Shown piece by piece: positions 1 through 64,000 of a DNA stretch of 64,000 nucleotides. The DNA comes from SAR324 cluster bacterium (GTDB lineage Bacteria; SAR324; XYD2-FULL-50-16; JAERRU01): NCBI GenBank assembly GCA_016735295.1, contig JAERRU010000009.1, positions 37,937-101,936 on the forward strand, read 5' to 3'. Below the pieces are notes generated by a model that saw only the letters and a program-made list of their open reading frames with translations, made no database searches and was not told the origin of the DNA. The position numbers and the translations under genes were made by a program. Within the stretch, counting starts at the first letter, position 1, and each line of letters begins with the position of its first letter.

Positions 1-851
1 AAGAAGTATTTGGCATCATGATTTTTATTATTAATATTTGTTGATTCCTCATCATCAAAAAATAATCTACGATCACTGTCTTGAATGGGTAAGCCTTCAT
101 GTTGGCTAGAAATTTTAATTAATACTTGGTTTGGGGCAGGTAGGCTTTGGCTAGTTATTTTTACGTAAGGGGTGTGTAAGCTTAGCGTGACTAACAGGTC
201 ATCCTTTTGTTTTTGGTAAGAAATATGTTTAATGAATTCAGATTGTAAAGAAGTGGGTTTAAATTCTAAATTAGTATTTTTCAGAGTTAATTCTAGTTTA
301 ACATCGGGCAAGGAGCGGGTGATTAGGCGGTAATTAGCTGGTTTATTTAAAATAAAGGCGAGCTGTTCATTTTTCACCTCACGAATCAAAACAACTTTTT
401 TGAGGGCATCGGGGGAATTAGCAAGATATCCCTTGGTTGATGTTACTGGATAAAGTTTAATGCTTAATGTTCCCTCTATAAGATTAGATACAAACACATT
501 ATGAGCTATATCATTAGTTTTCTTTTGTAATTTAATCCACACTTGGTTTGGTTCAATCTTAGATATAGTAACAAAATCAAGAATATTACTTTCAAATGCG
601 TCAACTTTAGCGAGTGATTTAGGTACTGAGGCATTTCTTATTTTAATAGTGATGATATTTTTTTCAGGAAAATCTACTATTTCATAATTAGGAAAACGAT
701 CTGATTTAATGGTAAAGGTCGCGTAATTTTCATAATGATCAACATAATAGTCTCTCACAATGTTGGTAGTCAGGGCACTAGCAGGGAATAAGCCTGATAT
801 GCTTAAGATACTAGATAATATAAATATAAAAAATTTTTTCTGGTGAAGCAT
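1..851 (-). CDS. Exported protein with AMIN-like beta-rich domains (partial, runs off the left edge)
   Basis: Manual minus-strand translation is open from ATG at 849-851 to base 1: MLHQKKFFIFILSSILSISGLFPASALTTNIVRDYYVDHYENYATFTIKSDRFPNYEIVDFPEKN...; hydrophobic signal peptide. Missing from the ORF track because it lacks a stop in the window. Confidence 0.6.
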   Translation of the reverse strand, partial: MLHQKKFFIFILSSILSISGLFPASALTTNIVRDYYVDHYENYATFTIKSDRFPNYEIVDFPEKNIITIKIRNASVPKSLAKVDAFESNILDFVTISKIEPNQVWIKLQKKTNDIAHNVFVSNLIEGTLSIKLYPVTSTKGYLANSPDALKKVVLIREVKNEQLAFILNKPANYRLITRSLPDVKLELTLKNTNLEFKPTSLQSEFIKHISYQKQKDDLLVTLSLHTPYVKITSQSLPAPNQVLIKISSQHEGLPIQDSDRRLFFDDEESTNINNKNHDAKYF

Positions 852-1019
852 TTTTTATAGCATTTAGATAATTAAGAGATGATTAAGAGATAATAAAAAA
901 ATTCCTATAAGAGCCAGTTAAAAGCAAATTTGGTGCAAAAAATCTACTAATTTTAAATCAACTAGGCTATACCTACTAAACAAACATTTTTAAAATTATA
1001 AAAATAATAAAAAATAATT

Positions 1020-1814
1020 TTGCTGTATATAGCTGATAGCCTGATAATCATTGGTTACCTGATAAGTTGGTTTTTATTTGTCGGGGTAATTTTTAGAGCG
1101 CACATGCTTCGTGGGGCGATGATATTATTTTGGATAGTAAGTATTTTTTTGGCTACTGAGCTAGGATTTATTTTAATTACGGCAGGCACAAATTTTTTAT
1201 TTGGCCATTACTGGGTAAATATTTTTTCGTTGGTAGTGGTGGTGGGATTAGTATTTTTGCCAAGAGCATTTTTGGTTAATTATGGCTTGGTAGTAGCAAT
1301 TTTTTTGCCTTTGGTGATGTTGTTGGGTCGATTTATGAATAATCTCGATTTAAGTGCCAGATTTGGAGAAACCGCGATCTACAATGAAAAATTACTCACA
1401 ATCCACGTGCTATTAATGGCCTCGGCATATTTAGCGTTTAGCCTGAATTTTTTGAGTTCTCTATCATTTCTAAGACTCAATATACTATTAAAAGCAGGAG
1501 AATTAAAAAATCCACTAGCTGGTAGATGGAACGTGACCTTGTTAAATAAACTAAACCACCGCCTATTATTGATGGGGATAATCTTGATTGCTCTAGGAAT
1601 GCTAGTAAGTTTATTTTTCATAGAATTTAATAAACTAATCACAATTTCTCACTGGGTCAGAATATTCATGCCTATAGGGCTACTTTTAGTGGGCAGTTGG
1701 GTGGTGATGGATTGTTATAAAAAGGGAGTTAGAGGCCGGTTATTGGCTCGTCGGTCAATATTTGTATTTGTGTTATCTATGGCTTCTTTGCTTTACGAAT
1801 TTGTGCAGATTTAA
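1020..1814 (+). CDS. CcsA/YpjD-like cytochrome c assembly membrane protein
   Basis: TTG start; eight-TM-like profile, HVLLMASAYLAFSLNFLSSLSFL and C-terminal HW...YKKGVRGRLLARRS pattern typical of the YpjD/CcsA family. Confidence 0.65.
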   Translation: MLYIADSLIIIGYLISWFLFVGVIFRAHMLRGAMILFWIVSIFLATELGFILITAGTNFLFGHYWVNIFSLVVVVGLVFLPRAFLVNYGLVVAIFLPLVMLLGRFMNNLDLSARFGETAIYNEKLLTIHVLLMASAYLAFSLNFLSSLSFLRLNILLKAGELKNPLAGRWNVTLLNKLNHRLLLMGIILIALGMLVSLFFIEFNKLITISHWVRIFMPIGLLLVGSWVVMDCYKKGVRGRLLARRSIFVFVLSMASLLYEFVQI

Positions 1815-1818
1815 TTAA

Positions 1819-2061
1819 TTATGGGGTAGTAATTTTAAATATTTTACGATTATTCTTTGCTCCCTTGATAAGTAAAATTTTATTTTTAGGAACCCGAAAA
1901 TTTTTAGCAAGAAAATCTATCGCTTCACGGTTAGCTTGCCCATTTACGGGTGGTTTTTTGATGTATAATATTTTGTAACCATCGTCTAGCATGTTTCCCC
2001 AACAAGTTTTTTGTTTGGCGGTGATCACCTTAACTAAAATTAATTTAGTTTTTTCATGCAT
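1819..2061 (-). CDS. DUF167/YggU family protein
   Basis: 80 aa with KPPVNGQANREAIDFLAKNFRVPKNKILLIKGAKNNRKIFKI, the hallmark of DUF167. Confidence 0.88.
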   Translation of the reverse strand: MHEKTKLILVKVITAKQKTCWGNMLDDGYKILYIKKPPVNGQANREAIDFLAKNFRVPKNKILLIKGAKNNRKIFKITTP

Positions 2062-3788
2062 TAATTAGCAGGGGCTAAAGCGTTGATGATAATTTGTAGA
2101 TAGGTATAGCGGCCATTTTTTTTTAATAATAAGCTACCCATAATATCCCAAAGCCCAGCATCAAATTCAGGTAAATAATCGCCAAATATTATCAAATCAG
2201 TCTGCCTATTTAGCCGCCATTTAGTTAAAATATTGTTAGTATAGCTAGGTGATTTTAAAGATATTCCTTTGAATAAAAAGCTGGGCCGCAAGTTTTGCAT
2301 ACCAAAGGGGGCTAATACTTCTAAGGCGTCATAAAGCTCTCTAGTGGCCATCCAAGGGAATAATTCTAAATCGGCTAAAGGCGTTATGGTAGATGTTATA
2401 TTTTGCTCAGATACTAGTTCTTCATATAATTTACAAAAATCACTTTTAAAGATAGCTAATTTTTCTTCTTTCATTTGAAAGGCAGCCGCTTGGCTGTGCC
2501 CCCCAAATCTTTCAAAGTGGTGTTGTAATTTATTTAATATAGTTAGTAAATTCACCTGAGCAGGCGATCTGCACGAGGCTTTTAATTGATCATTTTTTGC
2601 TGATGACAAAACAACCGCGGGCACGCCTAATTGTTGTGAAAGATTGCCAGCGATAATGCCAATCAATCCTTCATGGAAGCTATCATCGTATACGATAGCA
2701 GGAGAGTTAAGGGCATCATTTTTTATGCTTTCTAGGGCACTTTTTAGCATATCTTTTTGGCGAACTTTTCTTTGTTGATTTAGTTTGGCGAGGTGGTTAA
2801 ATCTTATTTTACTATCATCTAAGTTAGTGCTCATTAAAAAATCAAATGCTAATTTTCCGTGGCTAATGCGCCCAGCGGCATTGATTAAAGGAGCTATTTG
2901 AAAAGCTATTCCCTCACCAGTCAAGGTATCAGCCTGTAGATGTTTTTGTAGCCGGGTGAGATAAAAAGGTTGTTTTTGTGGCTCTTTTTGCCACCAAAGA
3001 TTTATTCTTTTTAAGCCGTGATAAACAAAAATTCTGTTTAATCCAATAACAGGAGCCTGGTCAGCAATAGTGCCTAGCGTTACTAAATCCAAAAAATTAA
3101 CTAAGTTAGGCACAGCCAAATCTTTGCTATCCCACCAGCCGAGGTCTCTAAGGACACGCCTAAGTTGAATCAACAAAAGATAAACTACACCAACGCCAGC
3201 GATATCTTTATCAGGATAAGAACAACCACTTTGTTTGGGATTAACAAATAGGCTTTTTGATGGAGCACTTTGTGAGTCTGGTTGGTGATGATCGGTAATA
3301 ATTAGAGTAATTTTTTTGTTTATATAAAAATCCTCTTCGGCAAATATCTTAGAGCCGTTATCAACAGTGATCAAGCACTCAGGCATCAATTTTAGCACAT
3401 CATCCCGCGAGGCCTCATTAATGCCATATCCATGGGTAAATCTATCAGGAATCATCACGGCAAAGTTAGTAAAGCCGATTATTTCAAAAAATCTGGCCAA
3501 TAAAGCCGCCGAGCTAATTCCATCGACGTCATAATCACCGTAAATTACGATTTTTTGCTTATTTTGAATAAATTTAACCAACAATTCAGCAGCAGCAGCA
3601 CAATCTTTTAGTAGTGTTGGATCAGGAATATCTTTTAAAACTGGAGAGTCAAAATTAACATTCCCATGGGCAGTGCGATTTTCTACTAACGATTTTAATA
3701 TATCATTTATGAAACACTGTTTATCCCCATGCCAGTTGGTAAGAGGATAGGAACAATCAATTTTAGTTTTACTTATATTATATGGCAT
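2061..3788 (-). CDS. recJ: Single-stranded-DNA-specific exonuclease RecJ
   Basis: 575 aa; DHH-family motifs IYGDYDVDGISSAALL, ITDHHQP, FGGHSQAAAF. Confidence 0.93.
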   Translation of the reverse strand: MPYNISKTKIDCSYPLTNWHGDKQCFINDILKSLVENRTAHGNVNFDSPVLKDIPDPTLLKDCAAAAELLVKFIQNKQKIVIYGDYDVDGISSAALLARFFEIIGFTNFAVMIPDRFTHGYGINEASRDDVLKLMPECLITVDNGSKIFAEEDFYINKKITLIITDHHQPDSQSAPSKSLFVNPKQSGCSYPDKDIAGVGVVYLLLIQLRRVLRDLGWWDSKDLAVPNLVNFLDLVTLGTIADQAPVIGLNRIFVYHGLKRINLWWQKEPQKQPFYLTRLQKHLQADTLTGEGIAFQIAPLINAAGRISHGKLAFDFLMSTNLDDSKIRFNHLAKLNQQRKVRQKDMLKSALESIKNDALNSPAIVYDDSFHEGLIGIIAGNLSQQLGVPAVVLSSAKNDQLKASCRSPAQVNLLTILNKLQHHFERFGGHSQAAAFQMKEEKLAIFKSDFCKLYEELVSEQNITSTITPLADLELFPWMATRELYDALEVLAPFGMQNLRPSFLFKGISLKSPSYTNNILTKWRLNRQTDLIIFGDYLPEFDAGLWDIMGSLLLKKNGRYTYLQIIINALAPAN

Positions 3789-3808
3789 ATAATAGCGTCA
3801 CAAAATAG

Positions 3809-4195
3809 CTAGGCTTTGCAAAGAGCGGTTACTTCAATTTCAACTAACGAATCGAGTGGTAATCTCGCTACTTGCACGGCAAATCTAGCTGGTTTGTGAT
3901 TTTTAAAGTATTTGGCATAAACTTGATTAATATCAGCAAACGAGTTCATATCAGCTAAATAGATGCCACATTTTACTATATCATTCAAATCTAACTCAGC
4001 GGCTTCTAGCACATAAATGATATTTCTAAATACTTGCTCAGTTTGTTCAATAATACCGCCAGACACTATTTTTCCGCTAGCTGGGTCAAGGGGGATTTGC
4101 CCCGAACAAAATAAAAATCCACCGGCTTTAATGGCATGTGAATAAGGACCTACAGGTTGAGGGGCTTTGCTTGAATTTATGACTTGTTGTTTCAT
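3809..4195 (-). CDS. ridA: RidA family (2-iminobutanoate/2-iminopropanoate deaminase)
   Basis: SSKAPQPVGPYSHAIKAGGFLFCSGQIPLDPASGKIV...RFAVQVARLPLDSLVEIEVTALC. Confidence 0.95.
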   Translation of the reverse strand: MKQQVINSSKAPQPVGPYSHAIKAGGFLFCSGQIPLDPASGKIVSGGIIEQTEQVFRNIIYVLEAAELDLNDIVKCGIYLADMNSFADINQVYAKYFKNHKPARFAVQVARLPLDSLVEIEVTALCKA

Positions 4196-4464
4196 GGGTT
4201 TTATTATGTTTAAAAATTTTATGGGAATTTCCTATTAATATATGGAAAGTAAATTTTTGATGATTAATTTCATCTATAATAATAATAGGATAAAAATAAT
4301 TATACTATATTATATGAATGATAAAAATTAATCACATAAAAATCAATAATAAAAGTCATTATTTTTTTAAAAAAACTTGACTATAGCTACCCGCAGGGGT
4401 TAAAAATAGTCAAAAGAATTTAAATTTTAACGGAAATACACAGAAACACTGCATATTTATAAAC

Positions 4465-5232
4465 ATGGCGGTTCTAGATTTTATAATGCCTAGCGTGGCT
4501 TTGATAGTAGTGATAATGCTTTTTACAATTCCAGGCATTTGGTCATTATTTTTTACGGCAGCACTTTTTGGTACTTTTCTTGGTGAAGCTGAGAAATTTT
4601 TATTAAAATTATCTCAAAAAAATCCAGCTAAGGCAAAGACATCAGAGATTGATCCGTTAGCTGAGGGAGGGTCGGCAAACGATTTTCCAAGTACAAAAAA
4701 CCGATTGGGTTTGTATTTTGGTAGAATATCGCTGGTGGTGATGGTGATATCACCGGTATTGATTACTACCGGGGTTGCGGCTTATTTTTTATCTACTTTT
4801 GTAAGCACTAAACCTGTTGTAGAGCAAAGTGATTTTTTGCTTCCAGAACCAGTAGTTACCAATAAAGAGATTGATAAAGAGAGTATTTTTGTTGATAATT
4901 GCTCAGTTTGTCACCAAACAAATGGGTTAGGAATAACAGATACTTTTCCTCCTTTAGTAGGCTCATCTTGGGTTAATGGAGACCCTGAAGTAATGGCTAA
5001 GATAGTTTTAAATGGGTTAACTGGTGAAATTATTGTTAAAGATAAAGTTTATAATAATGTGATGCCAGGCTTTTCTGGGGTGCTAAGTGATGAAGAGATA
5101 GTAGCGGTGATAAATCATGTTAGATCTTCATGGGGAAATGAAGGAAACGATGAAATCACCATAGATACTTTAGCTGAAGTTAAAGACAGTTTAAATAATC
5201 GCTCCACCGCATTTACGGCTGATGAGTTGTGA
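4465..5232 (+). CDS. Membrane-anchored monohaem cytochrome c domain protein
   Basis: Two predicted N-terminal TM segments; single CxxCH (NCSVCHQTNGLG) and downstream Met ligand candidate (NNVMPGFSGVLSDEEI). Confidence 0.8.
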   Translation: MAVLDFIMPSVALIVVIMLFTIPGIWSLFFTAALFGTFLGEAEKFLLKLSQKNPAKAKTSEIDPLAEGGSANDFPSTKNRLGLYFGRISLVVMVISPVLITTGVAAYFLSTFVSTKPVVEQSDFLLPEPVVTNKEIDKESIFVDNCSVCHQTNGLGITDTFPPLVGSSWVNGDPEVMAKIVLNGLTGEIIVKDKVYNNVMPGFSGVLSDEEIVAVINHVRSSWGNEGNDEITIDTLAEVKDSLNNRSTAFTADEL

Positions 5233-5268
5233 TTAATTACGGTTAATTACGGTTAATTTCCTGCTGTT

Positions 5269-7095
5269 TTACTCAGACTCATCTTGCTGAAAGTAAGTTT
5301 CAGCTTGAATTTTATTAAGTTGATCTATCTCAAAAATTAATTCTCGCTCTTCTTTTTTAAGGGACTCACTTTCAATAAGGCTCTTATATTTCAAAGGAGT
5401 TTTGTGTTTTTCGATAGTCTCAATTAAAAGGGGCAAAACCTGATTTTCACTAATAACTTTTTTTGCTTCTTGTGCATTAGGCAGCACTATCCCGTAAAGA
5501 TTTTGTGATGTTTGCACTAGAGCGTGGCCTCGTTTCAGGTAGGCCCCAGAAAAGCCTCCATCAATATTAATAGCAAAATTATCTCCCGATAACATTTTAT
5601 CACCCTTTTTAATGTCTTTTGGCGTATGGCCAAATACTATTCTTTTAATCGAAAAATCTTTTTTTAATTTATTTTGAAATTTTTTATCAGTAATATTTTT
5701 TTCCCAATGCAAAGTTTTTTCTTTATGGGTAGATTTATCTTTAATAAAATAGCGTTCAAAAGTCTTCATAGCGTGACGGCCATATAAGGGTGATTTTGGC
5801 CCGCACCAGAGGTAAAACATTAAATCAGTTTCTGTTAAATCCTGTTTTTGATCATTTAAATAGCGATGGGCCACTCTATCTATTATTGATTGAATATAGA
5901 CCAATAAAGGTTTTCCCTTGCGACCTAATAATTCCTCATAGTCTCCTTTAGCATTTGAGGGGATTGAGGCGTGGATATTTAAGAAATCTTGGTGGGTATC
6001 AAAAATTAGTGCTTTTTCAATAAATAAACTCATTAAATTTTTAAGCTTTCTGTTGCTCATGAATTGATTTTTTAAATCATCAATCACCTCCTTTTCTCTA
6101 ACATTAAGCTCATTTGCTTGATCAGGATTTAGCGTGGGAAAGTGGGTATCAGTTAAACCATCAGTATTGCTTGTGTTAAGCAATTTTCCTAGTTTATCGA
6201 GCCACAACCGGTTTTCCATTTGATATTCAGGACGCCGTAAAATTGAATCTTCTTGGGTTTTTAACCTGATAATCGCTATAGCCTTTTCTATGCTTCTTCC
6301 ATCAGGTGATTTAGCCCTAAAAGTATCAGGAATTTTGCCATTAGAATAAAATTCAAGAGCAAATTTTTGCAACTTTGATATATCAAAATGCAATCTTTTT
6401 AGTAAATCTAAATGATCATACCGGCAAGTAACTCGCACCACCTCAGCCACTGAAGAATAGTCGCCAGCACAAGCCGCTAGCCATAGTATGTCATGGTTTC
6501 CCCAAATCATGGAAAGCCTTTTTTTGTAATAAGGAAGCTTCAAAGTGCGAATTATTTTTTCAGGCGTAGGCCCTCGATCAAATATATCACCCAACACAAT
6601 AATTCTATCGGGAATTGTATCTAGGATACTTTGTGATAAATCTCTAATTACATAATTAAATAATTCACCTTGATCGAAAAAACATAAAGGTAAATTTTGT
6701 GGAGCTAGATTTATTTGTAAAAGTAATTTAGATAACCGGTGCCTAGTTTCAATTAACTTGCGGGCATTTAGATGTTGAGCTTTATGTGATAGTATTTTGA
6801 GCAAATTTAATAAGGCGTCGTGGCGAGATATTTTAATATCAGATGACCACCTTTTGCGGCGAATTAATCTAGTAATATTTTTGATAAATAGGTCGTCTTT
6901 AGAGTCTAGGGCTTCTTGAGCAGTAGTGTAAAGCATCCCAAAACGACCTTGGAGAACTCTGATAAATCTATCTCCATCTCCATGTAAATCACTGATCCAA
7001 AGAGTGCTGGCGATATTAGATTCAAGGCGCGCTCTGATTTGGAGAATTTTTTCCCCAATTTCTCTTATGGTAGCACTAGAAAATTTGAAATTCAC
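5269..7095 (-). CDS. fbp: Fructose-1,6-bisphosphatase class III
   Basis: 608 aa; metallophosphatase motifs WISDLHGDGDRFIRVL, VLGDIFDRGPTPEKI, WGNHDILWLAACAGD, FGHTPKDIKKGDKM. Confidence 0.88.
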   Translation of the reverse strand: MNFKFSSATIREIGEKILQIRARLESNIASTLWISDLHGDGDRFIRVLQGRFGMLYTTAQEALDSKDDLFIKNITRLIRRKRWSSDIKISRHDALLNLLKILSHKAQHLNARKLIETRHRLSKLLLQINLAPQNLPLCFFDQGELFNYVIRDLSQSILDTIPDRIIVLGDIFDRGPTPEKIIRTLKLPYYKKRLSMIWGNHDILWLAACAGDYSSVAEVVRVTCRYDHLDLLKRLHFDISKLQKFALEFYSNGKIPDTFRAKSPDGRSIEKAIAIIRLKTQEDSILRRPEYQMENRLWLDKLGKLLNTSNTDGLTDTHFPTLNPDQANELNVREKEVIDDLKNQFMSNRKLKNLMSLFIEKALIFDTHQDFLNIHASIPSNAKGDYEELLGRKGKPLLVYIQSIIDRVAHRYLNDQKQDLTETDLMFYLWCGPKSPLYGRHAMKTFERYFIKDKSTHKEKTLHWEKNITDKKFQNKLKKDFSIKRIVFGHTPKDIKKGDKMLSGDNFAINIDGGFSGAYLKRGHALVQTSQNLYGIVLPNAQEAKKVISENQVLPLLIETIEKHKTPLKYKSLIESESLKKEERELIFEIDQLNKIQAETYFQQDESE

Positions 7096-7313
7096 AATCC
7101 TTTAAGAAAAACAATCGTCTATCAAACAAACATCAAGTAAAAAATCATATATAGATTTATTTATATAAATAGTATCTTTTTACTTAAGAGGCAATAAAAA
7201 TTAAGAAAAAGTTGCCTGTCTGGTTGTAAAATAAATCAATATGTGCGACATTTTTTGCTTGATGGTTTAGTTGATCTTGGAGGAAATATTTTTTCTTTAG
7301 TTACTTTGAACTG

Positions 7314-7643
7314 GTGAATATTGTCGTAAAAAAAGATAATGATACTTACGTTGCCGTAAGAATATCTGATGAAGGTACTTTTAAAAAAATACAATGGCTT
7401 TGGGGAAAGACTGATTTTATTAGTTTTTTCGCTCAAGAGCAAAAGATATGGAGATGTCAAAGAGTGTGTTTGATGAAAAATAGTTCGCTCTATGATTTTG
7501 TAGAGACTAGCCACCACGGAGCAATGTTTGAAGAAACTAGGTGGGTTTATGAAAGTGAAGAAATTTATATTGAATTACCAATTCACTTTTCTCACCTGAT
7601 GATTGAAATTAGTAATAGCTTGTTAGCTAGGTCTTTAGCATGA
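7314..7643 (+). CDS. Hypothetical protein (first gene of uncharacterised trio)
   Basis: 109 aa ORF, GTG start; its stop overlaps the next start (gcATGAc) suggesting translational coupling. No family recognised. Confidence 0.55.
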   Translation: MNIVVKKDNDTYVAVRISDEGTFKKIQWLWGKTDFISFFAQEQKIWRCQRVCLMKNSSLYDFVETSHHGAMFEETRWVYESEEIYIELPIHFSHLMIEISNSLLARSLA

Positions 7644-8155
7644 CTTGGTACCTAGGTGGGGCCGTCCTCACAATATTTTTCATCATTTTACTTAAAAGGG
7701 TGATTAAGCCCAATAGAGTCAAACAAAAACGCCATCAACGGCTAATTAAAGCTATCACGAGCGAAGATTTCTCCCCTACTGCCAACCAGCGGTTAGTCGC
7801 TTTTTTGCATAAGGGGATAAATAAACTTTGCTTGAGTGAAGATGGAAAAATATATGGAGTATCTTTTAAAAATAAACAACCTTCTGAGTTACCGCATGTT
7901 GCAGGCTGTCGATGTGAGTATCAGATTGAACCTATGCGTATTTCTAATATTTTTTCTGCAAAAAAGAGTAAGGCTGAGACATATAAAACTGATTTAGGTG
8001 ATCTGGACTTTTATTCTTATAAGTACTATAAGTATAGTTTGATGATGTTATCTGATGAAGATAAGGAGAAACGAAAAACGATTGAAGATTTGCGATCTAG
8101 CCTTATTATGGACGCTTCTTTTGTTGATAAAGTGAAGCAACACCTAATGGAGTAA
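7640..8155 (+). CDS. Hypothetical single-TM protein
   Basis: 171 aa; N-terminal TM (YLGGAVLTIFFIILLKRVI) followed by basic stretch; overlaps previous ORF by 4 nt. Confidence 0.7.
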   Translation: MTWYLGGAVLTIFFIILLKRVIKPNRVKQKRHQRLIKAITSEDFSPTANQRLVAFLHKGINKLCLSEDGKIYGVSFKNKQPSELPHVAGCRCEYQIEPMRISNIFSAKKSKAETYKTDLGDLDFYSYKYYKYSLMMLSDEDKEKRKTIEDLRSSLIMDASFVDKVKQHLME

Positions 8156-8163
8156 TAAATACT

Positions 8164-11100
8164 ATGCAAGAGGTATATTCTATTCCTTTTATCTCTAATA
8201 CTATCCCTTCTATGGCCGCGGCTAAGCGTGATCCTGAGATGCTTTCCTTTTTAGAAACTATGAGATTTGCCGCCTTAAGGTCGAATTTCATTTTTTTGCG
8301 GAGCAAGGATCGGGATCAATTTTCTCATTTGGGATATAGAGCAGATAAACATGTAGAGAGCAGTGTTGAGTTTTTAAGGCAGATAAGGCGTTATCATTAT
8401 GGAATTATTCATTTGCACCTTAGTAGCCATAAAGATGCTTCTTTTGCCGTTCCTTTGATTGGCAGCTCGGTTAGCTCACCTGATTACCAGGTGTATGTTA
8501 GCGGGGTAAATTTTTTAGAGAAAAAGAAACTACAAGCCACTTTAGATCCTAGTTTCAAGAGACTTCCTTCTGGGTTTCACGATGGCGATGCGATTGATAT
8601 TTTGGTAAATTTCAATAAAGTATTTTATTTAGAGCATTTCCGGCAAAGCATCCAAGACATTCCTACTTTTAGTGATCGGCAAAAGGATGAATATATCAGC
8701 ATTGCCCAAAGGGCTAGTCTTTTCAATCGACGAAATGGTAAATTAACTGCTGATTATATTAAATTAATCAATGTCAATTTGATTAGTGAGTATTGGAATA
8801 AATATAGCAACCTATATTTGCAAATCACCACCTTTCTTGGCCAAAGCGAGAATCAGAACAAGCTTTATAGTGCCAAATTGTTATTATCAAGAATGATATC
8901 TGAGGCTAGGTGGGTTAGAATTAAGACTGATATATTTAAGCATTTGCCATTTGAATATCAAGAAACCATTGGGAAGGTAAAAAATAAGACAGATTTTATT
9001 GATTATATTGCCACTGTGTTGTTGAATTTACGAAATGACGAGCGGCATCATAAAATTTGTAATATATTATATAAACACCTATTGGTGCAGTCTTTACAGA
9101 CAGATTCGGCTATTTTTAAGAAGATTAAATTTATTGATCAAGAATCTAAGGCGGATAATTATTTAAGCCAGCAATTAACTTCTTTTGTAACTAATTTCAA
9201 TAAGTTGATTTCCGTGAAAGATGATAATTCATCAGATAAAGAGCAAATTCCTGACGAGGCTAAAAAATTATATACCGCTGAAATGGTTGGCTTACTGGGG
9301 CACTCATTAGGGGTTGGTATTACGGGTAATTTAAGCACTTATGAATATGACAATTACCGAATTTCGGTGGGTAATTTCTTGAAAAGCGACATTTATTCAG
9401 TGGATAAAATGGTGATTACCCCCCTCATGAAAGATAGTAAGAACATGGGGTTTTTGATATCAAAATTACTTCCTAAAATCACCATCAACAAAATTACTGC
9501 CTGTAATATCGTAGATGATATACTTAAATATATAAATCCATATTTTCAATTTTTCAAAGATTTGCATGATATTGCTGAAGCCAGGCAAGTTGGGGAAGTG
9601 GCAAAGGACATGCAAAAGCAGCAGGTTGCCTATTCCAAAAAGATTATTAATATTTTGCCTAGGTTAGATTATCTGCTTTGTGTGGAATCTGCTAGTGCGA
9701 TAGAAAAATCTATCTTTATTGATGCTAAGCGAGCCATTGGTATGCAGGTGTTTCCTACTGATTATCAAACTTTAGATGATTATAGGCACAAGGCGGGATA
9801 TAGCCAAATAGTAGTGCCGCATGTTCACACTTTACATCCCTTAAAGCTAGATCCTGGCTGGTTATATGATGCATATACTTACTTCATTAAATATCAGGTT
9901 CATCGCCATTTATCGCAATTATTAAGCTCAAAACCTGATTTTTTAAAGAAGGGTGAGGTGAATAGGTATAATTATTTTATACAATATTTATTAGATAAGA
10001 GCATTTACCTAGGCTATGAGCAGTTAAAAAAGATTTTACTGAGTTACAAAAAGTGGGATATCCACAATTTAGTGGAATTTGGTTATGAAACTAATATTTT
10101 ACCTAGTGTGGATTACTATAATCATCTTTTGGATTATGATAATTGGCTGCCTAAAAATCAAAAAGAAGTCGATAAAAAATCGGTTATTCTTCCTTTGATA
10201 GATGATAAAAATAGTTTACATAATTATTTTAATCAACAATATGCTAACTGGCAAGATGAGTTGGGCAAGCGGACTGATGTTAGGTCAACTAGAAAAACTG
10301 ATAAATGGATTACGGCATTTTTTCAAAATCTGATCAATGGCAATGTTCATGATATCTTTTCTGAAGATGCCCGGCGGCTATTACCGATCAATAATTGGCA
10401 ATCTGAGCTACAATCTAAGATACAAGAGCATTTTAAGAATAATTTTAGTCAATTAAAAATTTTACCTGAATATATTTTAATTAGATTAACTACGGATCAA
10501 TCTTTTATCAGATATTTTTGTTTTAATTTTTTGATAGAGCTAGGAGATAATATGATTCCCATAATATTTTATACTAGCAATGCTGATTTAGCTAAATATA
10601 ATTGGAAATGGAACAATTTAATAGAGTCTCTAAAGCAAGAATGTCCTAATTTAATCAATAGTTTAAGACATGCATGGCGGAGAATATGCACTTATCAAAC
10701 TATTTATTTGCGGTTAGTTCATGGGGCATCGTTAATTTTACTTGGTGATGTGATGCAGCGGTATTTGCAGCAAGATGATCAAGAAGAAAAAGGATTGACG
10801 AAGTTTAGGAGAACATTGGATAAAAGCAAATTAATAATTTGCGAGGGAGATAGTAAAGAAGATGGAAAAAAGGTACTCAACCGAATTAAAGATAAAGGGG
10901 TTACTATCGCCCTTAATGAAGCGTTAGAAAGGTTTTATAGCTTTTATAAGGCCGATGAGAGGAAAGATAGATTAACCACCATGTTAGCTGAAATAAATCA
11001 TCAAATGGCCGCTATTCCATATATCAAATATGCACCCTATAATATAAAGAGATTTCGCTTTAATATTAGTAAGATAGAAGATATTTTATCGGCAAAGATA

Positions 11101-11571
11101 TCTGAATTAGATGATTTTAAGCTAAAAGAAGTATTAAATACCACTGAAGAAGTGTGGGGTGTTTATACAAAATTAATTGAAGATGAGGTCTCTTATCCCT
11201 ATAAATATAGATATCTGCATATAGCCTTTAATAATGCATATATTAAGATTAACAACATAGATCGAGGTGAGCTATTAGATTTTTTGAGTGCGGGCAGTAA
11301 CTCAAGTCGAACAAAAAAGGCGGGTCATGGTTTTTTATTAAATCAATTAAGAGAGGCCATTTTATTTAAAGATGTTTTGTCTGATAAAAAGCTTTTCTTT
11401 ATTTATGCTGGTCAAAGCAGATCAACTGAGTTAGGTTATTTATTAGAGAGTTTACGGATAGTTAAGGGCTTAGAGGCTGAAATATATGTAGATAACCGAG
11501 ATATTGATGACGACTTAAGAAAGCATTTGTTATTATATATAAGTCCTAGCAATATAATATCATTACACTAA
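8164..11571 (+). CDS. Large protein of unrecognised family (1135 aa)
   Basis: Long open frame 8 bp after the previous stop and 23 bp before hldD; composition is that of a genuine soluble protein; no familiar motif recognised. Confidence 0.8.
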   Translation: MQEVYSIPFISNTIPSMAAAKRDPEMLSFLETMRFAALRSNFIFLRSKDRDQFSHLGYRADKHVESSVEFLRQIRRYHYGIIHLHLSSHKDASFAVPLIGSSVSSPDYQVYVSGVNFLEKKKLQATLDPSFKRLPSGFHDGDAIDILVNFNKVFYLEHFRQSIQDIPTFSDRQKDEYISIAQRASLFNRRNGKLTADYIKLINVNLISEYWNKYSNLYLQITTFLGQSENQNKLYSAKLLLSRMISEARWVRIKTDIFKHLPFEYQETIGKVKNKTDFIDYIATVLLNLRNDERHHKICNILYKHLLVQSLQTDSAIFKKIKFIDQESKADNYLSQQLTSFVTNFNKLISVKDDNSSDKEQIPDEAKKLYTAEMVGLLGHSLGVGITGNLSTYEYDNYRISVGNFLKSDIYSVDKMVITPLMKDSKNMGFLISKLLPKITINKITACNIVDDILKYINPYFQFFKDLHDIAEARQVGEVAKDMQKQQVAYSKKIINILPRLDYLLCVESASAIEKSIFIDAKRAIGMQVFPTDYQTLDDYRHKAGYSQIVVPHVHTLHPLKLDPGWLYDAYTYFIKYQVHRHLSQLLSSKPDFLKKGEVNRYNYFIQYLLDKSIYLGYEQLKKILLSYKKWDIHNLVEFGYETNILPSVDYYNHLLDYDNWLPKNQKEVDKKSVILPLIDDKNSLHNYFNQQYANWQDELGKRTDVRSTRKTDKWITAFFQNLINGNVHDIFSEDARRLLPINNWQSELQSKIQEHFKNNFSQLKILPEYILIRLTTDQSFIRYFCFNFLIELGDNMIPIIFYTSNADLAKYNWKWNNLIESLKQECPNLINSLRHAWRRICTYQTIYLRLVHGASLILLGDVMQRYLQQDDQEEKGLTKFRRTLDKSKLIICEGDSKEDGKKVLNRIKDKGVTIALNEALERFYSFYKADERKDRLTTMLAEINHQMAAIPYIKYAPYNIKRFRFNISKIEDILSAKISELDDFKLKEVLNTTEEVWGVYTKLIEDEVSYPYKYRYLHIAFNNAYIKINNIDRGELLDFLSAGSNSSRTKKAGHGFLLNQLREAILFKDVLSDKKLFFIYAGQSRSTELGYLLESLRIVKGLEAEIYVDNRDIDDDLRKHLLLYISPSNIISLH

Positions 11572-11594
11572 TAATAAAAATAATTTGATGTAGT

Positions 11595-12596
11595 ATGATA
11601 ATAGTTACAGGAGGGGCTGGTTTTATTGGTAGTTGTTTGATTAAATATTTAAATGAACGTGGATATTTTAATATTTTAGTGGTGGATCAGCTTGATAATG
11701 CTGAGAAATGGAAAAATTTACTTAAGATTAGTTTTAATGATTTCATCGCTAAAGATGATTTACTAGCAAAGCTAAAGCAAATACCTAAGGTTAGTGAGAT
11801 TTATCATTTAGGATCAGATAGCTTAACTGATAGCCAAGATGGTAATTATATTATGCAAAATAATTATGAATATACAAAGAATTTGTGTAGGCATGCAATT
11901 ATTAATCGGGCTAAGTTTGTATATGCATCTAGTGCGGGCACTTATGGTGCGGGAGAGCATGGCTATGATGATCTTGAGACGGGGTTAGTTAATTTAAAAC
12001 CGCTTGATTTATATGAATATTCCAAACATTTATTTGATTTATATGCCCAGCGTAATGATTTATTTAGAAAACATCGAATAATAGGACTTAAATATTTTGA
12101 TGTATATGGCCCAGCAGAGGAGCATAAAGGAGATATGGGCAGTATGGTGCTGCGGGCTTATCTTCAATATAAAAAAAGTAAAGTAGTTAAGCTTTTTAAA
12201 TCTTATCGTAAAGATATTGAGCATGGAGAGCAAAAGCGAGATTTTATTTATGTTAAAGACGCAGTCAAGCTCACTTATTATTTAGCACATCATCCTGAGA
12301 GGCTCGGCGGTATTTTCAATATAGGAAGTGGAGAGGCTCATAGTTTTAATGAGTTGGTGGCAGCTTTAGCTGAGGCGGTGGGTCGTAATATAGAGCCTAC
12401 TTATGTTGCTATGCCTGTAAAAATTAGGGCTAAATATCAATATTTTATTGAAGCAAATATTAATAAGTTACTAATCCAAACGACATTACCAAGTTATCCA
12501 TTACCTAAGGGGTACACTTTGAAGGAAGGTATTTTTGATTATGTGGTGAACTATATGGAAAAGGAAAATTTTTCGATTAATACTTTACCTGAGTAA
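11595..12596 (+). CDS. hldD: ADP-L-glycero-D-manno-heptose-6-epimerase
   Basis: SDR Rossmann motif VTGGAGFIGSCLIKYLNERG; YEYSK catalytic pair; KYFDVYGPAEEHKGDMGSMV; RDFIYVKDAV. Confidence 0.88.
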   Translation: MIIVTGGAGFIGSCLIKYLNERGYFNILVVDQLDNAEKWKNLLKISFNDFIAKDDLLAKLKQIPKVSEIYHLGSDSLTDSQDGNYIMQNNYEYTKNLCRHAIINRAKFVYASSAGTYGAGEHGYDDLETGLVNLKPLDLYEYSKHLFDLYAQRNDLFRKHRIIGLKYFDVYGPAEEHKGDMGSMVLRAYLQYKKSKVVKLFKSYRKDIEHGEQKRDFIYVKDAVKLTYYLAHHPERLGGIFNIGSGEAHSFNELVAALAEAVGRNIEPTYVAMPVKIRAKYQYFIEANINKLLIQTTLPSYPLPKGYTLKEGIFDYVVNYMEKENFSINTLPE

Positions 12597-12603
12597 AAAA
12601 AAA

Positions 12604-13458
12604 ATGATAAATAAGCGTAAATTTTCAGTAGGAGATATAAAATTAGGAGGCGAGCAACTTTTTTTAATAGCGGGGCCTTGCGTTATTGAAGATGAGAAAT
12701 CTACTCTTTTAATCGCAGAAAAATTAAAAATAGTGGTGGATGAATTAAAAATTCCTACTATCTTCAAATCATCTTTTCAAAAGGATAATCGCAGTTCGTT
12801 ACAAAATTATGTGGGGCCGGGGTTAAAAAAGGGATTAAATATATTGAGCAAAGTTAAGCAAGAATTTGGATTTACTTTGTTATCTGATATCCACTGTGCG
12901 ACTCAAGCAAATGAGGTGGCAGAGGTGCTTGATGTTATTCAAATACCAGCATATTTATGTATGCAAAGTTCCTTGCTCCAAGCCGCGGCTAAAACTGGGC
13001 GGTGTGTTAATATCAAACACGGTCAATTTTTAGCACCTAAAAATATGAAATATCCACTTGCTAAGTGCGTGGAGAGTGGAAATGATAATATCATCTTAAC
13101 CGAGAGAGGGCATAGCTTTGGATATAATGATTTGATAGTGGATCCGCGGGCTTTTTACGAATTAAATCAACTTGGCTATCCGGTGGTATTTGACATCACT
13201 CATTCAATAAGGAAGTATGGCGTACCTAGTGCCAAAAAAGAGGGTGGGGCCAGGCATTATATTCCACTTTTGGCTAGAGCTGGGGCGGCGGCGGGCATTG
13301 ATGGTGTTTTTATTGAAGTTCACCATAATCCAGATGCGGCTAAATGTGACGCTGCTAGCCAGTTAAATGTGGATAATCTTAAGAAATTACTTGAAGTAAT
13401 AAATGATTTTCATAAATTAGAAGTTAAACATCGTAATAATAATGGAACTATATCTTGA
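12604..13458 (+). CDS. kdsA: 2-dehydro-3-deoxyphosphooctonate aldolase (Kdo-8-P synthase)
   Basis: FLIAGPCVIE, FKSSFQKDNRSSLQNYVGPGL, VNIKHGQFLAPKNM, ERGHSFGYNDLIVDPR, FDITHS. Confidence 0.95.
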   Translation: MINKRKFSVGDIKLGGEQLFLIAGPCVIEDEKSTLLIAEKLKIVVDELKIPTIFKSSFQKDNRSSLQNYVGPGLKKGLNILSKVKQEFGFTLLSDIHCATQANEVAEVLDVIQIPAYLCMQSSLLQAAAKTGRCVNIKHGQFLAPKNMKYPLAKCVESGNDNIILTERGHSFGYNDLIVDPRAFYELNQLGYPVVFDITHSIRKYGVPSAKKEGGARHYIPLLARAGAAAGIDGVFIEVHHNPDAAKCDAASQLNVDNLKKLLEVINDFHKLEVKHRNNNGTIS

Positions 13459-14464
13459 TTCGGCTAATCTTACAGAGATTAAAGAAGCTTTTAGCTTAGG
13501 TGGCCTGAGTGGGCTTACTACCACACCAACTTTTATGCACCGAGAGGGTGTTAAGAATTTGGAGCAAACTATTTTGGAGCTATCCACCATAGTGCCTATC
13601 TTGCAAATAGAGGCGTTGGGCAGTGATGCTAAAGCTATTGTGGGAGAGGCTGAACGATTGGTTGATTTGGGGTTGGATAAAAGTAAAACTGTTTTTAAAA
13701 TACCGGTATCTATTGAGGGAGTGAAGGCTTGTTACCAAATGGTTAAATCTGGGCTGATGGTTAACATACATTTGGTTTATACTTTACAGCAGGCATATAT
13801 GGCGATGGCTTCGGGAGCTACTTATGTTTGTCCTTTAGTGGGGCGGTTGCAAGACCAGGGGCACGACGCTTTGAATTTGGTAGCTGATTGTGTGGAAGTG
13901 GTGGAGCGATATGATTATAAGAGTAAAATAATGTTTTCTTCGGTTAGAAATGTCGAGCACATTAAAAATGCCCTTCAGGTGGGGGCGCATGCCTGCACTG
14001 TTCCTTGGGGCATTATGCAAAAGTTAACTAATAATCACTTTACTGATATTGGGACTAGGGAATTTTTTGAACATACTAATTTGTTAACTATTAAGGTAAA
14101 AGACGTGGTGGCTAGGGCGCCTAAAGTTTTATTGACTAGCAGTTTAAATGATGGATTAGTGCAAATGACTAAATCAAAATTGGGAGCGGTGGCGATAGTT
14201 GATGAAAATAATTTTGTTAAAGGAATTTTCACTGATGGAGATTTGCGAAGAACTATCGAGAGCAAGGGTGTGTCTAGTTTAACGGATAAATTTTCATCTT
14301 TTAATTGGCAAAAACCGGTAGGGGTTTCTCCTGAGAATACTTTAGATGACGCCTTGAAGATATTTAAACAACAAAAAATTGATACCTTAATCGTAGAGCA
14401 AGCTGGTAAATATTTAGGTATGTTGGATGTGCAAGAATTATTATCGGTTATTTCCCAAAGCTAG
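13442..14464 (+). CDS. Transaldolase/fructose-6-phosphate aldolase-like domain fused to a CBS-domain pair
   Basis: N-terminal ~215 aa: MELYLDSANLTEIKEA...KTVFKIPVSIEGVKA...ATYVCPLVGRLQDQG (TalC/FSA-like); C-terminal ~120 aa: AVAIVDENNFVKGIFTDGDLRR...DALKIFKQQKIDTLIVEQAGKYLGMLDVQELL (two CBS motifs). Overlaps kdsA by 17 nt. Confidence 0.85.
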   Translation: MELYLDSANLTEIKEAFSLGGLSGLTTTPTFMHREGVKNLEQTILELSTIVPILQIEALGSDAKAIVGEAERLVDLGLDKSKTVFKIPVSIEGVKACYQMVKSGLMVNIHLVYTLQQAYMAMASGATYVCPLVGRLQDQGHDALNLVADCVEVVERYDYKSKIMFSSVRNVEHIKNALQVGAHACTVPWGIMQKLTNNHFTDIGTREFFEHTNLLTIKVKDVVARAPKVLLTSSLNDGLVQMTKSKLGAVAIVDENNFVKGIFTDGDLRRTIESKGVSSLTDKFSSFNWQKPVGVSPENTLDDALKIFKQQKIDTLIVEQAGKYLGMLDVQELLSVISQS

Positions 14465-14490
14465 TTTATTTTTTACCGGTAGTTGGTATT

Positions 14491-15084
14491 TTGAAAAAAC
14501 TGGTAGCGCGCATTTCTAATATAGTTACCTCATTTCGTATTTTTGGGGCTTTATTAGCGGCATTTTGTTATTGGCAAGGGTTGTCAATATTAACTTTGGG
14601 GATATTATTATCTTTAATCGGTAGTAATTTGTTAGTTAATTGGTGGGCTAGGTCATTTAGTGATGAGAGCTTGCTCGAAAATAGGTTTAATTTTATTGCT
14701 GATAAGGTGCTAATAATTAGTATGATTATAATGTTAGCACTAGATAACCAATTATATATTAATTATGTTTTGCTAGTATTGGCGAGGAATATAAGCCAGA
14801 TTAGTTTTTTCCTTGTTTTGGTAGGGATAATGAAAATGCCACTTAAAGCGGGAGCTAATATTTTTTCAAATATGGCTAGCTATCTTATTTATCTGCTATT
14901 TATACTAATTATAGCTAAACAGGCATTTTTTTCGGTGCTAACAGAAAATAATGCTATTATGGTGCTTGATAAATCTATTTACGCCATATTGCTAACTAGC
15001 ATTCTTTTTGAGTTTTACATGCTAGCTGATCATTTCAAACAACTTGGCCGAGTGATAAGGCGAGAGACAGATATTTTTCACTAA
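14491..15084 (+). CDS. CDP-alcohol phosphatidyltransferase-like membrane protein (catalytic motif apparently degraded)
   Basis: TTG start; NIVTSFRIFGALLAAFCYW, NWWARSFSDES...FNFIADKVLII resembles the DGxxAR...ADK region, with substitutions. Confidence 0.6.
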   Translation: MKKLVARISNIVTSFRIFGALLAAFCYWQGLSILTLGILLSLIGSNLLVNWWARSFSDESLLENRFNFIADKVLIISMIIMLALDNQLYINYVLLVLARNISQISFFLVLVGIMKMPLKAGANIFSNMASYLIYLLFILIIAKQAFFSVLTENNAIMVLDKSIYAILLTSILFEFYMLADHFKQLGRVIRRETDIFH

Positions 15085-15144
15085 AATAATCTATTTTATA
15101 TACTCACCACCTACCCATCAGCTATAGCAACCTACATTCAAAGA

Positions 15145-16086
15145 CTATTTAGTTTTTTCAATTTTAATATTTTTGAATAGCCCATTAAAAGATATTTTCA
15201 AATTTACTTTCCTGCCATTTAGGTGAGGGGCAATAAAAAGTTCCATAGCACTACTATCATCATTAGCAATATCTTTGCTTACCGTGCCTTTCATGTTGAT
15301 GATATAATCAGAGTTAGTTAAATTTTGATTCCATTTAGTCAAAGCCACCACAGAGCCTTGGTAGGAGCCACTTGATTTAATTTCTAATTTTTTCTTTTCT
15401 TCATTAAAATCTAAATCCACCTCAATACTAGGAAAAGATATCTTTTTTGGTAGGTTAAATAACTGAAAAAATATATGTTTATTATTTAAAATCAATGACG
15501 TAACATTTAAATTAGCCTCTATAGTGCTATTAACTATATTCACCACTCCATTTGCTCCAAGTATCGGTGAGCCAGATAATACCCCTGCTGATCTTACCGT
15601 GGAAATATTGTTAATTAATAAATTGTTAACCTCAAAAGCTATATCTTTAGATAATAAACTATAGCTCCCTTCAATGTTAGAGCTATCCGCATTGCTGATA
15701 GTCGCCACAAAAGGGATTTTTAGTAATATTATTCTCCACGATATTAGCCCCACAGAAAATTGATCAAATCTGATAGGGTCTTCTCCCAATTCTGGGACAA
15801 CTAAAGATAAACTTTGTAAAGTAATACCATTAATACTAGTCTCAAGATTGCCTATGCTCACCTTCATTCCCTTTGGCAAATTTTCCGATAATTTCACCTC
15901 AATATATCTTTTTACCTTGTCTTCAGGCAAATTAATCCAAAAAGAAATCGCAACCACATATGAACCAACTATTAATCCTATAACTGCTAAAAGTGCCCAT
16001 TTCCAGTAGCATAACAGCCTATGTGATGAAAATTTATCAGTTAATCGCTTAGCAAAGGAGAGCATACTGCCATTTAAAATTTTCAT
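15145..16086 (-). CDS. Type II secretion system GspN-like protein
   Basis: One N-terminal TM, then LPEDKVKRYIEVKLSENLPKGMKVSIGNLETSINGITLQSLSLVVPEL, resembling GspN proteins; overlaps the upstream GspM-like gene by 4 nt. Confidence 0.55.
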   Translation of the reverse strand: MKILNGSMLSFAKRLTDKFSSHRLLCYWKWALLAVIGLIVGSYVVAISFWINLPEDKVKRYIEVKLSENLPKGMKVSIGNLETSINGITLQSLSLVVPELGEDPIRFDQFSVGLISWRIILLKIPFVATISNADSSNIEGSYSLLSKDIAFEVNNLLINNISTVRSAGVLSGSPILGANGVVNIVNSTIEANLNVTSLILNNKHIFFQLFNLPKKISFPSIEVDLDFNEEKKKLEIKSSGSYQGSVVALTKWNQNLTNSDYIINMKGTVSKDIANDDSSAMELFIAPHLNGRKVNLKISFNGLFKNIKIEKTK

Positions 16087-16592
16087 TCCGCCCTCACCAC
16101 AACAGTTAAACCAGCTAATTCTTTTTCTTGGATAGATCTGGCAGTCTCTATTTTTTCAATTACCAAAGGAGGCTGATTATGTTCAAGATAATAGATAAAT
16201 TGAAAAATCTGATCGCTCCTTAAAGATTTAAATCTTAATATATAATTAGAGCCAAAATCTTTATTTTTATTTTGATTAATTGTCGGTTGTTCAGTAATAC
16301 CAGCCGATTCTAGTAATTCATTTAGGGTTTCTTTAAAGTAGAATGCACTTCGGTTATTTTTCGTTTTAAGGTCATTATAAAGATTCAAATCAGATTCTAC
16401 CTTTACTAGTGTATGACGAGTGTTTTGATAATCTAGATAAGCATTATCAGACATATCCATAATGGTAAACAATCCAAATTTGATAGCCAAGACGGGCAAG
16501 ATAACCAGAGTGAAGATTAAAAACATAATTTTTTCCCGAAAAGTCAGGTTTTGCCAATTTTGTATTAATTTATTCTTCATGATCGATTTCAA
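16083..16592 (-). CDS. GspM/PilO-like single-TM protein
   Basis: FREKIMFLIFTLVILPVLAIKFGLF TM followed by a coiled coil and a ferredoxin-like C-terminus; position next to GspN-like gene. Confidence 0.5.
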   Translation of the reverse strand: MKSIMKNKLIQNWQNLTFREKIMFLIFTLVILPVLAIKFGLFTIMDMSDNAYLDYQNTRHTLVKVESDLNLYNDLKTKNNRSAFYFKETLNELLESAGITEQPTINQNKNKDFGSNYILRFKSLRSDQIFQFIYYLEHNQPPLVIEKIETARSIQEKELAGLTVVVRAE

Positions 16593-16627
16593 TAAAATTT
16601 TTTTAAAATAGAGTTGGCGCTATAAAT

Positions 16628-17497
16628 CTATAAAAGATCTATTAACCGGCGATTTAGCAAAAGCTTATCTAGTGGGATAACCATTATTTGTTTTTTAGCC
16701 ACTGTACTTCCTATTAGCCCAAATGATGAATCGTAAATCATTTTATATTGTAAAACGCCATGATTGCGAATAATTTTATCGAATAAATTTTTCCAAGCGG
16801 ATTTTTTCAAATTAAATGACACAGGAATTCTTTTTTTTGTGTGAGCAGCAATGTGCTTGATGGATTTATTGCTTATTAATAAAAGAGGTCTATCAAAGGC
16901 AAATAATGATAATTCAAAATTATAAATGGGCATTTTAATTGAATTTTCATTATTTATCTCAAATATAGCTTTGATGTTGAATTTATCATCAGAAATCCCT
17001 ATCAGGTCAATATTAATTAATTTTATGGTAGGCACGAAGAACTTAGATTTTAATGAAAAAGGATAATCAATGCCATATAAATTTACAGAACCGATAATCT
17101 TATAATCTATTTCTAGGTGCTTATTGAAAAAATCTTTCAGATTTTTTTGTGAAATTTTTTCTAATTCATCACTATAAATAAGCGTACGCACTTTAACTTC
17201 AGCAACCTCTTGTGGGGCTGAGCCTTGCACCTTAAAATCAGTTATTTTTAAAATTACTTCATCAAGGACGTGAATATCGAAAGATAAATCATAAGTGGGC
17301 AAATTATATTTACTAGTATTGGTAATATCTAAATAAATAGTTATAGTAACGCCATCTTTATTGATATCAACTATTTCTAATCCCTTAAAATCAACCTTAG
17401 GGGCACTGCGAGCCTTTTTAAAGTTTAAAATAGCACAATTTGTGATAAGAAAAACTATTATTAAGCTAATGCCAGTTAGTTTAAAGGTGGCTAGCAT
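16628..17497 (-). CDS. LEA14-like (LEA type 2) lipoprotein with two WHy-type repeats
   Basis: Lipobox LITNC; repeated FKGLEIVDINKDGVTITIYLDITNTSKYNLPTYDLSFDI / IKLINIDLIGISDDKFNIKAIFEINNENSIKMPIYNFELSL. Confidence 0.7.
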   Translation of the reverse strand: MLATFKLTGISLIIVFLITNCAILNFKKARSAPKVDFKGLEIVDINKDGVTITIYLDITNTSKYNLPTYDLSFDIHVLDEVILKITDFKVQGSAPQEVAEVKVRTLIYSDELEKISQKNLKDFFNKHLEIDYKIIGSVNLYGIDYPFSLKSKFFVPTIKLINIDLIGISDDKFNIKAIFEINNENSIKMPIYNFELSLFAFDRPLLLISNKSIKHIAAHTKKRIPVSFNLKKSAWKNLFDKIIRNHGVLQYKMIYDSSFGLIGSTVAKKQIMVIPLDKLLLNRRLIDLL

Positions 17498-17644
17498 TTT
17501 CAGGATGGTAAAGTTCTTTTTTATTAAAATATATTATTGCTAGTCTAGCATAATAAAAAAATAAAATCATAAACAGTAACTAATCAATTAATGGATAATC
17601 TTATGATAACCACAAAAAATAGCGAATAAATAATAATTTACTAA

Positions 17645-19102
17645 CTACATAAATGAAACAGATTTATCTTTTGTTGCCACTATCGCCTTGATAGTGTTAG
17701 TTGAACCACTGGCAAAATCTGGTAGCCCCACCACAAAAATTGATAGATCATCTTTTTCTAGTATCTCTTGTTGATCTATCATCTCAATTACCCCATCTAG
17801 GCATTTTATGGAATTATCTAATTTTTTGATTCTAGTACTACATACCCCCCAGGATAATATTAATTTTCGCATAGTTTTAGTGCTATCAGTTATCGCTAAA
17901 ATGGGCATTGGGGGGCGATGTTTAGCCAATTTAAAAACAGATCTACCGCCTTTAGTAACGCAACTAATCATTTTAGCTTTTAAGTCTATCGCCATTCTCA
18001 CCGCTGAGTAACAAACGGCGTCAGAGGTATAAATTGGGTAAAAGTCATTCACAGGGTGCCGGCCATACCAATTTTCATTCATAGATCTATCTTCCGCCGT
18101 TTTGATTATTCTACTCATGGTGGTAAGCACATTAACTGGGTCTAGCCCCACAGCAGTTTCTGCCGATAGCATCAAGGCGTCAGCTCCATCTAGCACAGCG
18201 TTAGCAATGTCATTAGCTTCAGCTCTAGTAGGTACTACCTTGGTGATCATAGATTCTAATATCTGGGTAGCTATTATCACCGGTCGGCCCTTTCTATTGC
18301 AAAGTTTTACGATTCTTTTTTGCTCAAAAGGCACTAGCTCAGCGGGTATTTCCACCCCTAAATCACCTCGAGCTACCATTACTCCGTAGCTGATATCAAT
18401 AATAGAATCAATATTTTTAATGGATTCTGGTTTTTCGATTTTCGCGATTATTGGTATTTCACCATTTAATTCAGTCATAATTTTGGTGAATTCTTTAATA
18501 TCATCAGCTGATCTAACAAAAGATAACGCCACAAAATCTAAATCTTGTTCAATAATAAATTTTAAATCAACTAAATCTTTTTTGGCAAAGCTATTGATTG
18601 ATAAATTACTATCAGGAAGATTAATGCCCTTGCAACTTTTCAATATTCCGCTATTAAAAACTTCACATAAAACATCAAATTCATTTACTATTTTAATGGC
18701 TTTAAGCTCAATGAATCCGTCATCAATTAAAATTTTATCACCACGCTTTACATCTTTAGCAAATTGTTTATAAGAAGTGGCCACGGTGCTAGCATTGGTT
18801 CTTGATGGATCAGTAGTGATAGTTATTTTATCACCTTTAGCTACTGAGATCTCTTTATCAAGCACAGCTAGTCTAATTTTAGGACCTTGTAAATCACCAA
18901 GAATAGCTACTTCTCTTTTGAGGGATTTAGCGATAGCACGAATTGATTTAATACTTTTAAGATGAGTATCATGATTAGCGTGAGAGAAATTAAGTCGAAA
19001 AATATTGGTACCAGCTAATAGCATATTTCTTAGTACTTTAGGAGTTTGGCAGCTAGGCCCGACGGTAGATATTATTTTGGTAAATCTGGTTTTATTGATC
19101 AT
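17645..19102 (-). CDS. pyk: Pyruvate kinase
   Basis: RTKIISTVGPSC..., LGDLQGPKIR, VMVARGDLGVEIPAELVPFEQK, ATQILESMI, DGADALMLSAETAVG (read from the track). Confidence 0.95.
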   Translation of the reverse strand: MINKTRFTKIISTVGPSCQTPKVLRNMLLAGTNIFRLNFSHANHDTHLKSIKSIRAIAKSLKREVAILGDLQGPKIRLAVLDKEISVAKGDKITITTDPSRTNASTVATSYKQFAKDVKRGDKILIDDGFIELKAIKIVNEFDVLCEVFNSGILKSCKGINLPDSNLSINSFAKKDLVDLKFIIEQDLDFVALSFVRSADDIKEFTKIMTELNGEIPIIAKIEKPESIKNIDSIIDISYGVMVARGDLGVEIPAELVPFEQKRIVKLCNRKGRPVIIATQILESMITKVVPTRAEANDIANAVLDGADALMLSAETAVGLDPVNVLTTMSRIIKTAEDRSMNENWYGRHPVNDFYPIYTSDAVCYSAVRMAIDLKAKMISCVTKGGRSVFKLAKHRPPMPILAITDSTKTMRKLILSWGVCSTRIKKLDNSIKCLDGVIEMIDQQEILEKDDLSIFVVGLPDFASGSTNTIKAIVATKDKSVSFM

Positions 19103-19364
19103 TTCGTTGTTGTTAAATAAATAATGCGATAAATTATCAAAGTAGATATATCTAGTGAGCCAAATATTTTATATATACTAAGTGGTTAAGTGGTAGTAGA
19201 TGGAGTATGAAAACTAATTAAGCCGTATATTAATAAAAAAATTACGAAGACTTATCATAGAGATAAATAAATAATTTGCAAGTATCTATTTATTGCTAAT
19301 TTAGAGGAATACTATTTTAAACCAGCTACATATATTAAATTATCAAATAAAAATTGATTATTAA

Positions 19365-20225
19365 TTATTTTGCTAATTTTAAAAGATGATAAGGGGGATA
19401 GATGAATTCCCAGTGAAAAGTAACTTCATCAGGGAAATCATCAGGCAAGAGGGGCAGTTCAAAAGAGGCGATTAACCCTTGTAAAACTTTAAGTTCCATT
19501 TCTCCAGATACTTTTGAATTTATAATTTTAAAATGCAAAAGTTCACCTAATTTATTGATTCTCACAGATACCCACAAGCTGCCTCCATCAGGAATTTTCC
19601 CAGCGGCGTAATCACCGGGCATGCCCCACCATTTAATTATTTTAGCCGCCCATTGCTCAACATATGTCTCAAATGACCATTGATAATTACTGAGGGCATA
19701 ATTCAAATTTTTTTGGTTGGTTGATAATGATTTATCGGCTGGTAAATGTTTACTTATCTCAAGGGGAATATTATTATCGTTAAGTTTTGATTTAATTTTA
19801 TGAGGGGGTAAAAATCCATATTGCTCTACTGGATTTAGCAAATGACGAGATGGCGATGGATCATTTTTTTTATAAGATAAATCTTTTTTTAAAGTAGGTA
19901 CCGATTTATTATTATTTTCATCATAAAGACTATCTTTATTAGTAATTTTTTCTGGTGGTTTTTTTACTACAATATCTTTACCGAATATTTTTTTATTATC
20001 AATTTTATCTTGAAGTGGTAAAGGTTTTTTAGGAATAGTCTTAGGCGAATCTAATATTTCAATAATAGAAGCACTCGGCTGCTTAGGAGGCGTTTTTTTG
20101 AGCCCATAAAATAAAACCACCCCTAGAAAAATAATGGCGATTAAATGCAATAAAAGGCTTAAAAAAGAAATGAGGTATAGATTAGTTAGTATGATATTTG
20201 TTGACCAATAATCAGATAAGCGCAT
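19365..20225 (-). CDS. TonB/TolA C-terminal family protein
   Basis: Single N-terminal TM, Pro/Lys-rich linker, C-terminal SLWVSVRINKLGELLHFKIINSKVSGEMELKVLQGL typical of the TonB_C fold. Confidence 0.7.
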   Translation of the reverse strand: MRLSDYWSTNIILTNLYLISFLSLLLHLIAIIFLGVVLFYGLKKTPPKQPSASIIEILDSPKTIPKKPLPLQDKIDNKKIFGKDIVVKKPPEKITNKDSLYDENNNKSVPTLKKDLSYKKNDPSPSRHLLNPVEQYGFLPPHKIKSKLNDNNIPLEISKHLPADKSLSTNQKNLNYALSNYQWSFETYVEQWAAKIIKWWGMPGDYAAGKIPDGGSLWVSVRINKLGELLHFKIINSKVSGEMELKVLQGLIASFELPLLPDDFPDEVTFHWEFIYPPYHLLKLAK

Positions 20226-20241
20226 AGTTTTAGAATAATTT

Positions 20242-20898
20242 CTAAATAGTAATCAACCAATCGCTAGGTAAATCTTTTTCTAGCTGTTCCATATTATAGC
20301 CTCCTTTTCTGATTAATAATAATTTTTGGGGAGGGATATATTTTAAGACGGTTGATTCTAAATGACGAATATTTTTTTTTTTATAATTTTTCTTACAATC
20401 AACCACCAAATCAACCTGATTAGAAATATTAGCATCTATTTTGCTAATTAACGAATGCCCAGGCGAAAAAGAAATATTAGCGCTAGTAGCAACTAAAGGT
20501 TTGCCGCTAATTTGCAAAATTGCCCGCACACAAGCGTCGCTAGTCACCCGAAAAGCCAAAGAATCACCACCAGAATTGAGCCATTTTCTCACTTTATGAC
20601 TGCTAGGCAAAGCAATGCTCAAAGGGTTAGCATTAAGTTTTTTAAAAACGGCTAAAGCCTCTTCACTAATCGGATTAACCCAAGGTATAACCTTTTCCCA
20701 AGCATCAGTAATCATTAATAAAGGTGCATTTTTACTGCGAGACTTAATCAAATAAATTTTATCCACCGCCAAAGCATCATCCAAACAACAGCCTAGAGCA
20801 TATAAAGTATCGGTAGGATATAAAATTACCCCAGAATTAGTAAATGCATATTCTAATTTTGTGATTGATTCTTTATCAAACGGATAATATACGCTCAT
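20242..20898 (-). CDS. tsaC: L-threonylcarbamoyladenylate synthase (Sua5/YciO/YrdC family)
   Basis: GVILYPTDTLYALGCCLDDALAVDKIYLIKSR, LAFRVTSDACV, KPLVATSANISFSPG. Confidence 0.88.
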   Translation of the reverse strand: MSVYYPFDKESITKLEYAFTNSGVILYPTDTLYALGCCLDDALAVDKIYLIKSRSKNAPLLMITDAWEKVIPWVNPISEEALAVFKKLNANPLSIALPSSHKVRKWLNSGGDSLAFRVTSDACVRAILQISGKPLVATSANISFSPGHSLISKIDANISNQVDLVVDCKKNYKKKNIRHLESTVLKYIPPQKLLLIRKGGYNMEQLEKDLPSDWLITI

Positions 20899-20915
20899 AG
20901 CTTAAATCAAGCTAT

Positions 20916-21842
20916 TCAAAGATTTATTTGTCTAAGAAAATAATTCCAAATAGTATGATTTACCTTCTTAGCCGCTGCTCGCTGGTCTTTAGCTGAGCTT
21001 TTAAGACCCATAGGATACATTAAAGCTCGCCCTGAGTTGATGATAATTCTTCTAGGATCAATTAATTCTCCTAAAAAACGGCTATCACCACCCTGATAAC
21101 CAACTCCAGGAGTTAAAATAAGTGATTTATTGCCCAAAATAGTACTAACCATTAAAAGCTCCTCTTTGCGTAAAGATGAAGATAGCCCAACCACCGCTCC
21201 ATCAGTGCCACTCATCCTAATCTTTAAAGCCAAATAGGCGTAACGAGGTATTTTTTTATCTTCTAACCAAGCCGATGGAACCATTTGCACCGATAACCTC
21301 TGCCTAGAATGAGAAACAGCAAATTTTAATGAGGCCAGCTCAGCAGCGTCTTCTTGGGAAATATGAACTAGCATATTTTTTTCTACCTCATATTCTAAAG
21401 TACTCATAATGCAAATCGCTAAAGTACCAATTTTCATTTTATGAGCCAATTTGGTGGTAGCCATCAAGTTTCCTGCAAAGGGAGCAACCGTAATAGCGTC
21501 CACCCCTCGCTGAGCAGCAAAAAATATGGCCGCCTCGTTAGTATCAGTAATATCGGCTATCTTAGAATCATAAAGAACAACCAAACCAAGCTCCTTGGCA
21601 AAGCCTATCAAATCTTGTATTTGGGCACTAGATTCAAAGTATGAAGGATTTATTTTTACTCCCGCCACATAATCAGCCACCGCCTTAAGATATGATTGCC
21701 CCCACTTTACTAAATCTATTCCTTTGGCTAACCCTTGTTCCCCTCTGCCTAGAGCATATATCGCTGGATCAAGCCCTGCACAAACAATTGATTTTTTCTC
21801 ATTAACACTCTTTTGCCACTTGGTGATTAATCGCTCCATCAA
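20916..21842 (-). CDS. pyrF: Orotidine 5'-phosphate decarboxylase (subfamily 2 type)
   Basis: IVCAGLDPAI, KINPSYFES, VLYDSKIADI (DxKxxD), VDAITVAPFAG, LTPGVGYQGGD. Confidence 0.88.
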   Translation of the reverse strand: MMERLITKWQKSVNEKKSIVCAGLDPAIYALGRGEQGLAKGIDLVKWGQSYLKAVADYVAGVKINPSYFESSAQIQDLIGFAKELGLVVLYDSKIADITDTNEAAIFFAAQRGVDAITVAPFAGNLMATTKLAHKMKIGTLAICIMSTLEYEVEKNMLVHISQEDAAELASLKFAVSHSRQRLSVQMVPSAWLEDKKIPRYAYLALKIRMSGTDGAVVGLSSSLRKEELLMVSTILGNKSLILTPGVGYQGGDSRFLGELIDPRRIIINSGRALMYPMGLKSSAKDQRAAAKKVNHTIWNYFLRQINL

Positions 21843-21847
21843 CCAAA

Positions 21848-23242
21848 TTATTTAAAACTGCACGCCAGCTGATCGCCTAAAGTGCAAGCCTTTGCTAAAT
21901 CAGCCATTGCCAGTTTAGTATTACCAAGTTTATCGTTTACAAAAGCTCTGAATAAATATGCTCGGCTATTATCTTTTTCTATTTCAATGCTTTTGTTTAA
22001 ATCAATTAATGATAATTCATTCTCATCTAATTGATGATATACTACCCCTCTCCCCAAAAGCAGGCTATCATCGTCTGAATCTACTCGGTTAATGGCTTGA
22101 TTGAAATAACTCAAAGAACGGGTAAGTAATTTATTTTGTGCAAAAAACCAGCCTAAATCTGCATAAATATAAGGATCTCGATCGTTTATTTCTAAGGCTT
22201 TAGCGAAATTTTCTTCTGCTTTACCCTTATCCCCTTCTTTATATAATATTAACCCTAGGTGGTTGTAAACTTGCGGATTGTTGGTGTTATTATCAATCGC
22301 TATTTGCAAATATTCTTTTGCCAAAGCATATTTTTTTATTTGATAATATGTAATGCCCTTAAATGCATTTCCTGTTGCCACACTGCCATTAGCGATGGCT
22401 TCATCAAAATTATCTATCGCCTCTTGATAACGCTCATCATTAATCATCACTACGCCTATCGCTAAGTAAACGTGGCTTAGCTCAGGTGATAAGGCTACCG
22501 CCTTTTTTAAACTAGCTAACCCCTTATTTATATCATCAAGAGCTACTAGGTTTAATCCTTTTAAAAAGTGATAGTAAGCAATTTTTTTAATTGATAAAGC
22601 TTTGTTTATTTTGGTTAAACTACCTTTATAATCACCAAAGTGATATAAAGAGTTTGCTAAATGGGCGTAGGGGGTGTGAGCTTTAGGGTTTAGCTCAATG
22701 GCTTTTTTCATGGTAGATAAATGATCTTCTTTTTGCCCTTTTATTCGGTAAACTTCTGCTAGCAGAGTGTAGATATAAAATGAATTACTCAATTTTTTAG
22801 CTTTAGTTAGTAATTCTATGGGCTCATCAATTTTACCTTGCAAAACGTAAAGGTAAGCTAAATTATAAAGTGCTAGCCAACTAGGCTTTTCTTTTACTAC
22901 TAGCTCTAGATCAATTTGTGCCTTAGCTAGATCAAATTCTTGTGGTAAAGTTATCCCCCGAATAAAAATTGCTTGATAATTTTTAGGTTCCACTTCAATC
23001 AGATTATCGAGGAAGCTAATAATTTTTTTGGTGTTATTAGATTTACGATCATTTAGTAAATCAATGGCCTCATCCAATGAATTTGAGAATTTATCAGGAG
23101 TCCCCGTTTGTCCAAAACTACTATTAGGCAATATCAAAAAGGGAGTAGCTAACAGCATTAACGAGCCTAAAAATCCTAAAAATAAGTTATTTAATTTGCT
23201 CAATTTGCTCATTTTGTCATTAATAGCATGTTCGTTTTTCAT
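21848..23242 (-). CDS. Exported tetratricopeptide-repeat protein
   Basis: N-terminal hydrophobic signal; about ten TPR-like repeats (e.g. AYYHFLKGLNLVALDDINKGLASLKKAVALSPE, PQVYNHLGLILYKEGDKGKAEENFAKALEINDR). Confidence 0.85.
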   Translation of the reverse strand: MKNEHAINDKMSKLSKLNNLFLGFLGSLMLLATPFLILPNSSFGQTGTPDKFSNSLDEAIDLLNDRKSNNTKKIISFLDNLIEVEPKNYQAIFIRGITLPQEFDLAKAQIDLELVVKEKPSWLALYNLAYLYVLQGKIDEPIELLTKAKKLSNSFYIYTLLAEVYRIKGQKEDHLSTMKKAIELNPKAHTPYAHLANSLYHFGDYKGSLTKINKALSIKKIAYYHFLKGLNLVALDDINKGLASLKKAVALSPELSHVYLAIGVVMINDERYQEAIDNFDEAIANGSVATGNAFKGITYYQIKKYALAKEYLQIAIDNNTNNPQVYNHLGLILYKEGDKGKAEENFAKALEINDRDPYIYADLGWFFAQNKLLTRSLSYFNQAINRVDSDDDSLLLGRGVVYHQLDENELSLIDLNKSIEIEKDNSRAYLFRAFVNDKLGNTKLAMADLAKACTLGDQLACSFK

Positions 23243-23305
23243 AAATCATTGCTATGTGAGGTTATTAATAAAGATATTAATCATAAATTTAAATCACTAA
23301 TATAT

Positions 23306-23953
23306 TTATGTATATCTACTAGATAGCCTATCTACCAAATTTTTAAAATTAACGCTAGGTAATTTATTGATTTTTTGCCATATAAGATTAATTTGCGTTT
23401 CTAATTTTGATAAATCACCGTTATTATTAATAATAAAGTGAGCTTTTTTAATTTTAAGTGAGGTTGGTAGTTGATTATTAAAAATTGATTTAACATATTC
23501 TTCGCTGGTATTACGGCTATTTATTAATCTTTTGGTGACGGTGGGTAGATTAGTTTTTATTAATATAACCTTTTGACAAAATTTATCGGCATCATTTTCT
23601 ATAAGCAAAGCGGCGTCATAAATGATAGTGGCTGTTTTATCGGTAACGTAAACATTAGTTAACCTTTCTATTAGTAAATCATTAACAGCTGGGTGAAGTA
23701 TATGGTTAAGCAGTTTTAATTGGTCAGGGTTGGTAAACACTTCTTGGGCTAATTTTTGACGATTTATTTTTTTATTATCAATTAAACAGTGGGCAAAATG
23801 TTTGATTAATTTAGGCCACACCAAAGATGATGGCTGAGTGGCTTGTTTAGCCAATTTATCAGCGTCTATCAAGGTTGCACCTAATTTTTTTAATATTTTA
23901 GAAGTAGTTGATTTTCCCACCCCGATAGAGCCGGTTAAGCCTATATATTTCAT
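23306..23953 (-). CDS. coaE: Dephospho-CoA kinase
   Basis: YIGLTGSIGVGKSTTSKILKKLGATLIDADKLAKQ. Confidence 0.92.
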   Translation of the reverse strand: MKYIGLTGSIGVGKSTTSKILKKLGATLIDADKLAKQATQPSSLVWPKLIKHFAHCLIDNKKINRQKLAQEVFTNPDQLKLLNHILHPAVNDLLIERLTNVYVTDKTATIIYDAALLIENDADKFCQKVILIKTNLPTVTKRLINSRNTSEEYVKSIFNNQLPTSLKIKKAHFIINNNGDLSKLETQINLIWQKINKLPSVNFKNLVDRLSSRYT

Positions 23954-24012
23954 ATTTACAAGTTAATCTAATAGATAAATATTTAGATTAAGCACAATTT
24001 TTGCTAATCATA

Positions 24013-24075
24013 TTTAATAATTTTAATAATATTAATAATATTAATAATCTTAATTATCTTAATTATCTTAATTAT
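24013..24075. repeat. 9-bp tandem repeat, 7 contiguous copies (two tttaataat, two attaataat, three cttaattat)
   Basis: Counted directly in the coaE/kinase-like intergenic region. Confidence 0.9.
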
Positions 24076-24232
24076 AAGTTTAGCCTATTACTAAATTTAC
24101 TTTTAAAAAATGATAAACTGTTATATCTATTATATAAAATATAGCAATCAATGTATTTATTCATCTAAGATGCTAAAAATCTTCAATAATCCCACCATAA
24201 TAGCTTAAAAGATTAAGTATACCTTTTAAAAT

Positions 24233-25156
24233 ATGAGTACAACCACCCTCAACAAAAAACAAAAAATTATTACTGAATCAGATAGGCTCTTAGCCGATTT
24301 TAAAAGTGATATAAAGCATTTAAGCCAAAGAGTAAAAGCCTTAGAATCTAAGGAGGCTAATGTTGAAAAATTATTAATAACTAACCAAAATTTAACCAAT
24401 CACCTAGATTATAACTATCAAAGGCAAAAAAAATTAACTAATAGCAAAACCGAAGAATATAAAGTGCTAAATACTATACTTGACGATTTGAAAAATCCGG
24501 TCACCAAAGTGGTATCTAATCTTGGGCAAATAAAAGCAGAAATATCTGATGAAAAATTACAAAGCTCGCTACAAGATTGTCTTAATACCGCTAAATCGGT
24601 TTTAGCATCTTTTAATGAAACCACTAAATATGTAGGTGGCTTTGCCCAAAATTTGGATGATCATCATGAAAACCTAGATTTACGATTATTTTTGCGTGAT
24701 CTGCTGAGGCAAATTAATCAAGATACCAGCAAATTTCAATTGTTTGTGGATAGCCAAGTGCCTGAAAAAATTATGGTTAAAACTGGTTTTTTGAAAAAAT
24801 CACTCACCGCCTTTATAAAAACCATCCTAGATAATTCTCAAAAAAATACACAATTAACAATCACTGCCGGCAATAAATCATTAACCAATTCTAGTATTAA
24901 GAATGGGGTAGACATAAAAATACAAATAAAATCTAATCATAAAACAAATTTAAAATGGAGCGGCTCTTGGTTAGATTCAGTATCACTAGATAATCAATCA
25001 ACAGATAAAATACCGCTTAATTGGGTTAAATATCGGCATGATTTGCAAAAGTATCATGGTGATTTGATATTATTAAAAAAAGACGGCTATTTAACAGGGG
25101 TAGAGATAGATTTACCACTACTTTATAGTAACCCATTAGGAGGCAAAGATAAATAA
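24233..25156 (+). CDS. Degenerate sensor-histidine-kinase-like protein (coiled coil + HisKA/HATPase-like region)
   Basis: Coiled-coil N-terminus; ILDDLKNPVTKVVSNLGQIK resembles the HisKA H-box but with no His at the phospho-acceptor position; C-terminal KYHGDLILLKKDGYLTGVEIDLPLL resembles the terminal HATPase strand. Confidence 0.5.
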   Translation: MSTTTLNKKQKIITESDRLLADFKSDIKHLSQRVKALESKEANVEKLLITNQNLTNHLDYNYQRQKKLTNSKTEEYKVLNTILDDLKNPVTKVVSNLGQIKAEISDEKLQSSLQDCLNTAKSVLASFNETTKYVGGFAQNLDDHHENLDLRLFLRDLLRQINQDTSKFQLFVDSQVPEKIMVKTGFLKKSLTAFIKTILDNSQKNTQLTITAGNKSLTNSSIKNGVDIKIQIKSNHKTNLKWSGSWLDSVSLDNQSTDKIPLNWVKYRHDLQKYHGDLILLKKDGYLTGVEIDLPLLYSNPLGGKDK

Positions 25157-26899
25157 ATGGGTTACTACCGTAAAGTGATTTTCCCACTAATTAAACAATT
25201 TCAAGCTAATAGCGTTTGGCTATCTAGGCAAATAAAGATCAAGATAATAAGAATTAAAGATAGATATGTAATTAGGCTATTTCGCTTTTGGCAACTAACT
25301 GGTGAAATTTGCTGGGAAAGAGATATATTTTCTCTAGCTCAATCATTGTCGTATGTAACGGTGCTTTCTTTGGTGCCTTTGTTTATGATATTTTTCTTTA
25401 TCTTGAGCAAGATAACCGCCAATACAGAGTATTTAGAATATATTGAGATTATGATTTCTCGATATTTTTTGTCTGATTACGCCGCAAACATAATAGAGGC
25501 GTTAAATAATCTATCCAAAAATGCTCTTAGTTTAGGATTGATAGGCTTTCCAACTTTATTGGTGCTGGGAATTTTTATTTATGTGAAAGTTGATACATCA
25601 ATAAATCGGTTGTGGTCTACATTAGATATACGAGGAGTTTTTCAAAGTTTTAGTGCTTTTATTAATAGCGTTTTGATTGGGCCGATATTGGTGGTAGCGG
25701 TTCTTTCTATGCCATCTTATTTTAAAATATTATTAAAGAACCAACAATTAAATTTAAACATAGCACCTGGTGAAATAGAGATTTTATTATTTTCCGCAGC
25801 ACCATTTGTATCAACTTTCGTGCTATTAACCTTGCTATATTATTTTATTCCGACAGAGAAGGTAAGGTTAAAATCAGCTTTAATTGGGGCTTTTTGGATT
25901 AGTATTGCGGTTAGGTTGGCTAACTGGTTGGTGGAATATTATTTAAAGAGTTTTTCTCAATTTGATGTTTTGTATGGATCATTAACCATGCTGCCTGTAT
26001 TGATGTTTTGGTTATATGCTATGTGGCTGATGATATTATTTGGTAGTGTTTTAACATATGTGCATCAAACTTTTGCTCATCAAAGATTTGTATTACCAGA
26101 TAATTTACTAGTAACTCAATCTAATTTAGGGTTAGCGTTTAAGATAGTTATTTATTTAACAGATTGTTTTAATCGTCGTAGTGAGCCACTAGATTTATTG
26201 GGGCTTTGCTATTCTTTAAAATCGGAAAAAGCCCAAACGCAAAAAGTCATTAAGCATTTAATGAAGAAAAAGATAATATATGCAATTAATGAAGGAGGAT
26301 TTATATCTAGGGCTAACATTCGCTATCAGCTAGCCTGCAATCCTGATAAAATAAAGATATCAGAAGTAGTTGATCTTTACAGTAGTCGCAAAAAAAATCC
26401 TCATTTATCGAGTAGTTTAAATGAATTTTTCTATAAATTAGATACCGCTCCTTACCATAAATTTTATAAAGGAGATTTAGAATCGTTTTGGAAATTACAA
26501 AATAATCAATCACCACTAGTTGATTTATTAAATGAAGATAAATCAATCAATGAATATACCATCAATGTAGAAAAACTAAGGGTTAATTTGTGTATAGGGG
26601 TTTATGAGTGGGAAAAAACTACTATTCAGCCAGTGGATATATCTTTTAAGGTGGGTTTTGATAATCCTCAATTGAAAGGTAAAGATGATATAGCTTTAGC
26701 GGTTGATTATGTTGAAGTGATAGATAAAGTAAAGCAAGCGGTTAAGGGAAAGCAATATAATTTAGTAGAAAGTTTGCTAGACCATGTTTTAGAAGTTTTA
26801 AAAGAGATAGAGGGGGTAAATATGCTGTGGGCAAAAGTTAGCAAAGCTTACGCTGGAGAGGATGATAGCAAAGTGAGTATGGAGAAGAATTATCCATAG
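25157..26899 (+). CDS. YihY/BrkB-family membrane protein with C-terminal dihydroneopterin aldolase (FolB) domain
   Basis: N-terminal BrkB features (ALIGAFWISIAVRLANWLVEYYLKSFSQFDVLYGSLTMLPVLMFWLYAMWLMILFGSVLTY); C-terminal ~115 aa INVEKLRVNLCIGVYEWEKTTIQPVDISFKV...IALAVDYVEV...YNLVESLLDHV...AKVSKAYAG is FolB-like. Confidence 0.85.
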   Translation: MGYYRKVIFPLIKQFQANSVWLSRQIKIKIIRIKDRYVIRLFRFWQLTGEICWERDIFSLAQSLSYVTVLSLVPLFMIFFFILSKITANTEYLEYIEIMISRYFLSDYAANIIEALNNLSKNALSLGLIGFPTLLVLGIFIYVKVDTSINRLWSTLDIRGVFQSFSAFINSVLIGPILVVAVLSMPSYFKILLKNQQLNLNIAPGEIEILLFSAAPFVSTFVLLTLLYYFIPTEKVRLKSALIGAFWISIAVRLANWLVEYYLKSFSQFDVLYGSLTMLPVLMFWLYAMWLMILFGSVLTYVHQTFAHQRFVLPDNLLVTQSNLGLAFKIVIYLTDCFNRRSEPLDLLGLCYSLKSEKAQTQKVIKHLMKKKIIYAINEGGFISRANIRYQLACNPDKIKISEVVDLYSSRKKNPHLSSSLNEFFYKLDTAPYHKFYKGDLESFWKLQNNQSPLVDLLNEDKSINEYTINVEKLRVNLCIGVYEWEKTTIQPVDISFKVGFDNPQLKGKDDIALAVDYVEVIDKVKQAVKGKQYNLVESLLDHVLEVLKEIEGVNMLWAKVSKAYAGEDDSKVSMEKNYP

Positions 26900-26936
26900 C
26901 GGGCATAAAGTTGAGAGAAAATCACTTTTTGGTTAA

Positions 26937-27968
26937 ATGAGATTAGCGGCAATAGTAGGTTGTTTAGGGACTGAGCTAACTAAAGCTGAAATAGAGCTTT
27001 ATCAAAAAATGACCCCGCTGGGATTTATTTTATTTAAAAAGAATTGTATAAACCCAGCTCAAGTAAGGGCTCTAACTAGCCAAATAAGAGAGCTGTTAGC
27101 CGATGATAAAGCCCCGATTATGATAGATCAAGAAGGGGGAGAGGTTATTAGGATGGGGCCGCCTGGTTGGCCTGATATTTTAGCGTTTAGTGAATTTGGT
27201 GAATTAGCTGAAATAAATTATAATTTGGCAGTAAAACTATTAAAATTAAGCACTCAAGCGGTGAGCGAAGAGCTTAAGGAGGTGGGGATAAACGTGATAG
27301 CATCGCCATGTTTAGATTTATCATATAAATTTGCTCATAAGGTGATAGGTAAAAGATCTTTTAGTGCTAATCCTGATATTACTAGCAGGCTTGCTCGCCA
27401 GGTAGTAGATATTTTTTTATCAAATAAAATAACTCCTATCATCAAGCATATCCCCGGCCATGGAAGGGCGTTAGTTGATAGCCATTTTGCTTTACCAGAA
27501 GTTAAGGCTAGCTTAGATCAGCTTGAGCAAACAGATTTCAAACCTTTTTTGCGATTAAACCGTTCCCCTTGGGCGATGACGGCACATATAAAATATAAAT
27601 CGTTAGATGCTAAACGAGCGGTTACCTTATCAAAAAAGGCTTTGCAGTTTATTCGCAAATATTTTGATTATCAAGGTATTTTAATATCAGATTGTATTAG
27701 CATGAAAGCCTTGGGGGGTAATTTTTCTAAGATAGTTCCTCCAGCCTTTGCGGCGGGGATAGATATAGTGCTTTGCTCTCAGGGGAGTTTGGCTGATTTT
27801 GCTGAGGTGCTTAAATTATCTCCTGTGATTAATAAAAAATTGATAAATAGGCTCAATCTTTTCCAATCTCCATATCAAACTACTGCTAGTGATGGGGTAA
27901 AGCCTGACTACTGGCGAGCTATGGAGCAGGTTAAAAAAGAACTTAAATTAGCTATTTTAAAAAAATGA
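26937..27968 (+). CDS. nagZ: Beta-N-acetylhexosaminidase
   Basis: GFILFKKNCINPAQVRALTSQIRE, IMIDQEGGEVIRM, IIKHIPGHGRALVDSH, LISDCISMKAL. Confidence 0.9.
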   Translation: MRLAAIVGCLGTELTKAEIELYQKMTPLGFILFKKNCINPAQVRALTSQIRELLADDKAPIMIDQEGGEVIRMGPPGWPDILAFSEFGELAEINYNLAVKLLKLSTQAVSEELKEVGINVIASPCLDLSYKFAHKVIGKRSFSANPDITSRLARQVVDIFLSNKITPIIKHIPGHGRALVDSHFALPEVKASLDQLEQTDFKPFLRLNRSPWAMTAHIKYKSLDAKRAVTLSKKALQFIRKYFDYQGILISDCISMKALGGNFSKIVPPAFAAGIDIVLCSQGSLADFAEVLKLSPVINKKLINRLNLFQSPYQTTASDGVKPDYWRAMEQVKKELKLAILKK

Positions 27969-28113
27969 TTAACCGGTAAATACTAATTTAAGCTATAATA
28001 TAGATGAATAATTGGCTAATTAATGGATAGTTTAGTATATTGGGTTATCAATTAGTCAGAATTTATTTTAGTATATTTTGTAAAACATAGTATAATTTAG
28101 CGATGATTTAGCG

Positions 28114-28389
28114 ATGATTTTCAAAATGGTAAGGGTGATGTTTGGGCAGGTTTTGCAAAAAACAATCAATGATATAGCCACTAAGTATGTTATTCCTCGC
28201 TCTACTAAAGCACTTAAGCGAAGCAAATCATTTAAAAAAATGGTGGGCACCAAAAATAAAATTACCAAACGCATTAAAAAAACAAATAAACGTATACACA
28301 AGAAAGTTAGGAGAGCTATTTATTTTAGGCGTATGGCGAAAAAAGAAAAAATAATTGGTCGTATATTCAGATGGTTAAGGGTAATTTAG
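28114..28389 (+). CDS. Small, very basic hypothetical protein
   Basis: 91 aa ORF, Lys/Arg-rich (KALKRSKSFKKMVGTKNKITKRIKKTNKRIHKKVRRAIYFRRMAKKEK). No family recognised. Confidence 0.4.
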   Translation: MIFKMVRVMFGQVLQKTINDIATKYVIPRSTKALKRSKSFKKMVGTKNKITKRIKKTNKRIHKKVRRAIYFRRMAKKEKIIGRIFRWLRVI

Positions 28390-28421
28390 CGTTTGATGAA
28401 CTCAATTTTTTAAGATTGAGG

Positions 28422-28448
28422 AATAATAATAATAATAATAATAATAAT
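28422..28448. repeat. (AAT)9 trinucleotide microsatellite upstream of valS
   Basis: Direct count of AAT units. Confidence 0.9.
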
Positions 28449-28500
28449 ATTGAAATTAAGAGTTATAAGAAACTATTTTTTTATTTTATACAAATAATCA

Positions 28501-31158
28501 ATGCATAGCAGCTACGACCCAGCGAAGATAGAACCTTTATTAGTAGAGCTTTGGGAAAAGAGGGAAATTTTCAATCCAGATAATCAAGATAATCAAGATA
28601 ATCAAGATAACCAAGCTAATTCAGCGAAAGAGCAAAGCTACGTGATGGTTATTCCACCACCAAATGTGACTGGTTCTTTGCATATAGGTCACGCTTTGGT
28701 TAATAGCATTCAAGATATTTTAATCAGATTTAACCGCATGAGCGGCCGGAAAACTTTATGGGTTCCAGGCACAGATCATGCGGGTATAGCCACCCAAATG
28801 ATGGTGGAAAAGGATTTGATGGAGAAAGAAAAAATCACTAAACATGATTTAGGGAGGGATAAATTTATTGAGAGAATTTGGGAGTGGAAACACCGCTATG
28901 AAGGAAGAATCAAGATTCAACTTAAAAGGCTTGGTTGCTCTTTGGATTGGTCTAGGGAAAGATTTACCCTAGATAAACAACTATCAAAATCGGTTAATAA
29001 GGCCTTTGTAGAATTTTTTAATCAAGGTCTAATCTATAAAGGCAAAAGATTGGTTAACTGGTGCCCTGTTGATAAAACCGCTTTATCCGATTTAGAAGTA
29101 GATCATATAGATTTAAAGGGCAAGATATATGAAATAAACTATCAACTCCAAGATGGAGGATATATAACTATTGCCACCACTCGGCCTGAAACTTTGCTTG
29201 GTGATGTGGCTTTGGTTGTGCATTCAGAAGATAAAAGATATCGCCAGTATATAGGAAAAAAGGTGATAATTCCTTTAGTTAATAGAGAGGTACCTATTAT
29301 TGCTGATGATAGTTGTGATCCTGAATTTGGTACAGGGGTGCTAAAAATCACACCAGCTCACGATTTTAATGATTTTGAAATAGGGGCAAGGCACAATTTA
29401 ACCCCGATTAATATTTTTACTGATGATGCTAAAATAAATGATGTCTACCCTCCCTTGCAGGGTTTAGAAAGATTTGCGGCGAGAAAAAAGATAGTTGATA
29501 TTTTACAAAAGAATGGACAATTAAAATCAATCAAAGAGCACCAGCACTCGGTGGCTCATTCGCAGAGAAAAAAAAGTATTATAGAGCCCAGATTATCTGA
29601 ACAGTGGTTTTTTGATGTCAAAAAATTTGCCAATCAAGCTCTCACAGAAATAGAGGCGGGCAAGATAAAGGTATATCCTGATAATCAACAAACAATTTTA
29701 AAAAATTGGTTAACGGGTATTAAAAGTTGGTGCATTTCTCGGCAATTGTGGTGGGGGCACAGGATTCCTGCTTATTGGTGCCAAGGATGTAAAAAATATT
29801 TTGCGTTATTGGAGGATCAGCTAAAAATTTGCCCTGATTGCCAAAGCTCCCAAGTAAAACAAGAAGATGACGTGCTTGATACTTGGTTTAGCTCAGGATT
29901 ATTTCCTTTTTCGGTTATGGGGTGGCCTGATAAAACGGAAGATTTAAAACTTTTCTATCCTAACAGTTCTTTAGTCACGGCGTACGATATTTTATTTTTT
30001 TGGGTCGCAAGAATGATTATGATGGGCATAGGATTAACAGGAAAAGTTCCCTTTGCTGAAGTTTATACTCATGGATTAGTGCGAGATGCTAAGGGAATCA
30101 AGATGTCAAAAACAACCGGCAATGTGATAAATCCTTTAGATGTGATTGAGCAGCATGGGGCAGACGCTTTACGCTTTGCTTTGTGTAGCAAAACTCATTT
30201 GGCTAATGATCTTAAATTATCTGATGATAATATAATAAAGAGCAGATTTTTTTTGAATAAGCTCTTTAATGCGGGTAAATTTGTTAAACATCATAACACG
30301 CAATTAGGGGCTAACGATTTGTTTGATGGAAAAGATTGTTCAAATATTTTAGAAAAATGGATTTTATACAAGCTATATGTGTTTGTTGAACAAACTAAAG
30401 CTAATATAGCTAAATACAGGTTTCACGATGTTGCACAAGGGATATATCATTTTAGCTGGCATGACTTTTGTGATACCTACCTAGAAATAACTAAAGTTTG
30501 GCTAACTAGCAAAAGAGGCGCTGCAGAAGATAATAGGCGCGCTCACCAGATATTAAATTTAGTATTTTCACAAATTTTAAGGGCTATTCATCCGATTACT
30601 CCTTTTTTGAGTGAATATCTATTTCGCGATATTTATCCTAATGAAGGATTTTTAGCGATTGCTAAATATTCTTTGGTTAAACCAGAATGGGATAATTTTG
30701 ATGTTACTGAGGCCAATGAATTTTTAGCAATTATTGGCCATATCAGAAGTATCAGAGGAGAAAATGATATACACCCTAAGCAGCTGGCTACCTTAAGAGT
30801 GCAAAACGCCCCAGCTGGATTAATTAAAATATTTTCTGATGAGCAGTTAGTGGCCTATGAACTAGCTAAGTTAGAAAAGATAGACTATTCATCCAAATTA
30901 ATAGAGCAAAAGGGATGGGCTGATTTTAGCTATAAAAACATTAATTTTCAACTTAGTTTATCCGCTTCGCTAGATCCTAAAGCTGAGCGAGCTAGGCTTG
31001 ATAAATTATTAGCTAAATTGGTGGATAAGCGTGATTTTTTGCAAAATAAATTGGCTAATCCCGCTTTTAAAGAGAGGGCACCCGCTAAATTGGTGCAAGA
31101 AACAATCGTTAAATTAGAACTAGTAAAAGCCGAATTAGCAAAACTAAATAGATCTTAA
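28501..31158 (+). CDS. valS: Valyl-tRNA synthetase
   Basis: PPPNVTGSLHIGHALVNSIQDILIRFNRM, WVPGTDHAGIATQ, IATTRPETLLGD, KMSKTTGNVINPLD. Confidence 0.96.
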   Translation: MHSSYDPAKIEPLLVELWEKREIFNPDNQDNQDNQDNQANSAKEQSYVMVIPPPNVTGSLHIGHALVNSIQDILIRFNRMSGRKTLWVPGTDHAGIATQMMVEKDLMEKEKITKHDLGRDKFIERIWEWKHRYEGRIKIQLKRLGCSLDWSRERFTLDKQLSKSVNKAFVEFFNQGLIYKGKRLVNWCPVDKTALSDLEVDHIDLKGKIYEINYQLQDGGYITIATTRPETLLGDVALVVHSEDKRYRQYIGKKVIIPLVNREVPIIADDSCDPEFGTGVLKITPAHDFNDFEIGARHNLTPINIFTDDAKINDVYPPLQGLERFAARKKIVDILQKNGQLKSIKEHQHSVAHSQRKKSIIEPRLSEQWFFDVKKFANQALTEIEAGKIKVYPDNQQTILKNWLTGIKSWCISRQLWWGHRIPAYWCQGCKKYFALLEDQLKICPDCQSSQVKQEDDVLDTWFSSGLFPFSVMGWPDKTEDLKLFYPNSSLVTAYDILFFWVARMIMMGIGLTGKVPFAEVYTHGLVRDAKGIKMSKTTGNVINPLDVIEQHGADALRFALCSKTHLANDLKLSDDNIIKSRFFLNKLFNAGKFVKHHNTQLGANDLFDGKDCSNILEKWILYKLYVFVEQTKANIAKYRFHDVAQGIYHFSWHDFCDTYLEITKVWLTSKRGAAEDNRRAHQILNLVFSQILRAIHPITPFLSEYLFRDIYPNEGFLAIAKYSLVKPEWDNFDVTEANEFLAIIGHIRSIRGENDIHPKQLATLRVQNAPAGLIKIFSDEQLVAYELAKLEKIDYSSKLIEQKGWADFSYKNINFQLSLSASLDPKAERARLDKLLAKLVDKRDFLQNKLANPAFKERAPAKLVQETIVKLELVKAELAKLNRS
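28579..28614 (+). repeat. 4 x 9-bp in-frame tandem repeat (gataatcaa) within valS, encoding DNQDNQDNQDNQ
   Basis: Three identical copies plus one with a single T-to-C change. Confidence 0.92.
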
Positions 31159-31183
31159 TGGCTGGCCGGAATAATAAATTTTT

Positions 31184-31264
31184 TATTTATTTAGCATAGT
31201 TTATTTTATTTAGCGTAGTTTATTTAATGCCATTTATTTAGCGTAGTTAATTTTATTTAGCGTC
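31184..31264. repeat. Imperfect tandem repeat, ~4 copies of tttatttagc(a/g)tagtt
   Basis: Read directly between convergent valS and rsmI; the last copy contains the rsmI stop codon. Confidence 0.8.
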
Positions 31265-31939
31265 TATGATAAGCACGAATCTTTTTTTGGCCCGCGAGCA
31301 TCCAAAATTTTTATAAAGCTCGTGCACCGATATAAGATATATTTCTTCTTGGTCTGTGGTTAGCTCTAAACATAATAAACACATAGTTTGGCTGGGTAAT
31401 GCCTTGTTTATATCTTGCACTAACGTGCTTAATCGGTAGGGAGTGTCATATATAATTATTGGGCAATTTAGGCTGCTATAGCGTTTTATTTCTTGCTGAC
31501 GGGCGTCAGATTTTCGAGCCAGAAACCCCGCATAAAAGAAGCGTTTAATATTAAAAGGACAAAGGCTTAGGGCTACCATCAACGAGCTTGCCCCTGGTAG
31601 TGATGTGATTAAATTTGTATTAATTGAACTATCTTTTACTTTTGTAAGCACAGCTTTTACCAGCTCTTGGCCTGGATCAGCAAAAAGTGGCGTTCCTTGA
31701 TCAGACATTAAGGCTATTTTTGCGGGAGATAGGGATAGCTTAATCGCTAGTTTGAGGTCTTTTTTGGTGCTATGCTCATTTAACAGTATTAACTTGGCTT
31801 GCGAGGCGTAATTTTTTTTCCAGTATTGACCAGTGACCCAAGATTCACATAAGATATAGTCTATCTGGGATAACACATCCAAGGCTCGATTTGATATGTC
31901 TAGCTTATTGCCTATAGGGGTGGCTATGATATAAAGCAC
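31253..31939 (-). CDS. rsmI: 16S rRNA 2'-O-ribose C1402 methyltransferase RsmI-like (tetrapyrrole methylase family)
   Basis: MLYIIATPIGNKLDISNRALDVLSQIDYILCES, LMSDQGTPLFADPGQELV, SLPGASSLMVALSL, IYDTPYRL. Confidence 0.82.
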   Translation of the reverse strand: MLYIIATPIGNKLDISNRALDVLSQIDYILCESWVTGQYWKKNYASQAKLILLNEHSTKKDLKLAIKLSLSPAKIALMSDQGTPLFADPGQELVKAVLTKVKDSSINTNLITSLPGASSLMVALSLCPFNIKRFFYAGFLARKSDARQQEIKRYSSLNCPIIIYDTPYRLSTLVQDINKALPSQTMCLLCLELTTDQEEIYLISVHELYKNFGCSRAKKRFVLIIDAK

Positions 31940-32118
31940 TTTTAAGATAGGGTTTAGATTATGAAAAAAGTTAATTTATTAACTTTATTTGAATATTTAA
32001 ATTTAGTTAAATGATAATTTATTGCTATGACAACTTACTATTTTTAACTATCAGAAATAATAAATCAATAATCATTAATATCAAAAAAATCTAATTTTAA
32101 CTGATAAAATTTAAGATT

Positions 32119-35100
32119 ATGAGATTGATAAAAATGGAGTTAAATGGATTTAAATCTTTTATTGATAAGGTTTCAATCAATTTTTCAGAACATGGAATAA
32201 CCACCTTGATCGGCCCTAATGGGTGCGGTAAAAGTAATATAGTTGATGCACTGCGCTGGGCGTTAGGCGAACAAAGCAGCCAACATTTGCGAGGTAAAAG
32301 CATGGTTGATGTAATTTTTTCTGGCACAGAGCAAAGATCTGCTGCGGGGTTTTGTGAGGTTAATCTTACTTTTTCTAATCCTAAAAATATCTCAAAATTC
32401 AAATATGATGATTTTCCGGAAATATTAGTAACTCGTAGGCTTTATCGAGATAGTACTAGCGAGTATCAAATAAATAAAACTAGCTGCCGATTGTTAGATA
32501 TAAAAGACCTTTTTGCCGATACTGGTCTTGGTGGCAAGAGAGGTTATTCGATTATAGAGCAAGGAAGCGTAGGCATGATTACTACTAGCAAGCCGAGTGA
32601 AAGGAGGTTTTTGATTGAAGAGGCGGCGGGCATTACTAAATTTAAGACTAAAAAATTAGAAGCGAAAAAAAAATTAGCTGAAACCGATCAAAACCTAATC
32701 AGAATAAAAGATATTTTAGGTGAATTAAAATCTCAAGAGGAAATTTTAAAAAAACAAGCTTCTCAAGCCAACGCCTATTTTAATACTAAAGGTAAAATAG
32801 ATAGAACTTATAATCTTATTAAAGCCAAACAGTGGCAAGATATAAATAGCAAAAAAGATAAATTAAAATCAGAATTAGCTTTATTGGAGCAAACAACGCT
32901 ATCAAAAAAAATAGAGTTTACCTCTCTTGATAACAACTTGACTAATCAAAAGGCTGAATCATTGATTTTAGAAAAAGAAATTGAAGAAAAACGGCTGTCA
33001 TTAGAAAAAGAAAATGTAAAACGACAAAATATTTTAAGTGAAATCAAACTCACCGAACAGCAAAAATATGACTTAGAAAAATGGCAACAAAAAAGTGAAC
33101 AAGAAAAAGCGACCAACGAAGTATTATTAGATCAAGCACGTATAAAACTTAATCAAACTGATAAATCAATTATTTCTATTAAACAAAAAATTGATTCTTT
33201 ACTTGTTCAAGAAAAATCACAACTTCTTTTAGTGGATCAAGCATCTAACCAAATTTTACATATCAAAGATAAGCTAGATGGGCTTAACAGCTCACAACTA
33301 AATTTAGCAAAAGAACAAGCCAAGTTAAACGCTTTAGTGGATTTGATATTAAGTGCTAAGGAAAATAAAATTGATTTTAATCCTGAAAAAGATACCGAAC
33401 TAGGAGAGATAAAACGTCAAATATTAGAAATAGAAAATACCATACAAATTAATACTGAAAAAATTGCACAAATCGAACAAAGCATAATAACTCATCAAAA
33501 AGAATTAATTGATATACAAACTAAATTATCCGAGCAAGTTGAAATAAAGAATTCTCATGAAGAATCGCTTGATCGGGGGCAAAAGAATTTATTACAAATA
33601 AAAGAAAATATCATTAAATTAACCCTAAAATTAGAAAATTTACCAAGCAAAACTTCATATTCTCTAATAAATAAATTAGCCTTGGATAATAATTTAGCCA
33701 AAGATTGCGGCTGGTTAGGGGTGCTACATGATTTTTTAGATATTAACCCAAATGTTGACCCATCATGGCTTAACCAGGTAGAATCTTATTTGGGGGTAGG
33801 CATATTAAAAGATAAAAGTGGTGTGCCCTTACTGCTAAAAACTTGTCAACAATTAGATATTGTAGATTTTAAATTCATTATTTTATCAGTAAAACCACAA
33901 TCTTTATCTGATTTAAAGCTGCCCGAAGGAGTTAATTTTACGCTAGATAGATCTAATCTCACCTTAAATAATATTCTGGCGACGCCCCTTATTTTGAATA
34001 TTTTAGTGGATGGAGACATAGATAATTATAAGAATTCTTTAAGTCAAGATGGCTTCGGGGTATATAGATATAATAATCATAAAAGTAAGCAAACATATCA
34101 GGAACAGCAAAATTATGGGCAACTACTAGGAAAAGCCAAATTAGCAAAAACTGATGAATTAGCTAAATTAACCCAAAATCAAACCTCACTAGCAGAAACA
34201 CAAGCTGATATATCTACTAACGAAGACCTTTTAGTTGAAATTAACTCTGATATACAAAAATTTACCGCAAAAAAAGAAATTTGCCAGCATTTACTCAGCA
34301 GATTAAATAATGAATGGCAAGATAAGTTAGCGTTAAAAAATAAACGTATTTTGGGGCTAGAGCGGAAATCAAGCGAATTTAATCAACAAAAAAATAAATT
34401 AAATGATTATCAGCAAAGAAAATTAAAAGTTGATGAAGAATTATTACTGCTAGTCGATAATCAGAAAAAAACCCGCCAGCACCTCGAAGATAAAACTGAA
34501 TATAAAAACCAGTCTTTACAAAAATTGCATGAGCTAAAATTGCAACTTAATAATTTTAATAATGAGCTAAATTCTTTTCAACAAGTAGTTTTGCTAGTTA
34601 CTAATGATATAAAAAGAAAAGAAAATTTATCCCATAAAATACAAGATTCTAAAAAATTACAAAAAAGTGACCTAAAAACCTATCAAGATAAAATAGAAAA
34701 TTTGCAAAATTCAGCAAATATAGGCCTAAAAGATGCGTCACAGCTATCGCAATATTTAATTGATAAAAAACATACCTATCAACAAAATAAAAATTTACTG
34801 GATAAAAAAGAAATAGAATTAAAATTAACCTTTGAAAATTTAAAAAAATTAGAATCTAAAAATGAGGTAATTCAACTAAAAATATCTCAATTGCAACAAG
34901 ACATATCAACTATAGAAACTGAACTTTTTGATTTTAAAAAATTAAAACCAGAAGAAGTATTAAGGACATTTGAAGCGAGTAGTTTTGATATATCATTAGG
35001 CTACGAACAATTAAAATCATTAAAAATAGCCTTAACAAACTTAAGTAACGTAAACCTAAACGCCCTAAGCGAACACGAAGAATTATTATCTAGAATAACA

Positions 35101-35670
35101 TTTTTAGATAGCCAACATGAAGATTTACTATCTAGCATATCATTATTAAAACAAGCGATAGAAAAGATAGATAAAACATCGTGTGAGCTTTTTAGCAAAG
35201 CATTTAAAGCGATAAACGAGCAATTTGAAGAGGTATTTCCCCTTTTATTTAATGGAGGAGCGGCAAAATTGACCCTGATAGATGAGCAAAATATACTAGA
35301 AACAGGGGTAGATATTATGGCCTGCCCACCTGGTAAGACAACTAAAAACATAAATCTATTAAGTGGTGGGGAAAAGGCATTAACCGCAATAGCTTTGATA
35401 GTAGCGATTTTTTTATATAAACCCAGCCCATTTTGTGTGCTAGATGAGGTAGACGCCCCCCTTGATGTGAATAATATAAGACGTTTTTGCAAGATGATAA
35501 AATCTTTAACATCGCGAGTGCAATTTATCTTGATAACACATAACCCTAAAACAATGGAGGTGGCCGATTATATATATGGAGTCACCATGGAGGAATCAGG
35601 GGTATCTAAGGTGGTGAGTGTGGATTTGAAGGCGATGACATTGCCCAAAAAAATATCTATTTTACGCTAA
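32119..35670 (+). CDS. smc: Chromosome segregation SMC ATPase
   Basis: 1183 aa; LIGPNGCGKSNIVDALRWALGEQS, long coiled coils, hinge, LLSGGEKALTAIALIVAIFLYKPSPFCVLDEVDAPLD. Confidence 0.97.
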   Translation: MRLIKMELNGFKSFIDKVSINFSEHGITTLIGPNGCGKSNIVDALRWALGEQSSQHLRGKSMVDVIFSGTEQRSAAGFCEVNLTFSNPKNISKFKYDDFPEILVTRRLYRDSTSEYQINKTSCRLLDIKDLFADTGLGGKRGYSIIEQGSVGMITTSKPSERRFLIEEAAGITKFKTKKLEAKKKLAETDQNLIRIKDILGELKSQEEILKKQASQANAYFNTKGKIDRTYNLIKAKQWQDINSKKDKLKSELALLEQTTLSKKIEFTSLDNNLTNQKAESLILEKEIEEKRLSLEKENVKRQNILSEIKLTEQQKYDLEKWQQKSEQEKATNEVLLDQARIKLNQTDKSIISIKQKIDSLLVQEKSQLLLVDQASNQILHIKDKLDGLNSSQLNLAKEQAKLNALVDLILSAKENKIDFNPEKDTELGEIKRQILEIENTIQINTEKIAQIEQSIITHQKELIDIQTKLSEQVEIKNSHEESLDRGQKNLLQIKENIIKLTLKLENLPSKTSYSLINKLALDNNLAKDCGWLGVLHDFLDINPNVDPSWLNQVESYLGVGILKDKSGVPLLLKTCQQLDIVDFKFIILSVKPQSLSDLKLPEGVNFTLDRSNLTLNNILATPLILNILVDGDIDNYKNSLSQDGFGVYRYNNHKSKQTYQEQQNYGQLLGKAKLAKTDELAKLTQNQTSLAETQADISTNEDLLVEINSDIQKFTAKKEICQHLLSRLNNEWQDKLALKNKRILGLERKSSEFNQQKNKLNDYQQRKLKVDEELLLLVDNQKKTRQHLEDKTEYKNQSLQKLHELKLQLNNFNNELNSFQQVVLLVTNDIKRKENLSHKIQDSKKLQKSDLKTYQDKIENLQNSANIGLKDASQLSQYLIDKKHTYQQNKNLLDKKEIELKLTFENLKKLESKNEVIQLKISQLQQDISTIETELFDFKKLKPEEVLRTFEASSFDISLGYEQLKSLKIALTNLSNVNLNALSEHEELLSRITFLDSQHEDLLSSISLLKQAIEKIDKTSCELFSKAFKAINEQFEEVFPLLFNGGAAKLTLIDEQNILETGVDIMACPPGKTTKNINLLSGGEKALTAIALIVAIFLYKPSPFCVLDEVDAPLDVNNIRRFCKMIKSLTSRVQFILITHNPKTMEVADYIYGVTMEESGVSKVVSVDLKAMTLPKKISILR

Positions 35671-35778
35671 TGGGTAAGGGCAATATTTTGTGATAGAATA
35701 ATGTTGAGAAGTATTGTATATTATAACTATAGCGATAATTACATAAAATAAATTAGTAAAAATATAATTATAATTATA

Positions 35779-37722
35779 ATGAATCAGAGCGATAAAAAAG
35801 TTAATATAGGGCATTGCTGTAACAGAGCGCCATCCAACCAATGGCCAGTGATGGCAACAGTGATTAACGCATTAACTGGGGTAGCGGCCTATGTGGTTGG
35901 ATATTTAGGCGGAGATTTTTATTTAGCAAGTGCCTTGTGGGTTATATGTTATATAGCAGGAGGATTTTTTGGGGTATTCTCAGCCTATGAAGCCTTGCGA
36001 GAGGGCAAGATTAATATAGATATATTAATGATTTTAGCGGCGTTGGGATCGGCTTATATAGGTGCTTATGCAGAGGGTGGGGGGCTACTTTTTTTATTTT
36101 CATTATCTAATACGCTGCAATCTTACGCTCTGGAAAGGAGCTTTCGCTCAATTAGCACGATAATGGATTTAAAGCCAGATATGGTGAGCATCAAAAAAAA
36201 TAACAACTGGATAGATAAAAATCTAGATGAAGTAAAAATTGGTGATATATGTTTGGTCAGACCAGGCAGCAACATAGCTCTTGATGGGGTGGTTATTTCT
36301 GGTAAATCTGATGTTAATCAGGCTCCCATAACAGGAGAGAGCATGTTGGTGATAAAACAGCCTGGCTCTTTGGTTTATGCAGGGTCTGGCAATAAAACTG
36401 GTATTTTAGAATTCAAGGTAAGTTCGTTAAATAGCGATAGCACTTTATCTAAAATATTAGTGATGGTGGAAAAGGCTCAAGCAAGTAAATCAAAAACGCA
36501 ATCCAAATTAGAAAGGCTAGAAGGCTATTATGCTATATTTGTGTTGGCGGTTAGTGGTTTATTGTTATTGGTTAGCACGGTGGTGTTGGGGGATGGATTT
36601 TATGATAGTTTTTATAAAACAATAACTTGGCTGGTGGTGGCATCTCCTTGTGCGTTGATTATTGCCATTCCGGCTAGTTATTTGAGTGCTATAGCTAACG
36701 CAGCGATGCATGGGGTAATTTTTAAAGGAGGCATAAGCATGGAAAGGGCGGCAGAGATAAAGGCGGTGGCACTTGATAAAACTGGCACTTTAACCTATGG
36801 CCAACCAAGGGTGGTTGATGTTTATTCTCCTGATATGAAAGTTAACGAATTAATGGCTAGCATATTACCTTTAGAATTAAAATCAGAGCATTTATTAGCC
36901 CAAACTATAGTTAAGCATGCTAAGGAGCAAAATATTAATTCTACTAAGGAGGTGCAAGATTTTAAGAGTATTCCTGGAAGGGGGGTAGAGGGCAAGATAG
37001 GCGATTATCTTTATGTAATTGGTAATAAGGGAATGTTTATTGATCGGCAGGTGGCGGTGCCAAAATTATTTGATGATCAGGCTAAAGCGATGGGTGATAA
37101 GGGTGAAATGATAGTTTTTGTGGCGCTCAAAAATGCTGATGGGTATAAATTTTTAGCGGTGATAGGCTTTTTAGATCAGCTAAGAAAGGAATCATCGTTA
37201 ATGGTTAAGTCTTTACGGGCTATGGGCATCAAAAATGTGGTTATGCTAACTGGGGATCACACAAAAATGGCAGCATCTATATCAAAGGAATTATCTTTGG
37301 ATAATTATTATGCTGAGCTTTTACCAGAGCAAAAGCTAGCTATGATTAAGGAGATATCGAAAAAGGATGCGGTTGCTATGGTGGGAGATGGAGTTAATGA
37401 CGCCCCTTCTTTGGCAGCAGCTAATTTATCTATTTCTATGGGCGAAGGAGCAAACGATATGGCGATTAGCACGGCTGAGGTAATTTTGATGAGTAATGAT
37501 TTAAGAAAAATACCTTTTTTGCTTAGTTTATCGCGTCAGGCTAGGCGGGTGGTGTATCAAAATTTGACTATAGCATTATCGGTGATGGTTACCTTGTCGG
37601 TTATTAATTTTGGTTTTGGATTACCGCTCACGGTGGGGGTGGTGGCGCATGAGGGAAGCACGCTTTTAGCTGCCTTAAATGGATTAAGATTACTTTTTTT
37701 TAAGGACTCACAGGAAGTTTAA
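35779..37722 (+). CDS. P1B-type heavy-metal-transporting ATPase (P1B-4-like)
   Basis: DKTGTLTYG, TGES, GDGVNDAPSLA; TM motif SPCALI and C-terminal VVAHEGSTLLAALNGLRLL (SPC + HEGST). Confidence 0.9.
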   Translation: MNQSDKKVNIGHCCNRAPSNQWPVMATVINALTGVAAYVVGYLGGDFYLASALWVICYIAGGFFGVFSAYEALREGKINIDILMILAALGSAYIGAYAEGGGLLFLFSLSNTLQSYALERSFRSISTIMDLKPDMVSIKKNNNWIDKNLDEVKIGDICLVRPGSNIALDGVVISGKSDVNQAPITGESMLVIKQPGSLVYAGSGNKTGILEFKVSSLNSDSTLSKILVMVEKAQASKSKTQSKLERLEGYYAIFVLAVSGLLLLVSTVVLGDGFYDSFYKTITWLVVASPCALIIAIPASYLSAIANAAMHGVIFKGGISMERAAEIKAVALDKTGTLTYGQPRVVDVYSPDMKVNELMASILPLELKSEHLLAQTIVKHAKEQNINSTKEVQDFKSIPGRGVEGKIGDYLYVIGNKGMFIDRQVAVPKLFDDQAKAMGDKGEMIVFVALKNADGYKFLAVIGFLDQLRKESSLMVKSLRAMGIKNVVMLTGDHTKMAASISKELSLDNYYAELLPEQKLAMIKEISKKDAVAMVGDGVNDAPSLAAANLSISMGEGANDMAISTAEVILMSNDLRKIPFLLSLSRQARRVVYQNLTIALSVMVTLSVINFGFGLPLTVGVVAHEGSTLLAALNGLRLLFFKDSQEV

Positions 37723-38178
37723 ATAAGGTTTAATGGCAATCGCGGCAGATTATAAATGGTGGCTATCGTCTATTATATATAGAACGATCATTTTAACTAC
37801 TATATATAATCACGAAAGATAATTCGCTCAAAGCCCCAAAAATAGCTTACTTAAATGAGGGAATTTATTATTTTAATAATTAGTTAAAACCCATTAAATA
37901 TTAAGTATCTTTAAATTGGGTAAAAAACTGTTATAAATATGAATAAATTAAAAACAATTTACAAAAAGATATCCCTTGATCAATAGGCCACCTAAATGCT
38001 TTATAGTATTGGATATGCCTTTTTAAAGAACATTGATAAGCACATTAAATATAAGTAAAAACAAGGAAAAATACTTTTTTTTAAAATAATACTTGACATG
38101 GATATAGTGTTATAGGATAAGGAGGCGTGCTGAATATTTTTGGATATCAAGCAAAAAATTTAATTTTTTTGAAAAAAC

Positions 38179-38242
38179 ACTTGCAATTAGTTTTTTGATG
38201 TTCTAGAGGTATGGCTATTGCGACTAAAGACTAGTTGCAAGT
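38179..38242. promoter_or_regulatory. 13-bp inverted repeat (one G/T-type mismatch) abutting the porin promoter
   Basis: acttgcaattagt (38179-38191) versus actagttgcaagt (38230-38242); 38-nt loop. Confidence 0.6.
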
Positions 38243-38247
38243 ATAAT
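38218..38247 (+). promoter_or_regulatory. Putative sigma70 promoter for porin: TTGCGA-N18-TATAAT
   Basis: -35 TTGCGA 38218-38223, perfect -10 TATAAT 38242-38247, ~68 bp before the porin ATG. Confidence 0.55.
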
Positions 38248-38314
38248 TTTTTTTGGCGGTTCATCTTGGTTGTCAAGGTGAATATTTTAAACAACTTAAT
38301 ATAATGGAGAAAGC

Positions 38315-39517
38315 ATGTTGAAAAGATTTAAATTAACAGCTGTCATAGCCGTTGCTTTGTCAATGGTTGCATCTGCTGGATTTGCTCAAATTGATACGTC
38401 TGGTCGTGTAAGAGCTTATTTTGGTACCACCGCAAATGTTGCAGCTGATGAAAGTGAAGAAGCTACAGTGGGATTTGATGGAAACGCGATAATTAGCTTT
38501 GGGTATGAACAACCAGCTTTTGGTGATTGGACAGCTCGTGCGGGTTTTGATACGTTACTTAGCTCTACCGAAACTAAAAGAGATGGTGACATATGTTTAA
38601 GCTTAAATAATGGCTCTTATGGAGTTAGATTTGGCCATATAAAATTCTTAGATTCAGTTGCTAGCATGGGCGGTTGGGAAACAAGCGGTGTTACTCTAAG
38701 TGAATCATTAGTTGATCAAGGTCAATTATCTGATCGTGGCCATAGCGTTGGCTTTTCGGTTAATGCAATTGACAACTTAGCTATCAAATACGGAATAGAA
38801 ACTAGTGCTAGAACAACAGTTTCAGCTCCTGATGCAGCAGCTAATGATATAACTGAAACTTATAATTATAGCACAGCTGCTTTTGGTCTTTCTGCTAAGT
38901 ATACCCTTGATGGCTTGATTGTTGGGGCGTCAATATACAATAAAGTGGATAAAGAAACCATTACCCCAAAAGTTGAAGCTGTAACTGCTGATCCTACTAC
39001 AACACCACCAGTTGTAGCGGTTGTAGGTGTGGACGAAGTCACTGAAGAAACAAAGAACATAAGAATAGCTTTAGGTGCGTCTTATGATTTGTCTTCAATG
39101 CAAGTTCCAGTTAACGTATGGTTAGGTTATTACCAAAACGGAACTGAAGTTGATGAGGTTAAAAGTGGATTTTCTACTATAGCAGTGGGCGGTAAATATT
39201 CTTTTACTGGCGGTAATGCTGGTCTTTCTTTGGAAATCTCTCCATTTGTAAAAGAAACATATGAAACTGCTGCTGTGCCTGCTTCTGGTACTGGTGCTGC
39301 TGCTGTGGCTGCTAAAGATGCTGAAACAGTAGATTACTTCAAGGCGGCTAGCTCTCAAACTATGGTTGCTTGGGTAAACTATAATTTATCTGATAACACC
39401 AAAGTGTTTGGTACTTTTGGCTCATATGTCAAAAAACAAGCACTAAAAGAAGATGGTGATGAGGCTAGTGATGTCACAAGCTCAAGTATAAGAATTGGTT
39501 TACGCCAAAACTTTTAA
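38315..39517 (+). CDS. Outer-membrane porin-like beta-barrel protein (paralogue 1)
   Basis: Signal peptide MLKRFKLTAVIAVALSMVASAGFAQ; IDTSGRVRAYFG start; alternating beta pattern ending SSIRIGLRQNF (terminal Phe). Confidence 0.85.
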   Translation: MLKRFKLTAVIAVALSMVASAGFAQIDTSGRVRAYFGTTANVAADESEEATVGFDGNAIISFGYEQPAFGDWTARAGFDTLLSSTETKRDGDICLSLNNGSYGVRFGHIKFLDSVASMGGWETSGVTLSESLVDQGQLSDRGHSVGFSVNAIDNLAIKYGIETSARTTVSAPDAAANDITETYNYSTAAFGLSAKYTLDGLIVGASIYNKVDKETITPKVEAVTADPTTTPPVVAVVGVDEVTEETKNIRIALGASYDLSSMQVPVNVWLGYYQNGTEVDEVKSGFSTIAVGGKYSFTGGNAGLSLEISPFVKETYETAAVPASGTGAAAVAAKDAETVDYFKAASSQTMVAWVNYNLSDNTKVFGTFGSYVKKQALKEDGDEASDVTSSSIRIGLRQNF

Positions 39518-39545
39518 TTTGATTAGTTAATTAGACTATCTTAGA

Positions 39546-39574
39546 ACCCGCCCTTTTGGGGCGGGTTTTTTTTT
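39546..39574 (+). terminator. Rho-independent terminator after porin 1
   Basis: acccgccc-ttttg-gggcgggt hairpin followed by a run of nine T including the last stem base. Confidence 0.92.
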
Positions 39575-39661
39575 GCAAAAATAAGCGAATTAATTTATAG
39601 AGCGATTAGTCTTAATAACACATTCCTCTGATATCATTTCTACTAAAAACTAAAATTCAAT

Positions 39662-40174
39662 ATGCACATAAAACTAACCTGCTTTATCATAGGCACTCTA
39701 TTAGTTGGTTTTATCGATCAAGCAAGCAAAAAAATAGCGATTAGTTATCTCTTATTAGGAGCACCTCCTATCGAAATGATACCAGGATTTATCGATTTTA
39801 AACTGGTATATAACAGCGGGGTATCATTTGGTTTTTTAAGCCATAATGGCTCAACTATAGGATGGATATTACTTTCTAGCGTCACTATATTTATTATCGC
39901 CTATTTAATTCAATTGGTGATAAGAAGAATATCTAAAATATCTAAACTAGGCTTAACATCCTTTTGTTTCATTATAGGTGGAGCCTTGGGCAATGGTGTA
40001 GATCGTATTTTCTATCAACAGGTCACCGATTTTATGATTTTTCGTATCGGGGATATAACATTGTTTGTCAATAATCTAGCTGATGATGCTATTAGTATTG
40101 GTTTAATATTATTAATATTTGAGGCTTTAATATTGAGGCGAAGCAAGAATAGTATAAAAGCCATTTTGAAATAA
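39662..40174 (+). CDS. lspA: Lipoprotein signal peptidase
   Basis: DQASKKIAISYLLLG, VYNSGVSFGFL, GGALGNGVDRIFYQQVTDFM, LFVNNLADDAISIG; both catalytic Asp regions present. Confidence 0.93.
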   Translation: MHIKLTCFIIGTLLVGFIDQASKKIAISYLLLGAPPIEMIPGFIDFKLVYNSGVSFGFLSHNGSTIGWILLSSVTIFIIAYLIQLVIRRISKISKLGLTSFCFIIGGALGNGVDRIFYQQVTDFMIFRIGDITLFVNNLADDAISIGLILLIFEALILRRSKNSIKAILK

Positions 40175-40324
40175 AGGTTGAAAGACTATTGCGATTATTT
40201 TCTTTATAGGATAAAGAATTAGCTATTAAAGTTAAAAACTATTTTAAATAAGTTTAAATCATGTATCAAATTATCTTAATAGTAAGGTGATCGTTTTTAT
40301 TAATATAATCATAATGGAGAAAGT

Positions 40325-41419
40325 ATGTTGAAAAAATTGCAACTAATAGCGGTCATGGTGGTCGTTTTGTCAATGCTCACGCCTGCCGTATTTTCCCAGA
40401 TCGATATGTCCGGCAGGGTAAGAATTTATTTTGACGATAGCTCAGCAACTAGCTCTGATGAAAGTAAATCAAATTCTACAAAAACTGAAGTAGACGCCGC
40501 GGGTAGCATTTTTTATCAACAACCAGCTTTTGCCGATTGGATAGCTTACGCCCGTTTTGGTACAGAAATTAATGATGAATCCATCATAGAATATGATGAT
40601 ATATATGCAGGTTTAAGCAACGGTTATTTTGGTGTTAGGTTTGGTTATATGGAATACCTAGATCCAGTTGCTGATATGGGAGGTTGGGAAACTGCTGGCA
40701 TTGATTTAAGTCAATCATTGGTTAATCAAGGTCAATTATCTAAGCGTACTTATAGCTCGGTCTTGTCGATTGATACTCATAGCCATATAGCTATTAAGCT
40801 TGGAGCAGGCATCAAGAATAATGTAAAAACTTCTGCACCTGATACGAATGGCGACACCACAAAAATAACAGAAAAAACATCAAATAGGGGTATGTCTATC
40901 AGATATAACAATTATGGGCTGGTACTGGGTGTATCACTATACGCTCAAGCGAATGATGAAATCTCTCCTGACGAGGCTACTATTAACAAAAATAACGTGA
41001 GAATGGCTATAGGTGCATCTTATGATTTTTCTGCGATGCAAGTTCCGCTCAATATATGGTATAGCTCTTATGTTGACGCGACCCAAATTGATGATGATAA
41101 AGGGGAAGGCTTTAATGTTGTGGCGATAGGCGGCAAATATTCTTTTACTGGTGGAGATATAGGTCTTTCTTATGAAAATTCTGAATTTAGAAAGTTAGAA
41201 TATATACCCAAAGATAAGACGTTTAAAAAATATCAGGAACCAGATGAATCACAAATTATGATAGTCACATGGGTGAACTATAATTTATCTAATAGAACTA
41301 AAGTGTTTGGCTCCTTGGGTTCTTACACCAAAAAATTTGAAAAGGAAGAAGCGGATGACGCCGATCCTAGCAATATTAAGGAGACTAGTATCAGAGTTGG
41401 TTTACGCCAAAACTTCTAA
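40325..41419 (+). CDS. Outer-membrane porin-like protein (paralogue 2)
   Basis: MLKKLQLIAVMVVVLSMLTPAVFSQIDMSGRVRIYF..., MGGWETAGIDLSQSLVNQGQLSKR..., TSIRVGLRQNF; clearly homologous to 38315-39517. Confidence 0.85.
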   Translation: MLKKLQLIAVMVVVLSMLTPAVFSQIDMSGRVRIYFDDSSATSSDESKSNSTKTEVDAAGSIFYQQPAFADWIAYARFGTEINDESIIEYDDIYAGLSNGYFGVRFGYMEYLDPVADMGGWETAGIDLSQSLVNQGQLSKRTYSSVLSIDTHSHIAIKLGAGIKNNVKTSAPDTNGDTTKITEKTSNRGMSIRYNNYGLVLGVSLYAQANDEISPDEATINKNNVRMAIGASYDFSAMQVPLNIWYSSYVDATQIDDDKGEGFNVVAIGGKYSFTGGDIGLSYENSEFRKLEYIPKDKTFKKYQEPDESQIMIVTWVNYNLSNRTKVFGSLGSYTKKFEKEEADDADPSNIKETSIRVGLRQNF

Positions 41420-41431
41420 TTTTAAAGGAAT

Positions 41432-41695
41432 TATCCATAATGACTCAACTATAGGATGAATATTGCTTTCTAGCACTGCCATATTTATCATTGCCTATTT
41501 AATTCAATTGGTGGTAAAAAGGACAGCTAAGATATTCACATTAGGAGTGGCATCATTAATTTTTTGTATGGGGATATTATATTGTTTGTGAATAATTTTG
41601 CTGATGGTATTATCATTATCGGTCTGATATTATTAATATTTGAGGCTTTAATATTGAAGAGGGATAAGAATAGCATAAAGGCTATTTTGAAATAA
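41432..41695 (+). pseudogene. lspA: Decayed duplicate of lspA (5' truncated, internal deletion, in-frame stop)
   Basis: Nucleotide similarity to 39840-40174: ataatgactcaactataggatgaatattgctttctagc..., gtttgtgaataattttgctgatggt..., ending ...agcataaaggctattttgaaataa. TGG to TGA stop and loss of the VDR segment. Confidence 0.88.
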
Positions 41696-41710
41696 AGGGT
41701 TAAAAAAGCT

Positions 41711-42679
41711 ATGTTAATTAATTGTAGTGTCTATCAGGAAGGAGTGTTTCTGAAGAGCATTGAAAAAGGCCAGATTAGTAAATTTTTAAAAAAGGATAAT
41801 TGCGTGGTGTGGGTCGCACTAAAAGATGCCGATACCAAAGAATTACTGGAGATGAAAAACCAATTTGATCTGCCAGATTTGGCAGTTGAAGATGCTCAGC
41901 ACGGCCATCAAGTCCCCAAAATTGAAGAATATAATAATTCACTATTTGCTATATTAAAGCTTCCTGAAATACAAGGTGATGATCTTTTAACCGGTGAGCT
42001 TAATATATTTTTGGGCAAAAATTATGTGCTATCGATAAGAAACAAGAGCACGCAGCACCTTTGGCATATTAGAGAAAAATTAGAAAATCACCCTCAATTA
42101 CTTGAATTAGGATCTGGAATAATATTTTATGCTCTCATTGATGGGGTTGTTGATCTTTATTTTCCTATTTTGTATGTATTGGAAAATGAGTTAGATCAGA
42201 TTGAAGAAAATATTTTTAATCAACAAGCCTCAAGGACTTTGATTATAAAGCTTTATAATCTAAAAAATAAAGTTACTCAATTAAGGCACGCTATCGCCCC
42301 TTTAATTGAGGATTTAGCCAAAATGCAGGGAAAAGAGCGTGCCCCTTTTTTATTGGATGGTTTGCAAAATTACTTTCGTGATGTGGGAGATCACCTAGAT
42401 CGCATGTTAACTTCGATTGATAGTATAAGGGAAACAGTTAATACGGTGATGCACGTTAATATTTCGCTAATAGCGGTAGAAGACAGTCAGATAAATAAAA
42501 GGCTCGCCGCTTGGGCAGGAATATTTGCGGTAGCAACAGCATTATTAGGTATTTGGGGGATGAATTTTGAAGCTATGCCCGAGTTAAGATGGCGTTGGGG
42601 CTATCCTTCGGCCATGTTAATTATCGTGGTGGTTTGTGGATATCTTTATTATAAATTCAAAAAATCGGGCTGGCTCTAA
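41711..42679 (+). CDS. corA: CorA-family Mg2+/Co2+ transporter
   Basis: C-terminal GIWGMNFEAMPELRWRWGYPSAMLIIVVVCGYLYYKFKKSGWL with the GMN signature and two terminal TMs. Confidence 0.92.
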   Translation: MLINCSVYQEGVFLKSIEKGQISKFLKKDNCVVWVALKDADTKELLEMKNQFDLPDLAVEDAQHGHQVPKIEEYNNSLFAILKLPEIQGDDLLTGELNIFLGKNYVLSIRNKSTQHLWHIREKLENHPQLLELGSGIIFYALIDGVVDLYFPILYVLENELDQIEENIFNQQASRTLIIKLYNLKNKVTQLRHAIAPLIEDLAKMQGKERAPFLLDGLQNYFRDVGDHLDRMLTSIDSIRETVNTVMHVNISLIAVEDSQINKRLAAWAGIFAVATALLGIWGMNFEAMPELRWRWGYPSAMLIIVVVCGYLYYKFKKSGWL

Positions 42680-42834
42680 TATTTATTTATAAAATATTAT
42701 TTATAATAATAAAAAATATATTTTGGAGCTAATTATTTTTTATTTCTATGATATGAGCGGAAATATCAGGGAAAGTTTACTCAATTACACCTAAACTCGC
42801 CCATCAATCAATAAAGAAGGTTTTAATTTAATTA

Positions 42835-44616
42835 CTATTTAGTGAATTTAAGCCCCAATTCAACGATTTGTTTTTGATCAGCAGGATTTGGAGCGCCCGA
42901 CATGAGGCAAGCGGCTTGTTGAGTTTTTGGGAAGGCGATTACATCGCGAATAGAGTTAGCGTTAGTTAAACTCATTAGTAGTCTATCTAGACCTAATGCT
43001 ATTCCCCCGTGAGGAGGAGCTCCAAATTCTAGGGCATTTAATAAAAAACTAAATTTATCATTAGCCTCTCTATCAGATATCCCGATAATATCGAATATTT
43101 CCTGTTGCATTTTCTTATCGTGAATCCGTAAAGACCCCCCCCCTAGCTCAACGCCGTTCAAGGTTAAATCATACGCGTGCGATTTAATTTTGCTAAGATC
43201 GGCAGTTTTATATTTTTTGAGATCGGACAAGTGAGGTTTAGTAAATGGATGATGAACACTTTGCCATCTTTTCTCATCAGCATCATATTCTAATAGTGGA
43301 AAATCGGTAACCCAGCAAAAATTAAATTCATCATTATTTATCAAATCCAATTTTTTAGCGAGAACTGTTCGAAGAGCACCCAGCGACGCCTTAACTATTT
43401 TAACGTCATCTGCCACAAATAATAAAATATCTTTAGGTTGAGCTTTGGCCTTTTTATTAATCGCTTGTTTAATATTAGGTGCAATAAATTTAGCGATAGG
43501 TGAATGCCAATCTTCCTCGCCAACCTTGGCCCAGGCTAATCCTTTAGCTTTATATATTTTAACAAATTCAGTTAATTCATCTAAATCTTTGCGTGATAAT
43601 TTGTCGCTACCATTTGGCACTAAAATACAATTTACTAACCCTGTATCTTTTAGAGTGACGTCCTTGAACACTTTAAACTCTACTTCCTTAACCAAATCAG
43701 TGATATCTGTTAGTAGCAAATCAAATCTTAAATCGGGAGCGTCTGTGCCATAATTTTCTACCGCCTGTTGATAGGTTATCCTATTGAATGGTGTTTCTAG
43801 CTTTATTCCCTTGGCGGCTTGGAAAATGCTAGACATTAATTTTTCAGTTAAATCAATTATTTCATCTTCATTAAGGAAAGACATCTCAAGGTCTATTTGA
43901 GTGAATTCAGGTTGACGGTTGCCACGCAAATCCTCATCCCGAAAGCATTTAGTTATTTGAAAATAGCGATCAAATCCCGCTACCATCAATAATTGTTTAA
44001 ACATTTGGGGCGATTGTGGTAAAGCATAAAAATCTCCTTTTGCCAAACGAGAAGGCACCAAATAATCGCGAGCCCCTTCTGGTGTGGATTTATTTAGAAA
44101 GGGAGTTTCTATTTCATGAAAATTATGAGCACTCAAAAAATTTCGCACTACCTGATTAACTTTTGATCTTAATATTAAATTTTTTTGTAATTCAGGTCTT
44201 CTTAAATCGAGATATCTATATGTAAGGCGAGTTTTTTCGCTGGCTAAAGCCACGGCTTCTAATCCAAATGGCAGAGTTTCACTCTTATTTAAAATGGTAA
44301 TATCTTCCACTACTAGCTCAAATTTACCAGTTGGTATTTTGGCGTTAATAGTATCTAAAGTTCTATTTCTGATTGTCCCAATCACTTCCAAGCAAAATTC
44401 TGTCCTTACTTCATTGGCAATGTTATGCAGTTGTTTGTCAAGGTTAGAATCAAAAACTAGCTGGCAAATCCCTGTGACGTCTCTTAAGTCTATAAATATC
44501 ACCCCACCATGATCTCGGCGTGTATTTACCCACCCATAGAGTTTAATTTTTTTGGTTAACTCGCTTTGACTGACTTTGCCGCAATAAATTCGTTGGATTG
44601 ATTCTTTCTTGCTCAT
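42835..44616 (-). CDS. aspS: Aspartyl-tRNA synthetase (bacterial type)
   Basis: YGWVNTRRDHGGVIFIDLRD, FRDEDLRGNRQPEFTQIDLEMSF, VELGGGSLRIHD, GGIALGLDRLLM. Confidence 0.96.
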   Translation of the reverse strand: MSKKESIQRIYCGKVSQSELTKKIKLYGWVNTRRDHGGVIFIDLRDVTGICQLVFDSNLDKQLHNIANEVRTEFCLEVIGTIRNRTLDTINAKIPTGKFELVVEDITILNKSETLPFGLEAVALASEKTRLTYRYLDLRRPELQKNLILRSKVNQVVRNFLSAHNFHEIETPFLNKSTPEGARDYLVPSRLAKGDFYALPQSPQMFKQLLMVAGFDRYFQITKCFRDEDLRGNRQPEFTQIDLEMSFLNEDEIIDLTEKLMSSIFQAAKGIKLETPFNRITYQQAVENYGTDAPDLRFDLLLTDITDLVKEVEFKVFKDVTLKDTGLVNCILVPNGSDKLSRKDLDELTEFVKIYKAKGLAWAKVGEEDWHSPIAKFIAPNIKQAINKKAKAQPKDILLFVADDVKIVKASLGALRTVLAKKLDLINNDEFNFCWVTDFPLLEYDADEKRWQSVHHPFTKPHLSDLKKYKTADLSKIKSHAYDLTLNGVELGGGSLRIHDKKMQQEIFDIIGISDREANDKFSFLLNALEFGAPPHGGIALGLDRLLMSLTNANSIRDVIAFPKTQQAACLMSGAPNPADQKQIVELGLKFTK

Positions 44617-44650
44617 TAGTTATTTTTCAAATAATTATAAAATTTAGTTA

Positions 44651-45310
44651 TTATCTTTTATCACCTCCAATGGGTTTAATCAATAATGCATCAGGTATGG
44701 TTAATTTTACTATCGCTAGTTGCCAACTCGCATTTTTAGCATTTTCCATGGATATTTCGTGAGGATAATAAAATTCATTATTTTTAATCCATTTCTCTAA
44801 ATGAAAGACAAGCTCCCCTTGGGTATCGCTCCAAATACTAGGCCAATCATTTTGCCAAGAAATCTCCATTTGGTTATCAGCCAAGCTTGGCAGGCCTAGC
44901 AATATTGCTCTAATAGAAGTGAGGTTTAGAGGAAATAAATAATCTTTGGCTATTTGGTTCGAGGGATGTGTGACGATTTTTTTTATTTGATAGTCATAAA
45001 TCCTCAATTCCTCATCGTTAAGATAGGCGGCCCAAACCAAACCTTTAAAAGCTGCAAAAATTTTGATTTGAAAGCTATTATCATTTAGGGCGAGAGTGCA
45101 GCGAAATTTTTGAGTTATGCTATCAGATTTTATTTTTATCAAACAATTAGCTTGATAATTTTGGGCTGATGATTGCTCCAAATTTCTCTCAATATTAGCA
45201 TCAAAATATGTGGGGGTGCTCATTCTTTCATGGCGACTACACCCCATAGATACGCTTAGCAGAGTTAGCAAAAAAAAGGTTATTTTTACTGAGGGTAAGC
45301 TACTAATCAT
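44651..45310 (-). CDS. Lipoprotein, LolB/DUF4292-like
   Basis: Lipobox SMGC; QNYQANCLIKIKSDSITQKFRCTLALNDNSFQIKIFAAFKGLVWAAYLNDEELRIYD resembles lipoprotein-carrier folds. Confidence 0.5.
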   Translation of the reverse strand: MISSLPSVKITFFLLTLLSVSMGCSRHERMSTPTYFDANIERNLEQSSAQNYQANCLIKIKSDSITQKFRCTLALNDNSFQIKIFAAFKGLVWAAYLNDEELRIYDYQIKKIVTHPSNQIAKDYLFPLNLTSIRAILLGLPSLADNQMEISWQNDWPSIWSDTQGELVFHLEKWIKNNEFYYPHEISMENAKNASWQLAIVKLTIPDALLIKPIGGDKR

Positions 45311-47372
45311 GGTGTTGATAGATTATTTCATAGGCAAAATAGGAGCGAAGAACTTTTTTTACGTAGCGTCTAGTTTCTCCAAATGGAATCATTTCAATAA
45401 AAATATCTGTATCGGTAGTTTTATATTTTTTCATCCATTTTTTTACATTACGAGGGCCAGCATTATAGCCAGCTATCGTATAAACTAAATGTCCATCAAA
45501 AGTTTTTAGGAGCTTTTTTAGATAATAGGTGCCTAATAAAATATTATTATCAGGTATATTAAAGTCTTGTTTTTTTATATTAGCCTTGAGTTGATTAGAC
45601 ATTTGTTTAGCGGTTCCGTGCATAAGTTGCATCAATCCGGTAGCCCCTACTGTGGAGGTGGCTAGGTGATTATAATGAGATTCTTCGCGCATTATGGCAT
45701 AAACTAAACTCACGGGAACAGAAAAATTTTTGGCGGTGGTGGCAACGATTTTTTGAAAAGCTAGGGGATAAATGCTCTCCAAAAAAGATAGATGAAATAA
45801 TTCTTTATCTAATGATTTCACCTTCAACACAGAAAAATATAAATTTTGACTTAAATAATAAAGTTTATCTTGATTAAAACTATCAGCAATAGTTTTTAGG
45901 TAGCCTAAATCTTTTGATTTACTAAAATCATGTTTCAAAAATAATTCCGCCACTCGATGTTCAGAAAAATCAGTGGTAATTCTGATAAATTCGATAAATT
46001 GCAAAGTATCTTTATCGGGAATCTTGTCGGCTAAAGGTAGCGGTGATTTTTTTAGTAAGGATTCCTTGTAATAATCAAATTCATTATTAACTATGCTCCT
46101 AAGGCCATAATATTGATTAGAAAATTGATGATAACAATTAATCGCCGATTTTTCTTTAATATCAATTAGTTCGTTAGCTTTATTATGTATCCAATAGCAA
46201 AAATGAGAATCGAGAGCTTCTGAGTTAAATTTATGTTTTTTATACCAAACATAGAGTTTATTAGTAACAGGCTTATTTTTTGTGATGATAGCACTAAATA
46301 ATTTTTGCCATTGCAGCTGTTCTAAATCATCAATTTTAATGTGTTTGATATTTATCTTATTTAATACTATTAAAGCGGCTTTTAAATCTTGTTTCCAAAA
46401 GAAAAGATAATTACCAAGCACTAAATAAACATATCCTTTTGTGCTATGAGAAACTTTGCTAGCTTGCAGATCATTAGCGTATTTATATGCTTTTTCCAGA
46501 TAGCCTTTTTTCACCAGGCTAGAGATATATAGGCTATGGATTTCTCGAGGAAAAAACTTAAATAGTGTTTTATTTTCTTTCTTAGATAAATAATTTAGTA
46601 AACTAGTATGATGATTAGCGGCCGATAAACTCTGCACATAGTATTTCATCAAGGTGGCGGGATATTTTTTTTGTTTTTTAAATTTTTTGATGATTGGTGG
46701 AGCCGTTTTGATTAGGCTAGAAAATCTATTTTTTTGTAATCTAATCAAGAAATATTTTTCCCAGTCAGCGAGACTAGCCTGGTTAACGATTCGGTTAAAT
46801 TTAGTGCGTAATTTTTTAGGCAATGAGGAAGAAATATTACTACTGTATGAGCGAAACCATAAATTTTTGAGTAATTTATTAACATCAGTGGAGGCAGTTA
46901 GCTTTTTTAGATATAGGGATATCAGTTTTTTATTAGCAAATAATTCTGGAAAAACTTTAAGTAGTTGATTAATATCAGCGGTTAAAAATATTTTTGGGTG
47001 CTTTTTTTGGGCTAAACTTGCCCCTATAACCTTAACAATCAAATTTTTAATAAAAGGATATTTAATATCTTGGCTAGCGCTAATAAAGTTTTGCCAATCA
47101 TTTAAATGCCAATAGCAAAGAGCTTTATTGTAGAGTATTAATTGCTTGGTGGAGTCTTTTTTAATTTCTATTACTTCTAGTAAATCACAAGATTTTTGAT
47201 AATTCTTTTTTTTAAAATCTAATTTAGCCTGATAAAATTTTTCGATCTGGAAAAGCCTAAAACCATCATTTTTCAGATAATCAGCCGCTACAAAACTATC
47301 AGCTCTGGTTAGATGGGTGCAGTTGGCTAAAATTAATACAATTAACGACCCAATAAAGGCACTTTTTCCCAT
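45303..47372 (-). CDS. slt: Soluble lytic murein transglycosylase
   Basis: Long helical N-terminus; SLT domain MREESHYNHLATSTVGATGLMQLMHGTAKQ...AGYNAGPRNVKKW. Confidence 0.88.
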   Translation of the reverse strand: MGKSAFIGSLIVLILANCTHLTRADSFVAADYLKNDGFRLFQIEKFYQAKLDFKKKNYQKSCDLLEVIEIKKDSTKQLILYNKALCYWHLNDWQNFISASQDIKYPFIKNLIVKVIGASLAQKKHPKIFLTADINQLLKVFPELFANKKLISLYLKKLTASTDVNKLLKNLWFRSYSSNISSSLPKKLRTKFNRIVNQASLADWEKYFLIRLQKNRFSSLIKTAPPIIKKFKKQKKYPATLMKYYVQSLSAANHHTSLLNYLSKKENKTLFKFFPREIHSLYISSLVKKGYLEKAYKYANDLQASKVSHSTKGYVYLVLGNYLFFWKQDLKAALIVLNKINIKHIKIDDLEQLQWQKLFSAIITKNKPVTNKLYVWYKKHKFNSEALDSHFCYWIHNKANELIDIKEKSAINCYHQFSNQYYGLRSIVNNEFDYYKESLLKKSPLPLADKIPDKDTLQFIEFIRITTDFSEHRVAELFLKHDFSKSKDLGYLKTIADSFNQDKLYYLSQNLYFSVLKVKSLDKELFHLSFLESIYPLAFQKIVATTAKNFSVPVSLVYAIMREESHYNHLATSTVGATGLMQLMHGTAKQMSNQLKANIKKQDFNIPDNNILLGTYYLKKLLKTFDGHLVYTIAGYNAGPRNVKKWMKKYKTTDTDIFIEMIPFGETRRYVKKVLRSYFAYEIIYQHHD

Positions 47373-47696
47373 TTTAAATTATATAATGCTCTGTGGTTGT
47401 GATTTTAAAATAGCTTTTAAAGATAATAATTATTTTTTACAGTGATAATATGAAATGTGCCGTTAAAGTAGATAGGTGATAAATTGTGGAAATCGGCTTA
47501 AATATACAAATATTCCCACTCTATAGGCATCAAAATTCAAGTATAAACTTAGATATTAGCTATCAAGTACTGCAATTTGAAAGCCAAGGGGACACATAGT
47601 ATTATTTAAAAATATAGACTCGTCTTATATTTTGTAAGGGTATAAAAAATTAAATACTAGCGAGTTTTATATAAGAGATTATCAGCTAATATAATA

Positions 47697-49022
47697 CTAA
47701 ATATTTTTTTCTATTCTCAAGTGCACAGGAGAGATGCAAGAAAAGTCTTCAGCATCAATTTGGGCGATAGATTTTTTAATATTCACATCTTTAGCCCTAT
47801 GAGTGATGACAATCAAATCAATTAAATGTTGATTATCATTAATAGATGATTCTTGCTGAAGAATTTTACTAATACTGATTTCATTAGCACTAATAATTTT
47901 AGCAACTTTGCTAAGCACGCCAATAGAGTCTTTAACCGTTAGTCTTAGGTAGTGCTCATGCTTTAATTCAGTAACTGCCAACAGCTCCCCTTTCTGGAAG
48001 TTATAAGCTGTTTGCGGAAAATGACGCATTTTAGCTGATTCAACAAAAGTTAAATTGCTCACCACATCTATAAGATCAGAAACCACCGCCACCGCCGTGG
48101 GATGAGCCCCGGCCCCTTCACCATAAAGCAAAGAATCGCCTAAAAAATCACCCCGAATCAAAGCGGCATTATAAACACCTCGCACAGGTGCTAGCGAGCT
48201 AGATTCTTTTATCATAGTAGGATGCACGGCAATGTGATGCTCGTTAGAATCAGTTTTTTTGGCTATTCCTAATAATTTAACGACATAACCCAAACTTTTA
48301 GCATAAATTAAATCTTTCTTTGTGATGCGTTCAATGCCTTCTTTATCTATTTTCGTAAATTTAAAAGCACGGTGAAAAGCTAAATTAGCAATTATATTAA
48401 TCTTATGGGCAGTATCAGTTCCATCTATATCCATAGTAGGATCAGGTTCAGCGTAACCTTTTGTGATGGCTAACTTTAAGGCCTCAGCAAAATCAAGTTG
48501 TTCTTGCTCCATGGTGCTTAAAATATAGTTTGCCGTACCGTTTATGATAGTCGCGACCAAAGATATTTGCTCAGGCATAAAGCTTTCCTTTATCACTTTA
48601 ACTATGGGTAAAGAACCACCTACACACGCTTCGAAGCCTATTAGGCTATTATGTTGCTTAAATAAAGGCCAAACTTGCTCACCTTTTTCTGCGATTAAAG
48701 CCTTATTGGCAGTAATAAATCCTTTTTTATGAGACAAAGTATTTTTCAACGCCTGTAAAGCTAATGATATATCTCCCGATAGCTCAATAACCACATCAAT
48801 ATCAGGATCTTCAGTAACAAAATCAGGATTAGTCGATAGTTCAATAGAATCAGTGCAGGGGGGGCGTTTTTTGCTTAAAGAGCTTACTACGGCTTTTTTG
48901 ATAATAAAATTTAGGTTAGTTTTATCAAAAATTAATTTTTTATGAGCAGTAAGGAGGTCGATAAAGCCTATTCCCACCGTGCCTAAGCCTATTAAGCCCA
49001 AATTAATATTTTTTTTAACCAT
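47697..49022 (-). CDS. hom: Homoserine dehydrogenase with C-terminal ACT domain
   Basis: NLGLIGLGTVGIGFIDLL, FEACVGGSLPIVKVIKES, GYAEPDPTMDIDGTDTAHKINI, ACT-like YLRLTVKDSIGVLSKVAKII. Confidence 0.94.
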   Translation of the reverse strand: MVKKNINLGLIGLGTVGIGFIDLLTAHKKLIFDKTNLNFIIKKAVVSSLSKKRPPCTDSIELSTNPDFVTEDPDIDVVIELSGDISLALQALKNTLSHKKGFITANKALIAEKGEQVWPLFKQHNSLIGFEACVGGSLPIVKVIKESFMPEQISLVATIINGTANYILSTMEQEQLDFAEALKLAITKGYAEPDPTMDIDGTDTAHKINIIANLAFHRAFKFTKIDKEGIERITKKDLIYAKSLGYVVKLLGIAKKTDSNEHHIAVHPTMIKESSSLAPVRGVYNAALIRGDFLGDSLLYGEGAGAHPTAVAVVSDLIDVVSNLTFVESAKMRHFPQTAYNFQKGELLAVTELKHEHYLRLTVKDSIGVLSKVAKIISANEISISKILQQESSINDNQHLIDLIVITHRAKDVNIKKSIAQIDAEDFSCISPVHLRIEKNI

Positions 49023-49057
49023 TAAATTAAATCGATAAGTATTTTTTATTATTTGTA

Positions 49058-50392
49058 TTATAAAATGTTGGCAGCTAATTCAGCAAGTCGTGAGCGCTCT
49101 CCTTTGATAAGGGTAACATGTGCGGCAAAATCATAGGTTTTAAATTTTTCTATAACATAAGTTAACCCGTTAGATATAGAATCTGTGTAAGGATTATCAA
49201 TTTGATAAGGGTCTCCGGTTAATACTAACTTGGTATTATGACCGATTCTGGTGATGATAGTTTTAATTTCATGGGCTGTCAAATTTTGAGCTTCATCAAC
49301 AATCATAAATCTGTTGGGAATAGATCGACCTCTGATATAGGTTAAGGCTTCTAGTTCTAATAATCCTCTTGATAAAATTTGTTTTAATCCACCTAGTCTA
49401 GAGTGCTTGTGGTGGCGGGAGCTAAACAAAAATTCTAGATTATCAAAAATCGGCTTCATCCAAGGGATAATTTTTTCTTCCATATCGCCAGGTAAAGAGC
49501 CTAAATCTTTTCCTAAAGGAACGATAGGGCGAGCAACCAAAATTTTTCGATTATCAGCAGGAAGCGACAAAACCTCTAAAGCCGTAGCAAGGGCTAATAG
49601 AGTTTTGCCAGTGCCAGCTTTGCCCGCTAACACCACAATATCAATACTATTATCTAACAACACATCTAAAGCCGCTAGTTGCTCTAGATTTCGTGGGGTG
49701 ATATTCCAGATATTATCATCAAAATGAGGAATTTTTTTTAAGTAATTAGCTCGCTTAATATAACGACAGATAGTATTTTCTTGATTAACAATTTTAACAT
49801 GTTGATTGGCATAAAAGCTATGGTCATGGTTATTTAGGGAGATATGATCAAATTGAATAAAATCCTTTAAATCATCATCAGACAAGTTAATTTCAGCCAA
49901 TTCTTCATAAACCTCATCGGCAATAGCTTTCTTGCCTTGGTAGCTAGTAGCATCAATAGCGTGGGTAGCCGCTCTTAATCTTAAATTAACATTGTTGGTG
50001 ATTAGCACTATCTTATTATCAATAAAGGCTTGCTTAATGCTAAGTGCACTTGACAAAATTTGGTTAGATGCCTTTTTCATATCAGCAAAAACCGACATTT
50101 TTTGATTTATATTAGTATCTAGCCATATTTTTAAAGTAGATCCATTGCCCAGGCTAATGCCTTGTTCACTAAAATTTCCCTTTACTCTAAAACTATCTAG
50201 CCTATTAGTTATGCTCCTAGCGTGGCGACCTGTTTCATTTATATGGCGTTTCAGGAGGTCAAGTTCTTCAATTACTGAAATAGGAATGATGATAGTTGAT
50301 TTTGGATAATCGTATATGCTATCAGGATTTGTGGTTAAAACATTGGTATCTAGGATATAGATAGTTTTATTGGTAATTTTTTTAACAGGCAT
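49058..50392 (-). CDS. PIN-PhoH family protein (PhoH2/YlaK-like)
   Basis: N-terminal PIN (TIYILDTNVLTTNPDSIYDY); PhoH ATPase VVLAGKAGTGKTLLALATALE, RFMIVDEAQNLTAHEIKTIITRIG. Confidence 0.92.
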   Translation of the reverse strand: MPVKKITNKTIYILDTNVLTTNPDSIYDYPKSTIIIPISVIEELDLLKRHINETGRHARSITNRLDSFRVKGNFSEQGISLGNGSTLKIWLDTNINQKMSVFADMKKASNQILSSALSIKQAFIDNKIVLITNNVNLRLRAATHAIDATSYQGKKAIADEVYEELAEINLSDDDLKDFIQFDHISLNNHDHSFYANQHVKIVNQENTICRYIKRANYLKKIPHFDDNIWNITPRNLEQLAALDVLLDNSIDIVVLAGKAGTGKTLLALATALEVLSLPADNRKILVARPIVPLGKDLGSLPGDMEEKIIPWMKPIFDNLEFLFSSRHHKHSRLGGLKQILSRGLLELEALTYIRGRSIPNRFMIVDEAQNLTAHEIKTIITRIGHNTKLVLTGDPYQIDNPYTDSISNGLTYVIEKFKTYDFAAHVTLIKGERSRLAELAANIL

Positions 50393-50503
50393 TAATTAGT
50401 ATATTAGAAATATTAAGCTGGTTTAATTTTGATGATTCGTTTACTGTGCATCACCAAACAAATTAAATGATGAGATATTTTTTTGTTAGTATAATAAAGC
50501 GAA

Positions 50504-51646
50504 ATGAGGTGTTATCGCAATGATAAAATACATATAACGGTATATTTTAAAATATTAGCCTTGATAATGAACAAAGCAGCCTTAATAATTTTTATACCGG
50601 TGCTCTTAGTTGCGTGTAGTTCTGCACGCACTGGTGAGCTAGGTGGAGAAGATGTGTTAAATGCAATGAATGATGGCACTAGTTCATTTTATGAAAAAGA
50701 TTATGAAAATTCGTTAAAACATTTTCATGTGGCGGCTGAAATGATAAATCAAATATGGGCACATACTGATGACGCTAAAAAAGCGGGCTCTCTTTGGTAT
50801 AATGAGCAGACAAAAAATTTTAAAGGTGAGCCATACGAAAGAATGATGGTATTTTATTATTTAGGACTAATCTATTTAATAAATGAAGACTATGGAAATG
50901 CTCAGGCATCTTTTAAACAGGCCTTATTGCAAAAGGCGATTAACAGCAATCTAGATCGAGATAATAGAGTAGAATTTAAACTAGGTGTTTTATTAGCAGG
51001 TCTGTCGCTTCATTATTTGGGGAGCAAGGGAGCAGCGAATAATCTTTTTAATGAATATACTATAAATAGAGATTTACCATTTGATAAAGATAAAATCCCC
51101 AATACAATATTAATCATAGAAACTGGTTTTGGTCCTAGAAAAGAGGTTAATAATCAACAAACAAATGTAGTTTACGTCGCTCAAGAGCAATATCAACCTG
51201 GAATGAGTTTTTCGATCGGGGAGATTATTAAATCTGGTGATGATATATTAACTGAAGTTATGTATGACCACGCCATGGATAGAGGGATAAGAGAAGCGGA
51301 TAGATACAATACATCAAAAAGGAGCACAAAGCACTTTACCAATGATATAGGAAATACTTTAATTGATGTAGGTGCCAGAACAGATGATAATGACGCAGGA
51401 TCAATATTTATTATGGCAGGGCTTATTAGTAAAATTATTTCAGAAAATATTTTATATCAAGCTGATATTAGGCAATGGGAAAATTTACCAGGTAGCATAC
51501 ACACAGCTTTTTTGCTACTTGAAGAAGGGGATTATCACCTTAAAATAACCGATGAGCAAACATTAGCTTTGCTAGGTAATATAGAATTAACGATAAGTGA
51601 CGCTAATAAATTAAATGTGGTATGGTTAACTACAACTAAACGGTAA
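50504..51646 (+). CDS. COG3014-like lipoprotein with TPR-like region
   Basis: Probable real start ATG at 50567 (MNKAALIIFIPVLLVACSS, lipobox VAC); helical repeat region YYLGLIYLINEDYGNAQASFKQAL. Confidence 0.7.
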   Translation: MRCYRNDKIHITVYFKILALIMNKAALIIFIPVLLVACSSARTGELGGEDVLNAMNDGTSSFYEKDYENSLKHFHVAAEMINQIWAHTDDAKKAGSLWYNEQTKNFKGEPYERMMVFYYLGLIYLINEDYGNAQASFKQALLQKAINSNLDRDNRVEFKLGVLLAGLSLHYLGSKGAANNLFNEYTINRDLPFDKDKIPNTILIIETGFGPRKEVNNQQTNVVYVAQEQYQPGMSFSIGEIIKSGDDILTEVMYDHAMDRGIREADRYNTSKRSTKHFTNDIGNTLIDVGARTDDNDAGSIFIMAGLISKIISENILYQADIRQWENLPGSIHTAFLLLEEGDYHLKITDEQTLALLGNIELTISDANKLNVVWLTTTKR

Positions 51647-51652
51647 TTACAG

Positions 51653-52087
51653 ATGTTAAAAAATTTATTTAAAAAAAAGAAAGTGGCAAAAGATTTTCCT
51701 ATTAAAAAAACGGATAAAGAGTGGAAAGAAAAGCTAAGTGATCTAGAATATAGTGTCACTAGGCAAAAATCCACTGAGCCCCCTTTTAGCGGAGATTATG
51801 TAAATTTAAACGATAAAGGAATTTATAATTGTCGTTGTTGTGAGGCTCCTTTATTTGATTATAGTGCTAAATTTAATTCTCATACTGGCTGGCCGAGTTT
51901 TAACACCCCGATCATAGAAGGTGCGGTAGCTAGCGAAGATGATTATAGCCTTATTGCAAAACGTACCGAGGTTTTGTGTGCTAATTGCGGAGCTCATTTA
52001 GGGCATGTATTCTCTGATGGCCCAAAATCTACTGGGCTGCGTTACTGCATAAATTCAGTTTCTTTGCTATTTAAAAAACAAGATTAG
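51653..52087 (+). CDS. msrB: Peptide-methionine (R)-S-oxide reductase
   Basis: YNCRCCEAPLFDYSAKFNSHTGWPSFNTPI, CANCGAHLGHVFSDGPKSTGLRYCINSVSL. Confidence 0.94.
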   Translation: MLKNLFKKKKVAKDFPIKKTDKEWKEKLSDLEYSVTRQKSTEPPFSGDYVNLNDKGIYNCRCCEAPLFDYSAKFNSHTGWPSFNTPIIEGAVASEDDYSLIAKRTEVLCANCGAHLGHVFSDGPKSTGLRYCINSVSLLFKKQD

Positions 52088-52168
52088 GCGATAGTTATTA
52101 ATAGTCGGCAATGTTTAGCAATATTTAATTTGCCAACTTGCCAACTTGTTAACCATTCATTAGCTCGC

Positions 52169-54247
52169 TTACCAACTTTGCCAAATCATAATAGATTGCT
52201 CCAGTTGAGTTTGAGTGAGGTTTTCATTTTGTGAATCTATATGGGCTAGCGAGCTGTTAAATTTTAATTTCCAGTTTACTTCCTCAAAAGGTAGATCAGG
52301 TAATTTAAATTCTATTTGATGATTGGTTAAATTTATCAAGCAATATATTCCCTTTTTAGTGGCAGGAAGCAGGTAAAGCATACCTAGTTTTATGTTTTTA
52401 GTCTGGTTCCAATCGGTTGATGATAACTCTTTTGCGTGGTGATTATACCAATGAATTTGCCTAAATTCACGATTTATTTGACGAAGAGAAAAGAAGGCAA
52501 ATTGACTTTTACGCCAGTTAATTAATTCTGCTAAAAAGGGTGATAATATTTGATGTACGTCTACTTCTCCTACTTTTTCTTCGTTCACCCAATTAAGCCA
52601 ATTTATTTGGTTATCTTGACAAAAAGGATTATTATTACCTTGCCGGCTGTGTCCTGATTCGTCACCGGCTTGGATCATGGGCACTCCTTGAGAAAAAAAT
52701 AGCATTAATAATAGATTTTTGATGTGTTTTATTCTATTAGCCAATACCAACTCATCATCGCTAAAACCTTCTACGCCGTAGTTCACGCTGTAATTATTAT
52801 TACTACCATCTCGGTTATCTTCTCCATTCGCCTCGTTATGCTTATTTTGATAGCTAACTAAATCCATTAAATTCATCCCATCATGGTTAGCAATATAATT
52901 AATCGGCCGGCGATCTTCTCTAGCATTAAGGCTAAAAATATCATCATTGCCGGCTAAAACGTGGGCTAAATCTTTAGGTGAATTTAATTGATTGATAGCA
53001 GATTTTTTGATGGTATCGCGAAAATTATCATTAAGCTCAGCCCAACCAGTAGGAAATGAGCCTAAATGATGACCGTTCATGGACCAAGGTTCGGCGATCA
53101 TTTTTAATCTATTTAATTTAGGATTTTGTTCAATCATAAAAAAAATCGGATGATTTTCATCAAAACCCTGTTCTTTATCAATCGCCAACAAAGAGCCTAA
53201 ATCAAATCTAATCCCATCCACTCCTAAATCAGCCCATTCCTCCAAAGCGTCTATAATCAGCCTTGCCACTGCAGGATGATAAGTTTTTAGGGTATTTCCA
53301 CATCCTGAGTGATCTTGATAAAAGCGGGGATTATCTTTATCTAAGATATAATAAGATAAATTATCTATCCCTCTAAAAGATAAATGAGGCCCCAAATGGT
53401 CACTTTCTGCCGTGTGATTAAACACTAAATCAACTAATACTTCTATTCCATGATTGTGAAGAGTGGTGACCATTGCAATAAAATCAATTCTTTCGTCGTT
53501 ATTAGCATATAAAGGATGAGGAATGAAAAAATTAAGGGGGTTATAGCCCCAATAATTAGTTAATTCTTTATCTAATAAACCCTGTTCACTGATCGATACC
53601 TGAGGCGGCATAATTTTAATACTAGTGACGCCTAATTTTTTTAATTTTTTTATCAGGGTAGGATGCGTAAGGGCAGTAAACTTACCTCTAAAGGAATCGT
53701 CTATATCAAAACAAAGCTGGCTCATACCCTTAATATGAAGCTCATAAATAACCGTTTGCGACCAAGGAATCACCACATTATACCCCTGATGAGTGGCCAA
53801 ATTATCACAAATCACCGCCTTAGAAGCAATGCGGCCATTATCTCTATCATCAAGTACTAAATCTTGATCGGGAGATGGAATTAAGTTATTATCTTTTTTA
53901 AAGCCATAAAATAATGGCTCCAAAACCGGCAGATGGCTTATTTTTTTTGCGTAAGGATCTAGTAAAATTTTGTGATGATTAAATCTATATCCAAGCTCAG
54001 GTTGCCACTTTCCATATACTCTGTAGCCATAAAACTCTCCCGGAGAAACTGGCGAAATCACACCATGCCAGATATTTTTAGTCACAAAAGGTAAAGCAAT
54101 TCTTTGCGTTTCTTGATGGTTTTCATCAAAAAAACATACTTCTACTTTCTCAGCGTGAGCAGAAAATAAAGAAAAATTAACTCCCTTATCTAGCAAGTGA
54201 GCACCTAACTTGGCTGTAGTTCCTCGGGCGATAATAGATTTTTTCAT
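52169..54247 (-). CDS. glgX: Glycogen debranching enzyme (GlgX/isoamylase type)
   Basis: GH13 motifs: LVDLVFNHTAE, DGIRFDLGSLLA, KMIAEPW, NYIANHDGMNLMDLVSYQNKHN. Confidence 0.92.
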   Translation of the reverse strand: MKKSIIARGTTAKLGAHLLDKGVNFSLFSAHAEKVEVCFFDENHQETQRIALPFVTKNIWHGVISPVSPGEFYGYRVYGKWQPELGYRFNHHKILLDPYAKKISHLPVLEPLFYGFKKDNNLIPSPDQDLVLDDRDNGRIASKAVICDNLATHQGYNVVIPWSQTVIYELHIKGMSQLCFDIDDSFRGKFTALTHPTLIKKLKKLGVTSIKIMPPQVSISEQGLLDKELTNYWGYNPLNFFIPHPLYANNDERIDFIAMVTTLHNHGIEVLVDLVFNHTAESDHLGPHLSFRGIDNLSYYILDKDNPRFYQDHSGCGNTLKTYHPAVARLIIDALEEWADLGVDGIRFDLGSLLAIDKEQGFDENHPIFFMIEQNPKLNRLKMIAEPWSMNGHHLGSFPTGWAELNDNFRDTIKKSAINQLNSPKDLAHVLAGNDDIFSLNAREDRRPINYIANHDGMNLMDLVSYQNKHNEANGEDNRDGSNNNYSVNYGVEGFSDDELVLANRIKHIKNLLLMLFFSQGVPMIQAGDESGHSRQGNNNPFCQDNQINWLNWVNEEKVGEVDVHQILSPFLAELINWRKSQFAFFSLRQINREFRQIHWYNHHAKELSSTDWNQTKNIKLGMLYLLPATKKGIYCLINLTNHQIEFKLPDLPFEEVNWKLKFNSSLAHIDSQNENLTQTQLEQSIMIWQSW

Positions 54248-54316
54248 AATAAAATAATAATAATAATATTAAAATAATAATAATAGTAATAATAATAGTA
54301 ATAATAAAATAATAAT
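54248..54316. repeat. Imperfect AAT/AGT-rich microsatellite upstream of glgX
   Basis: aaaataataataataatattaaaataataataatagtaataataatagtaataataaaataataatcg. Confidence 0.75.
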
Positions 54317-54321
54317 CGAAA

Positions 54322-55242
54322 TTACGGCCTAGCTTGCATCAGCTTTAAAATATAAGCAATCAAGGTAGCTCCACATAATGCCGTGATTTCACTATTATCA
54401 AAAGGAGGGGATACTTCTACTAAATCAGCACCACAAAAATTTAAACCCGCCAAACCAATCAACATTTGTTGAGCTTGCCAAGGGCTAAACCCACCACATA
54501 CAGGCGTGCCAGTGCCTGGAGCAAACGCTGGATCAAGAAAATCTATATCAAAAGTTAGATAAACTGGATTTGTACCGATTATCTCAAGCGTGCGTTTAAT
54601 AGTTTCGTATATGCCTTGTTGGTGGATATAATCATTATCAAAAATATTAACTCCCATAACATCATCATTCACTGTTCTAATGCCTAGTTGAACCGATTTT
54701 TTAGGATCTATATAGCCCTCTTTAATGGCATGATAAAACATTGAACCATGATCTATTCTAGATAGTCCTTCATCGCTCCAAGTATCTGTGTGTGAATCAA
54801 ATTGTAGCAGGCTAATAGGCTGGTTTAGCTGTTTTGAATATTCTTTAATGAAGGCGTAAGATATGGAATGATCTCCTCCTAAAGCGATAGTGCTTTTGCC
54901 TTGGCTAATGATGGGATTAATATTGGTAGATATTTGTTGATAAATGGTTTTGGGGCTAGCGTAGTCTAACACTAAATCACCTAGATCTACTGCCTTTCTT
55001 TTGTTTGGAATGTTAACTTTAGCGAAGTTATAAGGATTTTCTGATTCTATCATGGTGCTAGCGAGCCTAATCGCTCTGGGGGCTAATCTTGTGCCGGGGC
55101 GATTGCTAACGGCTGAATCAAATGGCACGCCTAACAAAACTATTTGAGCGTCTTTCAATTTTGTCACTAGCTCCAAATGAGCAAAGCTCATAGCTTTGGT
55201 GTACATCGGGGTAAAAGATGATAAATCTTTAAATTCTTTCAT
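54322..55242 (-). CDS. speB: Agmatinase/arginase (ureohydrolase) family
   Basis: ALGGDHSISYAFIKEY, QFDSHTDTW, TFDIDFLDPAFAPGTGTPVCGG. Confidence 0.9.
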   Translation of the reverse strand: MKEFKDLSSFTPMYTKAMSFAHLELVTKLKDAQIVLLGVPFDSAVSNRPGTRLAPRAIRLASTMIESENPYNFAKVNIPNKRKAVDLGDLVLDYASPKTIYQQISTNINPIISQGKSTIALGGDHSISYAFIKEYSKQLNQPISLLQFDSHTDTWSDEGLSRIDHGSMFYHAIKEGYIDPKKSVQLGIRTVNDDVMGVNIFDNDYIHQQGIYETIKRTLEIIGTNPVYLTFDIDFLDPAFAPGTGTPVCGGFSPWQAQQMLIGLAGLNFCGADLVEVSPPFDNSEITALCGATLIAYILKLMQARP

Positions 55243-55445
55243 AAATTAAATATTTTAATTTTTATATGATGGCTATACAAACGGTGATGGTAAACTATAT
55301 TTCTTTAGCCGGAGGTGTTGACTTTTATAATTGGTTAGTGAACTATAACACAGTTTAGCTTAAGGAAGTATGGCTTATATTTTTTTAATTATAAGTTATG
55401 TTGACTTTTGTTGATGTTAAGATATATAAAATAGTTTACATCTAA

Positions 55446-55521
55446 GGGCGCTTAGCTCAGCTGGGAGAGCAACGGCCTTACACGCCGTGGGTCGCAAGTT
55501 CAATCCTTGCAGCGCCCACCA
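55446..55521 (+). tRNA. tRNA-Val(TAC)
   Basis: Cloverleaf: gggcgct...agcgccc, anticodon stem acggc/gccgt with loop cttacac; encoded CCA. Confidence 0.93.
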
Positions 55522-55614
55522 GATTACTTATAATTATTGATTGGCTAAAATTGCCATAAAATTATTTGTGATCGGGTATTAATATAGAGCACAGCACTTA
55601 AATGTATTTTTAAA

Positions 55615-55688
<74 letters not shown>

Positions 55689-55797
55689 TTTTCCCTTTTA
55701 GACGATTAGTGAAGTACTCTTTATTGATTCTTATATTCTTAGATGCTTTGCTCTATCAACCAGAAGAAATTTTTTTTAATAATAATAATAAGAAAGA

Positions 55798-55871
55798 GTG
55801 CCCGTAGCTCAGCTGGATAGAGCAGTGGACTTCGAATCCGAAGGTCGCAGGTTCGAATCCTGCCGGGCATA
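55798..55871 (+). tRNA. tRNA-Arg(TCG)
   Basis: Acceptor gtgcccg/cgggcat, T-arm gcagg-ttcgaat-cctgc, anticodon loop cttcgaa; anticodon stem has one mismatch. Confidence 0.88.
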
Positions 55872-56020
55872 AGTTATAATGCGGTATTTTTGTTCCTTTC
55901 CATTCTTCATTATTTGTGTTATAACACTTCCTATATTAAGTATAACGTTTTTTATGCTTCTCCCTGCTTTTTCAGAGTTATTTCCATTTAACCCATAATT
56001 GACCCATAAAATAGGTAAAA

Positions 56021-56140
56021 ATGATATTTACAAAAAAATGGGAAAAAATTACGTCACCCCCTTGCTATACCGAAGCTATAATCAGATCTTTAAAACCTAA
56101 TCCTAAAACTTATGAGATAACCATCGGGCAAGGGAGATAG
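56021..56140 (+). pseudogene. Possible remnant of a tyrosine recombinase/integrase N-terminus
   Basis: MIFTKKWEKITSPPCYTEAIIRSLKPNPKTYEITIGQGR*: the TEAIIRSLKPNPKTYEI stretch resembles Arm-DNA-binding (DUF4102-type) integrase N-termini; lies directly downstream of tRNA-Arg. Confidence 0.3.
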
Positions 56141-56340
56141 TTTTAAGGTGTTGGGGAGGGTGTTACTGGCACTTGATGTGATTTGATTTTATATAGTTAA
56201 ATATTTTTATAAATAAATAGTGATGGATAGCGATTATGGGGCTTAATAAATTATTAGTTAGGTAATTATTATTGACCAAAAAACGACCCATTTTTTTAAA
56301 TATAAATATATAAATAAAGTCCTATCAAGCAACTACTAGC

Positions 56341-56359
56341 GTTCGAATCCTGCCGGGCA
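56341..56359 (+). repeat. Exact 19-bp copy of the tRNA-Arg 3' end (att-like direct repeat of 55851-55869)
   Basis: gttcgaatcctgccgggca at both positions. Confidence 0.95.
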
Positions 56360-56394
56360 GTCTATTTAGAGATAGATTTTATGAGGGATATTTT

Positions 56395-57006
56395 TTATAA
56401 ACTTCTTACTAATTCTCCAGCAATCAATAGCATTATAATTGCTACGGTAATGTCTATCACCTTCCATGTGATGGGAGTAGCTAAAAATTTTCTTAATGAT
56501 TTAGCCAAATAGCCTAAACAAAAAAAGAATATAATTGAAGCTAAGCTAGCACCAGCCCCAAAAAATATTTTATTATCACCAAATATAGTGGCAACAGAGC
56601 CTATTAGAACCACAGTATCTAAATAAACATGAGGGTTTAACCAGGTTACGCCTAAGCTCATTAATATACTCATCATAACCGAAGCACCAGATTTGTTATT
56701 TTTCGAGGGGGTTAAAGTGCTGGGGTTACGCCAAACGCTGTAAATAATTTTAATGCTATATCCAGTCAGATATAAAGCTCCAGCTGCTTTTGCCCAAAAA
56801 ACTAATTCAGGCGATTTTACTTGCAGATAGTCAAATAAAAATACCCCAGTTATGATAAGTACTATATCGGATAGAGCGCAAGTCAGGCAGACCCAAAATA
56901 AATTCTCATTTCTGATGCCCTGTCTGAGCACAAAGGCATTTTGAGCCCCAATTGCTATAATCATGCTAAATCCTAAGGTAAGACCTTGTGCGAATGCGAT
57001 TAACAT
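56395..57006 (-). CDS. argO: LysE/ArgO family amino-acid exporter
   Basis: FAQGLTLGFSMIIAIGAQNAFVLRQGIRNENLFWVCLTCALSDIVLI; TWLNPHVYLDTVVLIG. Confidence 0.9.
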   Translation of the reverse strand: MLIAFAQGLTLGFSMIIAIGAQNAFVLRQGIRNENLFWVCLTCALSDIVLIITGVFLFDYLQVKSPELVFWAKAAGALYLTGYSIKIIYSVWRNPSTLTPSKNNKSGASVMMSILMSLGVTWLNPHVYLDTVVLIGSVATIFGDNKIFFGAGASLASIIFFFCLGYLAKSLRKFLATPITWKVIDITVAIIMLLIAGELVRSL

Positions 57007-57093
57007 TGATTAATAATAAATTAAGCTAAGTTTATCAAATCAAGTTGATATATTTAATCATTAAAATAGCTACCTCATTAGATTTTGATGGGC

Positions 57094-57114
57094 AATAATA
57101 ATAATAATAATAAT
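57094..57114. repeat. (AAT)7 microsatellite
   Basis: Direct count. Confidence 0.85.
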
Positions 57115-57152
57115 TTAGCTAATTAGTTAATCAGATACATTTTTAATAGATA

Positions 57153-57722
57153 TTAACTCTTAAATTTTTTGGTGATATTGGCTACTCTTTGCCCCAAAAT
57201 TTCTGCTGTTTTTAAATCACCACTGGAGGCAGAAGTTTGATCAGGTGATAGCTGAATTGATTGAGCCATCGCCCCCAAAGCAGAGCCAATTCTGTTGATT
57301 GCGTCAGGTTTACCAGGCTCCTCTTTGGGAGAGCCATCAAGTTCAGCTTGACCCACCCAAATCATGGCGTGTTGCATAGCAAATGCGATAAACGTATTTA
57401 AAGTATTCATTTTTTCACCACTCATAGACCCAGAATTAGTAAAACCAGCGGCAATCTTATCTTTCCAAGAGCGATTAAACCATGCACTTGATGATGCGTC
57501 CATGAATTGCTTAAAATCTGCAGATACAGAGCCCATATAGGTAGGAGAGCCAAATATTATAGCATCAACATTAGCAAATTGATCAATATCTTTAATGGCT
57601 TCTTCAGTTGTTACTAAATCAACTTTAGTGTTATCCACTTTATCCGCTCCAATTTTAACGTGCTCGGCCTGCTTTTTAGTATGATTATATCCGCTATGAT
57701 AAATTATTTTAATAGTAATCAT
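57153..57722 (-). CDS. Flavodoxin-family/WrbA-like NAD(P)H:FMN oxidoreductase
   Basis: KIIYHSGYNHTKKQAEHV phosphate loop, AIIFGSPTYMGSVSADFKQFMDAS, AAGFTNSGSMSGEKMNTL. Confidence 0.85.
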   Translation of the reverse strand: MITIKIIYHSGYNHTKKQAEHVKIGADKVDNTKVDLVTTEEAIKDIDQFANVDAIIFGSPTYMGSVSADFKQFMDASSSAWFNRSWKDKIAAGFTNSGSMSGEKMNTLNTFIAFAMQHAMIWVGQAELDGSPKEEPGKPDAINRIGSALGAMAQSIQLSPDQTSASSGDLKTAEILGQRVANITKKFKS

Positions 57723-57809
57723 TATATTTTTATTAGTTAAATTATTATTATTATTATCAATCAGCTTATTATCATAAATATGACCAAAATTGGCAGTAAA
57801 TGGCCAGTA

Positions 57810-58505
57810 TTAATCAGATAAAACAAAATCAGCCGCTGCTTCAGCGTGGATAGTGGTGGTATCAAACAAGGTAATTTTTGATTCTTTAATAATCAAAGGT
57901 AGCTCAGTGCAGCCTAGAACCACTCCTTCAATCGCATATTTATCGATCATATGATCGATAGTAGCGAACATAATTTTTTTTGATTTTTCAGTAAATATTC
58001 CGCGGCATAGCTCATCGTAAATAATAAGATTGATCACATCTATTTCTGTTTCAGATGGAATATAAACTTCAATACCATTTTTTTGTAATATATCTTTATA
58101 AAAATTTTCTTTTACAGTAAACACAGTGCCTAGCAAGCCAACTTTAGTAACACCTTTTGCTTTAATGTGCTTAGCTGTTTCTTCTGCTATATGAATTAAA
58201 GGAACAGTTAGTGATTTCTCCACATAACCAGCTGTTTTATGCATTAAGTTTGTACATATCATCACCGCTTGTGCCCCCGCGGTTTCTAGCTTTTGAGCAG
58301 TTTCAGCCATACGTTTATTTAAGGTGTCCCAGCCATGATCTCCTTCAAATTGTAATTTTTTTATTTCTTCAAAATTTAAACTGTGCATTATAATAGGGGC
58401 ACTATTATTATCGCCTAGGATTTTATTTATTCTTTGGTTTATTATTCGGTAATATTCTTTAGTACTTTCCCAACTCATTCCCCCGATTAAGCCTATTGTT
58501 TTCAT
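57810..58505 (-). CDS. Aspartate/glutamate racemase family protein
   Basis: MKTIGLIGGMSWESTKEYYRIINQ, VMICTNLMHKTA, GVVLGCTELPLII. Confidence 0.92.
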   Translation of the reverse strand: MKTIGLIGGMSWESTKEYYRIINQRINKILGDNNSAPIIMHSLNFEEIKKLQFEGDHGWDTLNKRMAETAQKLETAGAQAVMICTNLMHKTAGYVEKSLTVPLIHIAEETAKHIKAKGVTKVGLLGTVFTVKENFYKDILQKNGIEVYIPSETEIDVINLIIYDELCRGIFTEKSKKIMFATIDHMIDKYAIEGVVLGCTELPLIIKESKITLFDTTTIHAEAAADFVLSD

Positions 58506-58626
58506 AATAATTTTTTATTCTTATTTTTTATTGATAGAGACAAAAAGTAGCAAAAATATTTCTATTCGCTAGGGACAAAGTACTATATTTTTATAATTAA
58601 TCATATGCAAAAGTATTAAGAACATC

Positions 58627-59433
58627 TTAGCTAGCAATCATAAAAAATATTATTATCACCAAGCCTAGCCCAATTCGATAAATCACAAATGGTAAAAAGG
58701 TAAATCTTTTTAACCAACGTAACATCAATAAAATAGCACTATAAGACACTATAAATGCCAGAAATCCTGCTATAATCGCCTCTTGGTTAAGGGATAAATT
58801 TCCTAAGGCGTATATCTCATAGCTAATTAGTAAACTAGCCGCTAGTATGGTGGGTATAGAGATAAGTAGTGAAAATTTAGCCGATTCTACCCTAGAATAA
58901 CCCAAAAATAAGCTAGCAGTCATCGTAATGCCTGAGCGGCTCACCCCAGGGCAAAGAGCAAGCACTTGAGATAGCCCAATTAGCAAGGCGTGGTGGCTAG
59001 TCATTTGTGATATGGAGTTAACGTTTTTCTCTGCTCGCTGATCGGCTTTATATAATAGCAAAGCAAAGATGATAGACGCCATTCCTATTACCAAAGGATT
59101 TCTTAAACTAGCACTAACAATTTCTTTTAATATAAAGCCAGCAGCTAGCACAGGCAATGTGGCCACCAAAACATTTGTAAATAATTGATTATCAAAAGTT
59201 TTTTTAAGCCTTATTAAATCAACAAATCCCCACCATAAATGAGCAACGTCTTTATGGAAATATAGCATAACCGCCAGTAAGCTACCAAAATGTAAAATAA
59301 TATCTATTGATAATCCTTGGTCTTGCCAAGAAAAAATCTCAGGTAGCATGATCAGGTGAGCCGATGAGCTGATAGGTAAAAATTCAGTAATTCCTTGAAC
59401 TATCGCTAATAAAATGATGTGCAAAGAATCCAT
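58627..59433 (-). CDS. uppP: Undecaprenyl-diphosphate phosphatase
   Basis: VQGITEFLPISSSAHLIMLP, LALCPGVSRSGITMTASLFLGYSR. Confidence 0.95.
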   Translation of the reverse strand: MDSLHIILLAIVQGITEFLPISSSAHLIMLPEIFSWQDQGLSIDIILHFGSLLAVMLYFHKDVAHLWWGFVDLIRLKKTFDNQLFTNVLVATLPVLAAGFILKEIVSASLRNPLVIGMASIIFALLLYKADQRAEKNVNSISQMTSHHALLIGLSQVLALCPGVSRSGITMTASLFLGYSRVESAKFSLLISIPTILAASLLISYEIYALGNLSLNQEAIIAGFLAFIVSYSAILLMLRWLKRFTFLPFVIYRIGLGLVIIIFFMIAS

Positions 59434-59525
59434 TTATTTTTTGATTAGGTATGTGGGGTGATAATGAGATGATGATAATAAGATAATGATATTCAAATAT
59501 AGTTTAATAGTTTTATTAAATAGGA

Positions 59526-60206
59526 TTATTTAATCTTTGTTATAACCAGAAAGCCAGCACCAATGGTGAATAGATTAGTTATGGAACGATTATCTTGCTT
59601 AATTTTTTCTATCAATTCAATTCTATTTTTATCATTTTTAAATTCACCAGTTTTATGGTCACCAGGCAGAGCGTTATCTAACACGATAACTCCGTTTAAT
59701 TTAATTAATGGGAGTAGATTATTATAGTAATTATAATTATTAAGTTTATCAGCGTCAATAAAGGCTAAATCAAATGACGATAAATTATCAACATCTTTAC
59801 TTAATAGCTCAATTGTTTCTAATGCGGGGGCTAGTTTAACCGATATTTTATGATCTACCTTAGCTTTTTTCCAAAATTTTATAGCAATTTTCATCCAATC
59901 ATCATTTATATCGCAAGCGATCAATTTAGCATCGTCAGGCAAGGCTAAAGCCATGCATAAAGAGCTATATCCGGTGAAGGTACCTATTTCGATTATTTTT
60001 TTAGCCGATAGTATACGCACTAAAAATGATAAAAAATCACCCTGATCAGCACTAATTTGCATTTGAGCATTAGGCATGCTGGCGGTAAAAGAAGATAATT
60101 CTTTAAGCACCTCAATTGATTCAGATTCGCATTGATGGTGGACGAAGGTGGCTAGTTTAGCTGATTTTAAAAGTGATTTTAAATTCATCATAAATGGGGC
60201 AAGCAA
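59526..60206 (-). CDS. Class I SAM-dependent O-methyltransferase (CCoAOMT-like)
   Basis: KKIIEIGTFTGYSSLCMALALPDDAKLIACDIN, FDLAFIDADKLNNYNYYNNLLPLI, GVIVLDNALPGD. Confidence 0.9.
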   Translation of the reverse strand: MLAPFMMNLKSLLKSAKLATFVHHQCESESIEVLKELSSFTASMPNAQMQISADQGDFLSFLVRILSAKKIIEIGTFTGYSSLCMALALPDDAKLIACDINDDWMKIAIKFWKKAKVDHKISVKLAPALETIELLSKDVDNLSSFDLAFIDADKLNNYNYYNNLLPLIKLNGVIVLDNALPGDHKTGEFKNDKNRIELIEKIKQDNRSITNLFTIGAGFLVITKIK

Positions 60207-60374
60207 TAATTATTTTTATGGAGGAGTTAATTAAGTAAAAAGCTATATAGCCACTAGCCCTAGCATAAAATAGGATATATAACAAATATATGGCAAATAT
60301 ATAACAGGTTACATATCGCCTAAAGGGCGTGCCACTATGTGGATAAAGGAGGCATAGATCATAATTATAGGTTA
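60110..60374. other. Placeholder correction: see 60374-60410 tandem repeat below
   Basis: Coordinate pair invalid; superseded by the next entry. Confidence 0.
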
Positions 60375-60410
60375 GTTATAGTGATAGTTATAGTGATAGC
60401 TATAGTTGAT
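60374..60410. repeat. 12-bp tandem repeat (agttatagtgat x2 plus one degenerate copy)
   Basis: Read directly in the 520-bp intergenic region upstream of the DedA gene. Confidence 0.85.
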
Positions 60411-60726
60411 GAATGAATTTTAGGCTTAGGCTAGCTTGGGTTAGTCTGGTGGTGGTGGTGGTAAAAAATAATTGATTTTTCTATAATTTCGTGGTATATT
60501 TGATATATTTTAGTAGAGCGGCTTTACTTATCTTAAAGTGCCCACTATATTCACATAATACTTCTGATTAGATAGTCGAATAGTTTTTTTATATTTTTTT
60601 TCATATTAAAACTATTGATAATTAATGGAGTCAGGATATGGCTTTAGCCTATTTTATAGTAGTATATATCGTATTTTTATATAGTATTTACATAGTAATC
60701 ATTTTTACCTAGAAGCACTCAATAAT

Positions 60727-61380
60727 ATGGAGGTATTAGTATCCATAATTAATTTTATAGCCAATTTAGATCAATATCTATATTTGCTGGCGACTGATTA
60801 TGATTTTTTAATTTACGGGGTAGTTTTCCTAATAATTTTTTCTGAGACAGGGTTAGTGGTAGCACCTTTTTTACCAGGAGATTCTTTATTATTTTTACTG
60901 GGAACTTTAGCTGGGGCGCAGTTAATAAATATTTATTATGTAATGGCTTTGATAGTTTGCGCCGCCTTGATGGGAGATACTACTAATTTTTTGGTGGGTA
61001 GCTTTTTTCGTAATAGGCTCAAACCAGATAGTAGGTGGATTAGTCAAAAACACATCAAACGCACAGAGAAATTTTTTGATAAACATGGGGGAAAGTCATT
61101 AATTTTAGCTAGATTTGTGCCAATAGTAAGAACCTACGCACCTTTTGTGGGCGGGGTTGTTCGTATGCCATATAGCAGATTTATATTTTTTAATAGTATA
61201 GGCTCTTTATGCTGGGTGCTCACCTTAGTGCCGGCAGGATATTTTTTGGGTAGATTTGAAATAATTGCTAATCATATCAGTTTACTTGTTCTAGGCTTGA
61301 TAGCAGTATCTTTAATTCCTATTGGCTATGGAATTATTTCTCAAAAAGTCACGGAAAGGAAAAATAATAAAGCTATCTAG
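60727..61380 (+). CDS. DedA family membrane protein
   Basis: FSETGLVVAPFLPGDSLLFLLGTLAG, HGGKSLILARFVPIVRTYAPFVGGVVRMPYSRFIFFNSIGSLCWVL. Confidence 0.95.
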   Translation: MEVLVSIINFIANLDQYLYLLATDYDFLIYGVVFLIIFSETGLVVAPFLPGDSLLFLLGTLAGAQLINIYYVMALIVCAALMGDTTNFLVGSFFRNRLKPDSRWISQKHIKRTEKFFDKHGGKSLILARFVPIVRTYAPFVGGVVRMPYSRFIFFNSIGSLCWVLTLVPAGYFLGRFEIIANHISLLVLGLIAVSLIPIGYGIISQKVTERKNNKAI

Positions 61381-61390
61381 AGCAAAATAT

Positions 61391-62632
61391 ATGGAAAAAT
61401 ATATGGAAAAACCTGAGCAAGAGAAATCATCAACAAAATTTGATACCCTAGAAGATGCGATAGCTGATATTAGGGCGGGTAAATTTGTTATTTTAATGGA
61501 CGATGAAGATCGTGAAAATGAGGGTGATTTGTGTATTGCCGCGGAAAAAATTACTCCTGATGATATTAATTTTATGGCCACTCACGGCAGAGGATTAATA
61601 TGTTTAACTTTAGATGAAGAGCAAGTCGAAAAGTTAGATTTACCTATGATGACATTTGATAATAGATCTCCCTTTAAAACCAATTTCACAGTTAGCATTG
61701 AAGCGGCTAAGGGGGTGACTACAGGTATTTCTACTTTTGATCGGGCAACCACTATCAAAGCGGCAATTAAGAAAGATGCTACCCCTAAGGATGTAGTAAT
61801 GCCAGGACATGTTTTTCCATTAAGGGCAGTAAAGGGTGGTGTATTAAGAAGGGCGGGGCAAACAGAAGGATCAGTCGATTTAGCCAAGCTAGCAGGGCTT
61901 AATTCTGCCGGGGTAATTTGCGAAATTTTAGCTAAGGATGGCAGCATGGCTCGCTATCCTGCTTTGCGAGAATTTGCTAGCAAGCATCAATTAAAAATAG
62001 TTACGATTAAGGATTTAATTCAATATCGCTTAAGAAATAATAGCTTTGTAAAGCGTGTCGATCAAGCTAGATTGCCTACCAAGGTAGGTAATTTTGAGAT
62101 AATAGGCTTTAAAAATGAACTAAATGATGAAAATTATATAGTTTTAAAGCAAGGTAGCTGGAAAAAGGGTGAGCCAGTTTTGGTGAGGGTGCATTCTCAA
62201 TGTTTAACTGGCGATGTGTTTGGTTCTTTGCGGTGTGATTGCCAAGAGCAATTGCAAGAGGCTATGAGGCTTATTGATAAAGAGGGTAAGGGGGTGATTT
62301 TATATTTACCACAAGAAGGCCGAGGAATTGGCATTTTAAATAAAATCAAAGCCTATCACCTGCAAGATGAGGGTAAAGACACAGTAGAGGCTAATGAGGC
62401 GTTGGGATTTTCTGCTGATCTTAGAGATTATGGGTTTGGTGCTCAAGTGTTAGTGCAGTTAGATATATCTAAATTAAGAATCATTACCAATAATCCCAAA
62501 AAAATAATTGCTTTAAAAGGTTATAATCTAGAAGTAGTAGAAAGAGTGCCTATCGTGATTAAAGCTAATAAAGAAAATGCTAAATATTTACAGACTAAAA
62601 AAACTAAGTTGGGTCATATTATGGGTATTTAA
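61391..62632 (+). CDS. ribBA: Bifunctional 3,4-dihydroxy-2-butanone 4-phosphate synthase / GTP cyclohydrolase II
   Basis: DDEDRENEGDLCIAAEKI, MATHGRGLICL, GQTEGSVDLAKLAGL; HSQCLTGDVFGSLRCDCQEQL, LYLPQEGRGIGILNKI. Track start at 61322 overlaps dedA; ATG at 61391 is more plausible. Confidence 0.93.
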   Translation: MEKYMEKPEQEKSSTKFDTLEDAIADIRAGKFVILMDDEDRENEGDLCIAAEKITPDDINFMATHGRGLICLTLDEEQVEKLDLPMMTFDNRSPFKTNFTVSIEAAKGVTTGISTFDRATTIKAAIKKDATPKDVVMPGHVFPLRAVKGGVLRRAGQTEGSVDLAKLAGLNSAGVICEILAKDGSMARYPALREFASKHQLKIVTIKDLIQYRLRNNSFVKRVDQARLPTKVGNFEIIGFKNELNDENYIVLKQGSWKKGEPVLVRVHSQCLTGDVFGSLRCDCQEQLQEAMRLIDKEGKGVILYLPQEGRGIGILNKIKAYHLQDEGKDTVEANEALGFSADLRDYGFGAQVLVQLDISKLRIITNNPKKIIALKGYNLEVVERVPIVIKANKENAKYLQTKKTKLGHIMGI

Positions 62633-62750
62633 GAGTATTATTTTTAAATTTTGAAATATATTCACATAATATAGCCATTTTAAGATTGGTTGGAGCCTAT
62701 TTGGTGTGTTTTAGAGAGTCAATTAAATTTTAATTTCATTTTGATTTTGT

Positions 62751-63320
62751 ATGATGAGTAACAAAACTAGTTCAACACCTTCGCTCACTATGTCTTTAGA
62801 GTTTAAATATTTAAATGTGGCGATAGTGAGAAGCTCATTTAATGAATCTATTACTAATCGCCTTTTAAATGGGGCTAAGCGAGAATTTGATATAGCTAAA
62901 GACTATTCCATGAAGCATCTAGAGGGAGCGCAAAGTAGTTTTTATGTGTGCGATGTATTTGATGTGCCGGGAGTTTTTGAGGTTCCCTATATGGTTAATC
63001 AAATTTTAAATCATGGGATTGCAAAATATAATGGAATACTAACTATTGGGGCGGTGATTAAAGGCGAGACGGCTCATTTTGAATATATTTCTGGTGCTAC
63101 CATTAATGCTTTACAAATTTTAAATATAAGTTCTCCCGTACCTGTTTCCCTTGGCATACTAACTACCCAAAACGAAGAACAAGCAAATGAAAGATCTAAA
63201 GATGATAGGTCTAATAAAGGGGCTCAGGCTATGTTGGCTTTGCTTTCAATCGTTGCAAGCAGGTCAAGCCATCCTGGGTTTAACCCCCAACCACCAGTTA
63301 GGGGAAGTGATGATGGCTAA
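62751..63320 (+). CDS. ribH: 6,7-dimethyl-8-ribityllumazine synthase
   Basis: VAIVRSSFNESITNRLLNGAKREF, VFDVPGVFEVPYMV, GAVIKGETAHFEYISG, VPVSLGILTTQNEEQANERS...NKGAQAMLALL. Confidence 0.9.
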   Translation: MMSNKTSSTPSLTMSLEFKYLNVAIVRSSFNESITNRLLNGAKREFDIAKDYSMKHLEGAQSSFYVCDVFDVPGVFEVPYMVNQILNHGIAKYNGILTIGAVIKGETAHFEYISGATINALQILNISSPVPVSLGILTTQNEEQANERSKDDRSNKGAQAMLALLSIVASRSSHPGFNPQPPVRGSDDG

Positions 63321-63505
63321 AGTTTCACCCTTGATAAGCGATAATTTGTTGGTGGTGATATAGTGGAGCACTTAATTATTAAAAATAAATTTTTTAAAAA
63401 ATTATAATACTAGTCGTGGGGCGGGTTTGTCTATGATTGGTTGATTGATTAATTAGTTTATTTATATTGATGTGCTTAGCCGTTTTGCCGATTAATAATT
63501 AAATA

Positions 63506-64000
63506 ATGCCTATTTTTTTTCGATTAAAAACACAGCTGATAGTTTTTGGATTATTGCTGATGATAGCAATAATTTTATCTCATTTAGGGGGGATAGATAG
63601 GGATATATCCAGATATTTTTATGATATCACTAATCATTGGTGGCAGGGCAAGAAGATTTATTTTTTCAAATTTTCCTATCAATACTTAACGGCACCTGCT
63701 TATTTTGTGTGGCTTTATGTGTCAACCGAGTTTTTCTACCGTAAGTTTATTATTGGAGAATCGATTAGTGCTAATTATAAACAATTAGCTAGATTAAAAT
63801 TAATATTATCTTTATTAGGAGCACTTTTAGCAGTTGAGCTAATAAAGTATTTTATCGATCGGGCAAGACCTTATATGCTTACTGAGTTTGGCGGGTCTTT
63901 TGATTATCAAGCAATAGGTTTTTTGGTTAGTGATGGGGCTAGTAATGGAAATAGCTTCCCTTCTGGTCACGCGGTGGCAGGGTTTTGCTTAACATCTTTA
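63506..64000 (+). CDS. PAP2-family phosphatase (partial, runs off the right edge)
   Basis: Manual translation MPIFFRLKTQLIVFGLLLMIAIILSHLGGIDRDISRYFYD...; motifs KYFIDRARP and SFPSGHAVAGF. Not in the ORF track because it lacks a stop. Confidence 0.85.
   Translation, partial: MPIFFRLKTQLIVFGLLLMIAIILSHLGGIDRDISRYFYDITNHWWQGKKIYFFKFSYQYLTAPAYFVWLYVSTEFFYRKFIIGESISANYKQLARLKLILSLLGALLAVELIKYFIDRARPYMLTEFGGSFDYQAIGFLVSDGASNGNSFPSGHAVAGFCLTSL

Follow-up and report, generated by a model that had tools for sequence, protein, structure and literature searches.

A tandem porin–lspA duplication in which the second lspA probably decayed late

Two porin genes alternate with an intact lspA gene and an lspA-like fragment in the window, the whole 64,000-nucleotide stretch of DNA analysed here. 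This arrangement raises two questions: whether porin and lspA were copied together, and when the second lspA (lspA2) ceased to function. The gene order across 38315-42679 is porin1, terminator, lspA, porin2, lspA remnant and corA, with the following features.

38315..39517, + strand: porin1, 400 aa, with a signal-like N-terminus and a C-terminal F; from its ORF and 43% identity to porin2
39543..39577, + strand: intrinsic terminator after porin1, a 12-pair stem (39543-39571) with 7 GC pairs and a T-tract; lost from copy 2
39662..40174, + strand: lspA, signal peptidase II, 170 aa, intact; PF01252 (E 8e-29), above the TIGR00077 cut-off
40312..40324, + strand: leader ATAATGGAGAAAG/T before porin2, common to porin1 (38302-38314); from alignment
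40325..41419, + strand: porin2, 364 aa, with a signal-like N-terminus and a C-terminal F; PF13609 Porin_4 (E 1.9e-10)
41423..41434, no strand: junction filler, about 12 nt in place of about 318 nt; from alignment
41433..41695, + strand: lspA2 remnant, lspA codons 60-100 and about 125-170, with TGA at W68 and a net 73-nt frameshifting deletion
41711..42679, + strand: corA, PF01544 (E 1e-52), starting 15 nt after the remnant stop

The original prediction had read the order from porin1 to the remnant as a segmental duplication of porin and lspA with differential decay. The self-alignment that it proposed reproduced this order and gave homology that is collinear over both the porin and the lspA segments. 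Porin1 (38301-39520) and porin2 (40311-41422) align in blocks of 70-92% DNA identity with indels between them, and the homology extends from the ATAATGGAGAAAG leader to slightly beyond the stop codon. Within lspA, 39841-39978 pairs with 41435-41572 (77% identity, E 4e-29) and 40049-40183 with 41570-41704 (82% identity, E 1.5e-36), in the same order. Collinear homology in one orientation is thus found across more than one gene. The porins are the sole paralogous ORF pair at E 1e-6 among the 56 ORFs of the window, so the duplication pattern is peculiar to this locus and well outside what chance would give; a search of the genome itself returned no further porin copy. A heavy-metal P-type ATPase gene lies upstream of the porin1 unit, and corA lies downstream, followed by aspS on the opposite strand. 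The upstream flanks of the two copies have diverged almost fully and the break point of the duplication is no longer visible. Misassembly is an unlikely source of the repeat, as the porins are just 43% identical, the flanks are distinct and everything lies within one contig.

Porin2 passes the Pfam Porin_4 cut-off (41.5 bits against 27). Porin1 alone gave no Pfam match up to E 0.1 and reached no NCBIfam model, and is assigned as a porin because of its similarity to porin2 (43% identity over 406 BLASTP columns, E 2e-102; 43-48% across alignments). The pair therefore resembles the Porin_4 family (PF13609) through the match of porin2 and through the signal-like N-terminus and C-terminal F of both proteins, but differs from it in that porin1 falls below every Pfam and NCBIfam model on its own sequence. 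The shared signal, leader and C-terminal strand that had been predicted are all present, but the sharing is wider than claimed, as the alignment also shows conservation inside the proteins, in several blocks that include VxxMGGWET and SLVxQGQLS. Both proteins carry an FAQ or FSQ junction. The difference in length comes mainly from two A/T/V/P-rich segments, at about residues 217-239 and 317-333 of porin1, that are missing in porin2. The predicted divergence in loops is seen as divergence in the alignment, with the structure model too poor for loops to be mapped: AlphaFold gave mostly strands for porin1 at a pLDDT of 35, and a sequence search of the PDB found no match.

The intact lspA passes the NCBI equivalog cut-off (TIGR00077) and retains the conserved Asp pair of signal peptidase II. 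Its D123 and D141 align with D124 and D143 of P. aeruginosa LspA (9EMZ/5DIR), the catalytic pair of that enzyme (PMC9360617). It is the only intact lspA found in a search of the genome, which is about 90% complete. Compared with known LspA (PF01252, TIGR00077; 5DIR, 9EMZ), the gene at 39662-40174 has the conserved motifs and the two aspartates in place, whereas the remnant has no open frame and has lost the 5' third and the first of the catalytic Asp residues.

The remnant matches the 3' part of lspA, as predicted, in two segments (41435-41556 and 41570-41695) that keep the order of the gene, and the search of the genome likewise recovers it as two pieces. It carries three lesions. About 318 nt have been lost from the interval that separates the stop codon of porin2 from codon 60 of lspA, with about 12 nt in their place; the lost sequence corresponds to the porin1-type 3' flank, the terminator, the intergenic region and lspA codons 1-59, which bears out the predicted loss of both the lspA 5' end and the terminator. 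The Trp68 codon has changed from TGG to TGA at window positions 41457-41459, at the stop that had been noted. Further on, 86 nt are replaced by 13 nt, a net loss of 73 nt that shifts the frame. The loss of the VDR region had been recognised correctly, but its size had been put slightly low, at 60-70 bp, and the deleted segment carries more than the VDR Asp: it removes D114 of the NxxDR motif and also D123, the catalytic Asp of VTDF. D141, the partner of D123, remains encoded. No ORF of at least 60 aa is present on the + strand of the remnant. With its frame disrupted and D123 lost, lspA2 is a pseudogene, and 41433-41695 should be listed as such in the genome annotation.

If a single event copied both genes, their synonymous divergence is predicted to be equal. 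From codon alignments, dS was 0.84 for the porins (95% bootstrap 0.66-1.09) and 0.71 for lspA against the remnant (95% bootstrap 0.39-1.32), the latter from only 81 comparable codons. The proportion of synonymous differences (pS) did not differ between the two pairs (Fisher p = 0.55). The duplicated segments thus appear to be of equal age within a wide interval, and together with the collinearity this supports the predicted segmental duplication with differential decay. Amino acid divergence is unequal, with a dN of 0.42 for the porins and 0.13 for the lspA pair. The dN/dS ratio of the porins, also proposed as a check, is 0.50 (0.37-0.67), and that of lspA and its remnant is 0.18 (0.08-0.36). 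The porins thus diverged under looser constraint than the lspA pair. Both look intact.

The repeat order and the equal dS lead us to infer a single event. An old porin duplication followed by a later lspA copy, or by gene conversion of the lspA segment with lspA1 as donor, might seem to account for the higher DNA identity of lspA and its remnant (77-83%, against 65-70% for the porins), but this difference sits in nonsynonymous sites, synonymous divergence is equal within error and the genes are ordered as one tandem copying would leave them. Although separate events of similar age are compatible with the wide dS interval that 81 codons allow, we regard two events as quite unlikely.

The branch of a copy broken at birth is expected to accumulate amino acid changes as fast as synonymous ones. 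In the remnant, dN is far below dS (Fisher p = 2e-7). We simulated decay at an AT-rich equilibrium with kappa of 1 or 3 and background omega of 0 or 0.1 (four settings, 200 runs each). Immediate decay gave a mean of 46-63 nonsynonymous differences against the 22 observed, and 0/200 runs in each of the four settings reached 22 or fewer. Neutral decay confined to about the final quarter of the branch gave 22-30 differences, the best fit, and decay over half the branch was marginal (P 0 to 0.31, depending on kappa and omega). The small number of amino acid changes relative to the simulations of immediate decay thus points to late decay. Neutral decay from the time of duplication onward is in keeping with the three lesions, as in any pseudogene, but is contradicted by these results and would become tenable only if the lspA segment had been copied long after the porins; we consider it very improbable. 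On the strength of the simulations, lspA2 probably remained a working gene over no less than roughly half of its existence, with roughly three quarters the likelier figure, and its breakdown came late. Differential decay, as predicted, thus stands, but with the refinement that the decay of lspA2 was late rather than gradual from the duplication onward.

The 19 residue differences between lspA and the remnant were also polarised against the LspA of 19 relatives, which sided with lspA at 10 positions and with the remnant at 5, the other 4 being ties. At sites conserved in the LspA of relatives, the remnant carries the replacements V74T, D142G and S145I. The changed sites as a group are no less conserved than the unchanged ones (p = 0.63), which makes this last point weak evidence.

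It is also very improbable that the remnant is maintained because it has a function today, as a short membrane peptide (the last TM segment) or as a corA leader or promoter region: a 44-codon open stretch at its 3' end is 80% identical to LspA and just 15 nt separate it from corA, but the frame of this stretch has no ATG start, the conserved D142 and S145 are changed, RNA structure is no better than in shuffles (z -0.2) and promoter-like matches are no more frequent than in shuffles.

We therefore consider it highly likely that porin and lspA were duplicated in tandem once, that both copies were long functional and that lspA2 was lost late. An ancestral porin–lspA unit between the heavy-metal P-type ATPase gene and corA would have been duplicated in one event, and both copies would have functioned through most of the period that followed. 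The porins would have drifted in sequence and length under moderate constraint into two different-looking outer-membrane porins. Redundant with lspA1, lspA2 would finally have been lost through the 5' deletion, the out-of-frame internal deletion and the nonsense mutation, in any order, and the 5' deletion would also have taken the terminator of porin2. That extra LspA dosage or a second substrate range, useful for instance in the presence of an LspA-inhibiting antibiotic, long preserved lspA2, and that the gene disappeared once this pressure ended, seems unlikely.

Searches of genomes from the order, of 51 further genomes from the class and of two public collections, one of genome contigs and one of viral contigs, found no relative of the porin. 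As no porin-carrying relative was found, the duplication is not datable by phylogeny, and neither a pre-duplication state nor an intact lspA2 was seen in any relative. The lspA locus was read in 19 relatives from the order and class; in these, lspA adjoins other genes, often hisS-like or UbiD-like (called by eye from translations), and no adjacent porin of the porin1/porin2 kind was seen. The lspA described here is not beside the hisS-like or UbiD-like genes seen in many of these relatives and so occupies a different neighbourhood in this lineage. The 16S rRNA is about 80% identical to its closest matches in the plasmid collection, which are alphaproteobacterial, the genome comprises 1.52 Mb in 42 contigs and the GC content of the window is 34%. 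The host is a deep, small-genome, AT-rich lineage with alphaproteobacteria-like 16S rRNA.

More than one lspA is also found in Myxococcus xanthus, in which lspA1 and lspA2 are in tandem, and in Streptomyces with two lspA copies (PMC8689077). The locus described here resembles these in having more than one copy, close together, but differs in that the second lspA came with a porin and is broken. A literature search for a porin–lspA duplication of this arrangement returned no matching case. The locus is an ordinary gene duplication with differential decay and changes no general view. What is new is the timing, as the simulations indicate that selection probably maintained lspA2 over most of its existence, with the breakdown coming late. 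It is also a neat and compact example of two genes in a duplicated segment that serve as a mutual clock: their equal synonymous divergence is in line with a single event, and their unequal amino acid divergence points to a redundant lspA that was long functional.

The porin1 terminator folds at -22.8 kcal/mol (z -4.4). No terminator was found between porin2 and corA, and RNA folding of the junction and the remnant gave nothing above shuffles. As porin2 has no terminator before corA, read-through is possible, and the sequence suggests that, after the loss of the terminator, porin2 transcripts may run on into corA. An Rfam search of the window returned tRNAs only. Before porin1 there is an AT-rich, gene-free stretch of about 590 bases (37723-38314), in which a T-rich run comes after a small hairpin (38218-38240). 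Further upstream, about 8.5 kb from lspA, an ORF of 886 aa (28498-31155; PF00133) encodes a class I tRNA synthetase, either IleRS or ValRS.
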